From: an uncultured Clostridia bacterium
GTDB taxonomy: Bacteria > Bacillota > Clostridia > Christensenellales > Borkfalkiaceae
DNA: 64,000 bases
NCBI GenBank assembly: GCA_904419075.1
Contig: CAJFQM010000008.1
Coordinates: forward strand, 1 to 64,000
Direction of reading: 5' to 3'
Position numbers and translations under genes: made by a program. Positions 1 to 64,000 of the stretch are shown here, piece after piece; position 1 is the first letter of the stretch; each line of letters begins with the position of its first letter. The notes below the pieces were generated by a model. That model was not told where the DNA came from, did not search any database, and was given only the letters and a program-made list of their open reading frames with translations.

Positions 1-1
1 T

Positions 2-127
2 GAATGTCCGTTAAAATCAATAAAGTTTAATTTTCCGGTTTATAAAGACGGGAAAGAAGTGAGGGAGGTTTTTTTGAAATCAGAACATAACGTTGAGACC
101 TTGACGACGCTTTGCAGAGTAAAATAG
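2..127 (+). CDS. C-terminal end of an unrecognised protein (partial)
   Basis: An open frame enters from the left edge and ends at TAG 125-127, giving 41 residues that finish in TLTTLCRVK. A strong intrinsic terminator starts nine bases after the stop, which supports a real gene end. The fragment is mixed in composition with no membrane segment. It is too short to assign to a family. Confidence 0.5.
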   Translation, partial: ECPLKSIKFNFPVYKDGKEVREVFLKSEHNVETLTTLCRVK

Positions 128-135
128 CTTAAAAA

Positions 136-172
136 GGCGGGCCGTTCCGTGCGGGAACGGCCCGCCCCTTGT
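136..172 (+). terminator. Intrinsic terminator after the left-edge gene
   Basis: A perfect 13-bp GC-rich stem (136-148 with 154-166) and a 5-base loop are followed by a short T-rich tail. It separates the left-edge gene from the promoter of the TfoX-like gene. Confidence 0.8.
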
Positions 173-203
173 TTGCGGTTTTGCGTTTTTTTGAAAAAGG
201 GGC

Positions 204-232
204 TTGTCTTTTGCGCGGATAAATGTTATAAT
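204..232 (+). promoter_or_regulatory. Sigma-A promoter for the TfoX-like gene
   Basis: TTGTCT (204-209), a 17-bp spacer and TATAAT (227-232) lie 22 bases upstream of the start codon at 255. Confidence 0.7.
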
Positions 233-254
233 GAAATCGACGGGAGGAAAGATA

Positions 255-589
255 ATGGCTTCGAGCAAGGAATACGTCGATTATATTTTGGAACAGCTTT
301 CGGGATTAGAGGACGTTTCCTGCCGTCCGATGATGGGGGAGTATCTCTTGTATTATCGCGGAAAAATCGCGGCATATATCTGCGACGAGCGTTTTTTGGT
401 AAAGCGACCGACTCCGCGAAAGCGCTGCTTCCCTCCGCGCCGTCGGAACCTCCCTACGAGGGCGCAAAGGAGATGCTGTTGGTGGAGGACGTGGACGATA
501 AAGAATTGCTTCAAAGGCTGTTCGAGCGCATGTACGACGAGCTTCCCGCGCTGCGGCGCAAAGGGAAAAAAGGAGGAGGAAGTCAATGA
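255..589 (+). pseudogene. TfoX/Sxy N-terminal-domain protein, frameshifted
   Basis: Translation from ATG 255 (Shine-Dalgarno GGGAGGAAAG) gives a typical TfoX_N start: MASSKEYVDYILEQL, then GLEDVSCRPMMGEY and DERFLVK. Near 391-406 the reading frame leaves the family pattern. The family sequence resumes in the next frame as ATDSAKALLPSAPSEPPYEG, then AKEMLLVEDVDDKE and a Lys-rich tail ending at 589. One base appears to be missing, either in the T6 run or in the Lys codon after V. Joined, the product would be about 111 residues, the usual size of these stand-alone domains. The stop overlaps the next gene as ATGA, so the two are coupled. TfoX_N proteins are linked to competence regulation in Proteobacteria; the role in Firmicutes is unknown. 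It is either a recent pseudogene or a sequencing or assembly error. Confidence 0.85.
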
Positions 590-1140
590 CCATACATCAC
601 GATAAACTTGCCTACGGAAAGCTGGCGTCGGCGAGAGAGGATCTTTCGGACGATAAGTTGCTCGAAATGCTTTCCGAACTCGAATCGGAGACGGAAATCC
701 GTGAGGCGACGGGGGAAGAGGCGGCGCTAAAAGCTCTTCTCGCACTTTCGGAGGCTTGGGAGCGGGAAAACAGCTGTTACGGATACCGAAAAAACGAAAG
801 GGGCGATATCGAAGGCCGAAGAATTTTTACGGCCGAACGCGGGGGCGAGACGGTCGGATATCTGTTCGGCGGGAAGGAATATCTGAAAAACGCTTCGTCG
901 GTGGCGGCCGACGGGACGGAATATTTTGAAATCGAAGAAATTTACGTGGTTCCCGAGTATCGGAACATGGGCATAGGACGGTCGCTGTACGAATTTTTGG
1001 AGGAACGCCTGAAAGAGGAGGGGACGGAATATATTTTTTTGAGTACGGCGACAAAAGATTGGCGGAAAATTTTTCATTTTTATATCGAGGAATTGGGCAT
1101 GGAATTTTGGAGCGCGAGACTGTTCAAAAAATTGAAGTAG
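586..1140 (+). CDS. GNAT-family N-acetyltransferase
   Basis: A 184-residue protein with the GNAT fold in its second half. Residues about 80-125 hold paired strands (GGETVGYLFG, then YFEIEEIYVVPEYR). The acetyl-CoA loop is RNMGIGRSLYEFL, matching Q/R-x-x-G-x-G/A, followed by the C-terminal strand EYIFLSTATKDW. The N-terminal 65 residues are charged, with no clear domain. The substrate cannot be read from sequence. The start overlaps the stop of the TfoX-like gene by ATGA, with GGAGGAGG just upstream, so the pair is co-translated. Transferases with this second half commonly act on small amines or protein N-termini. Confidence 0.85.
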   Translation: MTIHHDKLAYGKLASAREDLSDDKLLEMLSELESETEIREATGEEAALKALLALSEAWERENSCYGYRKNERGDIEGRRIFTAERGGETVGYLFGGKEYLKNASSVAADGTEYFEIEEIYVVPEYRNMGIGRSLYEFLEERLKEEGTEYIFLSTATKDWRKIFHFYIEELGMEFWSARLFKKLK

Positions 1141-1183
1141 AGCGCGGGCATAATTCGGAAGAAAACGGCGGATACTGCGATAT

Positions 1184-1861
1184 ATGGAAAATGTAGTCAA
1201 AGTGCTGGTATTTTCGTTGTCGTCGTTCGCGTTTTTATTCATCGTGACGAAAATTCTCGGCAAAAAGCAAATTGCGGAGCTGAGTTTTATCGATTATGTC
1301 GTCGGGATTTCCATCGGATCCATCGCGGCGGAGTGGAGCACGGAGACGGAGGAGCCTTTTTATCATTTTCTCATCGCCATTTCTGTCTATTGCGTGCTGA
1401 GTCTCGTTCTCGATCTGATGGAGCGCAAGCGTCCGTTTCGGAAATTTTTGAAAGGAGAAGTTCTGACGATTATCGAGGAAGGAGAATTCAATTACGAAAA
1501 CTTAAAGAAGTCCAAGCTGGACGTGGAGGACGTGTTGGGCATGGCTCGGGAGAAGAATTTTTTCGACGTGAACGACATTGCCTTTGCGCTGTTCGAGACG
1601 ACGGGAAAACTGAGCATTCTGCCCAAAAGCGGTCAGCGCCCGACAGTGCTCAAAGATCTCGGGAAGAAAGAGGAGAGCGCATGTCCGCCCGATTACGTCA
1701 TCGTCAACGGAAAACCGCAGTATCGGGTAATCCGTGACCTGGGCGTTTCGGTGGAGGAGGTGTTCGAGCGGCTGAATATCCGTTCCAGGCGGGATCTGAA
1801 CGATATTTTGGTCGCGTCTTACGACGGGGAAAAGGGAGAATATCAGGTTCACAGGAAATAG
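1184..1861 (+). CDS. YetF/DUF421 family membrane protein
   Basis: A 225-residue protein with the DUF421 pattern: three N-terminal membrane helices (about residues 5-22, 35-50, 58-78) containing GKKQIAELSFIDYVVGISIG, then a soluble alpha/beta domain with LDVEDVLGMAREKNFFDVND and VIVNGKP. The length matches the family. In Bacillus, YetF-type proteins are linked to spore germination and the cell envelope, but the general function is unsettled. No good Shine-Dalgarno precedes ATG 1184, and the gap from the acetyltransferase is only 43 bp, so it probably depends on upstream transcription. Confidence 0.9.
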   Translation: MENVVKVLVFSLSSFAFLFIVTKILGKKQIAELSFIDYVVGISIGSIAAEWSTETEEPFYHFLIAISVYCVLSLVLDLMERKRPFRKFLKGEVLTIIEEGEFNYENLKKSKLDVEDVLGMAREKNFFDVNDIAFALFETTGKLSILPKSGQRPTVLKDLGKKEESACPPDYVIVNGKPQYRVIRDLGVSVEEVFERLNIRSRRDLNDILVASYDGEKGEYQVHRK

Positions 1862-1892
1862 CGAAGGCGGCGGAAAGTCGCCTTCCGTATTG

Positions 1893-1921
1893 TTGACAAA
1901 AACGAAAAAAAGTGGTATAAT
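1893..1921 (+). promoter_or_regulatory. Sigma-A promoter for the BFD-like gene
   Basis: A consensus TTGACA (1893-1898), a 17-bp spacer and consensus TATAAT (1916-1921), 35 bases before ATG 1957. Confidence 0.85.
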
Positions 1922-1956
1922 ACGGGCAGAAAAAACGAAGTAAGGAGCAAACCGAT

Positions 1957-2151
1957 ATGGAAAATCAAATCGTATGCAATTGTAAGCAGGTTTCGGTGGC
2001 GGATATAGAGAAAGCGTTACATACCCATGCGCGTTTCGACGACGTGGACAAAGAATTCGAAGAAGTGCAGCGCCTGACGAAATGTTCGACGGGCTGCGGC
2101 GGTTGTCACGACAAAATTTTGGACGTCATTTCTCAACTGATGAGCGAATAA
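1957..2151 (+). CDS. BFD-like [2Fe-2S]-binding protein
   Basis: A 64-residue protein. The four cysteines sit as CNC near residue 8 and CSTGCGGC near residue 48, the CxC...CxxxxCxxC layout of the BFD-like (bacterioferritin-associated ferredoxin) domain, with the helices of a helix-turn-helix-like fold between them. BFD proteins bind a [2Fe-2S] cluster and in proteobacteria reduce ferritin cores to release iron. It has its own promoter, a Shine-Dalgarno AAGGAG, and a terminator shared with the convergent ferritin gene. That neighbour makes a role in ferritin iron mobilisation attractive, though this is inference; many Clostridia carry stand-alone BFD domains. Confidence 0.85.
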   Translation: MENQIVCNCKQVSVADIEKALHTHARFDDVDKEFEEVQRLTKCSTGCGGCHDKILDVISQLMSE

Positions 2152-2156
2152 AAAAA

Positions 2157-2182
2157 GCCTGCCGAAAAATTTTCGGCAGGCG
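2157..2182. terminator. Terminator between the convergent BFD-like and ferritin genes
   Basis: A 12-bp stem (2157-2168 with 2170-2181) with a run of A on the left, which makes a T run on the minus strand. It is strong for ferritin and weaker, with TTTGTTTATTT, on the plus strand. Confidence 0.8.
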
Positions 2183-2197
2183 ATTTGTTTATTTAAG

Positions 2198-2707
2198 TCA
2201 AAGCACTAAGGACGGCGCGGAATAGACGCGGGCTTTCAGCTCGTTGTCCAGCATGTAAAGTCCCTTTGCGTCGGAGCCGAACAACTGCATTTTTGTGATG
2301 AGGTCGGAGGCATTCTTTTCCTCTTCGCCCTGTTCTTTTACAAACCAGTCGAGAAACTGCATCGTGCGGAAATCCTTGACGGCGTAAGCGGCCGCATAAA
2401 TGTCGTTGACGAGCGCTGTGACATATTTTTCGTGCGCCAAAGCGGCTTCCAGCACGTCTAAGTCCCTTTTTCCTTCCGTCTTGGGCGCGTCTATGATCCC
2501 CAGCGTTACGCTTTCTCCGTTATTGAGAAGATAGCGGTAAAATAGCATCGCATGGTCGCGTTCCTCCTGAGCCTGAACTTCGTACCAGTGCGCGAACCCC
2601 GAAAGTCCTCTCCGCTCGAAATAATTTGCGAAATCGAGATAGAGATATGCGGAATAAAATTCCTTGTTGATTTGTGCGTTGAGCAATTCCGAAACTTTTT
2701 TATCCAT
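2198..2707 (-). CDS. ftn: Ferritin (bacterial non-haem type)
   Basis: A 169-residue protein that oxidises Fe(II) and stores the iron inside a 24-mer cage. The start chosen is ATG 2707, preceded by AAAGGAG; longer upstream reading has no ribosome site. Ferroxidase ligands are visible: E in LNAQINKEFYSAYLYLDFA, E-x-x-H in VQAQEERDHAMLFYRYLL, E in AALAHEKYV and EQGEEEKNA near the fourth helix. The fifth short helix (DAKGLYMLDNEL) is present, so this is a ferritin rather than a Dps protein or bacterioferritin. It converges with a BFD-like ferredoxin that could reduce its core. Confidence 0.95.
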   Translation of the reverse strand: MDKKVSELLNAQINKEFYSAYLYLDFANYFERRGLSGFAHWYEVQAQEERDHAMLFYRYLLNNGESVTLGIIDAPKTEGKRDLDVLEAALAHEKYVTALVNDIYAAAYAVKDFRTMQFLDWFVKEQGEEEKNASDLITKMQLFGSDAKGLYMLDNELKARVYSAPSLVL

Positions 2708-2944
2708 CGTTCTTTTCTCCTTTCTCATTATATATAAACGGTTTTCGGCTCCTTGTAACATTTTTGGATAAACATTTTCTTGTTTCCGAAAATGTTTTTT
2801 ACTTTTTATGAATTGCATAAATTTATATGCGGGCTTAATCATATACCTTATTTTTTAAGCAATTTATTCAAAAATATTGTTTAGCATTTTAGAATAATTG
2901 ATAGACAAAAAGAATAAAATTTCAAAAATGATATTCAAAGATAT

Positions 2945-2974
2945 TTGACAACGGGCAGGGGAGTATGATATAAT
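2945..2974 (+). promoter_or_regulatory. Sigma-A promoter for the DMT permease operon
   Basis: TTGACA (2945-2950), an 18-bp spacer and TATAAT (2969-2974). The predicted leader to ATG 3085 is about 105 bases. Confidence 0.8.
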
Positions 2975-2993
2975 CGGAAAGAAAACAGGGGAA

Positions 2994-3024
2994 AGGTGCG
3001 CAAGGAGAACGGGCGCACCTTTTT
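2994..3024 (+). terminator. Terminator-like hairpin inside the DMT permease leader
   Basis: AGGTGCGC (2994-3001) pairs with GCGCACCT (3013-3020), followed by TTTTT (3020-3024). It begins about 13 bases after the expected transcription start and 60 bases before the permease start. That placement fits an attenuator or a short terminated RNA. Confidence 0.6.
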
Positions 3025-3084
3025 CGACGGAAAAATTTCCCCGAAAAATAAAAATAACCGGAGACGGGAAGGAGGAGCAAGAAA

Positions 3085-4269
3085 ATGAAGATCATTAAAA
3101 AGGTGACGGATAAGACGGGAAGGGGACTGAAATTTCTCTGTATCGGGTTATTGCTGTCGGTTACACTCATTTGGGGTTACGGAATCATCGCGACGGACGA
3201 CGCGCTGACGGGAAGCATGGGTATTTTCACCATGCTGGCCGTGCGTTTTCTGTTGGCGGCGGGAATTCTTTTCGTTTTGCGGCTCTGTCTTTTCCGCACG
3301 AAGGGGTATTCGAAAATCGGAAAGAAGGAAGTATGGACGGGGATTATCGTGGGAGCGGTGAATTTCTGTGGCTTTGCGTTCCAGTCCGAGGGGCTGTTGT
3401 ATACCGATACGGCAAAGAGCGGTATGCTGACGGGGGCCTATGTCATATTCGTGCCGATCATCTATTGCGTTCTGCGCAAAAAATTCCAATGGCGCCCGCT
3501 GTTTAATGCGCTGATTTTTCTCGTCGGCATGTTCTTTTTGTTCGACTTCCGCGGTTCGAACCTGAATTTCAACCGCGGCGATGCGCTCACGTTGCTCTGC
3601 GCCTGCTGCTTTGCGGTGCAAATTATTTTGGTGGACCGCTTTGCGAACGACATCAACGTTTTTAATTTCAATGCGGTGCAGATGTTGACGATGGGGCTTA
3701 TGGGACTGTTCGGGGCGCTTTTGTTCGAACGGCAGAATTTTGCCTTTATCGATTGGAGCGTAAGTCTCCCCGCGGTCATCTATTTGGGAGCGCTCAGCTC
3801 GGCCTATGCGTATATCGTCCAGACGTTTGCGCAGAGCCGCGTCTCGCCTTCTCTTACGGCGATTTTGCTCAGTCTGGAATCGTTGGCGGGTGTACTGTTT
3901 TCTCTGGCGGCGGGAAAAGTCGGCTGGACGTGGACGCTGGGCGTCGGCTGTGCGATTATGGCGGCGGCGTCGGTGGCGGCGGCGCTGAGGGATTCCGGAA
4001 CCGCGAAAACTTCGGGCGGAGCGGTACAGACGCGGAACCCGAAAACCGGAGAAACGGTGCCGACAGAGAAATCGGCGGGAGAGTCCGAACCGAACGGCCC
4101 CGAGCCATCGGCCGTCTTCGGGCGGTTGGAGCCGACGGCGGACTTCAAAGCGGAAGAAGGAGCCGGGCTTGCATCCGCGGAAGGATTTTTTGAAAGTTTT
4201 TCCGAGGAGGGAGTCGGCGCCTGTATGACGACGTACGGCCCCATGCCCGCTCGGAACGATAAACGATAA
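3085..4269 (+). CDS. DMT-superfamily (EamA) permease with a long hydrophilic tail
   Basis: A 394-residue protein. Residues about 18-300 form ten hydrophobic segments in two EamA repeats; LLSVTLIWGYGI opens the first and GDALTLLCACCFAVQIILVDRFA the second. LGALSSAYAYIVQTFAQSR is the usual late signature. Such permeases export or import small metabolites, and the substrate cannot be inferred. The last 95 residues are hydrophilic and rich in Gly, Glu, Pro and Ser, unlike ordinary family members of about 300 residues. The Shine-Dalgarno is AAGGAGGAG. The stop is 11 bases from the next start, so the two genes are probably co-transcribed. Confidence 0.9.
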   Translation: MKIIKKVTDKTGRGLKFLCIGLLLSVTLIWGYGIIATDDALTGSMGIFTMLAVRFLLAAGILFVLRLCLFRTKGYSKIGKKEVWTGIIVGAVNFCGFAFQSEGLLYTDTAKSGMLTGAYVIFVPIIYCVLRKKFQWRPLFNALIFLVGMFFLFDFRGSNLNFNRGDALTLLCACCFAVQIILVDRFANDINVFNFNAVQMLTMGLMGLFGALLFERQNFAFIDWSVSLPAVIYLGALSSAYAYIVQTFAQSRVSPSLTAILLSLESLAGVLFSLAAGKVGWTWTLGVGCAIMAAASVAAALRDSGTAKTSGGAVQTRNPKTGETVPTEKSAGESEPNGPEPSAVFGRLEPTADFKAEEGAGLASAEGFFESFSEEGVGACMTTYGPMPARNDKR

Positions 4270-4280
4270 GAGGTGAAAAG

Positions 4281-5096
4281 ATGAGGACGGGAATTTCTAC
4301 GGCGTCTTTGTTTTCGAGAAAAAATAACGAGGAGGCGCTTCCGCTTTTGGACACCATGGGCGTAAGGACGGCGGAGGTGTTTCTCACTTCCTTTTCGGAA
4401 TACGACGGGAAGTTCGGGGAATTTCTCGCCTCCCGAAAAGGGAAGGTAAACGTTCATTCCGTGCACGTTCTGAATACGCAGTTCGAGCCGCAATTGTTTT
4501 CCGATCATCCCCGCGTGAAAGGAGACGCTTTTTCCTGGCTGGGGAAAACGATGGAGACGGCGCGGGCGCTCGGCGCGGAATATTATACCTTTCACGGAAT
4601 CGCGCGCATCAAGCGAGCGACGCGTTCGGGCGGGAACGACAGACCCGCGGCGTGGGGAAAATCGCTTGAAGAAATTTCCGATTTCTGCAAAAATTACGGC
4701 GTTTGCCTCTGTCTCGAAAATGTGGAGTGGGCGATTTATAACCGTCCCGGAGTCTTTCGTTCCCTTTTGAAAACCTGCCCGGGGCTCTGCGCCGTGCTGG
4801 ACGTCAAACAGGCCCGTATCTCCGCTTATCCTTATCCCATGTATATTCGGGAGACGGCGGGGCGCTTGAAACATGTGCATGTCTCCGATATAGATGAAAA
4901 CGGAAAAATCTGTCTGCCGGGAAAGGGCCGCTTCGATTTTCCCGAACTCCTCAAACGTTTGGACGGAGCGGGCTTTTCGGGACCCCTGCTCATAGAAGTC
5001 TACAAGGACGATTATCGCGAGGAAAGAGAACTCAAAGCCTCTTTGGAGTATCTCGACGAATTGCTCTATAAATATTCTTTCGCCGACAGGGAATAA
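4281..5096 (+). CDS. Sugar phosphate isomerase/epimerase-like TIM-barrel protein
   Basis: A 271-residue protein of the AP endonuclease 2 / xylose isomerase-like TIM-barrel superfamily. Typical metal-site strands are visible: VNVHSVHVLN, YYTFHGI, CLCLENVEWA, CAVLDVKQARIS, LKHVHVSDID and PLLIEVYKDD, supplying Glu, Asp and His ligands. The length is normal. Members isomerise or epimerise sugars such as hydroxypyruvate, tagatose or inositol derivatives. The substrate is not identifiable. It lies 11 bases after the DMT permease, with AGAGGTGAAAAG as ribosome site, which suggests that transporter and enzyme handle related compounds (inference). Confidence 0.85.
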   Translation: MRTGISTASLFSRKNNEEALPLLDTMGVRTAEVFLTSFSEYDGKFGEFLASRKGKVNVHSVHVLNTQFEPQLFSDHPRVKGDAFSWLGKTMETARALGAEYYTFHGIARIKRATRSGGNDRPAAWGKSLEEISDFCKNYGVCLCLENVEWAIYNRPGVFRSLLKTCPGLCAVLDVKQARISAYPYPMYIRETAGRLKHVHVSDIDENGKICLPGKGRFDFPELLKRLDGAGFSGPLLIEVYKDDYREERELKASLEYLDELLYKYSFADRE

Positions 5097-5139
5097 TTTC
5101 CATTGGAGAAAATTTTTTCCGCTATTTTTCCGTATACTA

Positions 5140-5168
5140 TTGACAAATCGCCGCAATAGGCGTATAAT
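5140..5168 (+). promoter_or_regulatory. Sigma-A promoter for the rubredoxin fusion
   Basis: Consensus TTGACA (5140-5145), a 17-bp spacer and consensus TATAAT (5163-5168). Confidence 0.85.
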
Positions 5169-5174
5169 AAAATC

Positions 5175-5187
5175 AAGATTAAATCTT
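5175..5187. promoter_or_regulatory. Candidate operator: 6-1-6 inverted repeat just after the -10
   Basis: AAGATT-A-AATCTT is a perfect inverted repeat covering the predicted transcription start of the rubredoxin gene. A repressor bound here would block initiation. No binding protein can be named. Confidence 0.4.
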
Positions 5188-5206
5188 AATAAAGGAAGAT
5201 GAAGTT

Positions 5207-5839
5207 ATGGAAAACAAGATTGAAAATGAAGCGATGTTCAAACTGACTTACGGATTGTTTGTTCTGAGCGCGAAGGACGGGGAGAAGGATAACGGTTGTA
5301 TCGTGAATACGGTCTCGATGATTACGGAGACGCCCAAGCGGATTACGGTATACGTCAATAAACTCAATTATACGGAGCAGATGATCCGAAAGACGGGAGT
5401 ATTCAACGTATCCGTACTTACGGAAAGCGCGCCGTTCGAGGTGTTCAAGCAGTTCGGATTTTGCAGCGGGCGCGACACGGACAAATTTGCGGGCAAGGAA
5501 TATCCGAGGAGCGCGAACGGACTTTACTATGTCCCCGAGCATACCAACGCGCTGATTTCCGCGAAAGTGGTGGACGCGCTGGATTACGGAACGCACACGC
5601 TGTTCGTGGCGGAGATTACGGAAGCGAAAGTGCTTTCCGCGGAGCCGTCGGTGACGTACGATTATTATTTTGCGCACATCAAACCCAAGCCCGAGGCGAA
5701 GAAAGCGGAAGGGGAGAAAAAGGTAAAGCGCTGGATATGTAAAATCTGCGGTTTTGTCTATGAAGGGGAATACCTTCCCGAGGATTATATTTGTCCGCTC
5801 TGTAAGCACGGCGCGGAGGATTTCGAGCCGCTCGACTGA
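5207..5839 (+). CDS. Flavin reductase-rubredoxin fusion (high-molecular-weight rubredoxin)
   Basis: A 210-residue two-domain redox protein. Residues 1-160 are a flavin reductase-like (FMN-binding split-barrel) domain containing NTVSMITETPKRITVYVNK and an FGFCSGRD motif. After a Lys/Glu-rich linker, residues about 170-210 are a rubredoxin with CKICG and CPLCKHG supplying the four iron ligands. Proteins of this kind (Hrb of Moorella) pass electrons from NADH to flavodiiron or related proteins in oxygen and nitric oxide defence of strict anaerobes. It has a consensus promoter and AAAGGAAG as ribosome site, and is probably monocistronic. Confidence 0.93.
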   Translation: MENKIENEAMFKLTYGLFVLSAKDGEKDNGCIVNTVSMITETPKRITVYVNKLNYTEQMIRKTGVFNVSVLTESAPFEVFKQFGFCSGRDTDKFAGKEYPRSANGLYYVPEHTNALISAKVVDALDYGTHTLFVAEITEAKVLSAEPSVTYDYYFAHIKPKPEAKKAEGEKKVKRWICKICGFVYEGEYLPEDYICPLCKHGAEDFEPLD

Positions 5840-5930
5840 GCAAAAATCGGAAGACGGCTTTCCGTTTTTTCGGAAAAAAATCCGAGCGAAAAAATCGGGG
5901 AAAAAGGTTGGAAAAAACGGGGTAAAAGAC

Positions 5931-5959
5931 TTGACAGAACTTTGTCCGGCTGATATAAT
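5931..5959 (+). promoter_or_regulatory. Sigma-A promoter for rpsU
   Basis: TTGACA (5931-5936), a 17-bp spacer and TATAAT (5954-5959). The predicted leader is about 61 bases. Confidence 0.85.
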
Positions 5960-6026
5960 AACAGAGTAGCTTAAAAAACGAAGAAGCCTACCAAAAAGTG
6001 CCTGAGGCGAAGGAGGGTTGAGAGGA

Positions 6027-6203
6027 ATGTCTACGGTTAAAGTCGGAGAAAACGAGAACGTGGAAAGCGCATTGCGCCGTTTCAAAAGAAAGTGCTCCCG
6101 CGACGGCATCATCGGCGATCTGAGAAAGAAGGAATTTTATGAAAAGCCTTCCGTGAGAAGAAAGAAGAAGTCCGAAGCCGCCAGAAAGAGAAACAAGAAC
6201 TAA
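6027..6203 (+). CDS. rpsU: 30S ribosomal protein S21
   Basis: A 58-residue, very basic protein. [20 protein letters not shown] begins the S21 pattern, followed by [21 protein letters not shown] and a Lys/Arg tail. S21 joins the 30S subunit near the 16S 3' end and the mRNA platform, helping initiation. ATG 6027 is chosen over the in-frame TTG nine bases upstream because the protein N-terminus then matches the family and AGGAGGG lies well placed. The common neighbour yqeY is not next; an unrecognised gene follows instead. Confidence 0.97.
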
Positions 6204-6212
6204 CGAAAGAAG

Positions 6213-6243
6213 AAAGCTCACGCGAGAGAGTGTGAGCTTTTTT
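6213..6243 (+). terminator. Terminator after rpsU
   Basis: AAAGCTCAC (6213-6221) pairs with GTGAGCTTT (6232-6240) and runs into TTTTTT. Confidence 0.85.
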
Positions 6244-6334
6244 GTTTGCAAAAAATGCCGAAGCGTGTCGAAAACAGGCGAAAAAAAGGATAAAAAGACA
6301 GAAAAAATACGTTGGAGAGGTGAAATACAAAACA

Positions 6335-6736
6335 ATGGCACAGCAGCGCACTTTAAGAGGCCTTGCACGTCAGGCCAAGAGCCGCATGAAGAGCGGTTTC
6401 TGGAACGAGTGCATGGAAGATCTGAACGCACAAATGGAAAAAGCGAAAGAGCAGGGTTTGAACGAAAGCAAAGCGGGAAGATATTTCAAGAGCCGCGTCT
6501 CCGCGTCCCTGTCGGGGGAGAAAGAGGACGCATTTTATCTTAAAGTCAAGGCGCTTTTGACGACGGAAGGGGAAGTGAGCGACGCCATCGGCAGGTTGAC
6601 CGACCGCGAGTATTACGAAACGCTGTCGTATGAGGAGAAACAGCGCTACACGCTTTCTTTAAGCGAAAAATATCTGCGTGCCTTGGAGCGTTTCCGCAGG
6701 GAAAGCGAGTTCGAGTTTCCGGCGAAGAAAGCGTAA
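6335..6736 (+). CDS. Unrecognised 133-residue basic helical protein
   Basis: Starting at ATG 6335 (GGAGAGGTG 12 bases upstream) the product is MAQQRTLRGLARQAKSRMKS followed by long charged helices. It has no cysteine cluster, no signal peptide and no membrane segment. An in-frame GTG at 6320 is a less likely start because the ribosome site would overlap it. The composition (Glu, Lys, Arg, Leu) suggests a helical RNA- or ribosome-associated protein, but I recognise no family. It lies between rpsU (terminator between) and pcrA, and no clear promoter of its own was seen. Confidence 0.7.
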   Translation: MAQQRTLRGLARQAKSRMKSGFWNECMEDLNAQMEKAKEQGLNESKAGRYFKSRVSASLSGEKEDAFYLKVKALLTTEGEVSDAIGRLTDREYYETLSYEEKQRYTLSLSEKYLRALERFRRESEFEFPAKKA

Positions 6737-6784
6737 GTGCCGCGAAAAGAGGGGCGGGAATATGCCCCGAAAGGATGAATCCGC

Positions 6785-6813
6785 TTGCCAAAAGGCAGAC
6801 GGTATGTTATAAT
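6785..6813 (+). promoter_or_regulatory. Sigma-A promoter giving a leaderless pcrA mRNA
   Basis: TTGCCA (6785-6790), a 17-bp spacer and TATAAT (6808-6813). The usual +1 position, seven bases after the -10, is 6820, exactly the A of the pcrA ATG. Confidence 0.75.
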
Positions 6814-6819
6814 AATTTT

Positions 6820-11200
<4,381 letters not shown>

Positions 11201-11231
11201 GACAAAAAATTGCAAATTCCGCCGTTGCCGC

Positions 11232-11260
11232 TTGAAATTTCGGAAAAAATCTGCTATAAT
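11232..11260 (+). promoter_or_regulatory. Sigma-A promoter for the yicC-gmk-rpoZ operon
   Basis: TTGAAA (11232-11237), a 17-bp spacer and TATAAT (11255-11260), 32 bases before ATG 11293. Confidence 0.8.
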
Positions 11261-11292
11261 AGTAAGAACTTCAAAAGACGGGGAAAACGGCT

Positions 11293-12168
11293 ATGCTGAG
11301 CATGACGGGTTACGGAAAAGGCGAATACAAAGAGGGCGGCATCGAACTGACCTGCGAAATCAAGACGGTGAATAACCGCTATCTCGACGTATCGGTGAAG
11401 GCGCCCAGGATTTTTACCGCGTATGAGGACGTCATCCGCACGCTCGTCAGGGAGAAGCTCACCCGCGGTCACGCGGACGTGTTCGTGTCGTGTAAGGACA
11501 AACGGGAACGCCCCGCGGCGCTCGTGCCCGACATGCAGCTCGCCGCGTCGTACGTGGCGGCGGCGACGGCGCTGAAAGCGGCTTTTCCCGCTTTGGCGGA
11601 CGACGTGACTTTGACCTCCGTGCTCCGCTTTCCCGACGTATTGAAGCAGGACGAACAGGCCGCCGCGGACGAGGAGCTCCTCTCCGCATTGAAAAAGGCG
11701 CTTTCAGAGGCGCTCGACAATCTCAACCGCATGCGGAGGACGGAGGGCGAGAAGCTCAAAGCGGATATGCTTTCGAGAATGGACTCGATAGAGGCGCTCG
11801 CGAAAGAAATCGCGGCCCGCGCGCCGAAGGTGGCGGAGGAGTACCGCAAAAAGCTCGAAGAACGGGTTCGGGAATACCTTAAAGACGCGAACGCGGACGA
11901 GGGCAGGCTGCTCACGGAGGTCGCCGTCTTTGCGGATAGGAGCAACATTGACGAAGAACTGACGAGACTGTTTTCGCACATTTCCCAGTTCCGCTCGATT
12001 TGCGAGGAAGGAATCGTGGGGCGGAAGCTGGACTTTCTGGTTCAGGAGTTCAATCGGGAAGCGAACACGACCTGTTCCAAGAGCAACGATATCGAAATCA
12101 CGCGGACGGGTCTGGCGTTGAAGAACGAGATAGAGAAGGTGCGGGAGCAGGTGCAGAACCTGGAATAA
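11293..12168 (+). CDS. yicC: YicC-family endoribonuclease
   Basis: A 291-residue protein with the YicC N-terminal start MLSMTGYGKGEY, then CEIKTVNNRYLDVSVKAP. Its C-terminal DUF1732 part includes LLTEVAVFADRSNIDEELTRL and the strongly conserved GRKLDFLVQEFNREANT and CSKSNDIEITR. Family members are metal-dependent endoribonucleases involved in RNA decay in E. coli and Bacillus. Its place directly before gmk and rpoZ is the standard Firmicute arrangement. The short remA gene often found between yicC and gmk is not present: the gap to gmk is 34 bases. Confidence 0.95.
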   Translation: MLSMTGYGKGEYKEGGIELTCEIKTVNNRYLDVSVKAPRIFTAYEDVIRTLVREKLTRGHADVFVSCKDKRERPAALVPDMQLAASYVAAATALKAAFPALADDVTLTSVLRFPDVLKQDEQAAADEELLSALKKALSEALDNLNRMRRTEGEKLKADMLSRMDSIEALAKEIAARAPKVAEEYRKKLEERVREYLKDANADEGRLLTEVAVFADRSNIDEELTRLFSHISQFRSICEEGIVGRKLDFLVQEFNREANTTCSKSNDIEITRTGLALKNEIEKVREQVQNLE

Positions 12169-12202
12169 AGGCGCAATCCGCATTTGCAGAAAGGAATCAC
12201 GT

Positions 12203-12760
12203 ATGAAAAATATTCTGATGGCAATTTCCGGGCCTTCGGGAGTGGGCAAAGGCACGCTGGTGAAGGCGCTTTTGGCCCGCAGGAAGGACCTGATTGAATC
12301 GGTGTCTTGCACGACGCGGGCGCCGCGGAAAGGCGAACGGGACGGACGGGAATATTTCTTTTTGAAGAGAGAAGAATTTTTGAGCCGTATAGAAAAGGGC
12401 GATTTTCTCGAATACGACGAGCATTTCGGAAATTTCTACGGCACGCCGAAATCGTTCGTGAAAGAGGCTCTGAAAGAGAAATCCGTCATTCTGGAAATCG
12501 ACGTGGTGGGCGCTCTGAACGCGAAAAAGGCGTTTCCCGAATGTGTTCTCGTCATGATCGTCCCGCCGTCGGAGGAAGAGCTGAAAAGGCGCTTAAAGGG
12601 TCGGAATTCGGAGACGGACGAGGAGATCGAACGTCGGCTTTCGCGAATGGAATACGAATTTTCCAAAAAGGACGAATACGATTACATCGTAGTCAACGAC
12701 GCGCTGGACGGCGCGGAAAGCAAGCTGGAAGAAATCATCGATAAAGAAAAGAACCGATAA
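12203..12760 (+). CDS. gmk: Guanylate kinase
   Basis: A 185-residue enzyme phosphorylating GMP to GDP with ATP. It has the P-loop SGPSGVGKGTLV, GMP-binding SCTTRAPRKGERDGREYFF, GDFLEYDEHFGNFYGTP and VILEIDVVGA. Near the C-terminus the lid Arg residues (RLKGRNSETDEEIERRLSR) are intact. AAAGGAATC provides the ribosome site. It is part of the yicC-gmk-rpoZ transcription unit. Confidence 0.97.
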   Translation: MKNILMAISGPSGVGKGTLVKALLARRKDLIESVSCTTRAPRKGERDGREYFFLKREEFLSRIEKGDFLEYDEHFGNFYGTPKSFVKEALKEKSVILEIDVVGALNAKKAFPECVLVMIVPPSEEELKRRLKGRNSETDEEIERRLSRMEYEFSKKDEYDYIVVNDALDGAESKLEEIIDKEKNR

Positions 12761-12781
12761 GGCTTAAAGGAGTGTGAAATT

Positions 12782-13003
12782 ATGATAAACGAACCTGCTG
12801 TGGATGTATTGATCCGCGATTTGGGAACGGAGGAAGAACCCGTGAGCCGCTATGCGCTGTGCGTGGTGGCGTCCAAGCGCGCCCGCCAGATCATCGAGGC
12901 GGAAAAGAGCCGCGGCATCCGCGATTTTACGGGCATGGACAAAGAGCTTTTGGCCGCCTGCAAGGATATTGCGGAAGGCAAAGTCGTCATCGCCAAGGAT
13001 TGA
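12782..13003 (+). CDS. rpoZ: RNA polymerase omega subunit
   Basis: A 73-residue protein with the omega signature SRYALCVVASKRARQIIEA, where Lys-Arg-Ala-Arg-Gln contacts the beta-prime subunit, and KVVIAKD near the end. Omega helps assembly and folding of beta-prime and is the ppGpp-site partner in some bacteria. AAAGGAGTG is a strong ribosome site. coaBC, which follows rpoZ in Bacillus, is missing; instead 162 non-coding bases lead to priA. Confidence 0.95.
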   Translation: MINEPAVDVLIRDLGTEEEPVSRYALCVVASKRARQIIEAEKSRGIRDFTGMDKELLAACKDIAEGKVVIAKD

Positions 13004-13059
13004 CGGACGAAAAGGGAACAACGGACAAAGGCTTGGCCTTAAAAATGTATATTTTCGCG

Positions 13060-13082
13060 TTGCCTCGATTCAATCGGGGCAA
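13060..13082. other. Short inverted repeat between rpoZ and priA
   Basis: TTGCCTCGATT and AATCGGGGCAA can pair over about nine base pairs with a small loop. No T run follows, so it is not a convincing terminator. It may be an RNA processing or stability element. Confidence 0.3.
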
Positions 13083-13165
13083 TCCGTGTTTTTGGACATC
13101 GGAGAAAAAAAGGGGCTTTGCGCGGCGTTTCAGATCATTTTTACGGCGAAAAATCGGGATAATTT

Positions 13166-15340
13166 ATGATAGCGGAAGTCATCGTGGATATCGCTTCGGG
13201 CGAGACGGACAGGATATACGATTATCTGTGCGGGGACGAAACGCAGGCGGGCAGCCGTGTTCGGGTGCCCTTCGGCGGAAAGGTCGTCCCCGGTTTCGTC
13301 ATGCGCTTGAAGGAGACTTCCGACTGTCCGACGGAAAAGCTCAAACGCGCCTTTCCCTGTCCCGACGAACGCCCCGCCCTCAACACGGAATGTTTGGCTT
13401 TGGCGGGCAAGCTGGCGGCGCGGTACCGCGTGCCCATGGCGCTCTGTTTAAGGCTGTTTCTGCCCTCGGAAATGCGCGCGGGGAAGGTGAGGGAACTCAA
13501 AAAGAATTACGCCTCTCTCCTCGTCCCGCTCTCGGAAATGAAACTTTCGAGGACGGCGAAAAACCAGATCGGCGCGGCGGAATACCTCGAAAAGAACGGA
13601 AAGACGGAATGCGGATTTTTGAACGGCCTGTTTCCGGGCGGCGTGTCGGCGCTCGAAAAGAAAGGCTACGTATCCGTCGCCAAGGAGCAGATTCTCCGCG
13701 ACCCGTATAAGGGCATGGAGAGCGCTTCGGCCGAGCACGTCCTCACCGCGGACCAAAGGGCGGCGGTGGAGAAGATAAAGTCGGACGGACGGACGGTCCA
13801 GCTCTTGCACGGCGTGACGGGGAGCGGCAAGACGGAAATTTACCTCACGCTGATCGCGGAGTGCCTGAAAGAGGGCAAAAGCTCGATATTTCTGGTTCCC
13901 GAAATTTCTCTGACGCCGCAGATGCTGTCCCAGCTCCGCGCGCGGTTCGGTCGGAACGCGGCGATCATGCACAGCGGCCTGTCGGCGGGGGAGAAGTTCG
14001 ACGAATGGTGGAGAATGCGTTCGGGGGAGGCGAAAATCGCCATCGGCGCGCGGAGCGCCGTATTTTCGCCGCTGGAAAACCTCGGCGTCATCATCGTGGA
14101 CGAGGAGCACGATTCCAGCTATTCGAGCGAGACGGCGCCGAGATATAACACGTTCGACGTGGCGTATCTTCGGGCGAAGCATAACGGCTGTAAGCTGGTT
14201 CTCGGCAGCGCGACGCCCGCGGTGGATACCTATAAAAGGGCGGTGGACGGAGAATTCAATCTCATACGGCTGGATAAGAGAATCAATCAAAAGCCGCTTC
14301 CGGAAATCACGATTGCGGATATGCGCAGGGAGGTAAGGCGGGGGAACAATTCCGCGTTTTCCTCCGTACTCAAAGACGAGCTCGGCAAATGTCTTTCGGA
14401 GGGGAATCAGGCGATTTTGTTTCTCAACCGCCGCGGGTATTCCCAGACGGTCATCTGTAAGGAATGCGGCTATGTGGCGAAGTGCGAGGCGTGCGACGTG
14501 TCGCTCACCTATCATAAGGACGAGGACTGCCTGAAATGCCATTACTGCGGCGCGAAGTACCGCGTTCCGACGGTATGTCCCGACTGCGGCGGGCATAAAC
14601 TGTCCTATGCGGGGACGGGCACGCAAAGAATCGTGGCGGATTTGCAGAAGCTGTACCCTTCCGCAAAAATTCTCCGCATGGACAACGATACGACGAGCGG
14701 CAAAGAGGGGCATTATAAGATATTGAAGGCGTTCGGGGAGAAGCGCGCGGATATCCTCGTCGGGACGCAGATGATCGCCAAGGGGCACGATTTCCCGTCG
14801 GTGACGCTCGTGGGGATTCTCGACGCGGACATGAGCCTGCATTTTTCCGATTACCGCAGCGGGGAGCGCACGTTCCAGCTCATCACGCAGGTTGCGGGGC
14901 GGAGCGGCCGCGCGGAGGAAAAGGGCAGGGTGGTATTGCAGACGTTCAGTCCCGAAAACGACGTTTTGCGCTATGCGGTGGCTTACGATTACGAAGGGTT
15001 TTACCGCAACGAAATTTCCCTTCGCGCGGCGACGATGTTCCCGCCCTTTTCCAAAATCGTGCGGGTGCTGGTCACGGGCGAGGACAATAAAAAGACGGTG
15101 GAAGCGCTCAGAAACGTATATTTTTCGCTGGAAAGACTGTATACGGAAAACGCGGAAAAATTTTTGTTTTTCAACAAAATGCACGCTCCCATTAAACGCA
15201 TTCAGAATAAATTCCGCTATCAGGTGCTGATGCGGCTGGCGGATACGTCCGTTCTTCCCTCTGTATACGACGCCTGCGCGGCGGCAAGAACGCGCGACGT
15301 GCTCGTATCGGTGGAGGAAAACCCGACCAATCTTTCTTAA
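13166..15340 (+). CDS. priA: Primosomal protein N' (replication restart helicase)
   Basis: A 724-residue superfamily 2 helicase that reloads the replicative helicase on stalled forks. It opens with the DNA 3'-end-binding domain (IYDYLCGDETQAGSRVRVPF). Walker A HGVTGSGKTEIYL is near residue 217, and the DEEH box in IIVDEEHDSSY near 310. Eight zinc-binding cysteines lie at about 431-475 as CKECG, CEACD, CHYCG and CPDCGG. Motif VI includes QVAGRSGRAEEKGRV. No Shine-Dalgarno is seen before ATG 13166; GGATAATTT precedes it, so translation start efficiency is uncertain. Confidence 0.97.
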   Translation: MIAEVIVDIASGETDRIYDYLCGDETQAGSRVRVPFGGKVVPGFVMRLKETSDCPTEKLKRAFPCPDERPALNTECLALAGKLAARYRVPMALCLRLFLPSEMRAGKVRELKKNYASLLVPLSEMKLSRTAKNQIGAAEYLEKNGKTECGFLNGLFPGGVSALEKKGYVSVAKEQILRDPYKGMESASAEHVLTADQRAAVEKIKSDGRTVQLLHGVTGSGKTEIYLTLIAECLKEGKSSIFLVPEISLTPQMLSQLRARFGRNAAIMHSGLSAGEKFDEWWRMRSGEAKIAIGARSAVFSPLENLGVIIVDEEHDSSYSSETAPRYNTFDVAYLRAKHNGCKLVLGSATPAVDTYKRAVDGEFNLIRLDKRINQKPLPEITIADMRREVRRGNNSAFSSVLKDELGKCLSEGNQAILFLNRRGYSQTVICKECGYVAKCEACDVSLTYHKDEDCLKCHYCGAKYRVPTVCPDCGGHKLSYAGTGTQRIVADLQKLYPSAKILRMDNDTTSGKEGHYKILKAFGEKRADILVGTQMIAKGHDFPSVTLVGILDADMSLHFSDYRSGERTFQLITQVAGRSGRAEEKGRVVLQTFSPENDVLRYAVAYDYEGFYRNEISLRAATMFPPFSKIVRVLVTGEDNKKTVEALRNVYFSLERLYTENAEKFLFFNKMHAPIKRIQNKFRYQVLMRLADTSVLPSVYDACAAARTRDVLVSVEENPTNLS

Positions 15341-15358
15341 AAATAAAGGAGTATCGAA

Positions 15359-15814
15359 ATGGCAATCAGAAACGTAGTACAGGTAGGCGACGAAACGCTC
15401 CGCAAAAAATGCTTTGCGGTGGAAAAATTCGACGAGGGGCTGTGGCAGCTTCTGGACGACATGAAGGACACCGTCCGCATGGAGGAAGGCGCGGGGTTGG
15501 CGGCGCCGCAGGTCGGCGTTCTCCGCCGCGTCGTCGTCGTGGACGTCGAAGAGGGATTTTTCGAGTTTATCAATCCGAAAATCACCGCACAGAAGGGCGA
15601 GCAGTGCGGCTGGGAGGGTTGCCTTTCGGTGCGCGGCAAGCGCGGCGTGGTTTCCCGTCCCATGAAAGTAAAGCTCTCCTATCTCGACCGCTACGGCAAG
15701 GAGCAGACGCTTTCCGCGAAGGGCTTTTTCGCGCGCGCCATCTGCCATGAGCTCGACCATCTCGACGGGATTTTATATATCGACAAAGCGCAGCACATCG
15801 AAGCCGCGGACTGA
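15359..15814 (+). CDS. def: Peptide deformylase
   Basis: A 151-residue metalloenzyme removing the formyl group from new proteins. Motif 1 GAGLAAPQVG is at residues 44-53. Motif 2 is EGCLSV with metal ligand Cys88. Motif 3 HELDH at 130-134 supplies the two His ligands and the catalytic Glu. It is directly followed by fmt, whose product adds the formyl group this enzyme later removes. The ribosome site is AAAGGAG. It belongs to the priA-def-fmt-rsmB-rlmN-rpe-thiN run. Confidence 0.98.
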   Translation: MAIRNVVQVGDETLRKKCFAVEKFDEGLWQLLDDMKDTVRMEEGAGLAAPQVGVLRRVVVVDVEEGFFEFINPKITAQKGEQCGWEGCLSVRGKRGVVSRPMKVKLSYLDRYGKEQTLSAKGFFARAICHELDHLDGILYIDKAQHIEAAD

Positions 15815-15829
15815 GGAGGGAAAGACCTC

Positions 15830-16768
15830 ATGAAAATCGTATTTGCGGGCACGCCGTCGTTTGCGGTGAAGCCCCTCGAAAGGATACTCGAAGGCGGCTG
15901 GGAGGTCGTCGGAGTCGTCGTTCAGCCGGATAAGCCGCAGGGCAGAAAGGGAATCCTCACGCCCTGCCCCGTGAAGGTCTTTGCGTCCGAACGCGGAATC
16001 CCCGTATTTCAGCCCGCAAAGCTCCGCGAGGAAATCCCCGCGCTTAAAGCGCTCGGCGGCGACGTCATGGTCACCTGCGCTTACGGTCAGATGCTGAGCC
16101 TCGAAGCGCTCGACAGCTTTCCCCTCGGCGTGTGGAACATTCACGCCAGCCTTCTCCCCGCCTATCGCGGCGCGTCGCCCATTCAGAGCTGCGTGCTCGC
16201 GGGGGAGAGGGAAACGGGCGTGACCGTCATGAAGACGGCGCTCGGAATGGATACGGGGGACATGCTTCTCTCCTTAAAGACGGAAATCGGCGCGGAGGAA
16301 ACCTTCGGCGAGCTTTCCGAAAGGCTCTCCCTCCTCGGCGCGGAGGCGATCGTAAAGGCTCTGCCGCTCATCGAAAGCGGGAACTATACGCTGGTAAAGC
16401 AGGACGAAGAAAAGGCGTTTGCCGTGAGAAAAATCGATAAGGAGCAGGCGAAGATCGACTTTTCCCTGCCCGCGAAAAAGATCGTCGATCTGGTGCGCGG
16501 CATGAACCCCGAGCCCAAAGCCTTCGCGGAAATCGAGGGCGGAAAGCTCAACGTCTACCGCGCCGAAATCGCGGCGCGCCCCGCGGGCACGGAGGGCGCG
16601 AAAGTCGGCGAAATTTTGTCCGACAGCCCGAAACAGGGTTTCTTGGTGGCCTGCGGAGACGGGGCGGTGAAGCTGACGGAAGTGCAGGCGGCGGGCGGGA
16701 AACGCATGAAAGGGAGCGACTTTTTAAGCGGCCGCAAGGTGAAAAAAGGACAGGTGTTTTCATGCTGA
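15830..16768 (+). CDS. fmt: Methionyl-tRNA formyltransferase
   Basis: A 312-residue enzyme formylating Met-tRNAfMet with 10-formyl-THF. Its Rossmann start is MKIVFAGTPSFAVKPLE. The active-site stretch WNIHASLLPAYRGASPI has the catalytic Asn and His, and GMDTGDM follows. The C-terminal OB-fold domain begins near residue 205 (DLVRGMNPEPKAF). GAGGAGGGAAAG lies before ATG 15830. The end overlaps rsmB by seven bases, so the two are translationally coupled. Confidence 0.97.
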   Translation: MKIVFAGTPSFAVKPLERILEGGWEVVGVVVQPDKPQGRKGILTPCPVKVFASERGIPVFQPAKLREEIPALKALGGDVMVTCAYGQMLSLEALDSFPLGVWNIHASLLPAYRGASPIQSCVLAGERETGVTVMKTALGMDTGDMLLSLKTEIGAEETFGELSERLSLLGAEAIVKALPLIESGNYTLVKQDEEKAFAVRKIDKEQAKIDFSLPAKKIVDLVRGMNPEPKAFAEIEGGKLNVYRAEIAARPAGTEGAKVGEILSDSPKQGFLVACGDGAVKLTEVQAAGGKRMKGSDFLSGRKVKKGQVFSC

Positions 16769-18000
16769 GCAATCCCGTTTACGACCCGTATCAGATTCTG
16801 ACGAAAATCTATTCGGAGGGAGCGCACTTAAAGCAGGCGATCGCGGATACGTACATCGAGGAAATCAACCGCGCGCGGACGGTAAAAATCGTATACGGCG
16901 TTCTGGAAAACGATCTCTATTTCGATTTCTGTATCCGCCGTTATGCGCCGAAGGCGCCCAAGCTCGCCGTGCGCACCCTCCTCAAAATTTCCCTGTATAT
17001 GCTGCTTTTTATGGACAAGCCGCGGTATATGGTCACCGATTCCGCGGTAGAACTCTGTAAAAAGCTGGGCAAGAGCGGCGTTTCGGGATTTGTCAACGCA
17101 TTTTTGCGCCGTTTTTCCCGCGAGGAAGCGGACTCGTCTCTTCCGAAGGGCGACGAAGGCGCGGCGATTCGCCTGTCGTGGCCGCTTTGGGCTTTCGGAA
17201 AGCTCCGAAAGGAATACGGCGCCCGCGCGGAATCGATTGCCGCCGCTAAGAGCGCGGGCGTCAGCGTGCGCTTCGAGAGAAACGAAGAGAAATATCTTTC
17301 CAAAAAACATATAGATGCTCCTTTCCCGCATATGTACCTGTTTGAACATTTTTCGCGCGACGAGGGCTACGACGCGGGGGACTACACGTTTCAGTCGGTG
17401 GGGAGCGCGGCGATCTGCGACGTCATAGAGCCGTGCGGCGAACTCCTCGACGCGTGCGCGGCGCCGGGCGGGAAATCGGTGCTGCTGTCGAAAAAGTGCG
17501 GCCGCGTGACCGCGTTCGAGCTTCACGCGCACCGCGCGGAACTCATTCGCCGGTATAGGGAGCGCATGGGCGCGAAAAACGTATTCGAGCGGCAGCATGA
17601 CAGCTCGGTGTTCTGTCCCGAATATGAGGAGAAATTCGACGGCGTTTTGTGCGACGTTCCCTGTTCGGGCTTCGGCACGGTCAGCGAAAATCCCGATATC
17701 AAGCTGTTCCGTAAGGAAACGGATCTGGTTTCCCTGAAAGAGACGCAGGACAAAATATTGTCCGCGTGTTCGCGCTATGTCAAGGCGGGCGGGACGCTGT
17801 ATTATTCCACCTGCTCGGTGTTCGGGGAGGAAAACGACGAAATCGTGCGGGAATTTCTCAAAGCAAACCCGAATTTTGAACGGGCGGAGGCGGACAGCCC
17901 CCTGCCGCACGAAAAAAAGAAATTCGGGTTGCAGTTCCTGCCGGATCAAGCGTTCGGCGCGGGCTTTTACGTAGCGAAACTCAGAAGGAAGAACGCATGA
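16762..18000 (+). CDS. rsmB: 16S rRNA (cytosine-967-C5)-methyltransferase RsmB
   Basis: A 412-residue protein. The N-terminal NusB-like RNA-binding domain spans about 1-140 (LLKISLYMLLFMDKPRYMV). The C-terminal SAM methyltransferase shows LLDACAAPGGKSVLLS near 230, FDGVLCDVPCSGFGTV and YYSTCSVFGEEN, the two Cys being the release and catalytic residues. It methylates C967 of 16S rRNA. It overlaps fmt by seven bases and rlmN by the ATGA junction. Confidence 0.96.
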   Translation: MLSNPVYDPYQILTKIYSEGAHLKQAIADTYIEEINRARTVKIVYGVLENDLYFDFCIRRYAPKAPKLAVRTLLKISLYMLLFMDKPRYMVTDSAVELCKKLGKSGVSGFVNAFLRRFSREEADSSLPKGDEGAAIRLSWPLWAFGKLRKEYGARAESIAAAKSAGVSVRFERNEEKYLSKKHIDAPFPHMYLFEHFSRDEGYDAGDYTFQSVGSAAICDVIEPCGELLDACAAPGGKSVLLSKKCGRVTAFELHAHRAELIRRYRERMGAKNVFERQHDSSVFCPEYEEKFDGVLCDVPCSGFGTVSENPDIKLFRKETDLVSLKETQDKILSACSRYVKAGGTLYYSTCSVFGEENDEIVREFLKANPNFERAEADSPLPHEKKKFGLQFLPDQAFGAGFYVAKLRRKNA

Positions 18001-19058
18001 AAAAGATTTTACAGGATTTGTCCTTTGCGGAGACGGAGGAGAAGGTACTCTCTCTCGGGGAAAAGAAATTCCGCGCGAAACAGCTCTTCGAAGGGCTCAT
18101 GCAGGGCAGGCGGATTTCCGATATCACGTCGCTTTCGGGCGCGTTCAAGGCGCGGCTTTCGGAGGAATACGAGGACGAACCCGTCAGAATAAAGGAGACC
18201 TTTTATTCCTCGGACGGAACGGAAAAATATCTCTTTTCTCTGTCGGACGGAAATCTCGTCGAAGGCGTGCTCATGAAATATAAATACGGCTATACGCAGT
18301 GTATCTCCACGCAGGTAGGCTGCCGTATGGGCTGTAAATTCTGTGCTTCCACGCTCGGCGGACTCGTCCGCAACCTCTCCGCGGGGGAAATTCTCTCTCA
18401 GATTCTCGTCGTCAACGCCCTGCATAGAGGGGAGGCAAAGGGCGGCCGTGCGGTGACGAACGTCGTCCTCATGGGCAGCGGCGAGCCGCTGGACAATTAC
18501 GCCGAGACGGTGAAATTTCTGAAAAACGTCACGGCGGAGGGCGGAATCTGTATCAGCGCGCGGAACATTTCCCTTTCGACGTGCGGGCTGGTGCCGAAGA
18601 TGTACGCGCTCGCAAACGAAGGAATTCCCATTAACCTGACGGTTTCCCTGCACGCGACGAACGACGCGGACCGACAAAGGGTAATGCCCGTCGCCAAGGC
18701 GTACTCTATCGCGGAAATTTTGAAGGCGTGCGCCTATTACTTTGAAAAGACGGGCAGGAGATACTATTTTGAATACACGCTCATCGAAGGCGAGAACTGC
18801 GACGAAGCGCACGCCCGCGCGCTCGTATCGCTCTTAAAAGGCAGACCCTGCCACGTCAATCTCATTCGCCTCAACGAGGTGAAGGAGCGCAGCTTGAAGG
18901 CGACGGGCGATAAAGAGGCGTATCGTTTTTTGGGATTTTTGGAAAAAGGGGGATTGAGCGCCACTCTCCGACGCCAGATCGGCTCGGACGTCGGCGGCGC
19001 GTGCGGACAGCTCCGCGCGGGGTATATCGAAAAGAACAGCTACAAGGAGAGTTTATGA
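17997..19058 (+). CDS. rlmN: 23S rRNA A2503 / tRNA A37 methyltransferase RlmN
   Basis: A 353-residue radical SAM enzyme forming 2-methyladenosine. The cluster motif CxxxCxxC appears as GCRMGCKFCAST near residue 115. GSGEPLDNY and NISLSTCGLVP follow. The conserved C-terminal Cys of the methyl-carrier chemistry is in SDVGGACGQL. The usual downstream prpC-prkC-rsgA block is absent and rpe overlaps directly through ATGA. Confidence 0.97.
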   Translation: MKKILQDLSFAETEEKVLSLGEKKFRAKQLFEGLMQGRRISDITSLSGAFKARLSEEYEDEPVRIKETFYSSDGTEKYLFSLSDGNLVEGVLMKYKYGYTQCISTQVGCRMGCKFCASTLGGLVRNLSAGEILSQILVVNALHRGEAKGGRAVTNVVLMGSGEPLDNYAETVKFLKNVTAEGGICISARNISLSTCGLVPKMYALANEGIPINLTVSLHATNDADRQRVMPVAKAYSIAEILKACAYYFEKTGRRYYFEYTLIEGENCDEAHARALVSLLKGRPCHVNLIRLNEVKERSLKATGDKEAYRFLGFLEKGGLSATLRRQIGSDVGGACGQLRAGYIEKNSYKESL

Positions 19059-19711
19059 AAGAGATAAAAATAGCGCCGTCCATTCTGTCGGCGGATTTTT
19101 CAAAGATGGGCGAAGAGGTGAAATCTCTCGAAGAGAGCGGCGCCGACCTCGTACACTGCGACGTCATGGACGGCGTATTCGTGAATAATATCACTTTCGG
19201 GATCAAGATGGTGGAGGATTTGAGGAAAATCACCTCCCTCCCGCTTGATTGCCACCTGATGATCGTGGAGCCGCAAAAGTACGTCGAACGCTTCGTCAAA
19301 GCGGGAGCGGACATCGTCACCGTCCACGCCGAGGCCTGTAAAGAGCGCTTAAAAGACACGCTCATGCTCATAAAGGACGCGGGTGCGAAGTGCGGGGCGG
19401 TCATCAATCCCGATACGCCCGTTTCGGCAATTTCGAAGGTTTTGCCCCTTTCGGACATGGTGCTCGTCATGAGCGTGTTCCCCGGCTTCGGGGGGCAGAA
19501 ATTCATACCGGAGGTGCTCGAAAAGGTGCGGGAACTCCGCTCCTTGGCGGAGGAGAACGGGTGGAATTTCGACATAGAAATCGACGGCGGAATTTCTCCC
19601 TCGAACGCGGCGGAAGTCAAGTCCGCAGGCGCGAACGTGCTGGTGGCGGGGAGCGCCGTATTTAAGGCGCCCGACAGACGGCAGGCGATAGAGGCGCTCA
19701 GAAAGAACTGA
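19055..19711 (+). CDS. rpe: Ribulose-phosphate 3-epimerase
   Basis: A 218-residue TIM-barrel enzyme interconverting ribulose-5-P and xylulose-5-P. Seen: APSILSADFSKM, HCDVMDGVFVNNITFG (metal His and catalytic Asp), DCHLMIVEP, MSVFPGFGGQKFIPEVLEKV and EIDGGISPSNA. ATG 19055 overlaps the rlmN stop as ATGA, with AAGGAGAG as ribosome site. Longer upstream reading lies inside rlmN. Confidence 0.97.
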   Translation: MKEIKIAPSILSADFSKMGEEVKSLEESGADLVHCDVMDGVFVNNITFGIKMVEDLRKITSLPLDCHLMIVEPQKYVERFVKAGADIVTVHAEACKERLKDTLMLIKDAGAKCGAVINPDTPVSAISKVLPLSDMVLVMSVFPGFGGQKFIPEVLEKVRELRSLAEENGWNFDIEIDGGISPSNAAEVKSAGANVLVAGSAVFKAPDRRQAIEALRKN

Positions 19712-19712
19712 A

Positions 19713-20390
19713 ATGAAAGGAATCATTCTGTTGAACGGGGAACCCTACCGCGGGGAGATAGACGCCCGCGACGCGCTGGTATATTGCGCGGACGGCGCGT
19801 ACGATTGGGCGAAAGGAAAGGTGAAAATCGACGAAAACCTCGGCGATTTCGATTCCGCGCGGGAAATGCCCGTCCCGCCCCCGAAAGAAATTTTTCCCGA
19901 ACAAAAGAACGAAACGGACGGGGAAATCGCGCTCGAAAGAATGCTTTCCGTTGCAAGGGAGAAAGCGATTTCGGAAATCGAAATTTACGGCGGCGGAGGG
20001 GGACGGGAGGACCACTTTCTCGGCAATCTCCACCTCCTTTACAGGGCGTGCATGGAAGGCATGCCCTGTTCGCTCGTCACGAATACTTCCGTTCTCTCCG
20101 CACATAGGGGTAAATTCGCCTTAAAGGGAATAAAGGGAAAGACGGTTTCCCTGTTGCCTTTCGGCGGCGACGCGCATATAATAAATAATAAAGGGCTGTT
20201 CTATCCCACGGACGATCTGACGCTTTTTTACGGCTGTTGCCGCGGTATCTCCAACGTGGGAACGGACGAAAACGCCGAAATAAACTGCGACAGGGGCGTG
20301 CTCCTCGCCGCGGTCAATAAGGAGAAAGATGTCAAAAATCATTTGTTTGAAACCTCCGAAGGCAATCCGACTCATTCTGCGCCTCTTTAA
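19713..20390 (+). CDS. thiN: Thiamine pyrophosphokinase
   Basis: A 225-residue enzyme making thiamine diphosphate from thiamine and ATP. Catalytic-domain motifs are YCADGAYDW near 25, LGDFDSA near 45, KNETDGEIAL near 70 and GGGGREDHFLGNLHLL. The C-terminal beta-sandwich thiamine-binding domain follows, with NCDRGVLLA near the end. It starts one base after the rpe stop. This rpe-thiN order is the common Firmicute one. No TPP riboswitch is seen. Confidence 0.92.
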   Translation: MKGIILLNGEPYRGEIDARDALVYCADGAYDWAKGKVKIDENLGDFDSAREMPVPPPKEIFPEQKNETDGEIALERMLSVAREKAISEIEIYGGGGGREDHFLGNLHLLYRACMEGMPCSLVTNTSVLSAHRGKFALKGIKGKTVSLLPFGGDAHIINNKGLFYPTDDLTLFYGCCRGISNVGTDENAEINCDRGVLLAAVNKEKDVKNHLFETSEGNPTHSAPL

Positions 20391-20412
20391 GCGCAAATCG
20401 CGGGCGTAAACT

Positions 20413-21618
20413 TTGTTTCGCCTGCCCGTTTCTTCCCATAGAATCCCTTACGGCGATTTGCACGCGGATACCCTTACGGTTTCCGATATTCCGCCCGCGG
20501 ACGCACTTGCGTATTTTGCCGACTTGAACGAAAATGCGTCTTTGTATTCCGCGGTTCCGCCCGCGAACCCCCTCGCGTATTCAGCCGACCCGCATGTAAG
20601 TGATTATACGGCTTCCGAAGCTCTGTATACGGACGCGCCCACACGTTCTGTCGGCTCACACGCAAGTTCTTTCACGGCTTCCGCCGTTCTACCTGCGGAC
20701 GCGTTCGCGCGTTCTGCCGATTTGCACGAAAATGCGCTCGTATGTTCCGATGCCCCATATGCGGGCGCGGACACGTTTTCCGCCCGCGGCGCCGACGGCT
20801 CTTCTGCCCCGACCGCTTTGCGGGGAGCGGAATTTCTACATAGGAAAAACGCGCAGATCTCCCTTGAAAAGCTCGTCGGGGGAGGTTGTTTTTTACAGTG
20901 CTTCGCATTGTTTACGCCGCCCGACGCCAAGGAACCGTGGAAACGGGCGCAAAGATTTATCGCCGCATTTTGTGCCGCGAAAGGGGAGTTGGAGCGGGCG
21001 GGCATACGCGGGATTCTGACGGTTGAAAACGGCGGAATTTTGGAGGAAAACCTCTCTCGGCTGGGATTTCTGATTTCAGCGGGAATAAAGATGTTCGGAT
21101 TCACCTGGAACGAAGAAAACTGTCTGGGGTTTCCCTGCGGGGAAAGGGGCGGACTCAAACCCTTCGGCCGCCGCGTCGCGGAGGAGCTGTTTTCCCGCGG
21201 CGTTTTCGCGGACGTCTCTCACCTTTCCGACGAGGGAGTATCCGAACTTTCGGAGATGGCCTCTTCGTTTCGCGTGCCCGTGATTGCCAGTCATTCTCTT
21301 TCGCGGGCGGTTTGGCGCCATAAACGGAACCTCACCGACGGGCAGATAAGACGGATAGCCGATACGGGCGGGCTCGTCGGGGTGAATTTCGTGCGGGAGT
21401 TTCTCGGAAAAAAGAGCATTTTCGAACATATCGCGCACATTGTGGATACGGGCGGAGAGGAGGTCATCGCCCTCGGTACGGACTTTGACGGGACGGAGAA
21501 TCCGCTCTATGCGGGGGCGGAGGAAATGCCGCGCTTTTTTGAAGATATGAAAAGGGCGGGGCTTTCGCCCCGCCTGACGGAAAAACTTGCTTACGGGAAT
21601 ATTTCCCGATTGTTTTAA
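20413..21618 (+). CDS. M19 (renal dipeptidase-like) membrane dipeptidase with an internal tandem repeat
   Basis: A 401-residue product if TTG 20413 is the start; no ATG and no Shine-Dalgarno is available before the first metal motif. M19 metal ligands are visible: DLHADTL near residue 16, Glu in ILTVENGG, His in ADVSHLS, VIASHSLSRAV and ALGTDFDGTE. Zinc dipeptidases of this family cleave dipeptides, including D-amino acid ones. Between DLHADTL and HRKNAQISLEKLVGGG, where relatives carry about 15-25 residues, lie roughly 115 residues dominated by four 22-residue repeats. The weak start plus this insertion leave open whether the protein is functional. It replaces the usual neighbour between thiN and rpmB. 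Confidence 0.8.
   Translation: MFRLPVSSHRIPYGDLHADTLTVSDIPPADALAYFADLNENASLYSAVPPANPLAYSADPHVSDYTASEALYTDAPTRSVGSHASSFTASAVLPADAFARSADLHENALVCSDAPYAGADTFSARGADGSSAPTALRGAEFLHRKNAQISLEKLVGGGCFLQCFALFTPPDAKEPWKRAQRFIAAFCAAKGELERAGIRGILTVENGGILEENLSRLGFLISAGIKMFGFTWNEENCLGFPCGERGGLKPFGRRVAEELFSRGVFADVSHLSDEGVSELSEMASSFRVPVIASHSLSRAVWRHKRNLTDGQIRRIADTGGLVGVNFVREFLGKKSIFEHIAHIVDTGGEEVIALGTDFDGTENPLYAGAEEMPRFFEDMKRAGLSPRLTEKLAYGNISRLF
20491..20775 (+). repeat. 66-bp tandem repeat, four copies plus a part, inside the M19 gene
   Basis: Units at 20491-20556, 20557-20622, 20623-20688 and 20689-20754, each exactly 66 bases (22 codons), then a partial unit. The translations align as PPADALAYFADLNENASLYS, PPANPLAYSADPHVSDYTAS, LYTDAPTRSVGSHASSFTAS and LPADAFARSADLHENALVCS. 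The copies are diverged, so this is an old in-frame minisatellite. Confidence 0.85.
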
Positions 21619-21642
21619 GAAAAGAAAAAACAGAGATACGCG

Positions 21643-21672
21643 AAAAAAGACTGCCCGATGAACAGGCAGTCT
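21643..21672 (-). terminator. Terminator for rpmB
   Basis: AGACTGCC (21648-21655) pairs with GGCAGTCT (21665-21672). On the minus strand it is followed by a T run (complement of 21643-21648). Confidence 0.85.
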
Positions 21673-21702
21673 CAATTTTCGCTTAAAGGGGACGCGCGGG
21701 AT

Positions 21703-21885
21703 TTACGCGCGTTCTGCTTTTTTCAGGCATCTGGCGCAGACGTAACCGTTCTTCTCCTTGCCGTCCTGAATAAAAGAGACTTTCTGCACGTTTACTTTGA
21801 ACGTTCTTCTGGTCTTACGGTTGGAATGGCTGACGTTGTTGCCGCTGGCCTGACCCTTACCGCAGATACTGCATACTCTCGACAT
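21703..21885 (-). CDS. rpmB: 50S ribosomal protein L28
   Basis: A 60-residue protein beginning [20 protein letters not shown], then [12 protein letters not shown] and YVCARCLKK. The paired CxxC motifs make it a zinc-binding (C+) form of L28. Start ATG 21885 is preceded by GGGAGGTG. The gene faces away from asp23 on the opposite strand, the conserved Firmicute layout. It binds 23S rRNA near the exit site. Confidence 0.97.
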
Positions 21886-21961
21886 ATTGACACCTCCCAA
21901 CGGGATAAATTACCGTACGAATTTTGCAATGCGCGATTCCTTAGCGCAAAACAGTAATAAT

Positions 21962-21990
21962 AATATAGCATTATTTGTCCGAAAAAGCAA
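21962..21990 (-). promoter_or_regulatory. Sigma-A promoter for rpmB
   Basis: On the minus strand, TTGCTT (21985-21990), a 17-bp spacer and TATATT (21962-21967). The leader is about 70 bases. Confidence 0.7.
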
Positions 21991-22050
21991 TTAAAAACGA
22001 GCCCCAAACGACAAAAAAATAAAAAAATATTTGCAAGGGGAAATTTTTAC

Positions 22051-22079
22051 TTGCAATCCTCGTGAAAATAGTGTACAAT
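22051..22079 (+). promoter_or_regulatory. Sigma-A promoter for asp23-dak
   Basis: TTGCAA (22051-22056), a 17-bp spacer and TACAAT (22074-22079), 24 bases before ATG 22104. Confidence 0.7.
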
Positions 22080-22103
22080 AAGAAAGAACTTGGAGAAATA
22101 TCT

Positions 22104-22454
22104 ATGTCAGTCAATACAAGCAACGCTTACGGTAAAATTTCAATATCGGACCTCGCCATCGCCAAGGTCGCCTCGCATACCGCCATGGAATGTTACGGGA
22201 TCGTGGAGATGGTTTCGCGCCGTTTTACCGACAGCCTGTCCGAGCTTTTGAAGAAAGATCTGGGCGGGCGCGGCACAAAAGTGACGACCTCCGGGAACAG
22301 AATCTATATCGACGTATATGTAATGATGAAATACGGTGTTTCCATCAACGCCGTAGCCGAATCCTTAAAGGAAGCGATCAAATACAAAGTGGAAAAATTC
22401 ACGGGAATGATCGTAGATACGGTAAACGTAAACGTCATCGGGGTAAAACTGTAA
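22104..22454 (+). CDS. Asp23/Gls24 (YloU) family protein
   Basis: A 116-residue protein with the Asp23 pattern: YGKISISDLAIAKVASHTAMECYGIVEM, a mid-region GTKVTTSGNRIYIDVYVMMKYGVSI and a C-terminal INAVAESLKEAIKYKVEKFTG then VNVNVIGVKL. ATG 22104 is chosen because GGAG lies 8 bases upstream. Relatives in Bacillus and staphylococci are membrane-associated envelope proteins. It sits before the dak gene, the standard yloU-yloV order. Confidence 0.93.
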   Translation: MSVNTSNAYGKISISDLAIAKVASHTAMECYGIVEMVSRRFTDSLSELLKKDLGGRGTKVTTSGNRIYIDVYVMMKYGVSINAVAESLKEAIKYKVEKFTGMIVDTVNVNVIGVKL

Positions 22455-22464
22455 AGTAACGTTT

Positions 22465-22492
22465 CGCGGGCCGTGATTCGGCACGCGCTTTT
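22465..22492 (+). terminator. Weak terminator-like hairpin after asp23
   Basis: CGCGGGCCG (22465-22473) pairs with CGGCACGCG (22479-22487) with one mismatch, then CTTTTG. It would give partial termination between asp23 and dak. Confidence 0.4.
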
Positions 22493-22644
22493 GTCGTATT
22501 TTTTTACTTAATCAAACGTTTTTCAAGCCGCGTTTTTAATGAGGAACGATAAAGTTCCCGATATTTTGATTTTCAAACCATGTGATTTTTCGCGGCGGCA
22601 GAATACCCCTTTCATTTTTAATTGAGACCAAAGGAGCATGTATA

Positions 22645-24291
22645 ATGCAGAAAACGATAAACAGCACCGAATTCCGCAAGATGATAATGGTCGGTGCGAG
22701 GTTACTTGAAAATAACAGAAGTAAGGTGGACGCGCTCAACGTGTTCCCCGTACCCGACGGAGATACGGGTACGAATATGTCGCTCACGATGCAGTCGGCG
22801 GTGAAAGAACTATCTGCCTGTCAGTCGAACTCGTTTATGGAAATCTGCGACTGTGTTTCCAAGGGCGCATTAAAAGGCGCGCGCGGCAATTCGGGCGTTA
22901 TTCTTTCCCAAATTTTGCGGGGTATTTGTTCCGTGCTCAGGGAATGCGGAAAGGAATTCGACACAAGAACCTTTTCCAAAGCGATGGAAGCGGGCACGAA
23001 AGTAGCGTACGGCGCTGTGTCGGTGCCGAAGGAAGGTACGATCCTGACGGTCATCCGCATGATGAGCGAACATTCTGGAAAAGCGGCGTCGAAAAAGAAG
23101 AATTTTGAAGACTTTTTCGCAGGCGTGATTGCGGAGGGCGACAAAGCGCTCGCCATGACCCCCGAACTTCTGCCCGTGCTCAAAAAAGCGGGCGTCGTGG
23201 ACAGCGGCGGCGTGGGACTCATGACGATATTCCGCGGTTTTTTGGCGGCGCTCACGGGCGAGGACGTCGGAGTGGAAATCCAGACGCAGGCGGCGGAGGA
23301 TAAACCGGAAAACGATTTCGGGGACAATTCGGACATCATCAATCTCGACCTCGGAGAAATTCAGTTCGCCTACTGTACGGAATTTTTCATTATAAACCTG
23401 AAAAAGAGCACGACGCTCGCAGACATCGACAGACTCAGAGAGCGGCTGATGAATTTGGGCGACAGCGTCATCTGTATCGGCGATCTGGAAATGGTCAAAG
23501 TGCACGTGCATACGAATACGCCCGGCGTGGCGCTCACCTACGCGCTGGAACTCGGGGAACTCGACCGCCCGAAAATCGAGAACATGCTCGAACAGAACCG
23601 CCAGCTCCGCGCCAAGCGGGAGGCGGAGAAGAAGGAAATGGGCATGCTTGCCATCTGTGCGGGGCAAGGGCTCGCGGACATTTTCAAAGATTTGTTCGTA
23701 GACCGCATCATCGAGGGCGGGCAGACGATGAACCCGTCGGCGAGCGATATTGCCACGGCGGCGCAGAAGATAAACGCGGAGCATATTTTCGTATTCCCGA
23801 ACAATAAGAATATCATTCTCGCGGCGGAGCAGGCGAAAGCGCTGGCGGAGAACAGAACGATACACGTCATACCGACGAAGAACGTACCGCAGGGCTTTGC
23901 GGCGGCTTTGGAATTCAATCCCGAAGCCAGCGCGGAGGAGAATAAGACGAACATGATTCACGCGATGGACAACGTGAAGGCGGGGCAGGTCACCTATGCG
24001 GTGAGAAATACCAGCATGAACGGTTTCTCCATCAAGCAGGGCGACATCATCGGTCTGGACGACAAAAAAATCCTCGCAAAATCTTCCTCTACGGAAGAGA
24101 CGGTCATGAAGCTGCTGGCGCATATGAAAGAGGATTCTCATCAGGTCATCACGCTGTATTACGGCGAGGACGTGAAGGAGGAAGAAGCGGCGGCGCTTTG
24201 CGAGAAAATCGCGGAAAAATATCCCGACTGCGACGTGGATTACCACAGCGGCGGACAGCCCGTTTATTACTATATCATTTCTTTGGAATAA
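22645..24291 (+). CDS. DAK-domain fatty acid kinase catalytic subunit-like protein (YloV)
   Basis: A 548-residue protein. The N-terminal DhaL-type nucleotide-binding domain holds DALNVFPVPDGDTGTNMSL near residues 32-50 and GARGNSGVILSQI near 80. A middle domain contains VDSGGVGLMTIFRGF. The C-terminal DegV-like lobe has FPNNKNIILAAEQA. The family includes YloV/FakA, which phosphorylates fatty acids bound by a DegV-type FakB partner. A DegV-family gene is present at 34548. AAAGGAGC is the ribosome site. Confidence 0.93.
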   Translation: MQKTINSTEFRKMIMVGARLLENNRSKVDALNVFPVPDGDTGTNMSLTMQSAVKELSACQSNSFMEICDCVSKGALKGARGNSGVILSQILRGICSVLRECGKEFDTRTFSKAMEAGTKVAYGAVSVPKEGTILTVIRMMSEHSGKAASKKKNFEDFFAGVIAEGDKALAMTPELLPVLKKAGVVDSGGVGLMTIFRGFLAALTGEDVGVEIQTQAAEDKPENDFGDNSDIINLDLGEIQFAYCTEFFIINLKKSTTLADIDRLRERLMNLGDSVICIGDLEMVKVHVHTNTPGVALTYALELGELDRPKIENMLEQNRQLRAKREAEKKEMGMLAICAGQGLADIFKDLFVDRIIEGGQTMNPSASDIATAAQKINAEHIFVFPNNKNIILAAEQAKALAENRTIHVIPTKNVPQGFAAALEFNPEASAEENKTNMIHAMDNVKAGQVTYAVRNTSMNGFSIKQGDIIGLDDKKILAKSSSTEETVMKLLAHMKEDSHQVITLYYGEDVKEEEAAALCEKIAEKYPDCDVDYHSGGQPVYYYIISLE

Positions 24292-24367
24292 ACGCATATA
24301 TGTAAATTTTGCGAACGGGAAAGCATAATTATTCAATTTTTTCCGCAGACTGAAATCATGAGAGAAG

Positions 24368-24405
24368 AGGGAGGAAAACTCCCTTGTACGGGGACGGAAA
24401 TCCCC
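24368..24405 (+). other. Two tandem small hairpins in the dak-recG gap
   Basis: AGGGAG/CTCCCT (24368-24384, loop GAAAA) is followed after five bases by GGGGA/TCCCC (24390-24405, loop CGGAAA). They lie just before a strong terminator hairpin and resemble a structured leader RNA. I match them to no known riboswitch class. Confidence 0.5.
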
Positions 24406-24424
24406 TGAATATATAGACGTTACG

Positions 24425-24463
24425 AAAGCGGGGGCGGAGGCAGAGCCTTTCCCCCGCTTTTTT
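24425..24463 (+). terminator. Strong terminator 20 bases upstream of recG
   Basis: AAAGCGGGGG (24425-24434) pairs with CCCCCGCTTT (24451-24460), then TTTTTT. Only 20 bases separate the T run from the recG start, leaving no room for a recG promoter after it. Confidence 0.85.
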
Positions 24464-24483
24464 CTTCCACGGGAGGTATGACC

Positions 24484-26493
24484 ATGAAACTTTCTTCCCT
24501 TCGCATCATCGGCGAAAAGCGGGAAAAGGATTTCAATAAGCTGGGCGTTTTCGACGGGGACGATCTGATCCGTTTTTATCCGCGTGCCTATCTCGACCTC
24601 ACCGAGCGTTCGTCTCTTCGGACGGCGTACCATAACGACATGGCGCTCGTGGCGTGCGAAGTGGTGCAGGTCGCGCCCGTCAATTACATGAGTCGCTTAA
24701 AGACCGTCAAGGCGTACTGCAATCAGGACGGACTGCCGTTTACGGTGGTGTGGTTCAATCAGCCGTATGTGCGGGACAGGCTCAAAACGGGCGAATATCT
24801 CTTTTACGGCCGCGTTCAAAACAAATACGGACAGGTGTCCTTGGTCAATCCCTCGTTTGAGCCGCTCGATAAAAATTACCGTCTGAAAGGGATCGTGCCC
24901 GTCTATTCTTTGAAAGGTTCCCTGACGCAAAAAATCGTTCGCGAAGCGGTGAAGGCGGCGCTTCAAAAAGTCCGGATCGACAGCGTGATTCCCGAAAAGA
25001 TCGTCGAAAAATATGGGCTCAGCCCGCTCGCAAAGTGTTATTTCGATATTCATAATCCGCCCGACATGGCGTCGAAGGACGAGGCGGCGGAGCGCATCGC
25101 GCTCGAAGAATACTTTGTCCTCATTTCCGCTTTCAAGCTGATCAAGGGGGATAAGGAGGACGTCAGGATTCATAAATATACGGCTTCCGCGGCGGACGTC
25201 AAGGGTTTTGCCGACCGTTTCGGGTTTGAATTTACGAACGGGCAGAAACACGCGGTCAACGAAATTTTTGAAAATCTCCATTCCCCGTCGCGCATGAACA
25301 GGCTCCTGCAAGGCGACGTGGGGAGCGGCAAGACGGCGGTGGCGCTCTGCGGCATTTTCATGGCGGTAAAGAGCGGTTATAAGGCGGCGTATCTCTCTCC
25401 GACGGAAGTGCTCGCGGCGCAGAATTACGCGCTTCTTCAAAGGTATTTTCCCGATTATACCGTAGGGTATCTTGCGGGCGGGATGACGGCGAAGGAAAAG
25501 CGGGAACTGAAAGCGCGCCTGAAAAGCGGAGAAATCGACATCGTGTGCGGCACGCACGCGATGCTGCAAGGGGACGTGGAAATTCCCGACCTCTCGTTTA
25601 TCGTCTGCGACGAACAGCACCGCTTCGGCGTGGCTCAAAGGAATGCGCTTGCGGAAAAAGGCGAGGGCGCGGACATGCTGGTCATGAGCGCCACGCCCAT
25701 TCCCCGAACGCTGTCGCTCATCTTTTACGGGGATCTGGACATCACGACGATTTCGGATAAACCCAAGGAGAGGCAGGAGATTGCGACGAGCATCATTTCC
25801 GCTTCCCGCTATGAGGATATGCTGGACTATATCGGCAGGGAAGTCCGCGCGGGCAAGCAGGCGTATTTCGTCTGTTCCAAGATAGACGAGGACGACGAGG
25901 AGGGGACGCTCATCAGCGTCAAGGAGCTGTTCGAGGAATTGAAAACCCGCCTGCCGTTCGTCCGTTTCGCGCTGTTGCACGGGAAGATGAAAGATAAGGA
26001 AAAGTCGGAAATCATGCAGGCGTTCAAGGACGGGAAATACGACTGCCTCGTATCGACGACGGTCATCGAAGTGGGGGTGGACGTGCCGAACGCGACGATT
26101 ATGGTCATTTATAACGCGGAGCGCTTCGGCCTTTCGCAGCTCCATCAGCTCCGCGGGCGCGTGGGGCGAGGCAGCGAAAAGAGTTATTGTTTCCTGTTGA
26201 TGGGCGCGGAGAGCGATACGGCAAGGGAGCGGCTTTTAACGTTAAAGAACAACACGGACGGCTTCAAAATCGCGGAGAAGGATTTGGAGATGCGGGGAAG
26301 CGGCGACTTTTTCGGCACCCGTCAATCGGGGAAGATGCTGAACGAGATACGCAACCTGCAATATCCCGCCAACGTGATTTTCGCGGCGAAGAAGATGTCG
26401 GACGAAGCGTTCGAGGGGCATTACGACACGGAGGAATTGCGCGAAGCGGCGCTGAGAAAATATAACAGCCTGAAAGACGTGGTGCTCAACTGA
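24484..26493 (+). CDS. recG: ATP-dependent DNA helicase RecG
   Basis: A 669-residue superfamily 2 helicase that remodels stalled forks and branched DNA. The N-terminal wedge/OB domain includes FYGRVQNKYGQVSLVNP. Walker A QGDVGSGKTAVAL is near residue 280, the DEQH box in VCDEQHRFGVAQRNAL near 380, then MSATPIPRTL and LRGRVGRGSEKSYC. ATG 24484 is preferred over ATG 24478 because GGGAGG ends seven bases before it. The order dak-recG is normal, but the terminator between the genes is notable. Confidence 0.97.
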   Translation: MKLSSLRIIGEKREKDFNKLGVFDGDDLIRFYPRAYLDLTERSSLRTAYHNDMALVACEVVQVAPVNYMSRLKTVKAYCNQDGLPFTVVWFNQPYVRDRLKTGEYLFYGRVQNKYGQVSLVNPSFEPLDKNYRLKGIVPVYSLKGSLTQKIVREAVKAALQKVRIDSVIPEKIVEKYGLSPLAKCYFDIHNPPDMASKDEAAERIALEEYFVLISAFKLIKGDKEDVRIHKYTASAADVKGFADRFGFEFTNGQKHAVNEIFENLHSPSRMNRLLQGDVGSGKTAVALCGIFMAVKSGYKAAYLSPTEVLAAQNYALLQRYFPDYTVGYLAGGMTAKEKRELKARLKSGEIDIVCGTHAMLQGDVEIPDLSFIVCDEQHRFGVAQRNALAEKGEGADMLVMSATPIPRTLSLIFYGDLDITTISDKPKERQEIATSIISASRYEDMLDYIGREVRAGKQAYFVCSKIDEDDEEGTLISVKELFEELKTRLPFVRFALLHGKMKDKEKSEIMQAFKDGKYDCLVSTTVIEVGVDVPNATIMVIYNAERFGLSQLHQLRGRVGRGSEKSYCFLLMGAESDTARERLLTLKNNTDGFKIAEKDLEMRGSGDFFGTRQSGKMLNEIRNLQYPANVIFAAKKMSDEAFEGHYDTEELREAALRKYNSLKDVVLN

Positions 26494-26500
26494 AATCGGC

Positions 26501-26544
26501 AAAGCCGCGGGACGCGGAAAAGTTTTGCGTTCCGCGGCTTTTTT
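26501..26544 (+). terminator. Terminator after recG
   Basis: AAAGCCGCGGGACGC (26501-26515) pairs with GCGTTCCGCGGCTTT (26527-26541) with one wobble or mismatch, then TTTTTT. Confidence 0.9.
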
Positions 26545-26557
26545 CTTTGCATAAACA

Positions 26558-26586
26558 TTGACGGAACGCGGAATTTGTAGTATAAT
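26558..26586 (+). promoter_or_regulatory. Sigma-A promoter for the his operon
   Basis: TTGACG (26558-26563), a 17-bp spacer and TATAAT (26581-26586). The leader is only about a dozen bases, so no T-box or leader-peptide attenuator is possible. Confidence 0.8.
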
Positions 26587-26604
26587 AAAAGAGGAGTTTA
26601 ATTA

Positions 26605-27795
26605 TTGCGTATGAATCATTATAAATTGCCTGCGGGCGTGCAGGATTTGCTGCCCGAAGAATACTACAACGTTTCCCTGCTTACGGAAAAGCTGAAAAAT
26701 AAATTCCGTCTGGCGGGCTGTCGGTTCTTGGAGAGCTCCGCCATCGAATATTACGATACGTTTGCGGAAATCCGCAACCGTATCCCGCAGCGTCAGATGT
26801 TCAAGATGACGGACGGCGACGGCTCGCTGTTGGTGCTCCGCCCCGACATGACGCTCGCGGTTGCGCGGATGGCGGCGACGAAGCTCAAAGACCCTTCGGG
26901 CCGCTTCGCGTACGTTTCGGAGGTCTGGAACAACGCGGAGACGGCGGGAAACATGTCCCGCCGCGGATACTTGCAGGCGGGCGTGGAATTTTTGGGCGTG
27001 AGCGGCGCGTTTTCCGACGCACAGGCGATCGCGTTCGCCGTGGAGTGCATGAAGGAGACGGGACTCGACGATTTCACGGTAGATGTGGGACACGTGGGAT
27101 TTTTCAAGGGCCTGCTTTCGGGACTGGGCGTGAACGAGGAGTATACGGAAAAGGTCCGCGTCTCCATCAACGCCAAGGACTCGGTGGGTACGATGCTCGC
27201 CTTGAAGGAAGCGGGAGTGGACGGCCGCGCGGCGGAGGCTCTGCTCTCTCTCCCGTCGCTGTTCGGCGGGGAGGAGGTATTTTCCCGCGCGGAGAAGCTG
27301 ACGGAAGATAAGGGCGCGCTTTCCGCTCTCGAACATCTCAAAAAGGTGCATGCGCTCCTCAAAGAATTCGGTTTGGAAAAATACGTCTCTTTCGACTTGG
27401 GAACGGTCAAGAGCCTGTCCTATTATTCGGGAATCGTCTTTACGGGGCTGACGGGCGCTTTGGGCGCGCCCGTCCTGAGCGGCGGCCGCTACGATTATCT
27501 CGCGGACGATTTCGGGAAACATATCCCCGCCGTGGGGTTCGCCATGGGCTTGAAGCGCATTCTCATGGCGCTGGAAAGCAAGGGAAAGGTGGAAAAGCTC
27601 CCCGCGCCCGACGCGGTCATCGTGGCAAAGGAAGGCGCCGAGGCGACGGCATATAGGGAGTACCTCCGTTTAACGGGGGAGGGAAAGACCGCCGATCTGT
27701 ATACGGGAAGCGAGAAAGAGGGAATACGCTATGCGGCGGAGAGAAACGCGAAATGCGTTCTCGTCGCGGAGAAAGAGGGGGTGAAACGCTTATGA
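26605..27795 (+). CDS. hisZ: ATP phosphoribosyltransferase regulatory subunit HisZ
   Basis: A 396-residue HisRS-like protein without aminoacylation function that activates short-form HisG. Seen: PAGVQDLLPEEYY, QMFKMTDGDGSLLVLRPDMTLAVAR (motif 2 region) and SYYSGIVFTGLTG then LSGGRYDYL. TTG 26605 sits eight bases from GAGGAG, while ATG 26611 is 14 bases away, so TTG is the likelier start; both keep the N-terminus. It shares an ATGA overlap with hisG. The C-terminal 100 residues look like the anticodon-like domain. Confidence 0.93.
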   Translation: MRMNHYKLPAGVQDLLPEEYYNVSLLTEKLKNKFRLAGCRFLESSAIEYYDTFAEIRNRIPQRQMFKMTDGDGSLLVLRPDMTLAVARMAATKLKDPSGRFAYVSEVWNNAETAGNMSRRGYLQAGVEFLGVSGAFSDAQAIAFAVECMKETGLDDFTVDVGHVGFFKGLLSGLGVNEEYTEKVRVSINAKDSVGTMLALKEAGVDGRAAEALLSLPSLFGGEEVFSRAEKLTEDKGALSALEHLKKVHALLKEFGLEKYVSFDLGTVKSLSYYSGIVFTGLTGALGAPVLSGGRYDYLADDFGKHIPAVGFAMGLKRILMALESKGKVEKLPAPDAVIVAKEGAEATAYREYLRLTGEGKTADLYTGSEKEGIRYAAERNAKCVLVAEKEGVKRL

Positions 27796-28415
27796 TTACG
27801 GTGGCGCTCGCAAAGGGCAGGCTGGCGAACGAGAGCGCGGAGCTCTTTGAAAAATGCGGTATCGATGCGTCGGTCGTCTTTTCGGACACGCGGAAGCTGG
27901 TGCTGGAAAGCGCGGATAAAAAATTTTCGTTCTTTTTAGTCAAGCCGTCGGACGTTCCCACGTATGTGGAATACGGGATAGCGGATATGGGAATCGTCGG
28001 AAAGGACACCCTTCTCGAACACGAGAAAGATTTGTACGAAATGCTGGATCTGAAATTCGAGCCGTGTAAACTGTGCGTGGCGGGCTATCCCGAGAAGAAG
28101 GAGCTTTTGACCAATCCGCACCTTCGGGTTGCGACGAAATACGTGCACACCGCGCGGAAGCTGTACGCGGGGCGCGGCGAGGACGTGGAGATCATTCCGC
28201 TGAACGGTTCGATCGAGCTGGCGCCCGTCACGGGGCTTTCGGACGTGATTTTCGACGTGGTGCAGACGGGCTCGACGCTTCGGGCGAACGGGCTGGTGGT
28301 CTTGGAGGAAGTATTCGACGTTTCCGCGCGGCTGGTGGTGAATAAAGTCAGCTTGAAGAGGAAGGCGGACGTGATTTTGCCGATTATAGACAGAATGAAA
28401 GCAATCGTCGGATAG
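27792..28415 (+). CDS. hisG: ATP phosphoribosyltransferase, short form
   Basis: A 207-residue enzyme condensing ATP with PRPP, the first step of histidine synthesis. It begins MITVALAKGRLANE; VEYGIADMGIVGKDTLLEH and the PRPP-binding stretch DVVQTGSTLRANGL follow. At this length it lacks the C-terminal regulatory domain of long HisG and depends on the neighbouring HisZ. ATG 27792 overlaps the hisZ stop. It is followed by an unusual 217-base gap before hisD. Confidence 0.97.
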   Translation: MITVALAKGRLANESAELFEKCGIDASVVFSDTRKLVLESADKKFSFFLVKPSDVPTYVEYGIADMGIVGKDTLLEHEKDLYEMLDLKFEPCKLCVAGYPEKKELLTNPHLRVATKYVHTARKLYAGRGEDVEIIPLNGSIELAPVTGLSDVIFDVVQTGSTLRANGLVVLEEVFDVSARLVVNKVSLKRKADVILPIIDRMKAIVG

Positions 28416-28632
28416 TTTCGGAAAATATATACTTCGCGATACTGCGTCACATTTGCGTTTTCCTCGGGTCATTTACGCAAAGTAAACTCCCCGTCGGAAA
28501 TCCGCATGTTCCTTGTCTCACTCGTATCTATTTCCCGAAACGGCGGGACGAAAGTGGCGCAATCCGTTGTCGCGCTTGCGTTTTTCGGTTTTTCCGAATC
28601 TGTTTTTTCAAATCAAAAGAGGAGATTTTGTC
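28416..28632. other. 217-base non-coding gap inside the his operon
   Basis: Unlike the overlapping genes around it, this gap has no Shine-Dalgarno-led ORF. A hairpin TTTGCGT/ACGCAAA spans 28452-28481, and the rest is T/C-rich. No T run follows the hairpin. A consensus promoter was not found. It looks like inserted non-coding DNA. Confidence 0.5.
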
Positions 28633-29907
28633 ATGAAAATTTATACGGCCGAAAATTGCGGCGAACTTTTGAAGCGGAGTAATTTCGACGACGCGGAAGC
28701 GGCGGAGACGGTGCGGAAAATCGTCGACGACGTGCGCCGCCGCGGCGACGAAGCGATATTCGGCTATGAAGAAAAATTCGACGGCACCCGCCTTACGAAA
28801 AGTACTTTCCGCGTGAGCGAGGAGGAGTTTTCGAAGGCGTATGCGGCGATAGAGCCCGATTTGCTCTCTTCTCTCCGCCTCGCGAAGGAGCGGATTTTGG
28901 AATATCATTCCCGCGGGAAGACGGAAGGAGACGTCCGCACGGACGAAACGGGCAGGACGACGGGTTACGTATTGCGTCCGGTGGAGCGCGCGGGCATTTA
29001 TGTCCCCGGCGGCACCGCGCCGCTGTTTTCTTCGGTTTTGATGGGCGTTCTGCCCGCGAAGGCGGCGGGGGTGAGGCACATTTATATGGCGACGCCCGCG
29101 AAGGACGGAAAAATTCATCCCGCGACGCTGGTGGCGGCGAAGGAATGCGGGGTGGAAGCGGTGTTCAAGATGGGCGGAGCGCAGGCTGTGGCGGCGTTTG
29201 CCTGCGGCACCGAGAGCGTCCCGAAAGTCGACGTGGTGGCGGGACCCGGGAACATTTACGTGACGCTTGCGAAAAAGGAAGTTTACGGGCAGGTGGGAAT
29301 AGACATGCTGGCGGGGCCGAGCGAAATTCTCATTATCGCGGACGGTGCGGCGAATGCGGCATATGTGGCTGCGGACATGCTTTCGCAGGCGGAGCACGAC
29401 AGGCGTTCCCGCTCGATCGTGCTGACGGACGACGAAGTATTCGCGGATATTCTGACGGCGGAGACCGCGCGTCAGTGCGCGCTTCTTCCCCGAAAGGAAA
29501 TCGCGGAATATTCTTTGGAGCACGGCGGCGGAATCGTCGTCGTGAAGGACTTGAAGGAAGCGGCGGCGCTCGCGGATAAAATCGCGCCCGAGCACCTTGA
29601 AATTTACACGCGGGACCCCGAGGGGCTTCTGCCGCTCATTCATAACGCGGGCGCGGTCTTTTTGGGCGGATGCACGCCCGAGCCGGTAGGGGACTATTTT
29701 GCGGGGCCCGACCACATTCTGCCCACGGGCGGTTCGGCGCGTTTTTTCGAAGTGTTGAACAGGGACACGTTCTGCCGGAAGATGAGCGTTATCCGCTATT
29801 CGGCGGAAGCGCTGAACGCGGACGGGGAGGACATCGTCCGTCTGGCGGAGAACGAGGGATTATACGCGCATGCCAACGCGGTGAAAATAAGGCTGAAAAA
29901 GCGTTGA
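28633..29907 (+). CDS. hisD: Histidinol dehydrogenase
   Basis: A 424-residue zinc enzyme oxidising histidinol to histidine in two NAD-dependent steps. Seen: RPVERAGIYVPGGTAPLFSS, ACGTESVPKVDVVAGPGNIY, DMLAGPSEILIIADG, ADMLSQAEHDRRSRS and the zinc region AGPDHILPTGGSARF. ATG 28633 follows GAGGAG; upstream in-frame sequence lacks a ribosome site. It starts the second half of the his operon after the 217-base gap. Confidence 0.97.
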   Translation: MKIYTAENCGELLKRSNFDDAEAAETVRKIVDDVRRRGDEAIFGYEEKFDGTRLTKSTFRVSEEEFSKAYAAIEPDLLSSLRLAKERILEYHSRGKTEGDVRTDETGRTTGYVLRPVERAGIYVPGGTAPLFSSVLMGVLPAKAAGVRHIYMATPAKDGKIHPATLVAAKECGVEAVFKMGGAQAVAAFACGTESVPKVDVVAGPGNIYVTLAKKEVYGQVGIDMLAGPSEILIIADGAANAAYVAADMLSQAEHDRRSRSIVLTDDEVFADILTAETARQCALLPRKEIAEYSLEHGGGIVVVKDLKEAAALADKIAPEHLEIYTRDPEGLLPLIHNAGAVFLGGCTPEPVGDYFAGPDHILPTGGSARFFEVLNRDTFCRKMSVIRYSAEALNADGEDIVRLAENEGLYAHANAVKIRLKKR

Positions 29908-29932
29908 GTTTTTCAAAAGGAGGTCGGACGTC

Positions 29933-30523
29933 ATGAGACGCAGGGAAGCGGAAACAAAGAGAAGGACGAACGAGACGGAAATATTCCTCTCGCTGGACTT
30001 GGACGGAGAGGGCGCGGGCGCCGTAGACAGCGGCGTAGGATTTTTGAATCATATGCTCGATTTGTTCAAGACGCATTCGGGAATCAATTTATCCGTCGTA
30101 TGCCGCGGGGATACGGAGGTGGACGCCCATCATTCGACGGAGGACGTCGCCATCGCCTTGGGCGAGACCTTCCGCGAAGCGCTGGGCGACAGGAAGGGCA
30201 TCGAGCGCTTTGCCGACTGCGTAGTGCCTATGGACGAAACGGCGGCGCTCGTGGCGGTGGATCTGAGCGGGCGGGGGTATCTCTCCTTCGACTGTCCCGA
30301 CCTTGCAAACGGAAAATGCGGCACGTTCGACTTGGAGCTCGTGGAGGAATTTTTGCGGGCGTTCTGCTACCGCGGCGGAGTGAACGCCTATGTGAAGATG
30401 CTGAAAGGCGGCAACCGCCACCACGAAGCGGAGGCGGTGTTCAAGGCGCTGGGAAGGTGCATAAAGAAAGCCGTCGCGGTCACGTCGGATAAGATTCCTT
30501 CGTCGAAAGGAGTGCTCGAATGA
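29933..30523 (+). CDS. hisB: Imidazoleglycerol-phosphate dehydratase
   Basis: A 196-residue monofunctional dehydratase with both manganese-binding His clusters: DAHHSTEDVAIALGE and NRHHEAEAVFKALGR. VGFLNHMLDLF and GGVNAYVKMLKGG also fit. It carries no histidinol-phosphatase domain, so that activity must come from elsewhere. AAAGGAGG is the ribosome site, and it overlaps hisH by ATGA. Confidence 0.97.
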   Translation: MRRREAETKRRTNETEIFLSLDLDGEGAGAVDSGVGFLNHMLDLFKTHSGINLSVVCRGDTEVDAHHSTEDVAIALGETFREALGDRKGIERFADCVVPMDETAALVAVDLSGRGYLSFDCPDLANGKCGTFDLELVEEFLRAFCYRGGVNAYVKMLKGGNRHHEAEAVFKALGRCIKKAVAVTSDKIPSSKGVLE

Positions 30524-31125
30524 CGGGGATTCTCGATTACGGAACGGGCAATCTCCGCTCGGTGCAAAAAGCGTTTGAATTTTTGGGCGAACGCGCGGAG
30601 ATTTCCTCGGAAACTTCCGCTTTGGATACCTGCGACCGCCTGATTTTGCCGGGGGTCGGTTCTTTCGGACAGGGAATGGCGGCTTTGAGAGCGCGCGGAT
30701 TGGATATTTACGTCAAAACCCGCGCGAAGGATACGCCCGTGCTCGGCATCTGCCTCGGCATGCAGTTTTTGCTGGAACGCTCGTTCGAGGACGGGGAAAA
30801 TGCGGGGCTCGGCTTCTGCCGCGGCGACGTCGTCCGCTTTTCGTCGGGGAAAGTGCCCCAAATCGGCTGGAACGGCGTCTTTTCCCTCCGTTCTCCGCTC
30901 TTTGAAGGGATCGAAGAAGGGAGCGAGTTCTATTTCGTCCACAGCTATTACGCGGCGGCGGGAGACTTAGACACGATAGCGAAATGCGAATACGGCGTGC
31001 GGTACTCCGCGGCGGTCTGGAACGGGCAAAACGTCTACGGCGTGCAGTTCCACCCCGAAAAGAGCGGGAACACGGGGCTCAGACTTCTCAAAAATTTTCT
31101 TTCCGTCAAGGGGGTGAAGGCATGA
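30520..31125 (+). CDS. hisH: Imidazole glycerol phosphate synthase, glutaminase subunit
   Basis: A 201-residue class I glutamine amidotransferase. Its nucleophile Cys is in VLGICLGMQFL near residue 80, and the His-x-Glu partner in GVQFHPEKSG near 180. It starts MTGILDYGTGNLRSV and supplies ammonia to HisF. It overlaps both hisB and hisA by ATGA junctions. Confidence 0.97.
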   Translation: MTGILDYGTGNLRSVQKAFEFLGERAEISSETSALDTCDRLILPGVGSFGQGMAALRARGLDIYVKTRAKDTPVLGICLGMQFLLERSFEDGENAGLGFCRGDVVRFSSGKVPQIGWNGVFSLRSPLFEGIEEGSEFYFVHSYYAAAGDLDTIAKCEYGVRYSAAVWNGQNVYGVQFHPEKSGNTGLRLLKNFLSVKGVKA

Positions 31126-31850
31126 AACTGTTTCCCGCAATCGATATTTTGGGCGGCCGCGCGGTGCGGCTCCTGTACGGAAAGAGGGAGCTCGTCACGG
31201 ATTACGGACTCCCGCTCGACAGGGCGAAACAGTGGCGGGACGCGGGTGCGGAATGGCTGCACGTCGTGGATCTCGACGGCGCGTTCGACGGCGGAAGCCG
31301 CGCGGATAAAATTCTGTCCGAAATCGTCGCCTTGGGAATCAAAGTCCAGAGCGGCGGCGGGCTCCGCACGATGGAGGAAATCGAAAGTCGCCTCGAAACG
31401 GGCGTTTCCCGCGTCGTCCTCGGCACGGTGTGCCATACCGACCCCGCGCTTTTCGAAGCGGCGGTCGCCCGCTTCGGGGAAAAAATCGTCGCGGGGATAG
31501 ATTGCCGAAACGGCTTTCTTTCCGTCAAGGGCTGGACGGAAACGGGAAAGGAGACGGGCGAGGCGTTCGGAAAGCGGGCGCGTTCGCTCGGCGTGAAGTA
31601 CTGCGTTTTCACGGACGTTTCCCGCGACGGAGCTCTTTCGGGCGCGGCGGCGAAGGAAACGGCCGAATTGAGCCGTAAAACGGGCCTTAAAACGATAGCC
31701 TCGGGGGGGATAGCCTCCCTGTCGGATCTCGAAAAGCTCGCGTCAGAAGGCATTTACGGAGCTATTTTGGGGCGTTCGATTTACGAGGGCAGGATAGATT
31801 TGAAGGAGGCGGTCTCCCGCTTCCAAGGGGGCGGAGAAGATGCTTTGTAA
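31122..31850 (+). CDS. hisA: ProFAR isomerase HisA
   Basis: A 242-residue beta/alpha barrel that isomerises ProFAR to PRFAR. It begins [18 protein letters not shown] with catalytic Asp8, has [14 protein letters not shown] (phosphate binding), [14 protein letters not shown] with the second Asp, and [19 protein letters not shown] 31122 overlaps the hisH stop, and its own end overlaps hisF by 11 bases. Confidence 0.96.
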
Positions 31851-32610
31851 AAGGATTATTCCCTGTCTCGACATCAAGGACGGCAGAGTGGTCAAGGGAG
31901 TGAATTTCGTGTCCCTGCGGGACGCGGGCGACCCCGTGGAGACGGCAAAGACGTATAACGCGGCGGGCGCGGACGAGCTGGTTTTTCTCGACATCACGGC
32001 GAGCTCGGACGGCAGAAAGACGCGGCTGGACGTCATTTCCCGCGCCAGCGAGCAGGTGTTTATTCCCCTGACGGTCGGCGGCGGGATTTCCTCGGTGGAG
32101 GACTTTTCATCGCTCCTGTCCTGCGGGGCGGACAAAATCGCGGTCAATTCTGCGGCGGTGGACAATCCTTCGCTGCTGTCGGAGGCGGCGCTGAAATTCG
32201 GCAGCCAATGCGTGGTGCTGGCGGTGGACGCAAAATCGAACGGCCGCGGCGGCTGGAACGTCTATAAGCACGGCGGGCGCATCGATACGGGGATAGACGT
32301 CCTCGAATGGGTCGTCCGCGCGGAGAAGCTGGGCGCGGGGGAGATCCTCCTCACCAGCATGGACAGAGACGGAACCAAGGAGGGCTTCGACGTACCGCTG
32401 ACGAAAGCGGTTTCGTCGCTCGTGAATATTCCCGTCATCGCCTCGGGCGGGGCGGGCAAAAAGCAGGACTTTGCCGAAATTTTGGAGGACGGCGGAGCGG
32501 ATGCGGCTCTCGCGGCGTCGCTGTTCCATTTCGGACAGCTCGGCATAAAGGAATTGAAAAATTATTTATCGGAACGGGGGATTCCCGTCAGAGGAGGTTA
32601 TCATGGTTGA
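31840..32610 (+). CDS. hisF: Imidazole glycerol phosphate synthase cyclase subunit
   Basis: A 256-residue beta/alpha barrel that closes the imidazole ring using ammonia from HisH. It starts [20 protein letters not shown] with catalytic Asp11; [13 protein letters not shown], the second Asp region [18 protein letters not shown], and [15 protein letters not shown] follow. It is eight bases overlapped by hisIE. Confidence 0.98.
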
Positions 32611-33241
32611 TGCGAAAACGAAGAAAGTAAATTTGGACGAATTGAAATTCGACGAAAAGGGCCTTATCTGTGCCATCGCACAGGATTACGAGAGCGGCGA
32701 AGTGCTCATGCAGGCATATATGGACAGAGAAGCGGTAGAAAAGACGTTTTCCACGGGATACGCGCACTATTACAGCCGTTCTCGGCAGTCGCTCTGGAAG
32801 AAAGGCGAAACGAGCGGAAACACCCAGAAGGTGATTACGGCTTATCTCGACTGCGATAAAGATTGTATCCTTTTGAAGGTCAAACAGAAGGGCGTGGCGT
32901 GCCATACGGGTACGTATACCTGTTTCTCCGAACAAGTGAAGGGGGAGGATAACCAGATCGGCGCGGAGATGTTCGGCAAATTGCAGCGAATCGTGGACGA
33001 CAGAAAGCGGAATCCCGAGGAGGGCTCGTATACCAGCTTCCTGTTCGCGCGCGGAATCGATAAAATCGCCAAGAAAGCGGGCGAAGAAGCGGTGGAACTC
33101 GTCATCGCGTCCAAGAACGACGACAAAGGGGAGGTCATCGGCGAAGCGGCGGACTTCCTGTATCACATGATGGTGCTTTTGCGCGAAAAGGACGTCAAAC
33201 TCTCGGAGGTCTGCTCGGAACTCTATAAGCGCAACAAATAA
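32603..33241 (+). CDS. hisI: Bifunctional phosphoribosyl-AMP cyclohydrolase / phosphoribosyl-ATP pyrophosphatase
   Basis: A 212-residue HisIE fusion. The HisI part has [35 protein letters not shown] and the metal Cys/His sites [12 protein letters not shown] and [10 protein letters not shown]. The HisE part from about residue 115 has [16 protein letters not shown] and LYHMMVLL. It catalyses steps two and three, and ends the his operon. Confidence 0.97.
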
Positions 33242-33391
33242 AGCCGTTGCGGTTTCGGTCGGGCTCTTGGGCGGCTTCGACGAAAACCCCGAAAAAAGCC
33301 GAAAAAATGACAAAAAAAGCGCACGGCCGTATGGTATGATTATCCTTGCAGAAAAAAGCAATACGGAAAAACGGCAGGGAGAGAAGTACAT

Positions 33392-34162
33392 ATGGCAAGA
33401 AAAATCGTGGTAACGTCGGGAAAGGGCGGAGTAGGCAAGACGACCGTGGCCGCCAATCTCGGCGCGCAGCTTTCGAGGCGCGGACAGAGAGTCATACTCT
33501 GCGACACCGATTTCGGGCTGAACAACATGGACGTGGTGACGGGAGTGGAAAATCTCGTCGTCTACGATATCGTGGACGTCATCGAGGGGCGGTGCCGCGC
33601 AAAGCAGGCGCTCATCCGCCATCCCGATTTCGGAAATCTGTATATTCTCGCCAGCAATCATTCCGCACCGGAACGGTATATTTCTCCGCAGGCGGTGAAA
33701 TTGGTGCTGGACACGCTTTCCCCGCAGTTCGATTTTATCTTCATCGACTGTCCCGCGGGGATCGACGAAGGCTTTCACCGCGCGGTTGCGACCGCGGAGG
33801 AAGCGCTCGTCGTGACGACGCCGCATATCTCCGCGCTCCGCGACGCGGATAAGGTCATCACCGTTCTGAAAAGCTACGAGCTCGCTTCCGTTTCCGTCGT
33901 AATCAATATGGTGCGGGGCGACATGCTCATTTCGGGGGAGATCCTTTCTCCCAAGGAAATCGAGGAGATTCTGAAAACGCCCGTTTTGGGAATCCTCCCC
34001 GAAGAGGACGACGTATTTCTCCATAATCTTTCGGATAAGACCCGCGCGTTCAAATTGCTGGCCGGCAATCTTCTCTCGGAGAAGCAGCGGCTGTACGACG
34101 TCACGCGGCGATATACGGGAGTATTCGGGAATATCCGCCGTTTGCTCCGAAAGGGACTTTGA
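33392..34162 (+). CDS. minD: Septum site-determining ATPase MinD
   Basis: A 256-residue ParA/MinD ATPase placing the division septum with MinC. The deviant Walker A KGGVGKTT has the signature Lys (residues 11-18). LCDTDFGLNNMDVV follows, and FIFIDCPAGIDEGF holds Walker B. It ends in a short basic C-terminus (YTGVFGNIRRLLRKGL), the membrane-targeting amphipathic helix. minC is not adjacent and minE is not evident; an unknown small gene follows. A weak promoter (TATGAT near 33335) may lie upstream. Confidence 0.94.
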   Translation: MARKIVVTSGKGGVGKTTVAANLGAQLSRRGQRVILCDTDFGLNNMDVVTGVENLVVYDIVDVIEGRCRAKQALIRHPDFGNLYILASNHSAPERYISPQAVKLVLDTLSPQFDFIFIDCPAGIDEGFHRAVATAEEALVVTTPHISALRDADKVITVLKSYELASVSVVINMVRGDMLISGEILSPKEIEEILKTPVLGILPEEDDVFLHNLSDKTRAFKLLAGNLLSEKQRLYDVTRRYTGVFGNIRRLLRKGL

Positions 34163-34176
34163 GAGAGGGGGAAACC

Positions 34177-34410
34177 ATGAGAAAAATCAACGATAATTAC
34201 GCGCGCACGAACAATGTCATTCAGTCGGATAAATCGGTCATGAGCGACGGCTGTAAATCTCTCGTTTTGCAGGATTTTGCAAAGACTTTCGGAGAATATT
34301 TCGAGCTGAACGGCCTGCCCGATATGGAAATCGTGTGCGACCGGGGCGTGTACAAAGTGACGGTTTCGTTCGAGGCGGACAGGGTAAAGAAGTTCAATGT
34401 GCTGAAATAG
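34177..34410 (+). CDS. Unrecognised 77-residue protein downstream of minD
   Basis: It starts at ATG 34177 with GAGGGGG upstream. Residues 1-20 (MRKINDNYARTNNVIQSDKS) are polar; an amphipathic helix (LVLQDFAKTFGEYFEL) follows, then two strands (MEIVCDRGVYKVTVSFEADR). I see no family match. Its position 14 bases after minD suggests a partner in division-site placement, possibly standing where minE is found elsewhere, but sequence likeness to MinE is not apparent. Confidence 0.7.
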   Translation: MRKINDNYARTNNVIQSDKSVMSDGCKSLVLQDFAKTFGEYFELNGLPDMEIVCDRGVYKVTVSFEADRVKKFNVLK

Positions 34411-34465
34411 AGAGATGTTTTTCCGAACAAAAACTCCTTTTTTGTCAGACAAAATAACCCGACGC

Positions 34466-34495
34466 TTGACAGGCGGCGCGAAAATATAGTATAAT
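34466..34495 (+). promoter_or_regulatory. Sigma-A promoter for degV
   Basis: TTGACA (34466-34471), an 18-bp spacer and TATAAT (34490-34495), about 46 bases of leader before ATG 34548. Confidence 0.8.
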
Positions 34496-34547
34496 GACAG
34501 ACGCGAAAGGAATTTGAATTTTTGCGTGAATAAGGAGTACATACTTT

Positions 34548-35423
34548 ATGGAAAAGAGACTTTTTGAAATCGTTACGGATTCTTCCTGCGATCTGCCCGA
34601 GGAATATTATAAAGAGCACGGGCTGGAATGTATCCGTCTCGGCTTTTTGATGGACGGAACCAACTACGAAGGAGAGGACGGGGATCGGATCGACGCCAAA
34701 GCGTTTTATGCGAAGCTGCGTGCGGGAGCCATGCCGACGACCTATCAGGTGACGGCGGAGGCGGCAAAGACGCATTTTGAAAAATTTCTTTCCGCGGGTC
34801 GGGACGTTTTGGTTGTCGCGTTTTCCTCGGGGCTTTCGGGCACGGAGGGGAGCTATCGCGTAGCGGCGAAGGAACTCAAAGAAAAATACCCTGACCGGAC
34901 GGTTTTGGTGGTGGATTCCCTGTGCGCGTCCATGGGAGAAGGGCTTTTCGTGGATTACGTCGTGAAAAAGGCGGATTCGGGCGCGACGATAGAGGAAACG
35001 GCGGAATATGCCGAATCGCTCAAATTGCATATCTGCCATTATTTTACGGTCGATAACCTGTTCCATTTGAAACGCGGCGGGCGGGTTTCGACGGCTACCG
35101 CAGTGATGGGTTCCGTGCTGAACATCAAGCCCGTGCTTCACGTGGACGACGCGGGGCATCTCGTGCCCGTATCCAAGACGATGGGCAGAAAAAAATCCGT
35201 TCAGGCGCTCGTGAAGTATATGGAAGAGTTGCAGACGATGGAGAAAGACGATCCCATTTTTATCAGCCACGGCGATTGCCGGGAGGATGTGGATTATCTC
35301 ATTCGTCTTCTCGAAGAAAAGTTTCCCGGTCACGAAATCGTCGTAAGCTATATCGGACCCGTGATAGGCACGCATTCGGGGGCGGGAACGGTAGCTCTGT
35401 TTTTCAAGGGGCGCCGTCGCTGA
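34548..35423 (+). CDS. DegV-family fatty-acid-binding protein
   Basis: A 291-residue protein with DegV motifs: EIVTDSSCDLPEEYY at the start, MPTTYQVTAE near residue 64, AFSSGLSGTEGSYR and VDNLFHLKRGGRVS, then NIKPVLHVDDAGHL. The C-terminus has VSYIGPVIGTHSGAGTVALFF. DegV/FakB proteins bind a fatty acid for phosphorylation by the FakA/YloV kinase, whose likely homologue lies at 22645. AAGGAG is the ribosome site. Confidence 0.95.
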   Translation: MEKRLFEIVTDSSCDLPEEYYKEHGLECIRLGFLMDGTNYEGEDGDRIDAKAFYAKLRAGAMPTTYQVTAEAAKTHFEKFLSAGRDVLVVAFSSGLSGTEGSYRVAAKELKEKYPDRTVLVVDSLCASMGEGLFVDYVVKKADSGATIEETAEYAESLKLHICHYFTVDNLFHLKRGGRVSTATAVMGSVLNIKPVLHVDDAGHLVPVSKTMGRKKSVQALVKYMEELQTMEKDDPIFISHGDCREDVDYLIRLLEEKFPGHEIVVSYIGPVIGTHSGAGTVALFFKGRRR

Positions 35424-35452
35424 AAATCGGACGGCTAACGGAGAAAAAGGTT

Positions 35453-35893
35453 ATGAGAGATTACGGAAGAAGACCGAAAGGATATGATTCGGCGATCGGC
35501 GAAGTGATCGCGGGAGGTTTTATGACGATCGGGGGAGGCGTTTACGGTTTCGTCTCTTTTGCCTCCGGCTGGCTGGAAGCCCTCATAGGACTGGGGATTG
35601 CGGCGATCGGCGGGGTGTTGTTGTTTTTCGGGATTTACGGTCTAGATAAATACGCCGCGCCCGAAGAAGAACGGAAAAAACCGGACTTTCAGGATAAGGC
35701 GCGCTGCCATGCTCTGAGAAATATATTTTTCATACTCGGATGGGTAGGCGTGGTGTGCTTTCTTATGGTCGCCGTACATCTCGCGTCCGAATTTTCCTGG
35801 GTCGGCCTGATTCGCGCGGCGGTGTGCGCTCTGCTTACGGCGGCATCTATGACCGCGGGGATGGTATTCAAAAAGAAATACGAGCGGTTATAA
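35453..35893 (+). CDS. Small membrane protein of unknown function
   Basis: 146 residues with four predicted membrane helices: about residues 20-38, 42-62, 88-107 and 113-135. The first two are Gly-rich (GGFMTIGGGVYGFVSF, then LIGLGIAAIGGVLLFFGIYG). A charged loop of about 25 residues (EEERKKPDFQDKAR) lies between. GGAG lies nine bases before ATG 35453. It follows degV by 29 bases and is closed by a terminator, so it is probably co-transcribed with degV. I recognise no family. Confidence 0.8.
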   Translation: MRDYGRRPKGYDSAIGEVIAGGFMTIGGGVYGFVSFASGWLEALIGLGIAAIGGVLLFFGIYGLDKYAAPEEERKKPDFQDKARCHALRNIFFILGWVGVVCFLMVAVHLASEFSWVGLIRAAVCALLTAASMTAGMVFKKKYERL

Positions 35894-35900
35894 CAGAATA

Positions 35901-35931
35901 AAAAAATCCCCCGTAAGGCGGGGGATTTTTT
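35901..35931. terminator. Bidirectional terminator after the membrane protein
   Basis: AAAAAATCCCCC (35901-35912) pairs with GGGGGATTTTTT (35920-35931). T runs occur on both strands; it also faces the end of trkA. Confidence 0.85.
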
Positions 35932-36038
35932 CTTGTCTTGTTTTGTTTCTGCGCTTTACCGCTTAACTGTTTTAATCGGGTGGCTTTTTATTCGCCTTGT
36001 TTCTTATGTCGTTTGCATCCGTGTCTGTTCTTTACGAC

Positions 36039-36695
36039 TTATTTCTTTTTCTTGTTTGCGAAAGCGAGAATTTTTTCGGTATTTCCGAAAACAACCATGT
36101 GATCTCCTTCCGAGAATAAATATTCCGCGTCCGGGGAGGGAACGATGGCATGATCTTTTTTAATGGTAAGGATATTGATACCGTATCTTCTGCGCGGGTC
36201 GACGTCGACGATTTTCTTTTTGTACCACTCGTTGGGGACGGCGATTTCAAAAATAGAATATTCCGAATCCAACTCAATATAATCGTATACTTTTGCTGCA
36301 TTGAGCTTAACAGCCAGTTTTTCAGCGATATCGTGGTCGGGATAAACGACTTCGTCGGCGCCGTTGCGAAGGAGGAATTTCCGCTGGATTTCCGTCGTCG
36401 CTTTGGATACGACGTATTTTGCCCCCAAATCCTTCAACAGGGAAGTAATTTCGAGGGAGGATTGGAAATCGTCTCCGATTGCCACGACGCAGATATCGAA
36501 TGAGGGAATATCCATTGTAGCGAGACTGTCGGCGTTCATGCAATTTGCAATGAGGGCGCCCGTATACTTGGGCGCTAAGGCGTTGATGATGGATTCGTTT
36601 TTGTCTACGATCATCACTTCGTCGCCCATGCTCAGAAATCTTTCGCCCAACGTTTGACCGAATTTTCCCATACCTATCAGTAAAATAGATTTCAT
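36039..36695 (-). CDS. trkA: Trk/Ktr potassium uptake regulatory subunit (TrkA/KtrA)
   Basis: A 218-residue cytoplasmic protein: an N-terminal RCK Rossmann domain (ILLIGMGKFGQTLGERF with a GxGxxG motif, acidic D of MIVDKNE binding NAD or ATP) and a C-terminal RCK_C domain from about 140. Its size (one RCK pair) is that of KtrA/KtrC rather than the duplicated proteobacterial TrkA. GGAG precedes ATG 36695. trkH lies upstream on the same strand, 33 bases away. Confidence 0.95.
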   Translation of the reverse strand: MKSILLIGMGKFGQTLGERFLSMGDEVMIVDKNESIINALAPKYTGALIANCMNADSLATMDIPSFDICVVAIGDDFQSSLEITSLLKDLGAKYVVSKATTEIQRKFLLRNGADEVVYPDHDIAEKLAVKLNAAKVYDYIELDSEYSIFEIAVPNEWYKKKIVDVDPRRRYGINILTIKKDHAIVPSPDAEYLFSEGDHMVVFGNTEKILAFANKKKK

Positions 36696-36728
36696 AGTAA
36701 ATTGTACTCCTTAAAACTTCTATATCGA

Positions 36729-38093
36729 TCAGCCAATTAAAAGCGTGTCGAGCGGTTTTCTGACTTCTGTGATCTTTCTGCTTTCCCCGAAGGCGAGCGC
36801 CAGCGTCAAAATACCGACTCTTCCGGTATACATGAGGAGAATGAGGATTATTTTGGATATGGCGGAAAGGGTAGGCGTGAGAGACATACTCAACCCCACG
36901 GTTCCCAACGCCGAAACCGTTTCAAAGAGTACTTCTTTGAAAGGAGCAACGGTATCGGGTTCTACGGCGCATATGAATAAAGTGGCAGTCATGACGACGA
37001 TGAGGCAGGAAACGAAGATGGCGAGCGCCTGATGCACGAGGGAATAGGCAACTCTGCGCTTGCCGATATCGATGTCCTTGCGTCCGCGGAAAGCCGCTAT
37101 CATTCCCATGAGAATAACGGCGAGCGTGTTTACTTTAATGCCGCCCGCGGTGGAGCCGGAGCTTCCGCCGATAAACATGAGCATGACGGTCAAAAGGTAT
37201 CCGCTGTCTGAGAGAGAGGAGAGGTCAACGGTATTGAAACCGGCCGTGCGGGGAGTAGTGGCATTAAAGAACGCAACCAACCATTTGTCCCCCAAAGAGA
37301 AATTCCCGTAAGTGGGATTATTTCGCTCGAAAAAGAAAAAGAGTAAAGTAGAAATGAGGAGAAGGAGGGTATTGACAAACAATACGACTTTGGTATGCAG
37401 ACGGAATTTTTTGAAATTACATCTGGTATCTACGATATCTCCCCAGACGCAGAATCCCAAACCTCCAATAATGATGAGGAAAGAAATGGTGAGGGAGACG
37501 ACGGGATCGGTGGCGTAATGGGTAAAAGAAACGAATTTTTCGCCTCCGAATAAACCTCCCATGAGGTCGAATCCTGCGTTGCAGAAGGCAGAAACGGAGT
37601 GCCATATAGAATAATAGATTCCCTTTCCGATTCCGAAATCGGGAATGAAACGAATGGAAAGAAATACGGCACCCAATCCCTCGAAAATGCCGGTTCCAAT
37701 GAATATGCGGCGGATCAATCGGCGAATGCCGCTCAGATTGTCTTCCCCCGCGGAATGCATGAAGGCCTTCTTTTCATAGAGTCCGAGATTTCTTCCCAAG
37801 ATGTTGATGAGCACGGAAACAAAAGTCATGAATCCGAGGCCGCCCGTCTGAATGAGCAGAATAATGACGACCTGGCCGAAAATGCTCCAATGAGTATTGG
37901 TATCATAGGGGACGAGTCCCGTGACGCAGGTCGCCGAAGTAGAAGTAAAGAGAGCGTTGATATAGGTAGTGGATTCCCCGGCTTTGGTGGAGAAGGGAAG
38001 CATGAGGAGAGCGCTTCCGATGAGAATGACGGTCAGATATCCCAAAGAAAGATACTGCCAAACGGATAGTTTCGATTTGGTTTTCAGTTTCAT
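36729..38093 (-). CDS. trkH: Trk/Ktr potassium transporter membrane subunit
   Basis: A 454-residue protein with the four M1-P-M2 repeats of the TrkH/KtrB family. Pore loops appear as STSATCVTGLVPYD, SAFCNAGFDLM, ATTPRTAGFNTVDL and ALGTVGLSMSLTP. Each carries the filter Gly. ATG 38093 is chosen because the promoter lies just upstream and the next 41 upstream codons include that promoter. Its ribosome site is weak. It forms a K+ channel-like transporter with the neighbouring TrkA gating ring. Confidence 0.95.
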   Translation of the reverse strand: MKLKTKSKLSVWQYLSLGYLTVILIGSALLMLPFSTKAGESTTYINALFTSTSATCVTGLVPYDTNTHWSIFGQVVIILLIQTGGLGFMTFVSVLINILGRNLGLYEKKAFMHSAGEDNLSGIRRLIRRIFIGTGIFEGLGAVFLSIRFIPDFGIGKGIYYSIWHSVSAFCNAGFDLMGGLFGGEKFVSFTHYATDPVVSLTISFLIIIGGLGFCVWGDIVDTRCNFKKFRLHTKVVLFVNTLLLLISTLLFFFFERNNPTYGNFSLGDKWLVAFFNATTPRTAGFNTVDLSSLSDSGYLLTVMLMFIGGSSGSTAGGIKVNTLAVILMGMIAAFRGRKDIDIGKRRVAYSLVHQALAIFVSCLIVVMTATLFICAVEPDTVAPFKEVLFETVSALGTVGLSMSLTPTLSAISKIILILLMYTGRVGILTLALAFGESRKITEVRKPLDTLLIG

Positions 38094-38121
38094 GATGTTT
38101 TTCCGAAAAATCTTTGAGAGT

Positions 38122-38150
38122 ATTGTAGCACAAACCCGTAGGGATGTCAA
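38122..38150 (-). promoter_or_regulatory. Sigma-A promoter for trkH-trkA
   Basis: On the minus strand, TTGACA (38145-38150), a 17-bp spacer and TACAAT (38122-38127), 28 bases before ATG 38093. Confidence 0.8.
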
Positions 38151-38209
38151 ACAAAAAAGGCATATTGATGACAGAAATAGGAAAAATAAATTCGAAAAGT
38201 AAAAAACCA

Positions 38210-38238
38210 TTGACAATTCTTCGAAAAGGAGGTATAAT
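38210..38238 (+). promoter_or_regulatory. Sigma-A promoter for tRNA-Ser
   Basis: TTGACA (38210-38215), a 17-bp spacer and TATAAT (38233-38238), 17 bases before the mature 5' end. Confidence 0.85.
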
Positions 38239-38255
38239 AAAAATTGAAAGGATAT

Positions 38256-38344
38256 GGAGTGTTATCGAAGCGGTCATAACGAGGCGGTCTTGAAAACCGT
38301 TTGGGCGCAAGTCCACGGGGGTTCGAATCCCTCACACTCCGCCA
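38256..38344 (+). tRNA. tRNA-Ser (anticodon UGA), CCA encoded
   Basis: The acceptor stem GGAGTGT pairs with ACACTCC, with discriminator G and encoded CCA at 38342-38344. The anticodon loop CTTGAAA places TGA at 38291-38293. A long variable arm (about 38301-38316) typical of serine tRNAs precedes the T arm with TTCGAAT. It reads UCA and, by wobble, other UCN codons. Confidence 0.95.
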
Positions 38345-38367
38345 AATGAAGCGGAAAATACCGCGTT

Positions 38368-38401
38368 AAAGCCGCAAAGAAGTAACGTTGCGGCTTTTTT
38401 T
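38368..38401 (+). terminator. Terminator after tRNA-Ser
   Basis: AAAGCCGCAA (38368-38377) pairs with TTGCGGCTTT (38388-38397), followed by more T. It isolates the tRNA from the mrr-like gene. Confidence 0.85.
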
Positions 38402-38429
38402 ATTGAAAATGATTTTATCGAGGTGGAAA

Positions 38430-39347
38430 ATGGCGATCCCTACCTATGAAAAATTTATGTTTCCCGTTTTGAAAATTTTGTCCGACGGACAGGTAAAATC
38501 AAAGAAGGAAATTGCCGGCGCGATTATAAAATATTTTCGTTTTACGGAGCAAGATTTAAGCGAGACGCTGCCCTCGCAGGCGCAGTTGACTTATTTTAAC
38601 AGGATGAGTTGGGCGATTACATATTTGAAAAAAGCGGGATTATTGATAAGCCCTGCCAGAGCTTGTTTTCAGATTACAGAAGAAGGAAAAAGTATCGTTG
38701 AACACAATGTTAAGGATTTGGACTCAAAATATTTGAGGAGATATGAGTCCTTTCTCGAATTTGAAAATTTGTCTCACAGGCAGGAAAAAAACAACAGAAC
38801 GGGAGAGGATGTTCGGGATACCACGACTCCGCTCGAAAATATTATCAACAGTTATGAACTGATTAAAAAGGACGTATGCGACGAAATACTCGCAAAAATT
38901 CTGGAACAATCTTCGGATTTCTTCGAACAATTGGTCGTGGATTTAGTGGTTGCCATGGGGTATGGCGGCAGTGTCGAGGACGCAGGGAAAGCAACCAAAA
39001 AAACGGGAGATGAAGGTATCGACGGAATTATCAAGCAGGATAAGCTGGGATTGGACAATATCTATCTGCAAGCCAAGCGTTGGCAGAAAGGAAATGTTGT
39101 GGGAAGACCTGAAATTCATAAATTCATAGGCGCTTTGGCGGGGTAAGGTGCTCGTAAAGGTATTTTCATAACCACTTCGGGCTTTACAAAAGAGGCTTTG
39201 GAATATAAGCCTCGCAATGAGACTTCGATTATCTTGATCGACGGACAAAAACTCGTGGATTTGATGTACGAATATAATATCGGGGTTACCGTGGAAAAGC
39301 GTTTTGAAATAAAACGCCTGGATAACGATTATTTCGATTCGATATGA
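38430..39347 (+). pseudogene. mrr: Mrr-type (type IV) restriction endonuclease with an in-frame stop
   Basis: From ATG 38430 (GAGGTGGAAA upstream) the frame encodes an Mrr_N winged helix (MAIPTYEKFMFPVLKILSDG to about residue 95) and the catalytic domain: FEQLVVDLVVAMGYGG, then GDEGIDGIIKQDKLGLD and IYLQAKRW, the PD-(D/E)xK-like D...QxK site. At 39144-39146 TAA replaces what should be a Gln codon in the GALAGQGA stretch. The same frame continues for 66 family-like residues (GARKGIFITTSGFTKEALEY, later IILIDGQKLVDLM) to TGA 39345-39347. The whole would be about 305 residues. Mrr cuts DNA carrying foreign methylation. The gene is more AT-rich than its neighbours and follows a tRNA, suggesting acquisition. 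The truncated enzyme is probably inactive unless the stop is read through. Confidence 0.88.
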
Positions 39348-39494
39348 TTTATCCCGATTATAATATTCGTTACAGTTTTATATCCTTTTCGTTTTGAACG
39401 TCGTTTCGGTAAACGTTTTTGAATATTTTGCCTGAAATCATATTTTATATTCGTATTTTTTGGTAAACCCTGACAAAACGACAAAATTCCTATA

Positions 39495-39534
39495 AACAGC
39501 CGCGGAAAATCTTCAAAAGCCGCGGCTGTTTTTT
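39495..39534 (+). terminator. Terminator after the mrr-like gene
   Basis: AACAGCCGCGG (39495-39505) pairs with CCGCGGCTGTT (39520-39530), then TTTTT. Confidence 0.85.
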
Positions 39535-39628
39535 GCCGTTTACGCCTGTATTTCTTCGTTTTTCAGCCTCCGAAAGTTTTTCTTCCGCCTTACTCGTTCT
39601 CTGTGACAAATATTTTTTTGAAAAACTC

Positions 39629-39657
39629 TTGACAAAGGGGAATTTTTGTGTTATATT
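39629..39657 (+). promoter_or_regulatory. Sigma-A promoter for the YtrA-like operon
   Basis: TTGACA (39629-39634), a 17-bp spacer and TATATT (39652-39657). Confidence 0.75.
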
Positions 39658-39660
39658 TAA

Positions 39661-39677
39661 TACAGATAGTACAGATA
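39661..39677 (+). promoter_or_regulatory. Candidate operator: direct repeat TACAGATA
   Basis: TACAGATA occurs at 39661-39668 and 39670-39677, nine bases apart, immediately downstream of the -10. This is a likely autoregulatory site for the GntR-type repressor encoded next. Confidence 0.45.
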
Positions 39678-39699
39678 ATGCAAAAAGGGAAAGAAGTAA

Positions 39700-40053
39700 A
39701 TGAAAATCCGACTGACGGGAAAACAAAACGTATACGCAAATATTGTTTCCGAGTATGAGAAGCTCATTCGTTTGGGAGCGATTAAGTACGGAGAAAAATT
39801 GCCTTCCTGTCGAGCCTTGGCGCTGGAATTGGGAATCAATCCCAACACCGTGGAGCGCGCGTATTCGGAGTTGGAGAAGGAAGGCTATATCCGTATTTTG
39901 CCGAAGAAGGGTGCGTACGCGGACTATACGGACGCGGGGCAGAAGGAGCGCATAGAGGAATTGAGGGTACAGCTTGAAAATTTTCGGCGGGCGGGATATA
40001 CGCGCGAGGAGATGGAAGCGACGCTCGACGAGGTGTATTCAAAAGAGCCGTGA
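39700..40053 (+). CDS. GntR-family transcriptional regulator (YtrA subfamily)
   Basis: A 117-residue protein. The winged helix-turn-helix spans about 10-75: VYANIVSEYEKLIRLGAIKY, EKLPSCRALALELGINPNTVERAYSELEKEGY. A short C-terminal dimerisation helix of about 40 residues replaces the large effector domain, as in YtrA-type regulators. These are usually encoded first in operons with an ABC transporter, which is the case here. In Bacillus, YtrA represses its own operon and responds to cell-wall antibiotics. The ribosome site is AAAGGGAAAGAAG. Confidence 0.93.
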   Translation: MKIRLTGKQNVYANIVSEYEKLIRLGAIKYGEKLPSCRALALELGINPNTVERAYSELEKEGYIRILPKKGAYADYTDAGQKERIEELRVQLENFRRAGYTREEMEATLDEVYSKEP

Positions 40054-40196
40054 AAGGCGGACGGGAAAAAAGTTGACGCGTCGGAGCATATGCGGGCTTG
40101 CGCATGTTTTCCGAAACGCTTGCTTTTCAAAGAGAATGAGGGCGAGTTTTCATAAACTCGAACAGACTCTGTTGACGGGGAGGTCAGGTGATAGAA

Positions 40197-41075
40197 ATGA
40201 TAGAGATCAGAGGATTGACAAAGAGATACGGAAAGATAGCCGTATTAAAAGACGTGGGGCTGGACATCGGGGACGGGTCGGTGTTTGGGCTGGTAGGAAT
40301 CAACGGCGCGGGAAAATCGACGCTGTTAAGGCTGATGTCGGGCGTACTGAAAGCGGACGAAGGGGAAATTTTGATTGACGGCGAAAGCGTGTACGAAAAC
40401 GAGAACGCCAAGAAAAAGCTCTTTTTTCTTCCCGACGATCCCTTTTATACGCCCAATCTGAGCAGTAACGGCTTAGCGGAGCTGTATAAGACTTTTTATA
40501 ATTTCGACGAGGGGCGATACTTAGAATATTTGGAGAAATTCAAGCTCAACCCGAAAGCTCCGATACGCAACTTTTCCAAGGGAATGAAACGGCAGGTATT
40601 CGTTTCGCTGGCGCTGGCGGTGAAGCCGAAATATCTGCTTTTGGACGAAGCATTTGACGGTCTGGACCCGCTCGCGCGTCTGGTATTCAAGCGCGGAGTC
40701 ATCGACCTCGTGGAGGAGACGGGCACGGCGGTAATCATATCCAGCCATTCCCTGCGCGAGCTCGAAGACATTTGCGACAGCTACGGACTTTTGGACCATC
40801 AGACGATTACCTGTTCGGGGGAAATCGAAGCGGACTTGAATAAAATCCATAAATTCCAGGCGGCATACGACGAGGAGATCGACGAAGAAATGCTTGGGTT
40901 CGACTGCCTGTCCTTTAACCGAACGGGTCGGGTTGTACGAATCGTGGCGCGGGGGAACGCGGAGGAAATCGAGGCGAAACTTCGGGCGCTGAATCCGCTG
41001 TTTATCGAAGAAATTCCCGTCGATTTCGAGGAACTTTTCTCGTGTGAAGTGGAAAGCAGGGGGTATCTGAAATGA
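40197..41075 (+). CDS. ABC transporter ATP-binding protein
   Basis: A 292-residue ATPase. Walker A is GINGAGKSTLLRL near residue 35. The signature region is degenerate: NFSKGMKRQVFVSLALAVKP. Walker B follows as YLLLDEAFDGLDPLAR, and the H-loop as VIISSHSLRELEDIC. ATG 40197 is used, with AGGTGA five bases upstream; GTG 40188 is the alternative. The C-terminal 80 residues form an extra domain. It pairs with the permease directly downstream (ATGA overlap) and the YtrA-like repressor upstream. Confidence 0.93.
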   Translation: MIEIRGLTKRYGKIAVLKDVGLDIGDGSVFGLVGINGAGKSTLLRLMSGVLKADEGEILIDGESVYENENAKKKLFFLPDDPFYTPNLSSNGLAELYKTFYNFDEGRYLEYLEKFKLNPKAPIRNFSKGMKRQVFVSLALAVKPKYLLLDEAFDGLDPLARLVFKRGVIDLVEETGTAVIISSHSLRELEDICDSYGLLDHQTITCSGEIEADLNKIHKFQAAYDEEIDEEMLGFDCLSFNRTGRVVRIVARGNAEEIEAKLRALNPLFIEEIPVDFEELFSCEVESRGYLK

Positions 41076-42172
41076 AACGCTACTTTATTTACGAACTCAG
41101 AAAGAATTTTTGGCCGCTGGTGATTCTGACTGTGATTTCGGCGGGTTTGTACCTCGTCACGCTTTCTTATTTCAAGCCCGTCTCCCGATACGGGGAGAAT
41201 TCCGTAGTCATCAACACCCCGCCCCTTCAAACGGTCATGACAGAACTTTGTATTCTCTGCATCGTCGCTCCGATTCTCATGTACTCCTTCAAAATGAACA
41301 AGCGGAGCGTGGACGCGTTTTATTCCCTGCCGATTAAGCGGGAAAAAATTTACCTCGTCAAAACCTTGGTGGGACTTCTTCTCGTGCTTATCCCGTATAC
41401 GCTTTCGTATTGGCTGGGCTTTTTGTCCGTTGTCGTCCGCGAAAATCATTATCATCTTGTCTATTTCGTCTCGGGATATTTTTTGAGCGCCTTTCTCGCG
41501 GTGTGCCTGTACGGAGTCAACGCCTTCGCGTTCTCCCGCGCCAACCGCATCGTGGACGGAATCGTATTCATGGTCTTTTATACGTTCATTCTCTGCCTGT
41601 TCGTGGGGCTTTTGAGCGGCTTTTTCCCGAAACTCAACGATAAAGTGAATGTGAGAAATTATATTATCTATTCCGTACTTTTCGGCTGGGCGGATGATAT
41701 TTCCCGCCTGATTGCGGGAAAAGAGATATATAACACCCTGATAACGCCGACGAAAATTTTCGTTCCCGCGCTGTCGGGCGCGGTCTGTTATGCCTTGCTC
41801 TTTTCCCTCGTACGCTTTGAAAAGAGCGAAGATTCGGAGCAGAACTCCGATACTTGGTTCGGCTATAAGACCATGATTCCCGCCTATACCGTTCTGATGA
41901 CCGCTTTGTGGGGCGGAGACCTTTTATCCTATGCTCTGATCATTGTCGGAGCGATCATTCTCAGTATCGTCTATACCCGAAAATTCCTGTTCGGCTGGAA
42001 GCAGTGGCTGACGATTGCCGTCGCTTTTGCTGTCGGGATCGGCTGTTATTTCCTCATAGATTATATTCGAGGACTTCCGACCGAACCGCCGCAATATCCC
42101 GAATACGGTAGGCCTGCTTACGGCTCTGTTGACGATTTTACCGAGGTCGTTTCTTCCAATCCCTGTCGGTAA
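41072..42172 (+). CDS. ABC transporter permease
   Basis: A 366-residue membrane protein with about eight to ten hydrophobic segments. The first is LVILTVISAGLYLVTLSYF; a stretch FYSLPIKREKIYLVKTLVGLLLVLIPYTL is typical of ABC-2-like permeases of YtrC/YtrF type. A hydrophilic C-terminal tail of about 30 residues follows. The cargo is unknown; related systems act in antibiotic stress or acetoin use in Bacillus. It overlaps the ATPase gene by ATGA. Confidence 0.9.
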   Translation: MKRYFIYELRKNFWPLVILTVISAGLYLVTLSYFKPVSRYGENSVVINTPPLQTVMTELCILCIVAPILMYSFKMNKRSVDAFYSLPIKREKIYLVKTLVGLLLVLIPYTLSYWLGFLSVVVRENHYHLVYFVSGYFLSAFLAVCLYGVNAFAFSRANRIVDGIVFMVFYTFILCLFVGLLSGFFPKLNDKVNVRNYIIYSVLFGWADDISRLIAGKEIYNTLITPTKIFVPALSGAVCYALLFSLVRFEKSEDSEQNSDTWFGYKTMIPAYTVLMTALWGGDLLSYALIIVGAIILSIVYTRKFLFGWKQWLTIAVAFAVGIGCYFLIDYIRGLPTEPPQYPEYGRPAYGSVDDFTEVVSSNPCR

Positions 42173-42309
42173 CTTTACCTCCGTGATTTTTTCAAGTTTT
42201 TGCCGACGTTCCCGCTTAAATCCCCGTTAATCTTTCTGCCGCCTTTTTGTCGGCATGATGTAAAATAGGGGAGACTGTTTTCGGCTTGCCGATTCCGCTC
42301 AATAAAATA

Positions 42310-42334
42310 CCCCCGCCGCAAAAAGCGGCGGGGG
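42310..42334 (-). terminator. Terminator after the ABC-F gene
   Basis: A perfect 10-bp stem CCCCCGCCGC (42310-42319) with GCGGCGGGGG (42325-42334) and a 5-base loop. On the minus strand it is followed by TATTTTATT. Confidence 0.85.
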
Positions 42335-42339
42335 ATTCT

Positions 42340-44229
42340 TCAATCTATCAGCGTTTCATATTCTTCATATAAGCCGTCCAAAAGGTTTTTGACCTCTTCC
42401 AGCCTTGCGCATTTTTCTTTGAGCAGCTCGTAATTCCCCGCGATTTCGGGCAGTGCGAGCTGAGAATTGATTTCGGCTTCCTCCGTTTCGAGCGCGGAGA
42501 TTTCTTCCTCGATTTGTTTGACGCGCAGCCGTTTTTTCGTTTCGGCGGCGCGTTCTTCTTTTGTGCGGTATCCGCTCTCTTTGGGCTTTGCTTCCGCGGC
42601 CTTTTGGGGGGCGGGACGTTCCCCGCCGTCTTTTAAGGCGGCTTTGAAAGCGTTGTATTCGTCGTAAGTTCCCTTGAATTCGACGGCTTTTCCGTCGGAA
42701 AGTTCGACGATTTTCCCCGCCAGAGCCTGAATGAAATATCGGTCGTGGGAGACGAACAAGATCGTCCCGTCGAACGCTTTGAGCGCGTCTTCGAGACTTT
42801 CCCGCGCGGGCAGGTCGAGGTGATTGGTCGGCTCGTCGAGGATGAGGAAGTTCCCGTTTTCGCACTCGAATACCGCCAGCGCGAGCTTTGCCCGTTCCCC
42901 GCCCGAGAGCATGCGCACTTTTTTGTCCATGTCGCCCGCGTCGAGCTTCGCCTGCGCGAGGATATTTCTCACTTTGGTCTGATCCCATAAGACATGGCGT
43001 TCCCAAAGTTCGCCAAGCACGGTATTTTCGGGATTGAGATTGGCGTTTTCCTGATCGTAGTAAGCGACTTTCACGAAGCGCCCGATTTTGACGGCGGGAT
43101 TTTTGTTTTTGACGATTTCTTTGACGAGCGTGGATTTTCCCGTGCCGTTGTCTCCGACGACGGCGCACTTTTCCCCGCGTGTAAGTGCAAAGGAAGCGTT
43201 TTCGAGCAAGACCTTTTCTCCCGCGGCGAGCCTGAGGTCGGAAACTTCCAGCACCTTTTCATAGGGTTTTTCGGCGTAGGAAAAGGAAAAGCGGGGCGGA
43301 GAGGGCGGCAGAGGCGGTCTTTCGATGCGTTCCATTTTTTCCAGCTTTTTCACGCGGCTGAGCGCGGATTTCGCGGTCGTGGCGCGCACTAAATTTTTGT
43401 CCACATAGTCCTGTAAATGTGCGATTTCTTCCTGTTGCTTTTCGTATTCTTTTAAGATTCGGGCATTTTTTTCCGCTTTTAAGAGCTTGTATTTCGTATA
43501 GTTTCCCTTAAAGACGGACAGAGTTCCCCGTTCCAGCTCATAAATTTCCCTTACGAGACGGTCGAGGAAATAGCGGTCGTGGGAGACGGTGAGGATGGCG
43601 CCCTTGAAGGAAGAGAGATAATCTTCCAGCCAGAACAGAGTTTTGATGTCGAGATGATTGGTCGGCTCGTCGAGAATGAGCAGTTCGGGCTCTTCCAGAA
43701 GCAGCCTGCATAATTTGAGCCGCGTCTTTTCCCCGCCCGACATGGTGGAAACGGGCTGAGAAAAGGAGTCGGAAAATCCCATGCCGTTGAGGACGGTGCG
43801 GATTTTGATTTCGTAGTGATAGCTGTCGCGCGCGGCGATTTGCTTGGTTAAGGCGTCGTACCTTGCGGAGAGCGCGCGGTACTCGGCGGAGCCTTCCTCC
43901 GCGCGCGCGATTTTTGCTTCCGTTTCGCGGAGCGCGTCGATCGCGCGGATATCCTCCCGAAATACGGAGCGCATTTCCTCGAAGGCGGTGTTTTCGCTGT
44001 CGTAGCCGCCCGTTTGGGCGAGGTAGCCGATCCGACAGCCGTTCTTTTTGAACAGCGCCCCGCTTTCGGGTTCGAGTTCGGAGAGAATGAGTCGGATCAG
44101 GGTGGTTTTCCCCTCTCCGTTCGGGCCGATGAGCCCGACCCTGTCCCCCTCGGACAGGGTAAAGGAAATATTTTCGAGCAGGGGCGCGCCTGCGAAGCCG
44201 AAGGATAGATTTTCGGCGGAAATGAGCAT
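42340..44229 (-). CDS. ABC-F family ribosome-associated ATPase
   Basis: A 629-residue soluble protein with two ABC domains and no membrane part. Domain 1: GPNGEGKTTLIRL, MSGGEKTRLKLCRLLLEEPE, LLILDEPTNHLD. Domain 2: VGDNGTGKSTLVKE, LSGGERAKLALAVF, FLILDEPTNHLD. The charged linker at about 240-300 (P-site tRNA interaction motif region) and a C-terminal coiled coil (about 560-629) resemble YdiF/Uup-type members. ABC-F proteins act on the ribosome, in translation quality control or antibiotic protection; which applies here is unclear. GGGAGGAAAG precedes ATG 44229. Confidence 0.95.
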   Translation of the reverse strand: MLISAENLSFGFAGAPLLENISFTLSEGDRVGLIGPNGEGKTTLIRLILSELEPESGALFKKNGCRIGYLAQTGGYDSENTAFEEMRSVFREDIRAIDALRETEAKIARAEEGSAEYRALSARYDALTKQIAARDSYHYEIKIRTVLNGMGFSDSFSQPVSTMSGGEKTRLKLCRLLLEEPELLILDEPTNHLDIKTLFWLEDYLSSFKGAILTVSHDRYFLDRLVREIYELERGTLSVFKGNYTKYKLLKAEKNARILKEYEKQQEEIAHLQDYVDKNLVRATTAKSALSRVKKLEKMERIERPPLPPSPPRFSFSYAEKPYEKVLEVSDLRLAAGEKVLLENASFALTRGEKCAVVGDNGTGKSTLVKEIVKNKNPAVKIGRFVKVAYYDQENANLNPENTVLGELWERHVLWDQTKVRNILAQAKLDAGDMDKKVRMLSGGERAKLALAVFECENGNFLILDEPTNHLDLPARESLEDALKAFDGTILFVSHDRYFIQALAGKIVELSDGKAVEFKGTYDEYNAFKAALKDGGERPAPQKAAEAKPKESGYRTKEERAAETKKRLRVKQIEEEISALETEEAEINSQLALPEIAGNYELLKEKCARLEEVKNLLDGLYEEYETLID

Positions 44230-44272
44230 TTTTTCTTTCCTCCCGTGTTTGATTTGCGCATTTTTGCGCAGA

Positions 44273-44413
44273 ATGAAGGGTATGAAGTATCAGGATAAAT
44301 TGGAGCGAATCCGCGCTCTCGAAGCGGAACTTTCCTTTGCCGACCCGACGCGCGCGGCAAAGCTCACGCGCGAGCTCGTCCGCCTGAAAGCGGAGGTTTT
44401 TCGCGGCAGCTGA
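44273..44413 (+). CDS. Possible small protein of 46 residues
   Basis: ATG 44273 (or 44282) opens a frame reading MKGMKYQDKLERIRALEAEL followed by SFADPTRAAKLTRELVRLKA, predicted as two charged helices of a coiled hairpin. It lies divergently from the ABC-F gene, in a gap otherwise empty. No good ribosome site exists (AAGGG directly abuts the second ATG), so expression is doubtful. The composition is coding-like. Confidence 0.3.
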   Translation: MKGMKYQDKLERIRALEAELSFADPTRAAKLTRELVRLKAEVFRGS

Positions 44414-44463
44414 TTGCCCGCCGTTTGTTGTTTTCCGTCAGCGGTAATGTCCGCCGCTTTCCC

Positions 44464-45333
44464 TCAATAATCCCATTTCGGGATATAGCTTTCCCCCGAC
44501 GAGGAGCGTTTTTGGATAAATAAGTTTTTGATTCCCAAGGCGAAGGCCTCTTCCTCGACTCTCTCGTATTCCCGCGCGGTGACGGGTCTTTTTAGCTCGG
44601 GGAACTTGTCGATTTTCCCGAAGGGGGTATATTGGCTCATGAGGCTCAGATATGCGCTTTCGGGCATATGGTTTTTGAACCATTTGAGGAGGGAGATCGA
44701 ATCGCTCGTTCCGAGGGGCATGACGAGGTGGCGGACGATGACGCCCGACAGCATTTTCCCTTCTCCGTCGAAGGAGAGGGGCTTTTCTGCCATGAATAAA
44801 AGGGCGCGGCTCGCCTTCTCAAAGTAATCCTTCCGCCCCGTGTAGCGCTCGGAAAGGAAAGGGGAGAAAAATTTCAGATCGGGGAGCCAGATGTCGATAT
44901 ACGGCTCTATCATGGCGAGCGTCTCCGCCTTTTCGTAGCCGCCCGAATTGTATACGACGGGAATTTTCGGCCTGTAAATTTCAAAGGCTGCGATGAGGTA
45001 GGGGACGACGTGGGACGGGGTGACGAGGGAGATGTTGTCCGCGCCCGCAGCTTCCAATTCGCGGAAAATGTCGGCGAGTTCCCGCGGCGTGACGTCCTTA
45101 CCCCGCTGCGCGTGGGAGACTTCGTAATTTTGGCAGAATACGCAGCGGAGATTGCACCCGCAGAAAAAAATCGTGCCGCTTCCCTTTTTGAAGGAAATGC
45201 ACGGTTCTTCGAAGGGGTGGAGGTAATATTTTGCGATTTTGAGGCCCCGAACGCCGCAGGCGCCCGCGCCGATTAAGCGGTTTGCCCCGCATTCGACGGG
45301 ACAGAGCCGACAGCTTTTCAAGAGGTTGTCCAT
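44464..45333 (-). CDS. Radical SAM protein of the PflX (COG1313) type
   Basis: A 289-residue protein. The N-terminal SCRLCPVECGAN and GACGV give four extra cysteines near residues 8-27. The SAM cluster motif CNLRCVFCQN (CxxxCxxC) is near 60. YIDIWLPDLKFFSP and RHLVMPLGTSDS are typical later strands. COG1313 proteins resemble pyruvate formate-lyase activating enzymes, but their substrates are unknown. ATG 45333 has no Shine-Dalgarno and lies eight bases after a TATAAT, so it appears leaderless; upstream frames lack ribosome sites. Confidence 0.9.
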   Translation of the reverse strand: MDNLLKSCRLCPVECGANRLIGAGACGVRGLKIAKYYLHPFEEPCISFKKGSGTIFFCGCNLRCVFCQNYEVSHAQRGKDVTPRELADIFRELEAAGADNISLVTPSHVVPYLIAAFEIYRPKIPVVYNSGGYEKAETLAMIEPYIDIWLPDLKFFSPFLSERYTGRKDYFEKASRALLFMAEKPLSFDGEGKMLSGVIVRHLVMPLGTSDSISLLKWFKNHMPESAYLSLMSQYTPFGKIDKFPELKRPVTAREYERVEEEAFALGIKNLFIQKRSSSGESYIPKWDY

Positions 45334-45340
45334 GCCGTTT

Positions 45341-45369
45341 ATTATAGCATGCGGGAAAAAATTTTGCAA
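45341..45369 (-). promoter_or_regulatory. Sigma-A promoter giving a near-leaderless PflX-like mRNA
   Basis: On the minus strand, TTGCAA (45364-45369), a 17-bp spacer and TATAAT (45341-45346). The usual +1 position is one base before ATG 45333. Confidence 0.75.
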
Positions 45370-45394
45370 GCGCATAAAGCGGCATAGGAATAAG

Positions 45395-45423
45395 TTGACA
45401 AAATCCTGAAAAAGCGGTATAAT
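45395..45423 (+). promoter_or_regulatory. Sigma-A promoter for metK-bioY
   Basis: TTGACA (45395-45400), a 17-bp spacer and TATAAT (45418-45423). The -35 is about 25 bases from the divergent PflX-type promoter. Confidence 0.85.
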
Positions 45424-45430
45424 AAATAGC

Positions 45431-45479
45431 CCCTTGAAATGAAGGGAAAATTCGCCGCAAAATCTTTTCTTGCGGCGAA
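45431..45479 (+). other. Two hairpins in the metK leader
   Basis: CCCTT/AAGGG (45431-45446) and the 10-bp stem TTCGCCGCAA/TTGCGGCGAA (45451-45479) occupy most of the 84-base leader. No T run follows, so it is not a terminator, and the leader is far too short for an S-box. Confidence 0.5.
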
Positions 45480-45507
45480 CAACTATGTTAAAAAGAGGAT
45501 TTTTTAC

Positions 45508-46677
45508 ATGAAAAAGTTTTTTACCAGCGAAAGCGTCACGGAAGGGCACCCCGATAAGGTGTGCGACCGTATCTCGGACGGGATACTCGACGCGATTTTA
45601 ACTCAGGACCCCATGGCGCGCACGGCAATCGAGTGCTGCGCGGCGTACGACCTTCTGCTCATCATGGGCGAGGTGACGACGAGCGCGAAAGTGGACTATG
45701 AACGGACGGCGCGGGAGGTCATTCAAAAAATCGGCTATAATTTCGGCACTTTTTCTTTCGATAAATGCAAAGTAATCGTGGCCGTGCACGAGCAGTCCCC
45801 CGATATAGCGATGGGGGTAGACGCGTCGTATGAAAAGAAGTCGAAGAAGGACTCGGGCAGCGAGGAGGACACGCTGGGCGCGGGCGACCAGGGCATGATG
45901 TTCGGTTATGCCTGTCGGGAGACGGAGGAGCTCATGCCGTTGCCCATCATGCTTTCGCATAAACTTGCGATGCGCCTTTCGGAGGTGAGAAAGAGCGGGC
46001 TTTTGCCCTATCTCCGTCCGGACGGCAAGACGCAGGTGACGGTGGAATACGAGGATAAGCGCGCGGTGCGCGTGGACGCGGTGGTGGTTTCTTCCCAGCA
46101 CGACAGGGAAGTTTCGCAGGAGCGGCTCCGCGCGGACATTCGGAAATACGTGGTGGACGAAGTGATTCCCGCGGAATTTCTAGACGCGGACACGAAATTT
46201 TACATAAATCCGACGGGGCGTTTTGAGATCGGCGGCCCTGAGGGGGATTCGGGACTGACGGGGCGCAAGATTATCGTAGATACGTACGGCGGGCGCTGTG
46301 CGCACGGCGGCGGAGCCTTTTCGGGCAAAGACTGCACGAAGGTGGACAGGAGCGCGACGTATTTTTGTCGGTATATCGCCAAGAATTTGGTGGCGGCGGG
46401 ACTTGCGGACGAGGTAGAGATACAGGTGGCGTACGCCATCGGCGTGGCGAACCCCGTTTCGGTGTTCGTGGACAGCTTCGGAACGGGCAAACTTCCCGAC
46501 GATAGACTTGCGGAAATCATTAAAAAGGAATTTGACCTTCGTCCCTATGCGATTATCAGGAAGCTGGGGCTTCGCCGTCCGATTTATTCGGAGACGGCGG
46601 CATACGGACATTTCGGGCGTGCGGGACTTCCTTGGGAAGCGACCGACCGCGCGGAGGACTTGAAAAAATATCTTTGA
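45508..46677 (+). CDS. metK: S-adenosylmethionine synthase
   Basis: A 389-residue enzyme making SAM from methionine and ATP. Seen: [19 protein letters not shown] (His of ATP site), the mobile-loop hexapeptide region with [12 protein letters not shown], and [23 protein letters not shown], the glycine-rich P-loop-like stretch [12 protein letters not shown] 45508 follows AAGAGG. bioY follows after 10 bases. The leader contains hairpins but no recognisable SAM riboswitch. Confidence 0.98.
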
Positions 46678-46687
46678 GGAAAGAAGA

Positions 46688-47269
46688 ATGGTAAAAGAGA
46701 AAAGACGGAGCGTGGCGCGGGAAATCTGTTATACGGCGATGTTCACGGCGATTATCGCGGTGTGCGCGTGGATTTCCGTTCCGTTGCCGGGCGGGATTCC
46801 CGTGACGTTGCAGACGATGGGCGTCTGCCTCGCGGCGGGTTTTCTGGGCTGGAAGAGAGGGCTTCTGGCGGTTACGGTTTACATATTGCTGGGGCTTTGC
46901 GGAGTCCCCGTATTTGCGGGATTCACGGCGGGCGCGGCGAAGCTCGGTTCTCCCACGGGCGGATATATCGTAGGATTTTTGTTCACCGCCATAGCGGTGG
47001 GTGTGGTATCCGATTACGTCCGCCCGAAGAACGATTGGGCGCGCGCGGGAATTTTAGCGGTTTCGATGGCGGTGGGAATCGCGCTTTGCTATGCGTTCGG
47101 AACGGTTTGGTTCATGTACGTGTATAACGCGGGCGCGGAATCCACGGTGACGCTGGCGGGCGCGCTTTCCATGTGCGTGCTTCCCTACCTCTTGCCCGAC
47201 CTCGTAAAGATTGTCTGTGCGGCGGTGCTGGTGGCAAAATTCAAAAGGTTTATGAAAATCCGCGGTTAA
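46688..47269 (+). CDS. bioY: Biotin transporter substrate-binding component BioY
   Basis: A 193-residue integral membrane S-component of an ECF transporter with six hydrophobic segments. The BioY hallmark IPVTLQTMGVCLAAGFLG, then LLGLCGVPVFAGFTAGAAKL and SPTGGYIVGF, are all present. It captures biotin and needs the shared ECF ATPases and T-component, not seen here. GGAAAGAAG is the ribosome site. Its stop lies in the loop of the terminator that ends the metK-bioY unit. Confidence 0.96.
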   Translation: MVKEKRRSVAREICYTAMFTAIIAVCAWISVPLPGGIPVTLQTMGVCLAAGFLGWKRGLLAVTVYILLGLCGVPVFAGFTAGAAKLGSPTGGYIVGFLFTAIAVGVVSDYVRPKNDWARAGILAVSMAVGIALCYAFGTVWFMYVYNAGAESTVTLAGALSMCVLPYLLPDLVKIVCAAVLVAKFKRFMKIRG

Positions 47270-47283
47270 TCCGCGGATTTTTT
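47256..47283 (+). terminator. Terminator overlapping the end of bioY
   Basis: AAATCCGCGG (47256-47265) pairs with CCGCGGATTT (47271-47280), then TTT. The bioY TAA lies in the loop. Confidence 0.85.
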
Positions 47284-47307
47284 ATCGGTTGTTTTTCCCG
47301 TTCTCCC

Positions 47308-47510
47308 GTCCGTGCTTCTGCCTGTTCCGTTGCATGTTCTTTCGTTCATATTTTGCCCGTCGTTATTCCCGTTTTTCCGTCCGCGTCTGTGTCTGTTCCG
47401 TTGCATGTTCTTTCGTTCATGTTTTGTCCGTCGTTATTCCCGTTTTTCCGTCCGCGTCTGTGCCTGTTCCGTTGTTTGTTCTTCCGTCCGTGTTTGTGCC
47501 CGCCGCTTTT
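47308..47510. repeat. 71-bp tandem repeat, two full copies and a diverged third
   Basis: Units begin with GTCCG at 47308, 47379 and 47450, exactly 71 bases apart. The first two are nearly identical; the third diverges after about 25 bases and enters the 3' part of the small minus-strand gene. The period is not a multiple of three. Confidence 0.85.
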
Positions 47511-47844
47511 CTTGTTCTTCCATTCTTTTCCGCTTGTGCCATTCCCGTTCATGCCTCTTTCTTTCCGCCTCGGGCGAATACTCCGACAGCTCGAATGCGA
47601 GCAGCAGCCCGAACCGCGCGCCCATCTTGAAAGCCCGTTTTTTCTCTACGCCCTCCACGCCGCTTTCGGCATCGTAATAGTCATTCCAAAGCTGAGCATG
47701 CTCTTTGGAAAGAATTTTGTCTACGGCGTCGCCATATTTATAATATTCTTCCCAGACCTCGTCCGCTTCCTCCGAACAGGCCGCGCGTTCCCATTGTTCA
47801 AACAGTTCCCCGTAAAGCATTTCTTCGATGACAGAATGTTTCAT
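47434..47844 (-). CDS. Small helical protein, possibly DUF6809-like
   Basis: 136 residues from ATG 47844 (AAGGAG upstream). The first 90 residues (MKHSVIEEMLYGELFEQWER, later KMGARFGLLLAFELSEYS) resemble small helical proteins of the DUF6809 type, by my reading only. Residues about 95-136 are highly charged and repetitive: RRAQTRTEEQTTEQAQTRTE. This tail is encoded by the diverged end of the 71-bp repeat, so it may vary between strains. Function is unknown. Confidence 0.65.
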   Translation of the reverse strand: MKHSVIEEMLYGELFEQWERAACSEEADEVWEEYYKYGDAVDKILSKEHAQLWNDYYDAESGVEGVEKKRAFKMGARFGLLLAFELSEYSPEAERKRHEREWHKRKRMEEQEKRRAQTRTEEQTTEQAQTRTEKRE

Positions 47845-47872
47845 AAAAATATCTCCTTAAAAAGTTTATTCA

Positions 47873-47881
47873 ATTATAGCA
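47873..47881 (-). promoter_or_regulatory. Extended -10 promoter of the small minus-strand gene
   Basis: On the minus strand TGCTATAAT (47873-47881) lies 28 bases upstream of ATG 47844. No good -35 is seen. Confidence 0.55.
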
Positions 47882-48007
47882 TATTAAAATTTGTTTTTGT
47901 ATCAAGCGGTCAATTTGACTACGATATTTTTTCAACGTTTCATAACAGGTTTCCTCCTCATTGTTTTCTTTTTTCGGGAACAACTATATTGTAACAGAAA
48001 AAATTTC

Positions 48008-48047
48008 AAAAAAGTTGATTTATAGTAAAAAACTATCAAACTTTTTT
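48008..48047. terminator. Terminator-like hairpin in the pre-secA region
   Basis: AAAAAAGTT (48008-48016) pairs with AACTTTTTT (48039-48047), and inside it ATAGT pairs with ACTAT. It is AT-rich and may act on either strand. Confidence 0.4.
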
Positions 48048-48169
48048 CTGCGGGGAATTTAAGAGGAGAATGAAAAGGGTATAAGTAAAATATTTAGGGG
48101 AAAAAGTCGGAAATTTTCAAGGGAAAAAGAAAAAGGCTGAAAAAATCCGAAAAACGGCGTGAAAACGCT

Positions 48170-48197
48170 TTGAATTTCGGCGCAAATATTGTAAAAT
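48170..48197 (+). promoter_or_regulatory. Sigma-A-like promoter for secA
   Basis: TTGAAT (48170-48175), a 16-bp spacer and TAAAAT (48192-48197), 86 bases before ATG 48284. Confidence 0.55.
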
Positions 48198-48283
48198 AGA
48201 ATGTGAGAAAGAATAAGCCGATACAGCCGCGTTTTTTGCGTGCGCGTTGGCGGATAAAATAAGGAAAATCGGAGTTTATCTAA

Positions 48284-51200
48284 ATGGGATTAATCAGTTT
48301 TTTGATGGGCAGCGACGGCAGAAAGAGCTTGAAGAAGCTGAACAAAATCGCGGATAAGGTGGAGGCGCTGGACGGCAAATATGCCGCGATGGACGACGCT
48401 GAGCTCAAAAGTCAGACGGAGCTTTTGAAGGGGCGCCTTGCCGCGGGGGAGACGCTGGACGACATATTGCCCGACGCATTCGCGGCGCTTCGGGAAGCGG
48501 CGTGGCGAGTTCTCGGAATGAAGCACTTTCACGTGCAGGTGATCGGCGGTATCTGTCTGCACCAAGGCCGAATCGCGGAAATGCGTACCGGTGAAGGAAA
48601 GACGTTGGTCGCGACGTTGCCCGCGTATCTGAACGCGCTTTCGGGAAAGAGCGTGCATATCGTCACGGTGAACGACTATCTTGCGAAGCGCGACGCGGAG
48701 TGGATGGGAAAAGTTCATAAATTCATGGGGCTGACGGTAGGAGTCATTGCTCCGGGCATGGACGACGACCAGAAGCGGGAAGCGTACAAATGCGACATCG
48801 TTTACGGCACGAATAACGAATTTGGTTTCGATTATCTCCGCGATAACCTGAAAACCGACCTCAAAAAGATGGTGCAGCGCGATTTGAGCTATGCCATTGT
48901 GGACGAAGTGGACTCCATTTTGATCGACGAAGCGCGAACCCCGTTGATTATTTCGGGCAAAGGGGAGAAGTCGTCGGATCTGTACGTGCAGGTGGACAGA
49001 TTTGTGCGCACGCTTTCGGGCGGCTTTGACGACGAGCTGAAAGAGGAAGAGGACGCTCAGTTCCAGCGCCTTCGTGCGGAGAAGAAGAACAAAAAGAAAA
49101 AGATAGACTTAAAAGCGGCGGAAGCCGAGGACGACGAGGAAGAGACGGTCGATTTCACCAAAATGACCCTCGCGGAGCAGGCGAACTACGAAGCGGAGCA
49201 GGAAGAGAAGCGCGCGGCGGCCGCGGCGAACGCGCCGGAGGGCAAGAAAGCGCTTGCGGCGTCGAAGGATTGGGACTATATCATCAACCGCAAGGATAAG
49301 ACGGTAGAGCTGACGGACAGCGGCGCGCGGAAGGCGGAGAAATTTTTCCGTATCGAGAGTATCGCGGAAATCGAGCATGCGGATCTGAACCATCACATTC
49401 AGCAGGCGTTGAAGGCGCATAAGCTGTTCAAGCGCGACGAAGATTATATCGTCAACGACGGAGAGGTCATCATCGTAGACGAATTTACGGGTCGACTCAT
49501 GATCGGGCGCAGATATTCCGACGGGCTTCATCAGGCGATCGAGGCGAAGGAAGGCGTGGAGGTCAGGAGCGAGAATAAGACCTATGCGACGATTACGTTC
49601 CAGAACTATTTCCGTCTGTATACGAAACTTTCGGGCATGACGGGTACGGCGAAGACGGAGGAAGCGGAGTTCCGCACGATTTATTCTCTGGACGTCATCG
49701 AGATTCCCACGAATAAGCCGATTAAGCGAATCGATCTTCCCGACATGGTGTATTCGACGGTAGACGGGAAGAAACGGGCGATCGTCAACGAAATCGTGGA
49801 GCGCCACGAGAGCGGCCAGCCGATTCTGGTCGGTACCTCGTCGGTGGATAAGTCGGAGGAAATTTCTCGTCTTTTGAAGCGGAACGGCGTGAAGCACAAC
49901 ATTTTGAACGCGAAGAACCACGAACGCGAAGCGGAAATCGTGGCGCAGGCGGGCCGTTTCGGAGCGGTGACGATTGCGACGAACATGGCGGGGCGCGGAA
50001 CGGATATTCTGCTGGGCGGCAATCCCGAATATCTCGCGAAGAAACGCCTCCGCGAAGAGGGAGTGGAACACGATACGATAGAGCTTGCGACCAGCATGTA
50101 TATTCAGGACATCGACGAACAGACGAAAGAGGTCCGCGAGAGATATAAGAAGCTGTACGAGCATTATAAGGCGGAGACGGACAAAGAGAAGGAACAGGTG
50201 ATTGCGGCGGGCGGCCTTTGCATCATCGGTACGGAGCGCCACGAATCCCGCCGAATCGATAACCAGCTCCGCGGCCGTTCGGGACGTCAGGGGGACATCG
50301 GTATGTCGGTATTCTTCCTGTCCTTGGAGGACGACCTCGTCAAGCGTTTCGGCGGCGAGCGCATGAAGGCGCTTTATAATACCTTCAAAATCGACGAAGA
50401 CACCTGTTTGCAGTCCCGGCTCCTTTCGCACGGCATCGAGAACGCGCAGAAGAATATCGAGGGCAGAAACTTCGGTATCCGTAAAAACGTCCTTCAATAC
50501 GACGACGTCATGAACACGCAGCGCAAAGTCATGTACGAGGAGCGCCTCAACGTCTTAAAGGGCGCGAACGTGCACGAACAGGTGCTCAAATATATCCCCG
50601 ACTATGTAGAGGAAACGGTTCGTTCGGCGGTGAACGTCGAGGACATGCCCGAACTTTGGAACGAAACGGAGCTCAACGCGGCGCTGGAAGCGAAACTCCT
50701 TCCCGAGGGCACGAACTACGTCACGCGCGAGAAGCTGGAAAAGTGGGATTACGAGCTTGCGCTCAAAAAGATTACCAATAAGACGATTAAGGAATACGAA
50801 AAGAAAATCGAGGACATCAAGAGCACGGGAATCGACTTCTACGACGTGGAACGCCGCGTGCTGCTCATGAACGTGGACAGAAACTGGATCGACCATATCG
50901 ACGCGATGGACCAGCTCAGAAAGGGAATAGGGCTTCGCGCGTACGGTCAGGTAGACCCCGTCATCTCGTATAAGAAGGAAGGCTTCGAGATGTTCGACGA
51001 GATGATAGAGCGCATTCAGCGCACGACCATCGCGGTGCTTTTGAAGGTGAAGGTGGAATTCCGACAGGCTCCGCCTCCGCGCCGCCAGATGCCGGAACAG
51101 AGCGTTCCCGCGGCGCCCGTTCGGAGGCCTCTCCGCCGTCAGATGCCCGAACCCTTGACGAACATGTCCTCGTATAAGGAAGCGGCGGCGAAGCGTGCGG

Positions 51201-51286
51201 AGCTGCTCCGCGCGGCGAACGGCGGAACGCCCGACGCAGCCAAAGCTCCCGAGGCGCCCGAAAACGGGGAGAACGAAACGAAATAA
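48284..51286 (+). CDS. secA: Preprotein translocase motor SecA
   Basis: A 1000-residue ATPase driving proteins through SecYEG. Walker A is MRTGEGKTLVATLPA near residue 100, DEVDSILIDEARTPLIISG near 210, then GRLMIGRRYSDGLHQAIEAKEGV, ATNMAGRGTDILLGG and QLRGRSGRQGD. Residues about 245-325, in the preprotein cross-linking domain, are a Lys/Glu/Ala-rich insertion of roughly 75 residues absent from Bacillus SecA. The C-terminus is Pro/Arg-rich and lacks the cysteine zinc motif used for SecB or ribosome contact. The first 19 bases of sequence upstream have AAGGAAAATCGGAG as ribosome site. Confidence 0.97.
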   Translation: MGLISFLMGSDGRKSLKKLNKIADKVEALDGKYAAMDDAELKSQTELLKGRLAAGETLDDILPDAFAALREAAWRVLGMKHFHVQVIGGICLHQGRIAEMRTGEGKTLVATLPAYLNALSGKSVHIVTVNDYLAKRDAEWMGKVHKFMGLTVGVIAPGMDDDQKREAYKCDIVYGTNNEFGFDYLRDNLKTDLKKMVQRDLSYAIVDEVDSILIDEARTPLIISGKGEKSSDLYVQVDRFVRTLSGGFDDELKEEEDAQFQRLRAEKKNKKKKIDLKAAEAEDDEEETVDFTKMTLAEQANYEAEQEEKRAAAAANAPEGKKALAASKDWDYIINRKDKTVELTDSGARKAEKFFRIESIAEIEHADLNHHIQQALKAHKLFKRDEDYIVNDGEVIIVDEFTGRLMIGRRYSDGLHQAIEAKEGVEVRSENKTYATITFQNYFRLYTKLSGMTGTAKTEEAEFRTIYSLDVIEIPTNKPIKRIDLPDMVYSTVDGKKRAIVNEIVERHESGQPILVGTSSVDKSEEISRLLKRNGVKHNILNAKNHEREAEIVAQAGRFGAVTIATNMAGRGTDILLGGNPEYLAKKRLREEGVEHDTIELATSMYIQDIDEQTKEVRERYKKLYEHYKAETDKEKEQVIAAGGLCIIGTERHESRRIDNQLRGRSGRQGDIGMSVFFLSLEDDLVKRFGGERMKALYNTFKIDEDTCLQSRLLSHGIENAQKNIEGRNFGIRKNVLQYDDVMNTQRKVMYEERLNVLKGANVHEQVLKYIPDYVEETVRSAVNVEDMPELWNETELNAALEAKLLPEGTNYVTREKLEKWDYELALKKITNKTIKEYEKKIEDIKSTGIDFYDVERRVLLMNVDRNWIDHIDAMDQLRKGIGLRAYGQVDPVISYKKEGFEMFDEMIERIQRTTIAVLLKVKVEFRQAPPPRRQMPEQSVPAAPVRRPLRRQMPEPLTNMSSYKEAAAKRAELLRAANGGTPDAAKAPEAPENGENETK

Positions 51287-51293
51287 GGAATTT

Positions 51294-52391
51294 ATGTTTA
51301 AGGCAGACGATTACAGATTAAAGATACAGGATATGCGCGAAGGGCTGAACGAAGCGAGATACGCGCTGGATTTGGACAACCAGCGCGCGCGCCTCGAAGA
51401 GCTCAAAAAGGAACAGGAACAGCCGGAAGTCTGGCAGGATTTGGAAAAATCGACGAAAATCGGCAGGGAGATTTCGCATATCGAAAATAAAATCGGCGCT
51501 TATTCCAAGAGCGACACCGCGCTCAAAGACGCGGAGGAGGTCATCGACCTCATCGAGGAGACGGGCGACGAAAGCCTGATTCCCGAACTCGACGGCATGT
51601 TGCAGACGGCGGATAAGGATATCGAGGATATGCGTATCCGCGCGATTTTGAAAGGGCCGTACGATTCGCATAACGCGCTTTTGGCGCTCCACGCGGGCGC
51701 GGGCGGAACGGAGGCGTGCGATTGGTGCTCCATGCTGTACAGAATGTATACCCGCTATTGCGAAAAGATGGGCTTTAAGGTATTCGAGCTGGACAGGGAA
51801 GCGGGCGACGAAGCGGGAATCAAGAGCATCGACTTCCGCGTGGAAGGCGAAAACGCCTACGGGTATCTCAAAGCGGAAATGGGCGTCCACCGCCTCGTTC
51901 GGATTTCCCCGTTCGACGCGAACAAACGCCGCCATACGTCCTTTTGCTCTTTGGAGGTCATGCCCGAGGTCGAGGACGACAACGAAGTGGAAATCAAGGA
52001 CGACGATATCCGCATCGACATTTACCATTCGGGCGGCGCGGGCGGCCAGAACGTCAACAAAGTGGCCTCGGCGGTCAGAATCACGCACTACCCCACGGGA
52101 ATCGTCGTGCAGTGCCAGAACGAGCGTTCTCAGCTCCAAAATAAGGAAATGTGCTTCAAAATGCTCCGTTCCAAACTCCTCGAAAAGAAGATAGAGGAAC
52201 GTCAGGCGGAGGCGGACGCCATGAAAGGCGACGTGAAAAAAATCGAATGGGGCTCCCAGATACGCTCCTATGTATTCTGCCCGTACACCATGGCAAAAGA
52301 CCACCGCACCGGCTACGAAAAGGGCGATATACAGGCGGTCATGGACGGCGACATTCAGGGCTTTATCATCGACTATCTCAAAAAGACTTAA
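51294..52391 (+). CDS. prfB: Peptide chain release factor 2
   Basis: A 365-residue factor releasing peptides at UGA and UAA. The specificity tripeptide SPF is in VRISPFDANKRRHTS, and the catalytic GGQ in HSGGAGGQNVNKVAS. WGSQIRSYVFCPYTMAKDHR near the end is typical. The frame is continuous from ATG 51294, so the in-frame UGA and +1 frameshift that regulate prfB in most bacteria are missing. It starts seven bases after secA, the conserved Firmicute order secA-prfB. Confidence 0.98.
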   Translation: MFKADDYRLKIQDMREGLNEARYALDLDNQRARLEELKKEQEQPEVWQDLEKSTKIGREISHIENKIGAYSKSDTALKDAEEVIDLIEETGDESLIPELDGMLQTADKDIEDMRIRAILKGPYDSHNALLALHAGAGGTEACDWCSMLYRMYTRYCEKMGFKVFELDREAGDEAGIKSIDFRVEGENAYGYLKAEMGVHRLVRISPFDANKRRHTSFCSLEVMPEVEDDNEVEIKDDDIRIDIYHSGGAGGQNVNKVASAVRITHYPTGIVVQCQNERSQLQNKEMCFKMLRSKLLEKKIEERQAEADAMKGDVKKIEWGSQIRSYVFCPYTMAKDHRTGYEKGDIQAVMDGDIQGFIIDYLKKT

Positions 52392-52405
52392 AAAGATTGT
52401 GGGCG

Positions 52406-52462
52406 ATTATCGGCGGCAGGTGCTGCCGATAATTGTTTCTTTCGTCCGTCTTTTGGTCGGAC
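52406..52462 (+). other. Two hairpins between prfB and tsaD
   Basis: ATTATCGGC (52406-52414) pairs with GCCGATAAT (52425-52433), followed by TGTTTCTTTC. GTCCG (52444-52448) then pairs with CGGAC (52458-52462). The first may be a weak terminator; the second lies just before the tsaD ribosome site. Confidence 0.45.
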
Positions 52463-52484
52463 AATGTTTTCAAAAGGTGACGTT

Positions 52485-53543
52485 ATGTACTTATTTTCCA
52501 CCCCCGATCTCAATAAACCCTCCCCGATCATTCTCGGCATCGAATCTTCGTGCGACGAGACGGCAGCCGCGGTGATAAGCGGCAGAAAAATTCTCTCGGA
52601 CGAAATCGCGTCTTCGGCGGATATTCAATCCCTTTACGGCGGCGTGGTTCCGGAAATCGCCTCCCGCGCGCATACGGACGCGATTTCCGCGGTGGTTTCC
52701 CGCGCGGTGAAGAACGCGGGGATAAATTTTGAAAATATCGACGCGGTGGCGGTCACTTACGGCGCGGGACTTTTGGGCGCGCTCCTCGTGGGCGTATCCT
52801 TTGCGAAGGCTTTCTCCTATGCCCTCGGAAAACCGCTCGTGGCGGTCAATCATATCCGCGGCCACATGGCGGCGGCCTATCTCGTCGAACCGACTCTCCG
52901 TCCCCCGTTCGTCACGTTGCTCGCGAGCGGCGGTCATACCGCAATCTTGTACGCGAAAACGGAATCGGAATTTGAAATTTTAGGCTCGACGCTGGACGAT
53001 GCGGCGGGGGAGGCGTTCGATAAAGTCGCGCGGGTGCTGGGGCTCAAATATCCCGGCGGCCCGAATATCGAGCGCTGCGCGAAAGACGGAACCGCGAACG
53101 TCCCCATGCCCAAAATGTTAAAAGGGGGCGGAGGCTTCGATTTTTCGTACAGCGGCTTAAAGACGGCGGTCATCAACTATTGTCATACCAAGGAGCAGAA
53201 AGGGGAGGAGTATTCGAAGGCGGACGTCGCGGCTTCCTTTCAGGCGGCGGCGCTCGACGTGCTCGTGGAAAAGACGATCGCGGCGGCGAAAGCCAAGGGA
53301 GTGACGACGGTGACGGCGGGCGGCGGCGTGGCCGCGAATACGTATCTTCGGGAACATTTGTCGGCGGCGTGTAAGGCGAACGGCTTTTCCCTCGTGCTGC
53401 CCGAAAAGCGCTATTGTACGGACAACGCGGCGATGATCGCGTCGGAAGGTCTGGTGCAGTACCGCCTCGGCAACTTTGCGGGATTGGAGCTGAACGCCAA
53501 GGCGTCTATACCGCTTTCAAAGTCTCTGGTTATCGGGAGGTAA
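52485..53543 (+). CDS. tsaD: tRNA threonylcarbamoyladenosine transferase TsaD
   Basis: A 352-residue ASKHA-fold protein that transfers threonylcarbamoyl to A37 of ANN-decoding tRNAs. Seen: GIESSCDETAAAVIS, SRAHTDAISAVV, the metal motif NHIRGHMAAAY, LASGGHT, GSTLDDAAGEAFDKVARVLGL and YPGGPNIE; near the end CTDNAAMIA. ATG 52485 is preceded by AAAGGTG. The partners TsaB, TsaE and TsaC are not in this window. Confidence 0.97.
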   Translation: MYLFSTPDLNKPSPIILGIESSCDETAAAVISGRKILSDEIASSADIQSLYGGVVPEIASRAHTDAISAVVSRAVKNAGINFENIDAVAVTYGAGLLGALLVGVSFAKAFSYALGKPLVAVNHIRGHMAAAYLVEPTLRPPFVTLLASGGHTAILYAKTESEFEILGSTLDDAAGEAFDKVARVLGLKYPGGPNIERCAKDGTANVPMPKMLKGGGGFDFSYSGLKTAVINYCHTKEQKGEEYSKADVAASFQAAALDVLVEKTIAAAKAKGVTTVTAGGGVAANTYLREHLSAACKANGFSLVLPEKRYCTDNAAMIASEGLVQYRLGNFAGLELNAKASIPLSKSLVIGR

Positions 53544-53546
53544 TCC

Positions 53547-54587
53547 ATGGCAGATGTTTTGTTGGACGCGCTTTTAGACACGCTCAAACTTTTCCCGTGG
53601 CTGTTGCTGATTTATATCATTATCGAGCTCATCGAGCATAAGACGAATTTAACGGGCCCGAACAACCGTTTGAGCGGGAAATTGGGGCCGCTCATCGGTT
53701 CCGCGACGGGGTTGATTCCCCAGTGCGGGTTTTCGGTCATGGCGGCGAAACTGTTCGAGCAGAAATATATCACGGTCGGGACGCTCCTGGCGATTTTTCT
53801 CTCCACCAGCGACGAAGCATTTATTATTCTCTTGTCGTCGGGCAAAGGCGCCGTTTGGCTCCTGCCGCTCATAGCGGTAAAAATCGTCGTCGGCGTCGCG
53901 GTGGGGTACGCCGCAGACGGAATTTTGAAGGGCTTCGGACGCAGGCAGACGCGCGTCGAATCCTCCCGCGGTAAATACTTGGACGAAGCGCGTTCCCATG
54001 CGCATTCGGAACACGCGCATCATTCCCACGGCGCGGTTTCTTCTCCGTCCGAGGATTCGCAGGGCGCAGGGGGCTCCTTACACGAGGATTCCCGCGATAC
54101 GCCCTCGCACGAATTGTTTTTGAAAAAAGCGCGGGAAAAGGAATTTGAATGTACCTCCTGCGGGCGCGTGCACGACGAGAGCAAGCCGTTTACGCTGTAT
54201 TTTCTGTCTCCGCTGTTGCATGCGTTGAAAGTAGCGCTCTTTATCCTCATCGTCAACGTCGTTTTGGGCGTCGTGATTTATTATGTCACGGAGGAGCGCT
54301 TTATTTCCTTTATGAATAAAAACCTGTTTGTCCAGCCGTTCATTTCCTCGCTCGTCGGGCTGATTCCCAACTGTGCTTCCAGCGTAGTCATCACGGGGAG
54401 CTTTTTGCAGGGCGGAATTTCCTTCGGCTCGTGCGCGGCGGGGCTCTGTGCGAATGCGGGACTGGGGTTCGTCGTACTTTTGAAAAACGTGAAGGAGTGG
54501 AGGCGCAACCTCGTTTTAATCGCGATATGCTATGTCGTCGCGGTGGCGGTGGGGTTGGCGCTCAACGCGCTTTCGCTGCTGTTTTGA
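53547..54587 (+). CDS. Putative metal permease of the ArsP_2 (10TM) family
   Basis: A 346-residue membrane protein of two half-domains. Each half carries a loop with GLIP and C: GSATGLIPQCGFSVMAAKLF near residue 52 and SLVGLIPNCASSVVITGSFL near 270. Between them lies a cytoplasmic-type loop of about 70 residues rich in His (HAHSEHAHHSHG) and a CTSCG pair, plausible metal-binding sites. Family members are annotated as putative manganese or heavy-metal exporters; the metal is not proven. GGGAGG precedes the ATG, three bases after tsaD. Confidence 0.88.
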   Translation: MADVLLDALLDTLKLFPWLLLIYIIIELIEHKTNLTGPNNRLSGKLGPLIGSATGLIPQCGFSVMAAKLFEQKYITVGTLLAIFLSTSDEAFIILLSSGKGAVWLLPLIAVKIVVGVAVGYAADGILKGFGRRQTRVESSRGKYLDEARSHAHSEHAHHSHGAVSSPSEDSQGAGGSLHEDSRDTPSHELFLKKAREKEFECTSCGRVHDESKPFTLYFLSPLLHALKVALFILIVNVVLGVVIYYVTEERFISFMNKNLFVQPFISSLVGLIPNCASSVVITGSFLQGGISFGSCAAGLCANAGLGFVVLLKNVKEWRRNLVLIAICYVVAVAVGLALNALSLLF

Positions 54588-54614
54588 TTTGAATCGGATA
54601 AAAGAGGTGAATTT

Positions 54615-55682
54615 ATGGCATATTTAAGTAAATTTCTCTCCTCGCTTTCGCCGTATACGGCGGGGGAGCAGCCGAAGGATAAGCGGTATGTCAAGCTGAA
54701 TACCAATGAAAATCCCTATCCGCCGTCCCCGAAGGTATCGGCCGCGCTCCGCGCGTTCGATACGGAAAATTTGAAGCGTTATCCCGCGCCCGACGCAGAC
54801 GCCTTGCGGGAAGCGATCGCCCGCGCGGAGGGCGTGGAAAGAGACAACGTATTTTGCGGCAACGGCAGCGACGAAGTGCTCGCGCTCTGCGTGCGCGCGT
54901 TTTTCGACTCGGACGGAAAGGGCGCGGCGTTTGCGGATTTGACGTATTCCTTTTATCCCGTGTTCTGCTCGTTTTTTTCCGTGCCGTATAAGACGGTCGC
55001 GCTGAAAGAGGATTATACGATGAATCTTTCCGCTTTGACGAAGCAGGACGCGCAGGGAATTTTAATCGCCAATCCGAACGCTCCTACGGGTATCGGAATC
55101 CCCCGTAAGGAAATGGAAGCGTTCGTGCGGGACAATGCGGACAAAATCGTGATAGCGGACGAAGCGTATATGGGTTTTTACGGGGAAAGCCTCGCGCTGC
55201 TCACAAAGGAATATAAAAATCTGTTGGTCGTCAAGACGTTTTCCAAATACTATTCTCTGGCGGGAATCCGCTGCGGTTACGCGCTGGGGGATAAGGAGCT
55301 GATCCGCGGCCTGTTTACGGCGAAGGACTGTTTCAATTCCTATCCCGTGGACGCGCTGTGTCAGACGGCCTGTGCGGCGGCGGTCTTAGACGGGGAATAT
55401 TACGAACGCGCGGCGGAAAAGGTGAAATCGGAGCGCGCGCGCCTTCGCGGCGAGCTTTTGAAGCTCGGATTTTTCGTGCCCGAAAGCGCGGCGAATTTCC
55501 TGTTCGCGGGGTATCCCCGTCTGGGCGGGAGGAGCATATACGAGGGACTCAAAGCCCGCGGCGTGCTGGTGAGATTTTTCGATACTCCGAAGCTGAAAGA
55601 CTTCTGCCGCATCACAGTGGGAACGAAGGAGGAAAACGACGCGCTGCTTTCCGCATTGAAGGAAATTTTGAGGGATTTATAA
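54615..55682 (+). CDS. hisC: Histidinol-phosphate aminotransferase
   Basis: A 355-residue PLP enzyme (aminotransferase fold I). Seen: YVKLNTNENPYPPSPKV, FCGNGSDEVLALC, ANPNAPTGIGIP, VIADEAYMGF and the Schiff-base Lys in VVKTFSKYYSLAGIRCGYAL near residue 215. It completes the histidine pathway missing from the his operon at 26605-33241. AAAGAGGTG is the ribosome site. It is co-directional with tsaD and the metal permease. Confidence 0.92.
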   Translation: MAYLSKFLSSLSPYTAGEQPKDKRYVKLNTNENPYPPSPKVSAALRAFDTENLKRYPAPDADALREAIARAEGVERDNVFCGNGSDEVLALCVRAFFDSDGKGAAFADLTYSFYPVFCSFFSVPYKTVALKEDYTMNLSALTKQDAQGILIANPNAPTGIGIPRKEMEAFVRDNADKIVIADEAYMGFYGESLALLTKEYKNLLVVKTFSKYYSLAGIRCGYALGDKELIRGLFTAKDCFNSYPVDALCQTACAAAVLDGEYYERAAEKVKSERARLRGELLKLGFFVPESAANFLFAGYPRLGGRSIYEGLKARGVLVRFFDTPKLKDFCRITVGTKEENDALLSALKEILRDL

Positions 55683-55686
55683 TGCC

Positions 55687-56790
55687 ATGAGGGAGGTTTC
55701 GTCGGCGCTTTTCGGGAGTGAAATTCTGACGGGAGATCTGGAAGATTTTCCCGCTCTGCTTTCCGCCCGTTTTCCCTTCGGAAAATATCTCGTACTCACC
55801 GACGAAGAAAGCGCGTTTCCCGTGCTGGAAACGCTGAAAAATCTGCCGAAAAAGATACAGCTCGTCGTGGGGAGCGAAGACGACGCGGTGCCGCTCTTTC
55901 ACCTTTCCGACGGGATTACCTGCGTGGTCGGGGCGGGGAAAGCGTGCTCTTTGGGACGGTATTTTGCCGCCGCGCGCGCTCTGCCGTTCGTCGCCGTCTG
56001 CACTTCGCCCGAGCCGTTCGGTTTGTTCCGTGCGCACGCGCGGGTTTTTTCGGGCAAGAAAGAAGTAATTTATCCCGTTCCGCCTCCCGCGCTCGTTTAC
56101 GGCGGCGCGAGGGAGCTGTCGGAGAACGAAAGGGGACAAATGCGGGCGAGGGCGTTTCTCGTCGCTTGTTCGCTGTCGGTATTTTGCCGCCGCGCCTTAA
56201 AGGCGGTCGGGCTTCCCGTGTCCGAGGTCGACTCTTCGGAAAATTCGGAAGCGCTCTTGTCCGCTTCGGCAAAGTGTTTTTCCGAGGACGCAGAGACGCT
56301 GTTTTTTGCGGTTACGGCGGCGGAATACTGTTTTCGTTCGGGGTATCCCGAAGGGGAAATTTTCGCGTTTCGGGACGCGGCGGAAAAAATTTCGGGAAAA
56401 TCCGATTTGCTCGCCCCGTGTTGTAAAGTGCTTTCGGACGCTTACGCGCTGTTTTTCGAGAGCGGGTTTTACCGCGGCGGGAAGGTGGATTATAACGGGC
56501 GGCGGGAAGCGGCGGAAAAGCTCGCGCAAGGGACGGATATTTTTGTCGGAGAGAGCGTCGTTCCCTCGTTGAACGAGCTCGAAAAATACGAAAAAAACTT
56601 CGAAGAGGCGCGAAAGAAAATATTGCCCGCAATCTCAGGCATACAAAGGGATTGCCGCATTTTCAAAGAAGAAATCGGAAACGATGTTTTTCGCATTTTC
56701 GCCGATGTTTTGAAATTGCTTCCCGAATTGTCGCAATCCCTTATGCCATACGGGATTGCGGCACTGATGAGAGATTTTTCCCTGTTATAA
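55687..56790 (+). CDS. DHQ synthase / Fe-ADH-like protein without obvious metal ligands
   Basis: A 367-residue protein. The N-terminal half matches the Rossmann-like part of the dehydroquinate synthase / iron-ADH superfamily: KYLVLTDEES, then CVVGAGKACSLGRYFAAARALPFVAVCTSP, corresponding to the GGGK...D and PT-S/A loops of glycerol dehydrogenases. The C-terminal all-helical half keeps the shape (YPEGEIFAF where relatives have HGExVAFG) but lacks the conserved His metal ligands. It could be a degenerate enzyme or bind a different cofactor. ATG 55687 starts five bases after the hisC stop. Substrate unknown. Confidence 0.6.
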   Translation: MREVSSALFGSEILTGDLEDFPALLSARFPFGKYLVLTDEESAFPVLETLKNLPKKIQLVVGSEDDAVPLFHLSDGITCVVGAGKACSLGRYFAAARALPFVAVCTSPEPFGLFRAHARVFSGKKEVIYPVPPPALVYGGARELSENERGQMRARAFLVACSLSVFCRRALKAVGLPVSEVDSSENSEALLSASAKCFSEDAETLFFAVTAAEYCFRSGYPEGEIFAFRDAAEKISGKSDLLAPCCKVLSDAYALFFESGFYRGGKVDYNGRREAAEKLAQGTDIFVGESVVPSLNELEKYEKNFEEARKKILPAISGIQRDCRIFKEEIGNDVFRIFADVLKLLPELSQSLMPYGIAALMRDFSLL

Positions 56791-56840
56791 AAAATCGCCC
56801 TTGAAAATCAGTTTTTTCAATGCGAATTGCGGGTAATTTT

Positions 56841-57326
56841 ATGAAGAAAAGCGAAGTGTATGAATATCTGAATTCCCGAAATATCCGATTTGAAACGACG
56901 GAGCATGAGCCCGTGTTTAATATGGCGGAAGCCGCTTCCGTCCCGTTGCCCTATCCCGACGCCGAGGCAAAAAATCTCTTTGTGAGAGACGGCAAAAAGA
57001 ATTACTATCTCCTCGTCGTCAAGGGAAACAAGAGAGTGAATTTGAAAAAATTCAGGCGGGAGAACGGAATCGGGGCTTTATCGTTTGCTTCCGAACAGGA
57101 ATTAACGGCCGTTTTGGGATTGACTCCGGGCTCGGTTACTCCGCTCGGTATCCTCAACGATACGGAACATAAGGTGCAGTGCTTTATTGACAAAGAATTT
57201 ACGGAGGACGCGGGACTGATAGGCGTTCACCCGAACGATAACACGGCCACGGTCTGGCTGAAAACGCGGGATTTGATCGACTTGATAAAAGAGAACGGAA
57301 ATACTGTGCATACGGCGGAATTCTGA
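56841..57326 (+). CDS. YbaK/ProX-type aminoacyl-tRNA deacylase
   Basis: A 161-residue stand-alone editing domain. Seen: FETTEHEPVFNMAEA, AEAKNLFVRDGKKNYYLLVVKGNKRVNLKKFR (with the conserved Lys), GLTPGSVTPLGILND and GVHPNDNTATVWL. Length and motifs fit ProX/PrdX, which hydrolyses Ala-tRNA(Pro). ATG 56841 is preferred, although the Shine-Dalgarno is weak; ATG 56820 adds seven residues. Confidence 0.93.
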   Translation: MKKSEVYEYLNSRNIRFETTEHEPVFNMAEAASVPLPYPDAEAKNLFVRDGKKNYYLLVVKGNKRVNLKKFRRENGIGALSFASEQELTAVLGLTPGSVTPLGILNDTEHKVQCFIDKEFTEDAGLIGVHPNDNTATVWLKTRDLIDLIKENGNTVHTAEF

Positions 57327-57351
57327 TCTGAAAAAGCCGAAGAGGAAAAAT

Positions 57352-58143
57352 ATGACGATCGAGGAACTTATACAAAAGACAAAAGTATTTCTTTTAGACA
57401 TGGACGGCACGATTTATATGGACGAGACGCCGATCGGAGAGATGAAAAAGACGCTCTCCCTGCTTCGGGAAAAGGGGAAAAAGCTGGTGTATTGCACGAA
57501 CAATTCTTCCAAAACTCCCGAAGAATACAGAGAAAAGCTCGCAAAAATAGGGTTTTGGGATTCGCGGGATTTCGTGTATACTTCGGGAACGGCGACGGCG
57601 GAATATCTCAAAAAATACCATGCGGGAAAGAGAGTTTATCTTTTGGGCAGAGAGGCGTTGAAGGCGGATTTTTTCGCCCGCGGAATACCGCTCGACGAAG
57701 AGAATCCCGAGGTCTGCGTATTGGCTTACGACACCGAAGTGACCTTTGAAAAGCTCAAAAAATTCAACGAATTTCTTGTAAACGGCTGTTTTTATGCGGC
57801 GACTCACCCCGATGCAGTCTGTCCCGCAAAGGGCGTGTTTCCGCCCGACGTCGGTTCCTTTATCAAATTGTTCGAGTGTTCGTCTCATCGGCTCCCCGAC
57901 GTCGTTTGCGGCAAACCGCATAAAATGATGGGCGAGGCGCTCGAAGGGCTTCTGGACGCGAAAAACGACGAAATCGCCATGGTCGGAGACCGTCTGCATA
58001 CCGATATTCGGTTTGCAAATAACAGCGGCTTTACGGGCGTTCTGGTGCTTTCGGGGGAGACGACGAAGGAGATGCTCCAAGGTTCAAAAGACAGGCCGGA
58101 CATCGTATTGGATTCCCTGAACGACGTCGCCGCATATCTTTAA
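57352..58143 (+). CDS. HAD-IIA (NagD/PNPP-like) phosphatase
   Basis: A 263-residue hydrolase. The nucleophile motif FLLDMDGTIYMD is at about residues 13-24; motif II YCTNNSSKTPEEY; the C2 cap in the middle (VCVLAYDTEVTFEKLKKF); motifs III/IV CGKPHKMMGEAL and MVGDRLHTDIRF. Such enzymes dephosphorylate small metabolites (nucleotides, sugar phosphates, phosphoglycolate); substrate unknown. GAAGAGGAAAA precedes the ATG. A role as the missing histidinol phosphatase is not supported by sequence. Confidence 0.93.
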   Translation: MTIEELIQKTKVFLLDMDGTIYMDETPIGEMKKTLSLLREKGKKLVYCTNNSSKTPEEYREKLAKIGFWDSRDFVYTSGTATAEYLKKYHAGKRVYLLGREALKADFFARGIPLDEENPEVCVLAYDTEVTFEKLKKFNEFLVNGCFYAATHPDAVCPAKGVFPPDVGSFIKLFECSSHRLPDVVCGKPHKMMGEALEGLLDAKNDEIAMVGDRLHTDIRFANNSGFTGVLVLSGETTKEMLQGSKDRPDIVLDSLNDVAAYL

Positions 58144-58168
58144 GGGAAGAATAAAGAAAGAGAAGTGT

Positions 58169-58200
58169 TTGAAAGTGCGCGAAAATGCGTTATATATAAT
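58169..58200 (+). promoter_or_regulatory. Candidate promoter for the sigma-factor operon
   Basis: TTGAAA (58169-58174) with TATATA (58191-58196, 16-bp spacer) overlapping TATAAT (58195-58200, 20-bp spacer). I see no clear sigma-B or sigma-F type promoter. Confidence 0.5.
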
Positions 58201-58229
58201 TATAAGACCGTTAAAGGGAGGTTTTCAGC

Positions 58230-58538
58230 ATGAAGGAAGTGGAAATCAAGGGCGCGGAAGCGGGAAAATTGACCGTCGCTTTGAGCGGAGACATCGATTC
58301 GGGAAATGCGGACGAATTTTATTCCGACGTAATTTCGGCATACAGGCAAAATCCCGCGGATATCGTATTCGACTGCGCCGAACTGAATTTTATCGACAGC
58401 ACGACGTTGGGGACGTTCGTTAAGATTCTCAAAAACGCAAAGACGGACGGACATAATATCATTCTCAGAAATTTACAGCAGAAGATCAAAAAACTCTTTA
58501 TGATTTGTTCCCTGAATACGATTATGGAGATTGAATGA
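58230..58538 (+). CDS. STAS-domain anti-anti-sigma factor
   Basis: A 102-residue single STAS domain like SpoIIAA/RsbV. KLTVALSGDIDSGNADEFY is near the start, then IVFDCAELNFIDSTTLGTFVKIL, in which the Ser or Thr of DSTT is the expected phosphorylation site. The unphosphorylated protein would bind an anti-sigma kinase and free the sigma factor. AAAGGGAGG is the ribosome site. It is first of four tightly spaced genes ending with a HATPase. Confidence 0.93.
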   Translation: MKEVEIKGAEAGKLTVALSGDIDSGNADEFYSDVISAYRQNPADIVFDCAELNFIDSTTLGTFVKILKNAKTDGHNIILRNLQQKIKKLFMICSLNTIMEIE

Positions 58539-58897
58539 CCATGGAAAACTTTTGCGTTTCTTTGCCTTTATCCAGCGAATATCTTACGACGGTCCGGCTG
58601 ACTACCGGCGGACTTTGCGCGCTTTGCGGTTTCGACGTGGATTCGGCCGAGGATTTCAAAGTGTGCGTCACCGAAAGCCTCCTGATTCTCAAACGCAACG
58701 GGTTCCGCGCGGCCGATATTTCCTTCCGCACGGGCGAGTCGCTTGCCTGTACCGTTTCCGGCAAGGAAAAGGGGGAACCCGAAGAAAAAACGGCGGACGA
58801 CGACATTTCTTATGCGTTGTTGAATGCGCTTTTGGGAAATGCGGAATTTATAAAAGACAACGCAGGCACGGTACAGACCATCGCCTTTGAAGCGTGA
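58535..58897 (+). CDS. Degenerate RsbW/SpoIIAB-like protein
   Basis: A 120-residue protein overlapping the STAS stop by ATGA (ATG 58541 is an alternative start). Its N-terminal half (SLPLSSEYLTTVRLTTGGLC, then AEDFKVCVTESLLIL) matches RsbW helices. The kinase N-box, normally ExxxNAxxH, is ESLLILKRN here, with the Asn absent. A clear ATP-lid glycine motif is also missing. It probably binds the sigma factor or STAS protein without hydrolysing ATP, or it has lost function. Inference rests on residue alignment by eye. Confidence 0.7.
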   Translation: MTMENFCVSLPLSSEYLTTVRLTTGGLCALCGFDVDSAEDFKVCVTESLLILKRNGFRAADISFRTGESLACTVSGKEKGEPEEKTADDDISYALLNALLGNAEFIKDNAGTVQTIAFEA

Positions 58898-58916
58898 GCG
58901 GGACGGGTTTTCCATT

Positions 58917-59654
58917 ATGGCAGAAGAAACGATCAACGAGCTGTTCGAGCGATACAAAGAGACCGGTTCGAGGGAGCTGCGCAATAAAATCGCCGAAAAA
59001 TACCTCTACATAGCCGACATTCTCGCAAAAAAATTCGTGGGGCGGGGTGTGGAATACGACGATCTGAAACAGGTGGCTTCCCTCGCGCTGTTGAAGGGAA
59101 TCGACCGTTTCGATCCCTCTCTCGGCATGCAGTTTACCACTTTTATCACGCCTACCATCGCCGGAGAAATTAAAAACTATTTCAGGGACCGTTCCAGAAT
59201 TATCAAACTCCCTCGTCGGCTCAGCGAAATCAGCGCCTCCGTGCGCGAATTTTCCGCCGAATACGAAGGAAAAAACGGCTCAAAGCCCAGCATACGCGAG
59301 ATTGCCGACGGACTTTCGCTCTCGGAAGAAGAAGTCGTCCGCGCACTGGAAGTGGGCGGGACGGTCTCCCTCGACGGCGTGGCGAATTCGGGGGAGGACG
59401 ATTCCGAGCATTCCCTCTATGCGCTCCTGCCTGACAACGACGACAAATACGAGCGTCTCGAAATCAAAGACGCCCTGCGTTCGGCCATGAAGGATTTGTC
59501 CGATACGGAAAAGGCGCTGATCAAGTACCGCTACGGGGAAGAATTGTCCCAGAGCGAGACGGCCAAACGCTTGGGCGTTTCACAGATGTTCGTTTCGAGA
59601 ATGGAAAGAAAACTTTTGGCTAAACTCAAAGAAAATCTGAAAGATTCCGTCTGA
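58917..59654 (+). CDS. SigB/SigF/SigG-type RNA polymerase sigma factor
   Basis: A 245-residue sigma-70 family factor without region 1. Region 2: NKIAEKYLYIADILAKKF, GVEYDDLKQVASLALLKGIDRFDP, MQFTTFITPTIAGEIKNYFRD. Region 3: KPSIREIADGLSLSEEEVVRAL. Region 4: LSDTEKALIKYRYGEELSQS, then ETAKRLGVSQMFVSRMERKLL, the helix-turn-helix. Length and motifs match SigB and sporulation SigF/SigG. ATG 58917 is 20 bases past the previous stop with only a weak GGACGGG; a TTG at 58887 would add ten residues. Confidence 0.93.
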   Translation: MAEETINELFERYKETGSRELRNKIAEKYLYIADILAKKFVGRGVEYDDLKQVASLALLKGIDRFDPSLGMQFTTFITPTIAGEIKNYFRDRSRIIKLPRRLSEISASVREFSAEYEGKNGSKPSIREIADGLSLSEEEVVRALEVGGTVSLDGVANSGEDDSEHSLYALLPDNDDKYERLEIKDALRSAMKDLSDTEKALIKYRYGEELSQSETAKRLGVSQMFVSRMERKLLAKLKENLKDSV

Positions 59655-59680
59655 AAAACGGAAGTTTCGGGGGCAGAGAT

Positions 59681-60067
59681 ATGTTCGTGGAAGTAAAAAA
59701 TTTTGAAGCGCTGAGAGCGGCGATGAAACAGCTTTGCGACTTTCTCGAAGAACGCGACGTGCCTGAGGACAGCGTATTCGACAGCAAATTGGTGGTCAGC
59801 GAGCTCGTCAGCAACGTATTGCAGCACTCCGACGGAGCGGCTTTTCTGGAAGGCGAAATCCGCGGGAATTTTATCGAATTGAAGGTAAGTTCGACCGTGC
59901 GGTTTTGCCCGCCGGAAGAAAGCCGCTGTTCGGACGTATATGCCGAAAGCGGCCGCGGACTGTTTATCGTGGACAGCGTATGTACCGAGCGTTCCTTTAC
60001 GGAGGACGGGGGAATAAAAGTACTGATTAAAATTTCCGGAAGAGCGTCTCTGCCGGACGACGATTAA
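59681..60067 (+). CDS. HATPase_c_2 anti-sigma kinase (RsbW/SpoIIAB-like)
   Basis: A 128-residue GHKL-fold protein. The N-box VSELVSNVLQHS near residue 42 keeps the Glu and Asn that bind Mg-ATP, and SGRGLFIVD near 90 supplies the glycine-rich G2 box. The overall pattern is that of an anti-sigma serine kinase. It lies 26 bases after the sigma gene with GGGGGCAGAG as ribosome site, and closes the operon at a strong terminator. It is the intact counterpart of the degenerate gene at 58535. Confidence 0.9.
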   Translation: MFVEVKNFEALRAAMKQLCDFLEERDVPEDSVFDSKLVVSELVSNVLQHSDGAAFLEGEIRGNFIELKVSSTVRFCPPEESRCSDVYAESGRGLFIVDSVCTERSFTEDGGIKVLIKISGRASLPDDD

Positions 60068-60097
60068 ACGTCCTCCGTACGGAGGACGTTGTTTTTT
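60067..60097 (+). terminator. Terminator of the sigma-factor operon
   Basis: A 24-base perfect palindrome (60067-60090, arms AACGTCCTCCGT/ACGGAGGACGTT) overlapping the final stop, followed by GTTTTTTG. Confidence 0.85.
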
Positions 60098-60139
60098 GAA
60101 CAAATATTATTCAGAAAAAGTATTTTGAGGAGAAAAAGT

Positions 60140-60802
60140 ATGGATATTTCAGAAGCGATGAAGGCAAGGCATTCCGTGAGAAGGTATTCCGACAGGCCGA
60201 TCCCCGAAGAGATCGTCGGAATTCTGAAACAGGAAGCGGAAAACTGCAATCTGAAAAGCGGGCTGCACATTCAGGTGGTCACCGACGAGGAAAAAGCCTT
60301 TGAAGGCTTTATGGCGCACTATGGGAATTTCCGCGGCGTTAAGAATTATATTGCTTTGGTCGGAAAGAAATCGGACGAAGAAAAGGCGGGATATTTCGGA
60401 GAACATCTCGCCTTGAAGGCACAGGCGCTGGGCCTGAATACCTGCTGGGTTGCTCTGACGTTCAAAAAGAGCGCCTGCAAAAGAAATTGCAGGATAGAAA
60501 AAGGGGAAAAGCTGCTGTGCGTTCTCGCTCTCGGCTACGGCGCCACGCAGGGCGTTCCGCATAAAAACCGCGCGGCGGAAGAAATTGCGCCCGCTCTTTC
60601 TTCCGCGCCCGATTGGTTCCGGAACGGGACGGAGGCGGCCCTGCTCGCGCCTACCGCCCTCAATTCGCAGAAGTTTCGTTTGGAAACAGAAGGGAACAAG
60701 GTACGCGTAAGCGCTTGGGGACCTTGCGCACAGTTAAATCTCGGAATCGTAAAATATCACTTTGAAGCGGGCGCGGGAAAAGAAAATTTTCAGTGGGCGT
60801 AA
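60140..60802 (+). CDS. Nitroreductase-family protein
   Basis: A 220-residue flavoprotein of the nitroreductase fold. MKARHSVRRYSDRPIPEEIV has the FMN-phosphate-binding Arg-His-Ser-x-Arg. GEHLALKAQALGLNTCWVALT and LCVLALGYGATQGVPHK are the later core. The last 40 residues (APTALNSQKFRLETEGNKV, later CAQLNLGIVKYHFE) fit the TM1586-like, NAD(P)H-free subgroup. GAGGAGAAAAAG is the ribosome site. It likely reduces nitro or quinone compounds; the substrate is unknown. Confidence 0.9.
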   Translation: MDISEAMKARHSVRRYSDRPIPEEIVGILKQEAENCNLKSGLHIQVVTDEEKAFEGFMAHYGNFRGVKNYIALVGKKSDEEKAGYFGEHLALKAQALGLNTCWVALTFKKSACKRNCRIEKGEKLLCVLALGYGATQGVPHKNRAAEEIAPALSSAPDWFRNGTEAALLAPTALNSQKFRLETEGNKVRVSAWGPCAQLNLGIVKYHFEAGAGKENFQWA

Positions 60803-60909
60803 ACGGAAGCGGAGGGGAAAACTTCCAACCGAAAACGGGGCCTAAAATTCGGATTTCAAAGAATGTGGGCGGACAGGAAAGATAAGCGCGATTTACGAAA
60901 GGAGGAAAT

Positions 60910-61665
60910 ATGTTTCTCGACGGTGTACGATTTCCGAAGGAGGAGGAAAATTATCCCTTTTCCTGCGTACGAAACGCGGAAGAACTCAGATTGACGAGCG
61001 CGGTTTCTCTGTTCTGCGGAGGAAACGGAGCGGGAAAGACGACTCTGATCGAACTGATCGCCCAAAAATACGGCTGCCCGTTTATCGGAGAGGGGAGGGA
61101 AAAATTCCCCAAGGCGCTGCTGAACAAAATACAGATTTCCAAAACGCAATTTCCTAAGCAGGTTTTTCGCTTTTCCGCGGAAGAGTTTATGAGCTATACG
61201 CTGTGGCAGAAGAGAGCGGCGCGGGAAGCGAAAGAGGAGATAGAACGGGCTAAACGGGAATTTAAGGGCGTGGCGGCGGGATTTGCCGCTATGCCGTATT
61301 TCAGAACGTTGGCGGAAATCAAAAATATGTACGGACGGGAACTGACGGAATGTTCTCACGGGGAAGGATTCATAGAATTCTTTAAGAGCCGCGTGAGAGA
61401 AGGAGGACTCTATTTCCTCGACGAACCCGAAGGCGCGCTTTCCTATGAAAATCAGTATCGTCTCGGCTTTCTTATCCGCGAACGAGCAAAGGAAAACTGC
61501 CAATTCGTCATCGCTACTCATTCGCCCGTTTTGCTTTTAATTCCCGATGCGACTATATACGAGATAAAGGACGGAGCCGTTCAAAAAAAGGATTTTGACG
61601 ACTTGGAGGATATTCGCTTTTTGGAAATGTTTTTAAGGCGCCGTGGAAAGAATATGTTTGACTGA
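60910..61665 (+). CDS. AAA-type (ABC-like) single ATPase
   Basis: A 251-residue protein of the AAA_21/SMC-like ABC ATPase family. Walker A CGGNGAGKTTLIEL is near residue 40, the signature-like SHGEGF near 158, Walker B LYFLDEPEGALS near 175 and the H-loop FVIATHSPVLLLIP near 200. It has no membrane-spanning partner nearby. Such small ATPases have roles from DNA repair to phage defence, none of which can be assigned here. AAAGGAGG is the ribosome site. Confidence 0.88.
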   Translation: MFLDGVRFPKEEENYPFSCVRNAEELRLTSAVSLFCGGNGAGKTTLIELIAQKYGCPFIGEGREKFPKALLNKIQISKTQFPKQVFRFSAEEFMSYTLWQKRAAREAKEEIERAKREFKGVAAGFAAMPYFRTLAEIKNMYGRELTECSHGEGFIEFFKSRVREGGLYFLDEPEGALSYENQYRLGFLIRERAKENCQFVIATHSPVLLLIPDATIYEIKDGAVQKKDFDDLEDIRFLEMFLRRRGKNMFD

Positions 61666-61703
61666 AAAAACAGATGAAATGTCTCAAAAAAATATTAATA
61701 AAA

Positions 61704-61732
61704 ACAGCCCGACCTTTTCAAGGTCGGGCTGT
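61704..61732. terminator. Bidirectional terminator between the ATPase and the membrane protein
   Basis: A 13-bp stem ACAGCCCGACCTT (61704-61716) with AAGGTCGGGCTGT (61720-61732). The minus strand has the better T run. Confidence 0.85.
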
Positions 61733-61746
61733 CACTTTCAGGAAAA

Positions 61747-63387
61747 TTATTTTCTGATCGCGAACTGATACATCTTGGACAGCAGGGAATCGGGAATTCT
61801 GTCTCTGTACTGACCGAGATAAATGAACACTTTGCGGAAGAATTCCGTATTGTCTCCGCCGACCTGATAGTCGGGAAGGTTCTTCGTGTCGCCTTTATAT
61901 TTAAGAATAAAGATTTCCGTGAACTGTTCTCTTTCCGTGCTGTTGAGCGAAGCGATAAACGGATCAAAACTCCTGCTGTTATAGAAGTCGTAATCCGCCG
62001 TGGCACCGGCTGCACTCGGTTTCTCCGCTTCGGGCGCAGTGCAGTTGCAAATGGGCGTCTGCTGCGTCGCGGTTTCTTCCGTGACGGTGCTCGTCTCTTC
62101 CTGAGCGGGAGTCTCGGCTTCCGCCGTTTCGAGCGTCGTTTCTTCCTGAGCGATGGAGCCTTCGTAACGAACGGCTTCCGCATATACACCGGTTTCGTTT
62201 TCCGATTCGGTCGTTTTGCTCGTCTCTTCCGCCGTTTCCGAAACGGGAGCGGTTTCTTCGACTTTCGTCGTTTCTTCTGCCGCGGAAAGGGCAGCGGCTT
62301 TCTTGGCCTTCTTACGAACACAGATGACCGCTATCGCGAGTATGATCTGCACGAGTGCGATCGCCGCAGCGATAAACGCGAACAAATACGCGTCTTCAAA
62401 CGCCGTTACGGTAAACGCCACATAAATGAACAGTCCCGCAAGGAGAAGGTGGAGAATATAACGCACGAGGTCGAACGTATAACCTTTCTTGGTGGAAAGG
62501 CGGATGGAGGAAACCGCAGCCGCAAGACCGAGGAAAACGCAGAGTGCGACGAGCGCGTATTTATAGAACTGACCTTCCGTCACGCCGGAAATGATGCTGT
62601 CCTCCGCGGAACCCATCAATTCCTTGATGCCGTCCGCGCAGTTGATGATTCCGTATACGGTCACGCCGGCAAAACCGACCGTAAGGATAAACAGGAGAAG
62701 CGTCATCCAAGCGCCCTTGCCCGTCTTGACAAAGGAAAGAATCAGATAGATGACAAAGCAGACGGCGGCAATCGCGATCATCGCGACGTCGAACGTTCTG
62801 TCGAGAGAAGCGCTGTAAAGGGATACGGCCGTGATTGCGACGGCATATGCGCCGAACGCCCAGAAATAGACGAACAGGATCGCTCTCGTCATCGCGGGCG
62901 CCGCTTTGCCCGAGCAGAGCGCGATAACCATAAATACAATCGCGAGAATCGCCGCTATGGGAAGGGCATACACCACGAGGCTCATCGCTTTGCCCAGCGC
63001 GCCGGTTCCGGCGAGCACGGGAATTCCTTTCAGCGTATACGAATCAAACCCGGACGTCGCCGCCCCGGAAATCGTTTTGGCTACTTCTGCATAAAACTCC
63101 GCAAGGCCGTCTTTCTTGAACAGCGCGAGAAATGCGTCGAGAATCGTCTCTTTGCCATAGAAAGCATAGCCCGCGGACGTGCTGACCAGCAGTTTCACGG
63201 GCAATAAGCACAGGCAGACGATCGGCGCGATCGTCAAAATCAGCGCGAGAATACGATAGCCGATATTCTTTTGCTTTTTGGGCGCGGCTTCGGCCGCTGC
63301 GGGAGCGGACGTTCCTTCGGCGAGCACTTCTTTCATGTCGTCGTTGGTCACGTTGAGCTCGGCATAATTGGTGCTGGTATTGCTCAT
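61747..63387 (-). CDS. Eight-helix membrane protein with acidic linker, unknown function
   Basis: 546 residues. The first 40 are polar (NTSTNYAELNVTNDDMKEVL). Eight hydrophobic segments lie between about residues 43 and 375. Residues 385-465 are Glu/Thr/Ala-rich and disordered-looking (VEETAPVSETAEETSKTTES). The C-terminal 80 residues are a soluble helical domain (FDPFIASLNSTEREQFTEIF, then DNTEFFRKVFIYLGQYRDR). I recognise no family. GGAG lies before ATG 63387 and a consensus promoter is upstream. Confidence 0.8.
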   Translation of the reverse strand: MSNTSTNYAELNVTNDDMKEVLAEGTSAPAAAEAAPKKQKNIGYRILALILTIAPIVCLCLLPVKLLVSTSAGYAFYGKETILDAFLALFKKDGLAEFYAEVAKTISGAATSGFDSYTLKGIPVLAGTGALGKAMSLVVYALPIAAILAIVFMVIALCSGKAAPAMTRAILFVYFWAFGAYAVAITAVSLYSASLDRTFDVAMIAIAAVCFVIYLILSFVKTGKGAWMTLLLFILTVGFAGVTVYGIINCADGIKELMGSAEDSIISGVTEGQFYKYALVALCVFLGLAAAVSSIRLSTKKGYTFDLVRYILHLLLAGLFIYVAFTVTAFEDAYLFAFIAAAIALVQIILAIAVICVRKKAKKAAALSAAEETTKVEETAPVSETAEETSKTTESENETGVYAEAVRYEGSIAQEETTLETAEAETPAQEETSTVTEETATQQTPICNCTAPEAEKPSAAGATADYDFYNSRSFDPFIASLNSTEREQFTEIFILKYKGDTKNLPDYQVGGDNTEFFRKVFIYLGQYRDRIPDSLLSKMYQFAIRK

Positions 63388-63490
63388 AAAATATCTCCTG
63401 AAAGTTTATTTTTCGTTTTTTATGTTCTCTTTCCGTAACTTCCATAAAACGGAAAACAAAGTGGGAAACGATAACTTTTCAATTTACTTT

Positions 63491-63519
63491 ATTATATCAC
63501 TTTCTATCCGATATGTCAA
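63491..63519 (-). promoter_or_regulatory. Sigma-A promoter for the eight-helix membrane protein
   Basis: On the minus strand, TTGACA (63514-63519), a 17-bp spacer and TATAAT (63491-63496), with a leader of about 97 bases. Confidence 0.85.
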
Positions 63520-63618
63520 TACTAAAAAAATAATTTTTTTGTAAATTTTTCCGTTTCGTCTGTAATAAATTAAAAGTGCGCAAAATAAGGAAAGAATTTC
63601 CGTTTTCCGAAAAATTCC

Positions 63619-63647
63619 TTGAAATTTTTTCGCGTTTGGGATATAAT
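63619..63647 (+). promoter_or_regulatory. Sigma-A promoter for the last gene
   Basis: TTGAAA (63619-63624), a 17-bp spacer and TATAAT (63642-63647), 44 bases before ATG 63692. Confidence 0.8.
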
Positions 63648-63661
63648 AGAGCAAAGACATT

Positions 63662-63681
63662 TTTCCGCCTGTCGGCGGAAA
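63662..63681 (+). promoter_or_regulatory. Hairpin touching the ribosome site of the last gene
   Basis: TTTCCGCC (63662-63669) pairs with GGCGGAAA (63674-63681). The right arm runs into the AAAGGAG ribosome site, so folding could partly hide it. Confidence 0.4.
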
Positions 63682-63691
63682 GGAGAACGGC

Positions 63692-64000
63692 ATGACTGAG
63701 CTGGAAAAGATTTTCGGGGAAATTCAGGAGCGTTTGGGACTCGAAATTTCCTTTTACAGGGAAAATTCCCGCACGCACGGCGGACCCGTCTGCGATCATC
63801 CCTTCGACGGCGTTACCAATGACGGAAATTATACGTTTTTCCGCTTCCTTTATAAAAATATCGGATATATCGGCGCGCTCAAAGGCGCGGGGGAAACGGA
63901 AAATAATTACGCCGTCCTTTTGCCCCCTTATATCGAGAGCTTCTCCGACAAGGAGGCCGATCTCTCGAAAACGGAGTACCTTCGGCGCATTCTGCTCGGA
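63692..64000 (+). CDS. Unrecognised protein, N-terminal part only
   Basis: 103 codons from ATG 63692 (AAAGGAG) run to the right edge without a stop. It begins MTELEKIFGEIQERLGLEIS, then FFRFLYKNIGYIGALKGAGE and LLPPYIESFSDK. The pattern of a mixed alpha/beta sensory-like start recalls PucR/CdaR-type regulators, but the DNA-binding end is outside the window, so this is a guess. Confidence 0.65.
   Translation, partial: MTELEKIFGEIQERLGLEISFYRENSRTHGGPVCDHPFDGVTNDGNYTFFRFLYKNIGYIGALKGAGETENNYAVLLPPYIESFSDKEADLSKTEYLRRILLG

Follow-up and report, generated by a model that had tools for sequence, protein, structure and literature searches.

Gene content of the locus

The stretch of DNA analysed here (64,000 nucleotides, hereafter the window) belongs to a 2.33 Mb genome in 38 contigs that is 94% complete. 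Judged by the identity of the protein called P2 below, its closest named relatives are Candidatus Scatosoma pullistercoris (69%) and Candidatus Scatosoma pullicola (68%), a genus that is assigned to Clostridia incertae sedis in NCBI. Four genes, P1 to P4, follow one another head to tail on the forward strand between 58230 and 60067, and the features of the locus are as follows:

58167..58196, +, predicted SigB-type promoter, GTTTGA-N15-CGTTAT (within GTTTGAAAGTGCGCGAAAATGCGTTATATA), 63 nt upstream of the initial ATG
58230..58538, +, P1, STAS anti-sigma antagonist, RsbV/SpoIIAA-like (PF01740, E 7.2e-16; TIGR00377, 61.4 bits)
58535..58897, +, P2, RsbW-fold protein in which N, G1 and G2 are all missing, candidate anti-sigma factor
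58917..59654, +, P3, sigma factor of the SigB/SigF/SigG family (TIGR02980, E 1.2e-63; Pfam sigma regions)
59681..60067, +, P4, RsbW-fold kinase candidate (PF13581, HATPase_c_2, E 2.2e-7, 31.4 bits)
60067..60090, +, terminator-like hairpin, then GTTTTTTG, directly 3' of P4

Pfam and NCBIfam scans agreed with the original prediction of four consecutive forward-strand genes encoding a STAS protein, an RsbW-like protein, a sigma factor of the SigB/F/G family and a HATPase_c_2 protein, and the frames of P1 and P2 share 4 nt. The end first given for the operon, 60097, extends past P4 and takes in the hairpin at 60067-60090. Terminator-like sites between 58000 and 60200 numbered 2 against 3.0 expected from shuffles, a count that is weak by itself, so the case for a terminator is its position right after P4. 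Further downstream, a 546-aa frame on the reverse strand (61747-63387) with many hydrophobic stretches and a Ser/Thr/Glu-rich part had zero Pfam families above the cut-off.

Both matches of P1 lie above their cut-offs (53.45 bits for TIGR00377), and the Ser that is predicted to be phosphorylated, as in the antagonist of a SigB-type switch, lies within FIDSTTLG and is kept in 83/83 P1 proteins. P3 starts with ATG, with an alternative TTG possible at 58887. Its best family by far is TIGR02980, but the score of 214.9 bits falls below the cut-off of 234.35; Pfam sigma regions 2 and 4 are both above theirs.

P2 has lost the nucleotide-binding motifs

P2 gave no Pfam match at E values up to 1 and matched the NCBIfam RsbW family (E 2.4e-6) over residues 5-49 only. 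The original prediction took P2, an RsbW-like protein without the N-box Asn, for a likely pseudokinase, an idea that would fall if P2 did not fold as GHKL or if its relatives kept the residue. The predicted fold is GHKL (pLDDT 92), and the Asn is present in 0/85 relatives and in 0/37 proteins of a wider, overlapping set, compared with 8/8 canonical proteins (L171 was excluded from the canonical rows for its over-long frame). The G1 and G2 motifs are missing too. With none of the three motifs in the RsbW-like protein before the sigma gene, the operon is not filed as a classic RsbV-RsbW-SigB module.

Other residues of P2 are conserved. R21, D40 and E47 are each kept in 85/85 relatives and position 42 is Lys or Arg in 37/37; R21, D40, E47 and Lys42 align with RsbW Arg23, Asp42, Glu49 and Lys44, which are in contact with RsbV (PMC7340262). 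R21, D40 and E47 persist also in lineages without a STAS gene, so their retention is no proof that P2 docks a STAS protein. A site common to STAS and sigma would explain why they are kept there.

P4 retains part of a kinase site

P4 scored above the PF13581 cut-off of 27.4 bits, its AlphaFold model has a pLDDT of 89, and its top Foldseek match is RsbW (6m37_C, E 1.3e-6). Among 83 P4 proteins all have the Glu, and 82 have both the N-box Asn and the GRG of G2, L040 being the sole exception. The original prediction of an intact kinase was right about the N-box and G2 and failed at G1, where P4 of the window reads KVSSTVRF: DxGxG occurs at G1 in only two of the 83 (L039 and L041) and in 0/79 close relatives, the window included, a match of the pattern in L042 falling within G2 and not being scored. 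P4 of the window thus does not combine N, G1 and G2 as a GHKL kinase does, and an intact kinase was rejected. Of 17 P4 proteins compared from outside the family, 13 have an intact G1 along with N and G2 (L039, L041, L139-L142, L149-L154 and L175); in L040, L042, L158 and L173 G1 is not intact. An Arg at the docking position was found in 0/17 P4 proteins compared in the motif alignment.

Since G1 is missing in 79/79 close relatives, kinase activity of P4 is not assured, and P4 may be a dead kinase that serves as a second binding protein or as heterodimer partner of P2, with another kinase (e.g. SpoIIAB of the same genome) acting on P1. Besides the loss of G1, P4 has a shorter G1-G2 interval than L039 and L041 (by eye), and RsbW3 of Mycobacterium smegmatis has been proposed to work via heterodimer formation (PMC7693655). 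Against this stand the retained Glu, Asn and GRG of G2, which would be superfluous for a dead enzyme, and the intact G1 in most P4 proteins outside the family; I consider a dead P4 unlikely, if worth keeping in mind. Judging from its motifs, P4 is the better kinase candidate than P2.

The pattern of motif retention in P2 and P4 indicates that each keeps a complementary part of RsbW. The duplication of a whole module, one of two readings first offered for the extra gene, was not seen; the other, that binding and kinase activity have gone to separate proteins, has support from both sequence and fold.

The operon is conserved beyond its genus

P2 was found in 35/36 congeners searched, the exception being G003 (67% complete), and the order P1-P2-P3-P4, which the original prediction had proposed to look for in related genomes, recurred in 117 of 122 P2-bearing stretches, some genomes being counted twice. 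The arrangement therefore goes beyond chance. The remaining five comprise three contig ends (L024, L099, L125), one over-long frame (L119) and one stretch of family f23 (L043). Both P2 and P4 have lost motifs, as would be expected of remnants of RsbW genes heading for loss, but their frames are conserved and their residues invariant across dozens of genomes and several families, and P2 has a confidently predicted fold; ordinary decay is hardly credible, and a pseudogene was rejected on the conservation of frames, order and residues across relatives.

A P2 profile search of 297 genomes of the order returned matches at E 1e-6 in 110 genomes, with a gap between strong matches of at least 53 bits (71 matches in 69 genomes) and SpoIIAB-like matches of at most 39 bits; 40 further loci were added, 14 of them beyond the order. 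Families f4 and f23 have P2 and sigma alone (L043, L144-L148, L155-L157, L174 and L176), STAS and P4 being absent within the fetched stretches, and such pairs may represent a sigma factor with a nucleotide-blind holder whose release partner is not visible nearby. HATPase_c_2 genes do occur elsewhere in genomes of these families (13 matches in G058). Beyond the order, four loci (L159, L160, L161 and L163) have STAS, an N-box-less P2 and sigma without P4 in the fetched stretch, so a kinase is elsewhere or missing.

STAS and P4 were both present in 30 of 42 order-level loci and both absent in 11; one locus had STAS alone (L143, with an odd STAS) and none had P4 alone. These 42 loci were hand-chosen, one genome is represented twice (L045 and L116), L175 was left out because its contig begins within P2, and absence was judged in the fetched stretches only. 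The co-loss corresponds to a small number of independent events, 4 and 5 changes, with one independent pair on well-supported branches. In the sigma tree, systems with an N-less P2 form one group (93/92) with the canonical systems outside, and the clade of the order has a support of 92/94. As neither value reaches the strong-support mark, loss of the N-box in a single event is likely and not proven.

Two further observations concern the surroundings of the operon. L050 (G006:C98) carries two copies of it, at 1780-3551 and 12126-13897, which run in opposite directions with roughly 10 kb between them and show the same identity to the window proteins, and a similar doubling is seen at L103/L104; the doubling on L050 is perhaps an assembly artefact or a true inverted repeat. 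In other families the operon seems to be located near cell-division genes: frames that I take, by eye, to be HlyD-like and YggS/YlmE-like lie 3' of it in L041, L042, L039 and L043, and a presumably SepF-like frame, also named by eye, follows it in L041 and L042.

A SigB-type promoter motif recurs before stress genes

The pattern GTTTRAA-N12/13-GYGKTATA was found 50-96 nt 5' of P1 in 61/79 loci, compared with a mean of 0.84 and a maximum of 3 in 300 shuffles; the GTTT and G(G/T)TA letters were set by the regular expression and their invariance is no result. Of the 18 loci without a match, some differ in one fixed base, L116 and L118 lack the motif, and the stretch of L108 is cut. As a control, 46 of 4376 chunks of 140 nt from the same loci matched, the operon sites among them. 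A SigB-type promoter is thus predicted before the operon in most loci, as autoregulation by P3 would have it. Read as GTTTRA-N14/15-BGKTAT, the motif fits two published SigB consensus sequences, GTTTAA-N15(+-2)-GGGTAT for Bacillus subtilis (PMC9847131) and WGWTT-N13-17-(G/T)GGTWA for Clostridioides difficile (PMC7494833).

With the refined pattern, the site at 58167 is the only match in the window and one of 3 in the genome. When a looser pattern was run on this genome, pattern and control had 3 matches each; with the stricter one the numbers were 3 and 0, the three sites lying before the operon, a CobW-type GTPase gene and a thioredoxin gene. The SufC-like gene of this genome had no match to the regular expression; by eye, it has a one-mismatch form, GGTTGA-N14-GGGTAT. 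A long repeat rich in His and Cys (HHEHHHDDEECC...) suggests that the CobW-type GTPase (L199, G000:C5 near 103568) binds metal.

In 57 congeners the strict form gave 98 matches, compared with 14 for a reversed control pattern. The sites lie before the operon (28), grpE (22), a SufC-like ABC ATPase (22), a membrane protein without Pfam match (6), a CobW-type GTPase (3), DUF1858 proteins (2) and singletons (13, one of them the thioredoxin of the window's genome), with no ORF at 2. Classification was by fetched sequence for 81 sites and by identity with operon promoters for 17, groups were defined by BLAST clustering, and one member each of the grpE, SufC-like, CobW, DUF1858, thioredoxin and membrane protein groups was scanned against Pfam. 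The SufC-like ABC ATPase scored 125.9 bits, below the SufC cut-off of 212.8; in L205 its gene is followed by that of a SufBD-core protein, and comparable frames occur in L209, L218 and L227. The membrane-like protein lies behind the promoter in six congeners (L213, L233, L249, L254, L264 and L274), a Pfam scan of L213 being without match, and is a possible member of the stress regulon.

The motif might instead be a variant of a sigma-A promoter and say nothing about P3, given the partial likeness, judged by eye, of GTTTGAAA to TTGACA and of TATATA to TATAAT. Such a general promoter is at odds with the number of matches (some 1.7 per genome) and with their positions, 83 of the 98 being before six recurring gene families including the sigma operon, as well as with the agreement with the SigB consensus of B. 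subtilis (PMC9847131) and with a sigma-70 scan that gave no forward-strand site at the motif; a sigma-A origin is improbable.

The motif is chiefly characteristic of the genus. Among sister genera, 18 operon-bearing genomes were searched and 8 of them had matches, 10 in all; two lie upstream of Hsp20 genes, one upstream of a ferritin gene and none upstream of the operon. Operon-less genomes gave 1 match in 3 of the family and 0 in 10 of the order. No clear motif was seen upstream of the operon in families outside f1. One sister-genus genome (G260) has three near-identical promoter-like sites (L280, L289 and L290) before frames with a common N-terminus (MNKKLINKILEKLKTEQ...), which look as if spread by a repeat family.

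Stress control more probable than sporulation

The original prediction saw no other sporulation gene and regarded stress control as just as plausible as sporulation. The first statement holds for the window but not for the genome, which has a canonical spoIIA-type operon (G000:C17), two Spo0A_C proteins (G000:C1:210249 and G000:C15:1975) and, in a frame of 1017 codons, a protein with a SpoIIE domain. Among 36 congeners, many of them incomplete, one Spo0A_C match was found in 22, none in 13 and three in 1. The presence of these genes, and the place of P3 within the SigB/F/G family, would suit a second sporulation or germination switch of the spoIIA type. The genome, however, already has its separate spoIIA-type operon, P2 is not the intact kinase that SpoIIAB is, and the SigB-like promoter recurs before grpE, SufC-like, CobW-type and thioredoxin genes, with Hsp20 and ferritin genes added in sister genera. 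A sporulation switch is very unlikely and was rejected on the strength of the spoIIA-type operon elsewhere and the stress-type genes behind the motif; of the two roles, stress is the better supported, and its parity with sporulation was not upheld.

A candidate PAS-PP2C phosphatase accompanies P2 within the family

RsbP, a phosphatase of the SigB pathway, has a PAS-PP2C layout, and a protein of this layout is encoded in the window's genome:

G000:C9:50713-51798, PAS-PP2C phosphatase, 362 residues, not linked to the operon (SpoIIE domain, 1.7e-30; PAS_8, 4.8e-5)

The protein retains the PP2C motifs, and its PAS part has four Cys that are conserved in the 14 readable family rows (by eye; L179, L182 and L187, whose frames were wrong, were excluded from the alignment counts). 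Within the family and the same set of 297 genomes, the phosphatase was found in 19/20 P2-bearing genomes and 0/3 P2-lacking ones; the operon-bearing congener G303 had no phosphatase match. Outside the family there were 7 weaker matches at E 1e-20, 3 in genomes with and 4 in genomes without a strong P2 match.

Proposed mechanism

In gut Clostridia near Candidatus Scatosoma, the two jobs of RsbW appear to be divided between two degenerate RsbW relatives. P2, a descendant of RsbW that has lost its nucleotide site, would bind and hold the SigB-like P3. P4, or less likely another kinase, would keep P1 phosphorylated on its conserved Ser, and phosphorylated P1 would be unable to dock on P2, so that P3 stays held. 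Under stress, the PAS-PP2C protein, with its four conserved Cys as a putative redox sensor, would most likely dephosphorylate P1, which could then dock on P2 and release P3. Free P3 would read GTTTRA-N14/15-BGKTAT before its own operon and the CobW-type GTPase and thioredoxin genes in the window's genome; in congeners its targets would mainly be grpE and the SufC/SufBD-type pair. SigB of C. difficile reportedly has radical-detoxifying targets.

For this proposal as a whole, with P2 as holder, P1 as antagonist, P4 as probable kinase, the PAS-PP2C protein as phosphatase and P3 as stress sigma factor, I estimate a probability of roughly 0.7. A bolder version is tentative and rather doubtful: that RsbW has been split into two halves within one operon, a nucleotide-blind anti-sigma factor (P2) and a kinase without the adenine-binding Asp of GHKL proteins and with possibly relaxed nucleotide use (P4), and that the switch, driven by the Cys4-PAS phosphatase, is a general control of redox and protein-folding stress across a large group of uncultured anaerobic gut Clostridia.

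Comparison with known systems

Classically, holding the sigma factor and phosphorylating the antagonist are the work of a single protein, whose ATP/ADP state forms part of the control. A natural, conserved system that seemingly assigns the two tasks to separate proteins reveals the residues that serve each of them, and raises the question of how switching is achieved by a holder blind to nucleotide. It also offers a stress regulon that can be tested (operon, grpE, SUF-type genes) for a group of gut Clostridia known here almost entirely from metagenome assemblies.

The order of STAS, RsbW-fold and SigB-family sigma genes is that of RsbV-RsbW-SigB in B. subtilis, as are the predicted SigB-type promoter before the operon and the RsbP-like layout of the candidate PAS-PP2C phosphatase in the genome. 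RsbW of B. subtilis, however, is anti-sigma factor and kinase in one, whereas here the nucleotide motifs are absent from P2 and the sigma gene has a second RsbW-fold gene behind it. The first three genes likewise share order and folds with spoIIAA-spoIIAB-sigF, but SpoIIAB is an intact kinase and the spoIIA-type operon of this genome is separate. As in C. difficile (PMC7494833; PMC10210984), a SigB-like sigma factor occurs in an anaerobe, and the promoter consensus is similar.

The separation of anti-sigma factor and kinase is already known from the SigF switch of M. smegmatis (RsbW1, RsbW2 and RsfB), in which RsbW1 is the anti-sigma factor and RsbW2 the kinase that phosphorylates the Ser of the STAS protein (PMC7693655). 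There, too, the tasks lie on two RsbW homologs, a division that motifs and folds suggest here. To judge from their gene numbers, RsbW1 (MSMEG_1803) and RsbW2 (MSMEG_6129) are far apart, and all of N, G1 and G2 are retained in RsbW2, whereas here both genes lie in one operon, P4 lacks G1 and the anti-sigma candidate P2 lacks the nucleotide motifs. No description of the four-gene form was found in the literature among the matches listed, subscription journals being mostly outside the coverage. What is new, then, is a single operon with the kinase candidate 3' of the sigma gene, an anti-sigma candidate stripped of its nucleotide motifs, a kinase candidate stripped of G1 in one family, and the predicted regulon.
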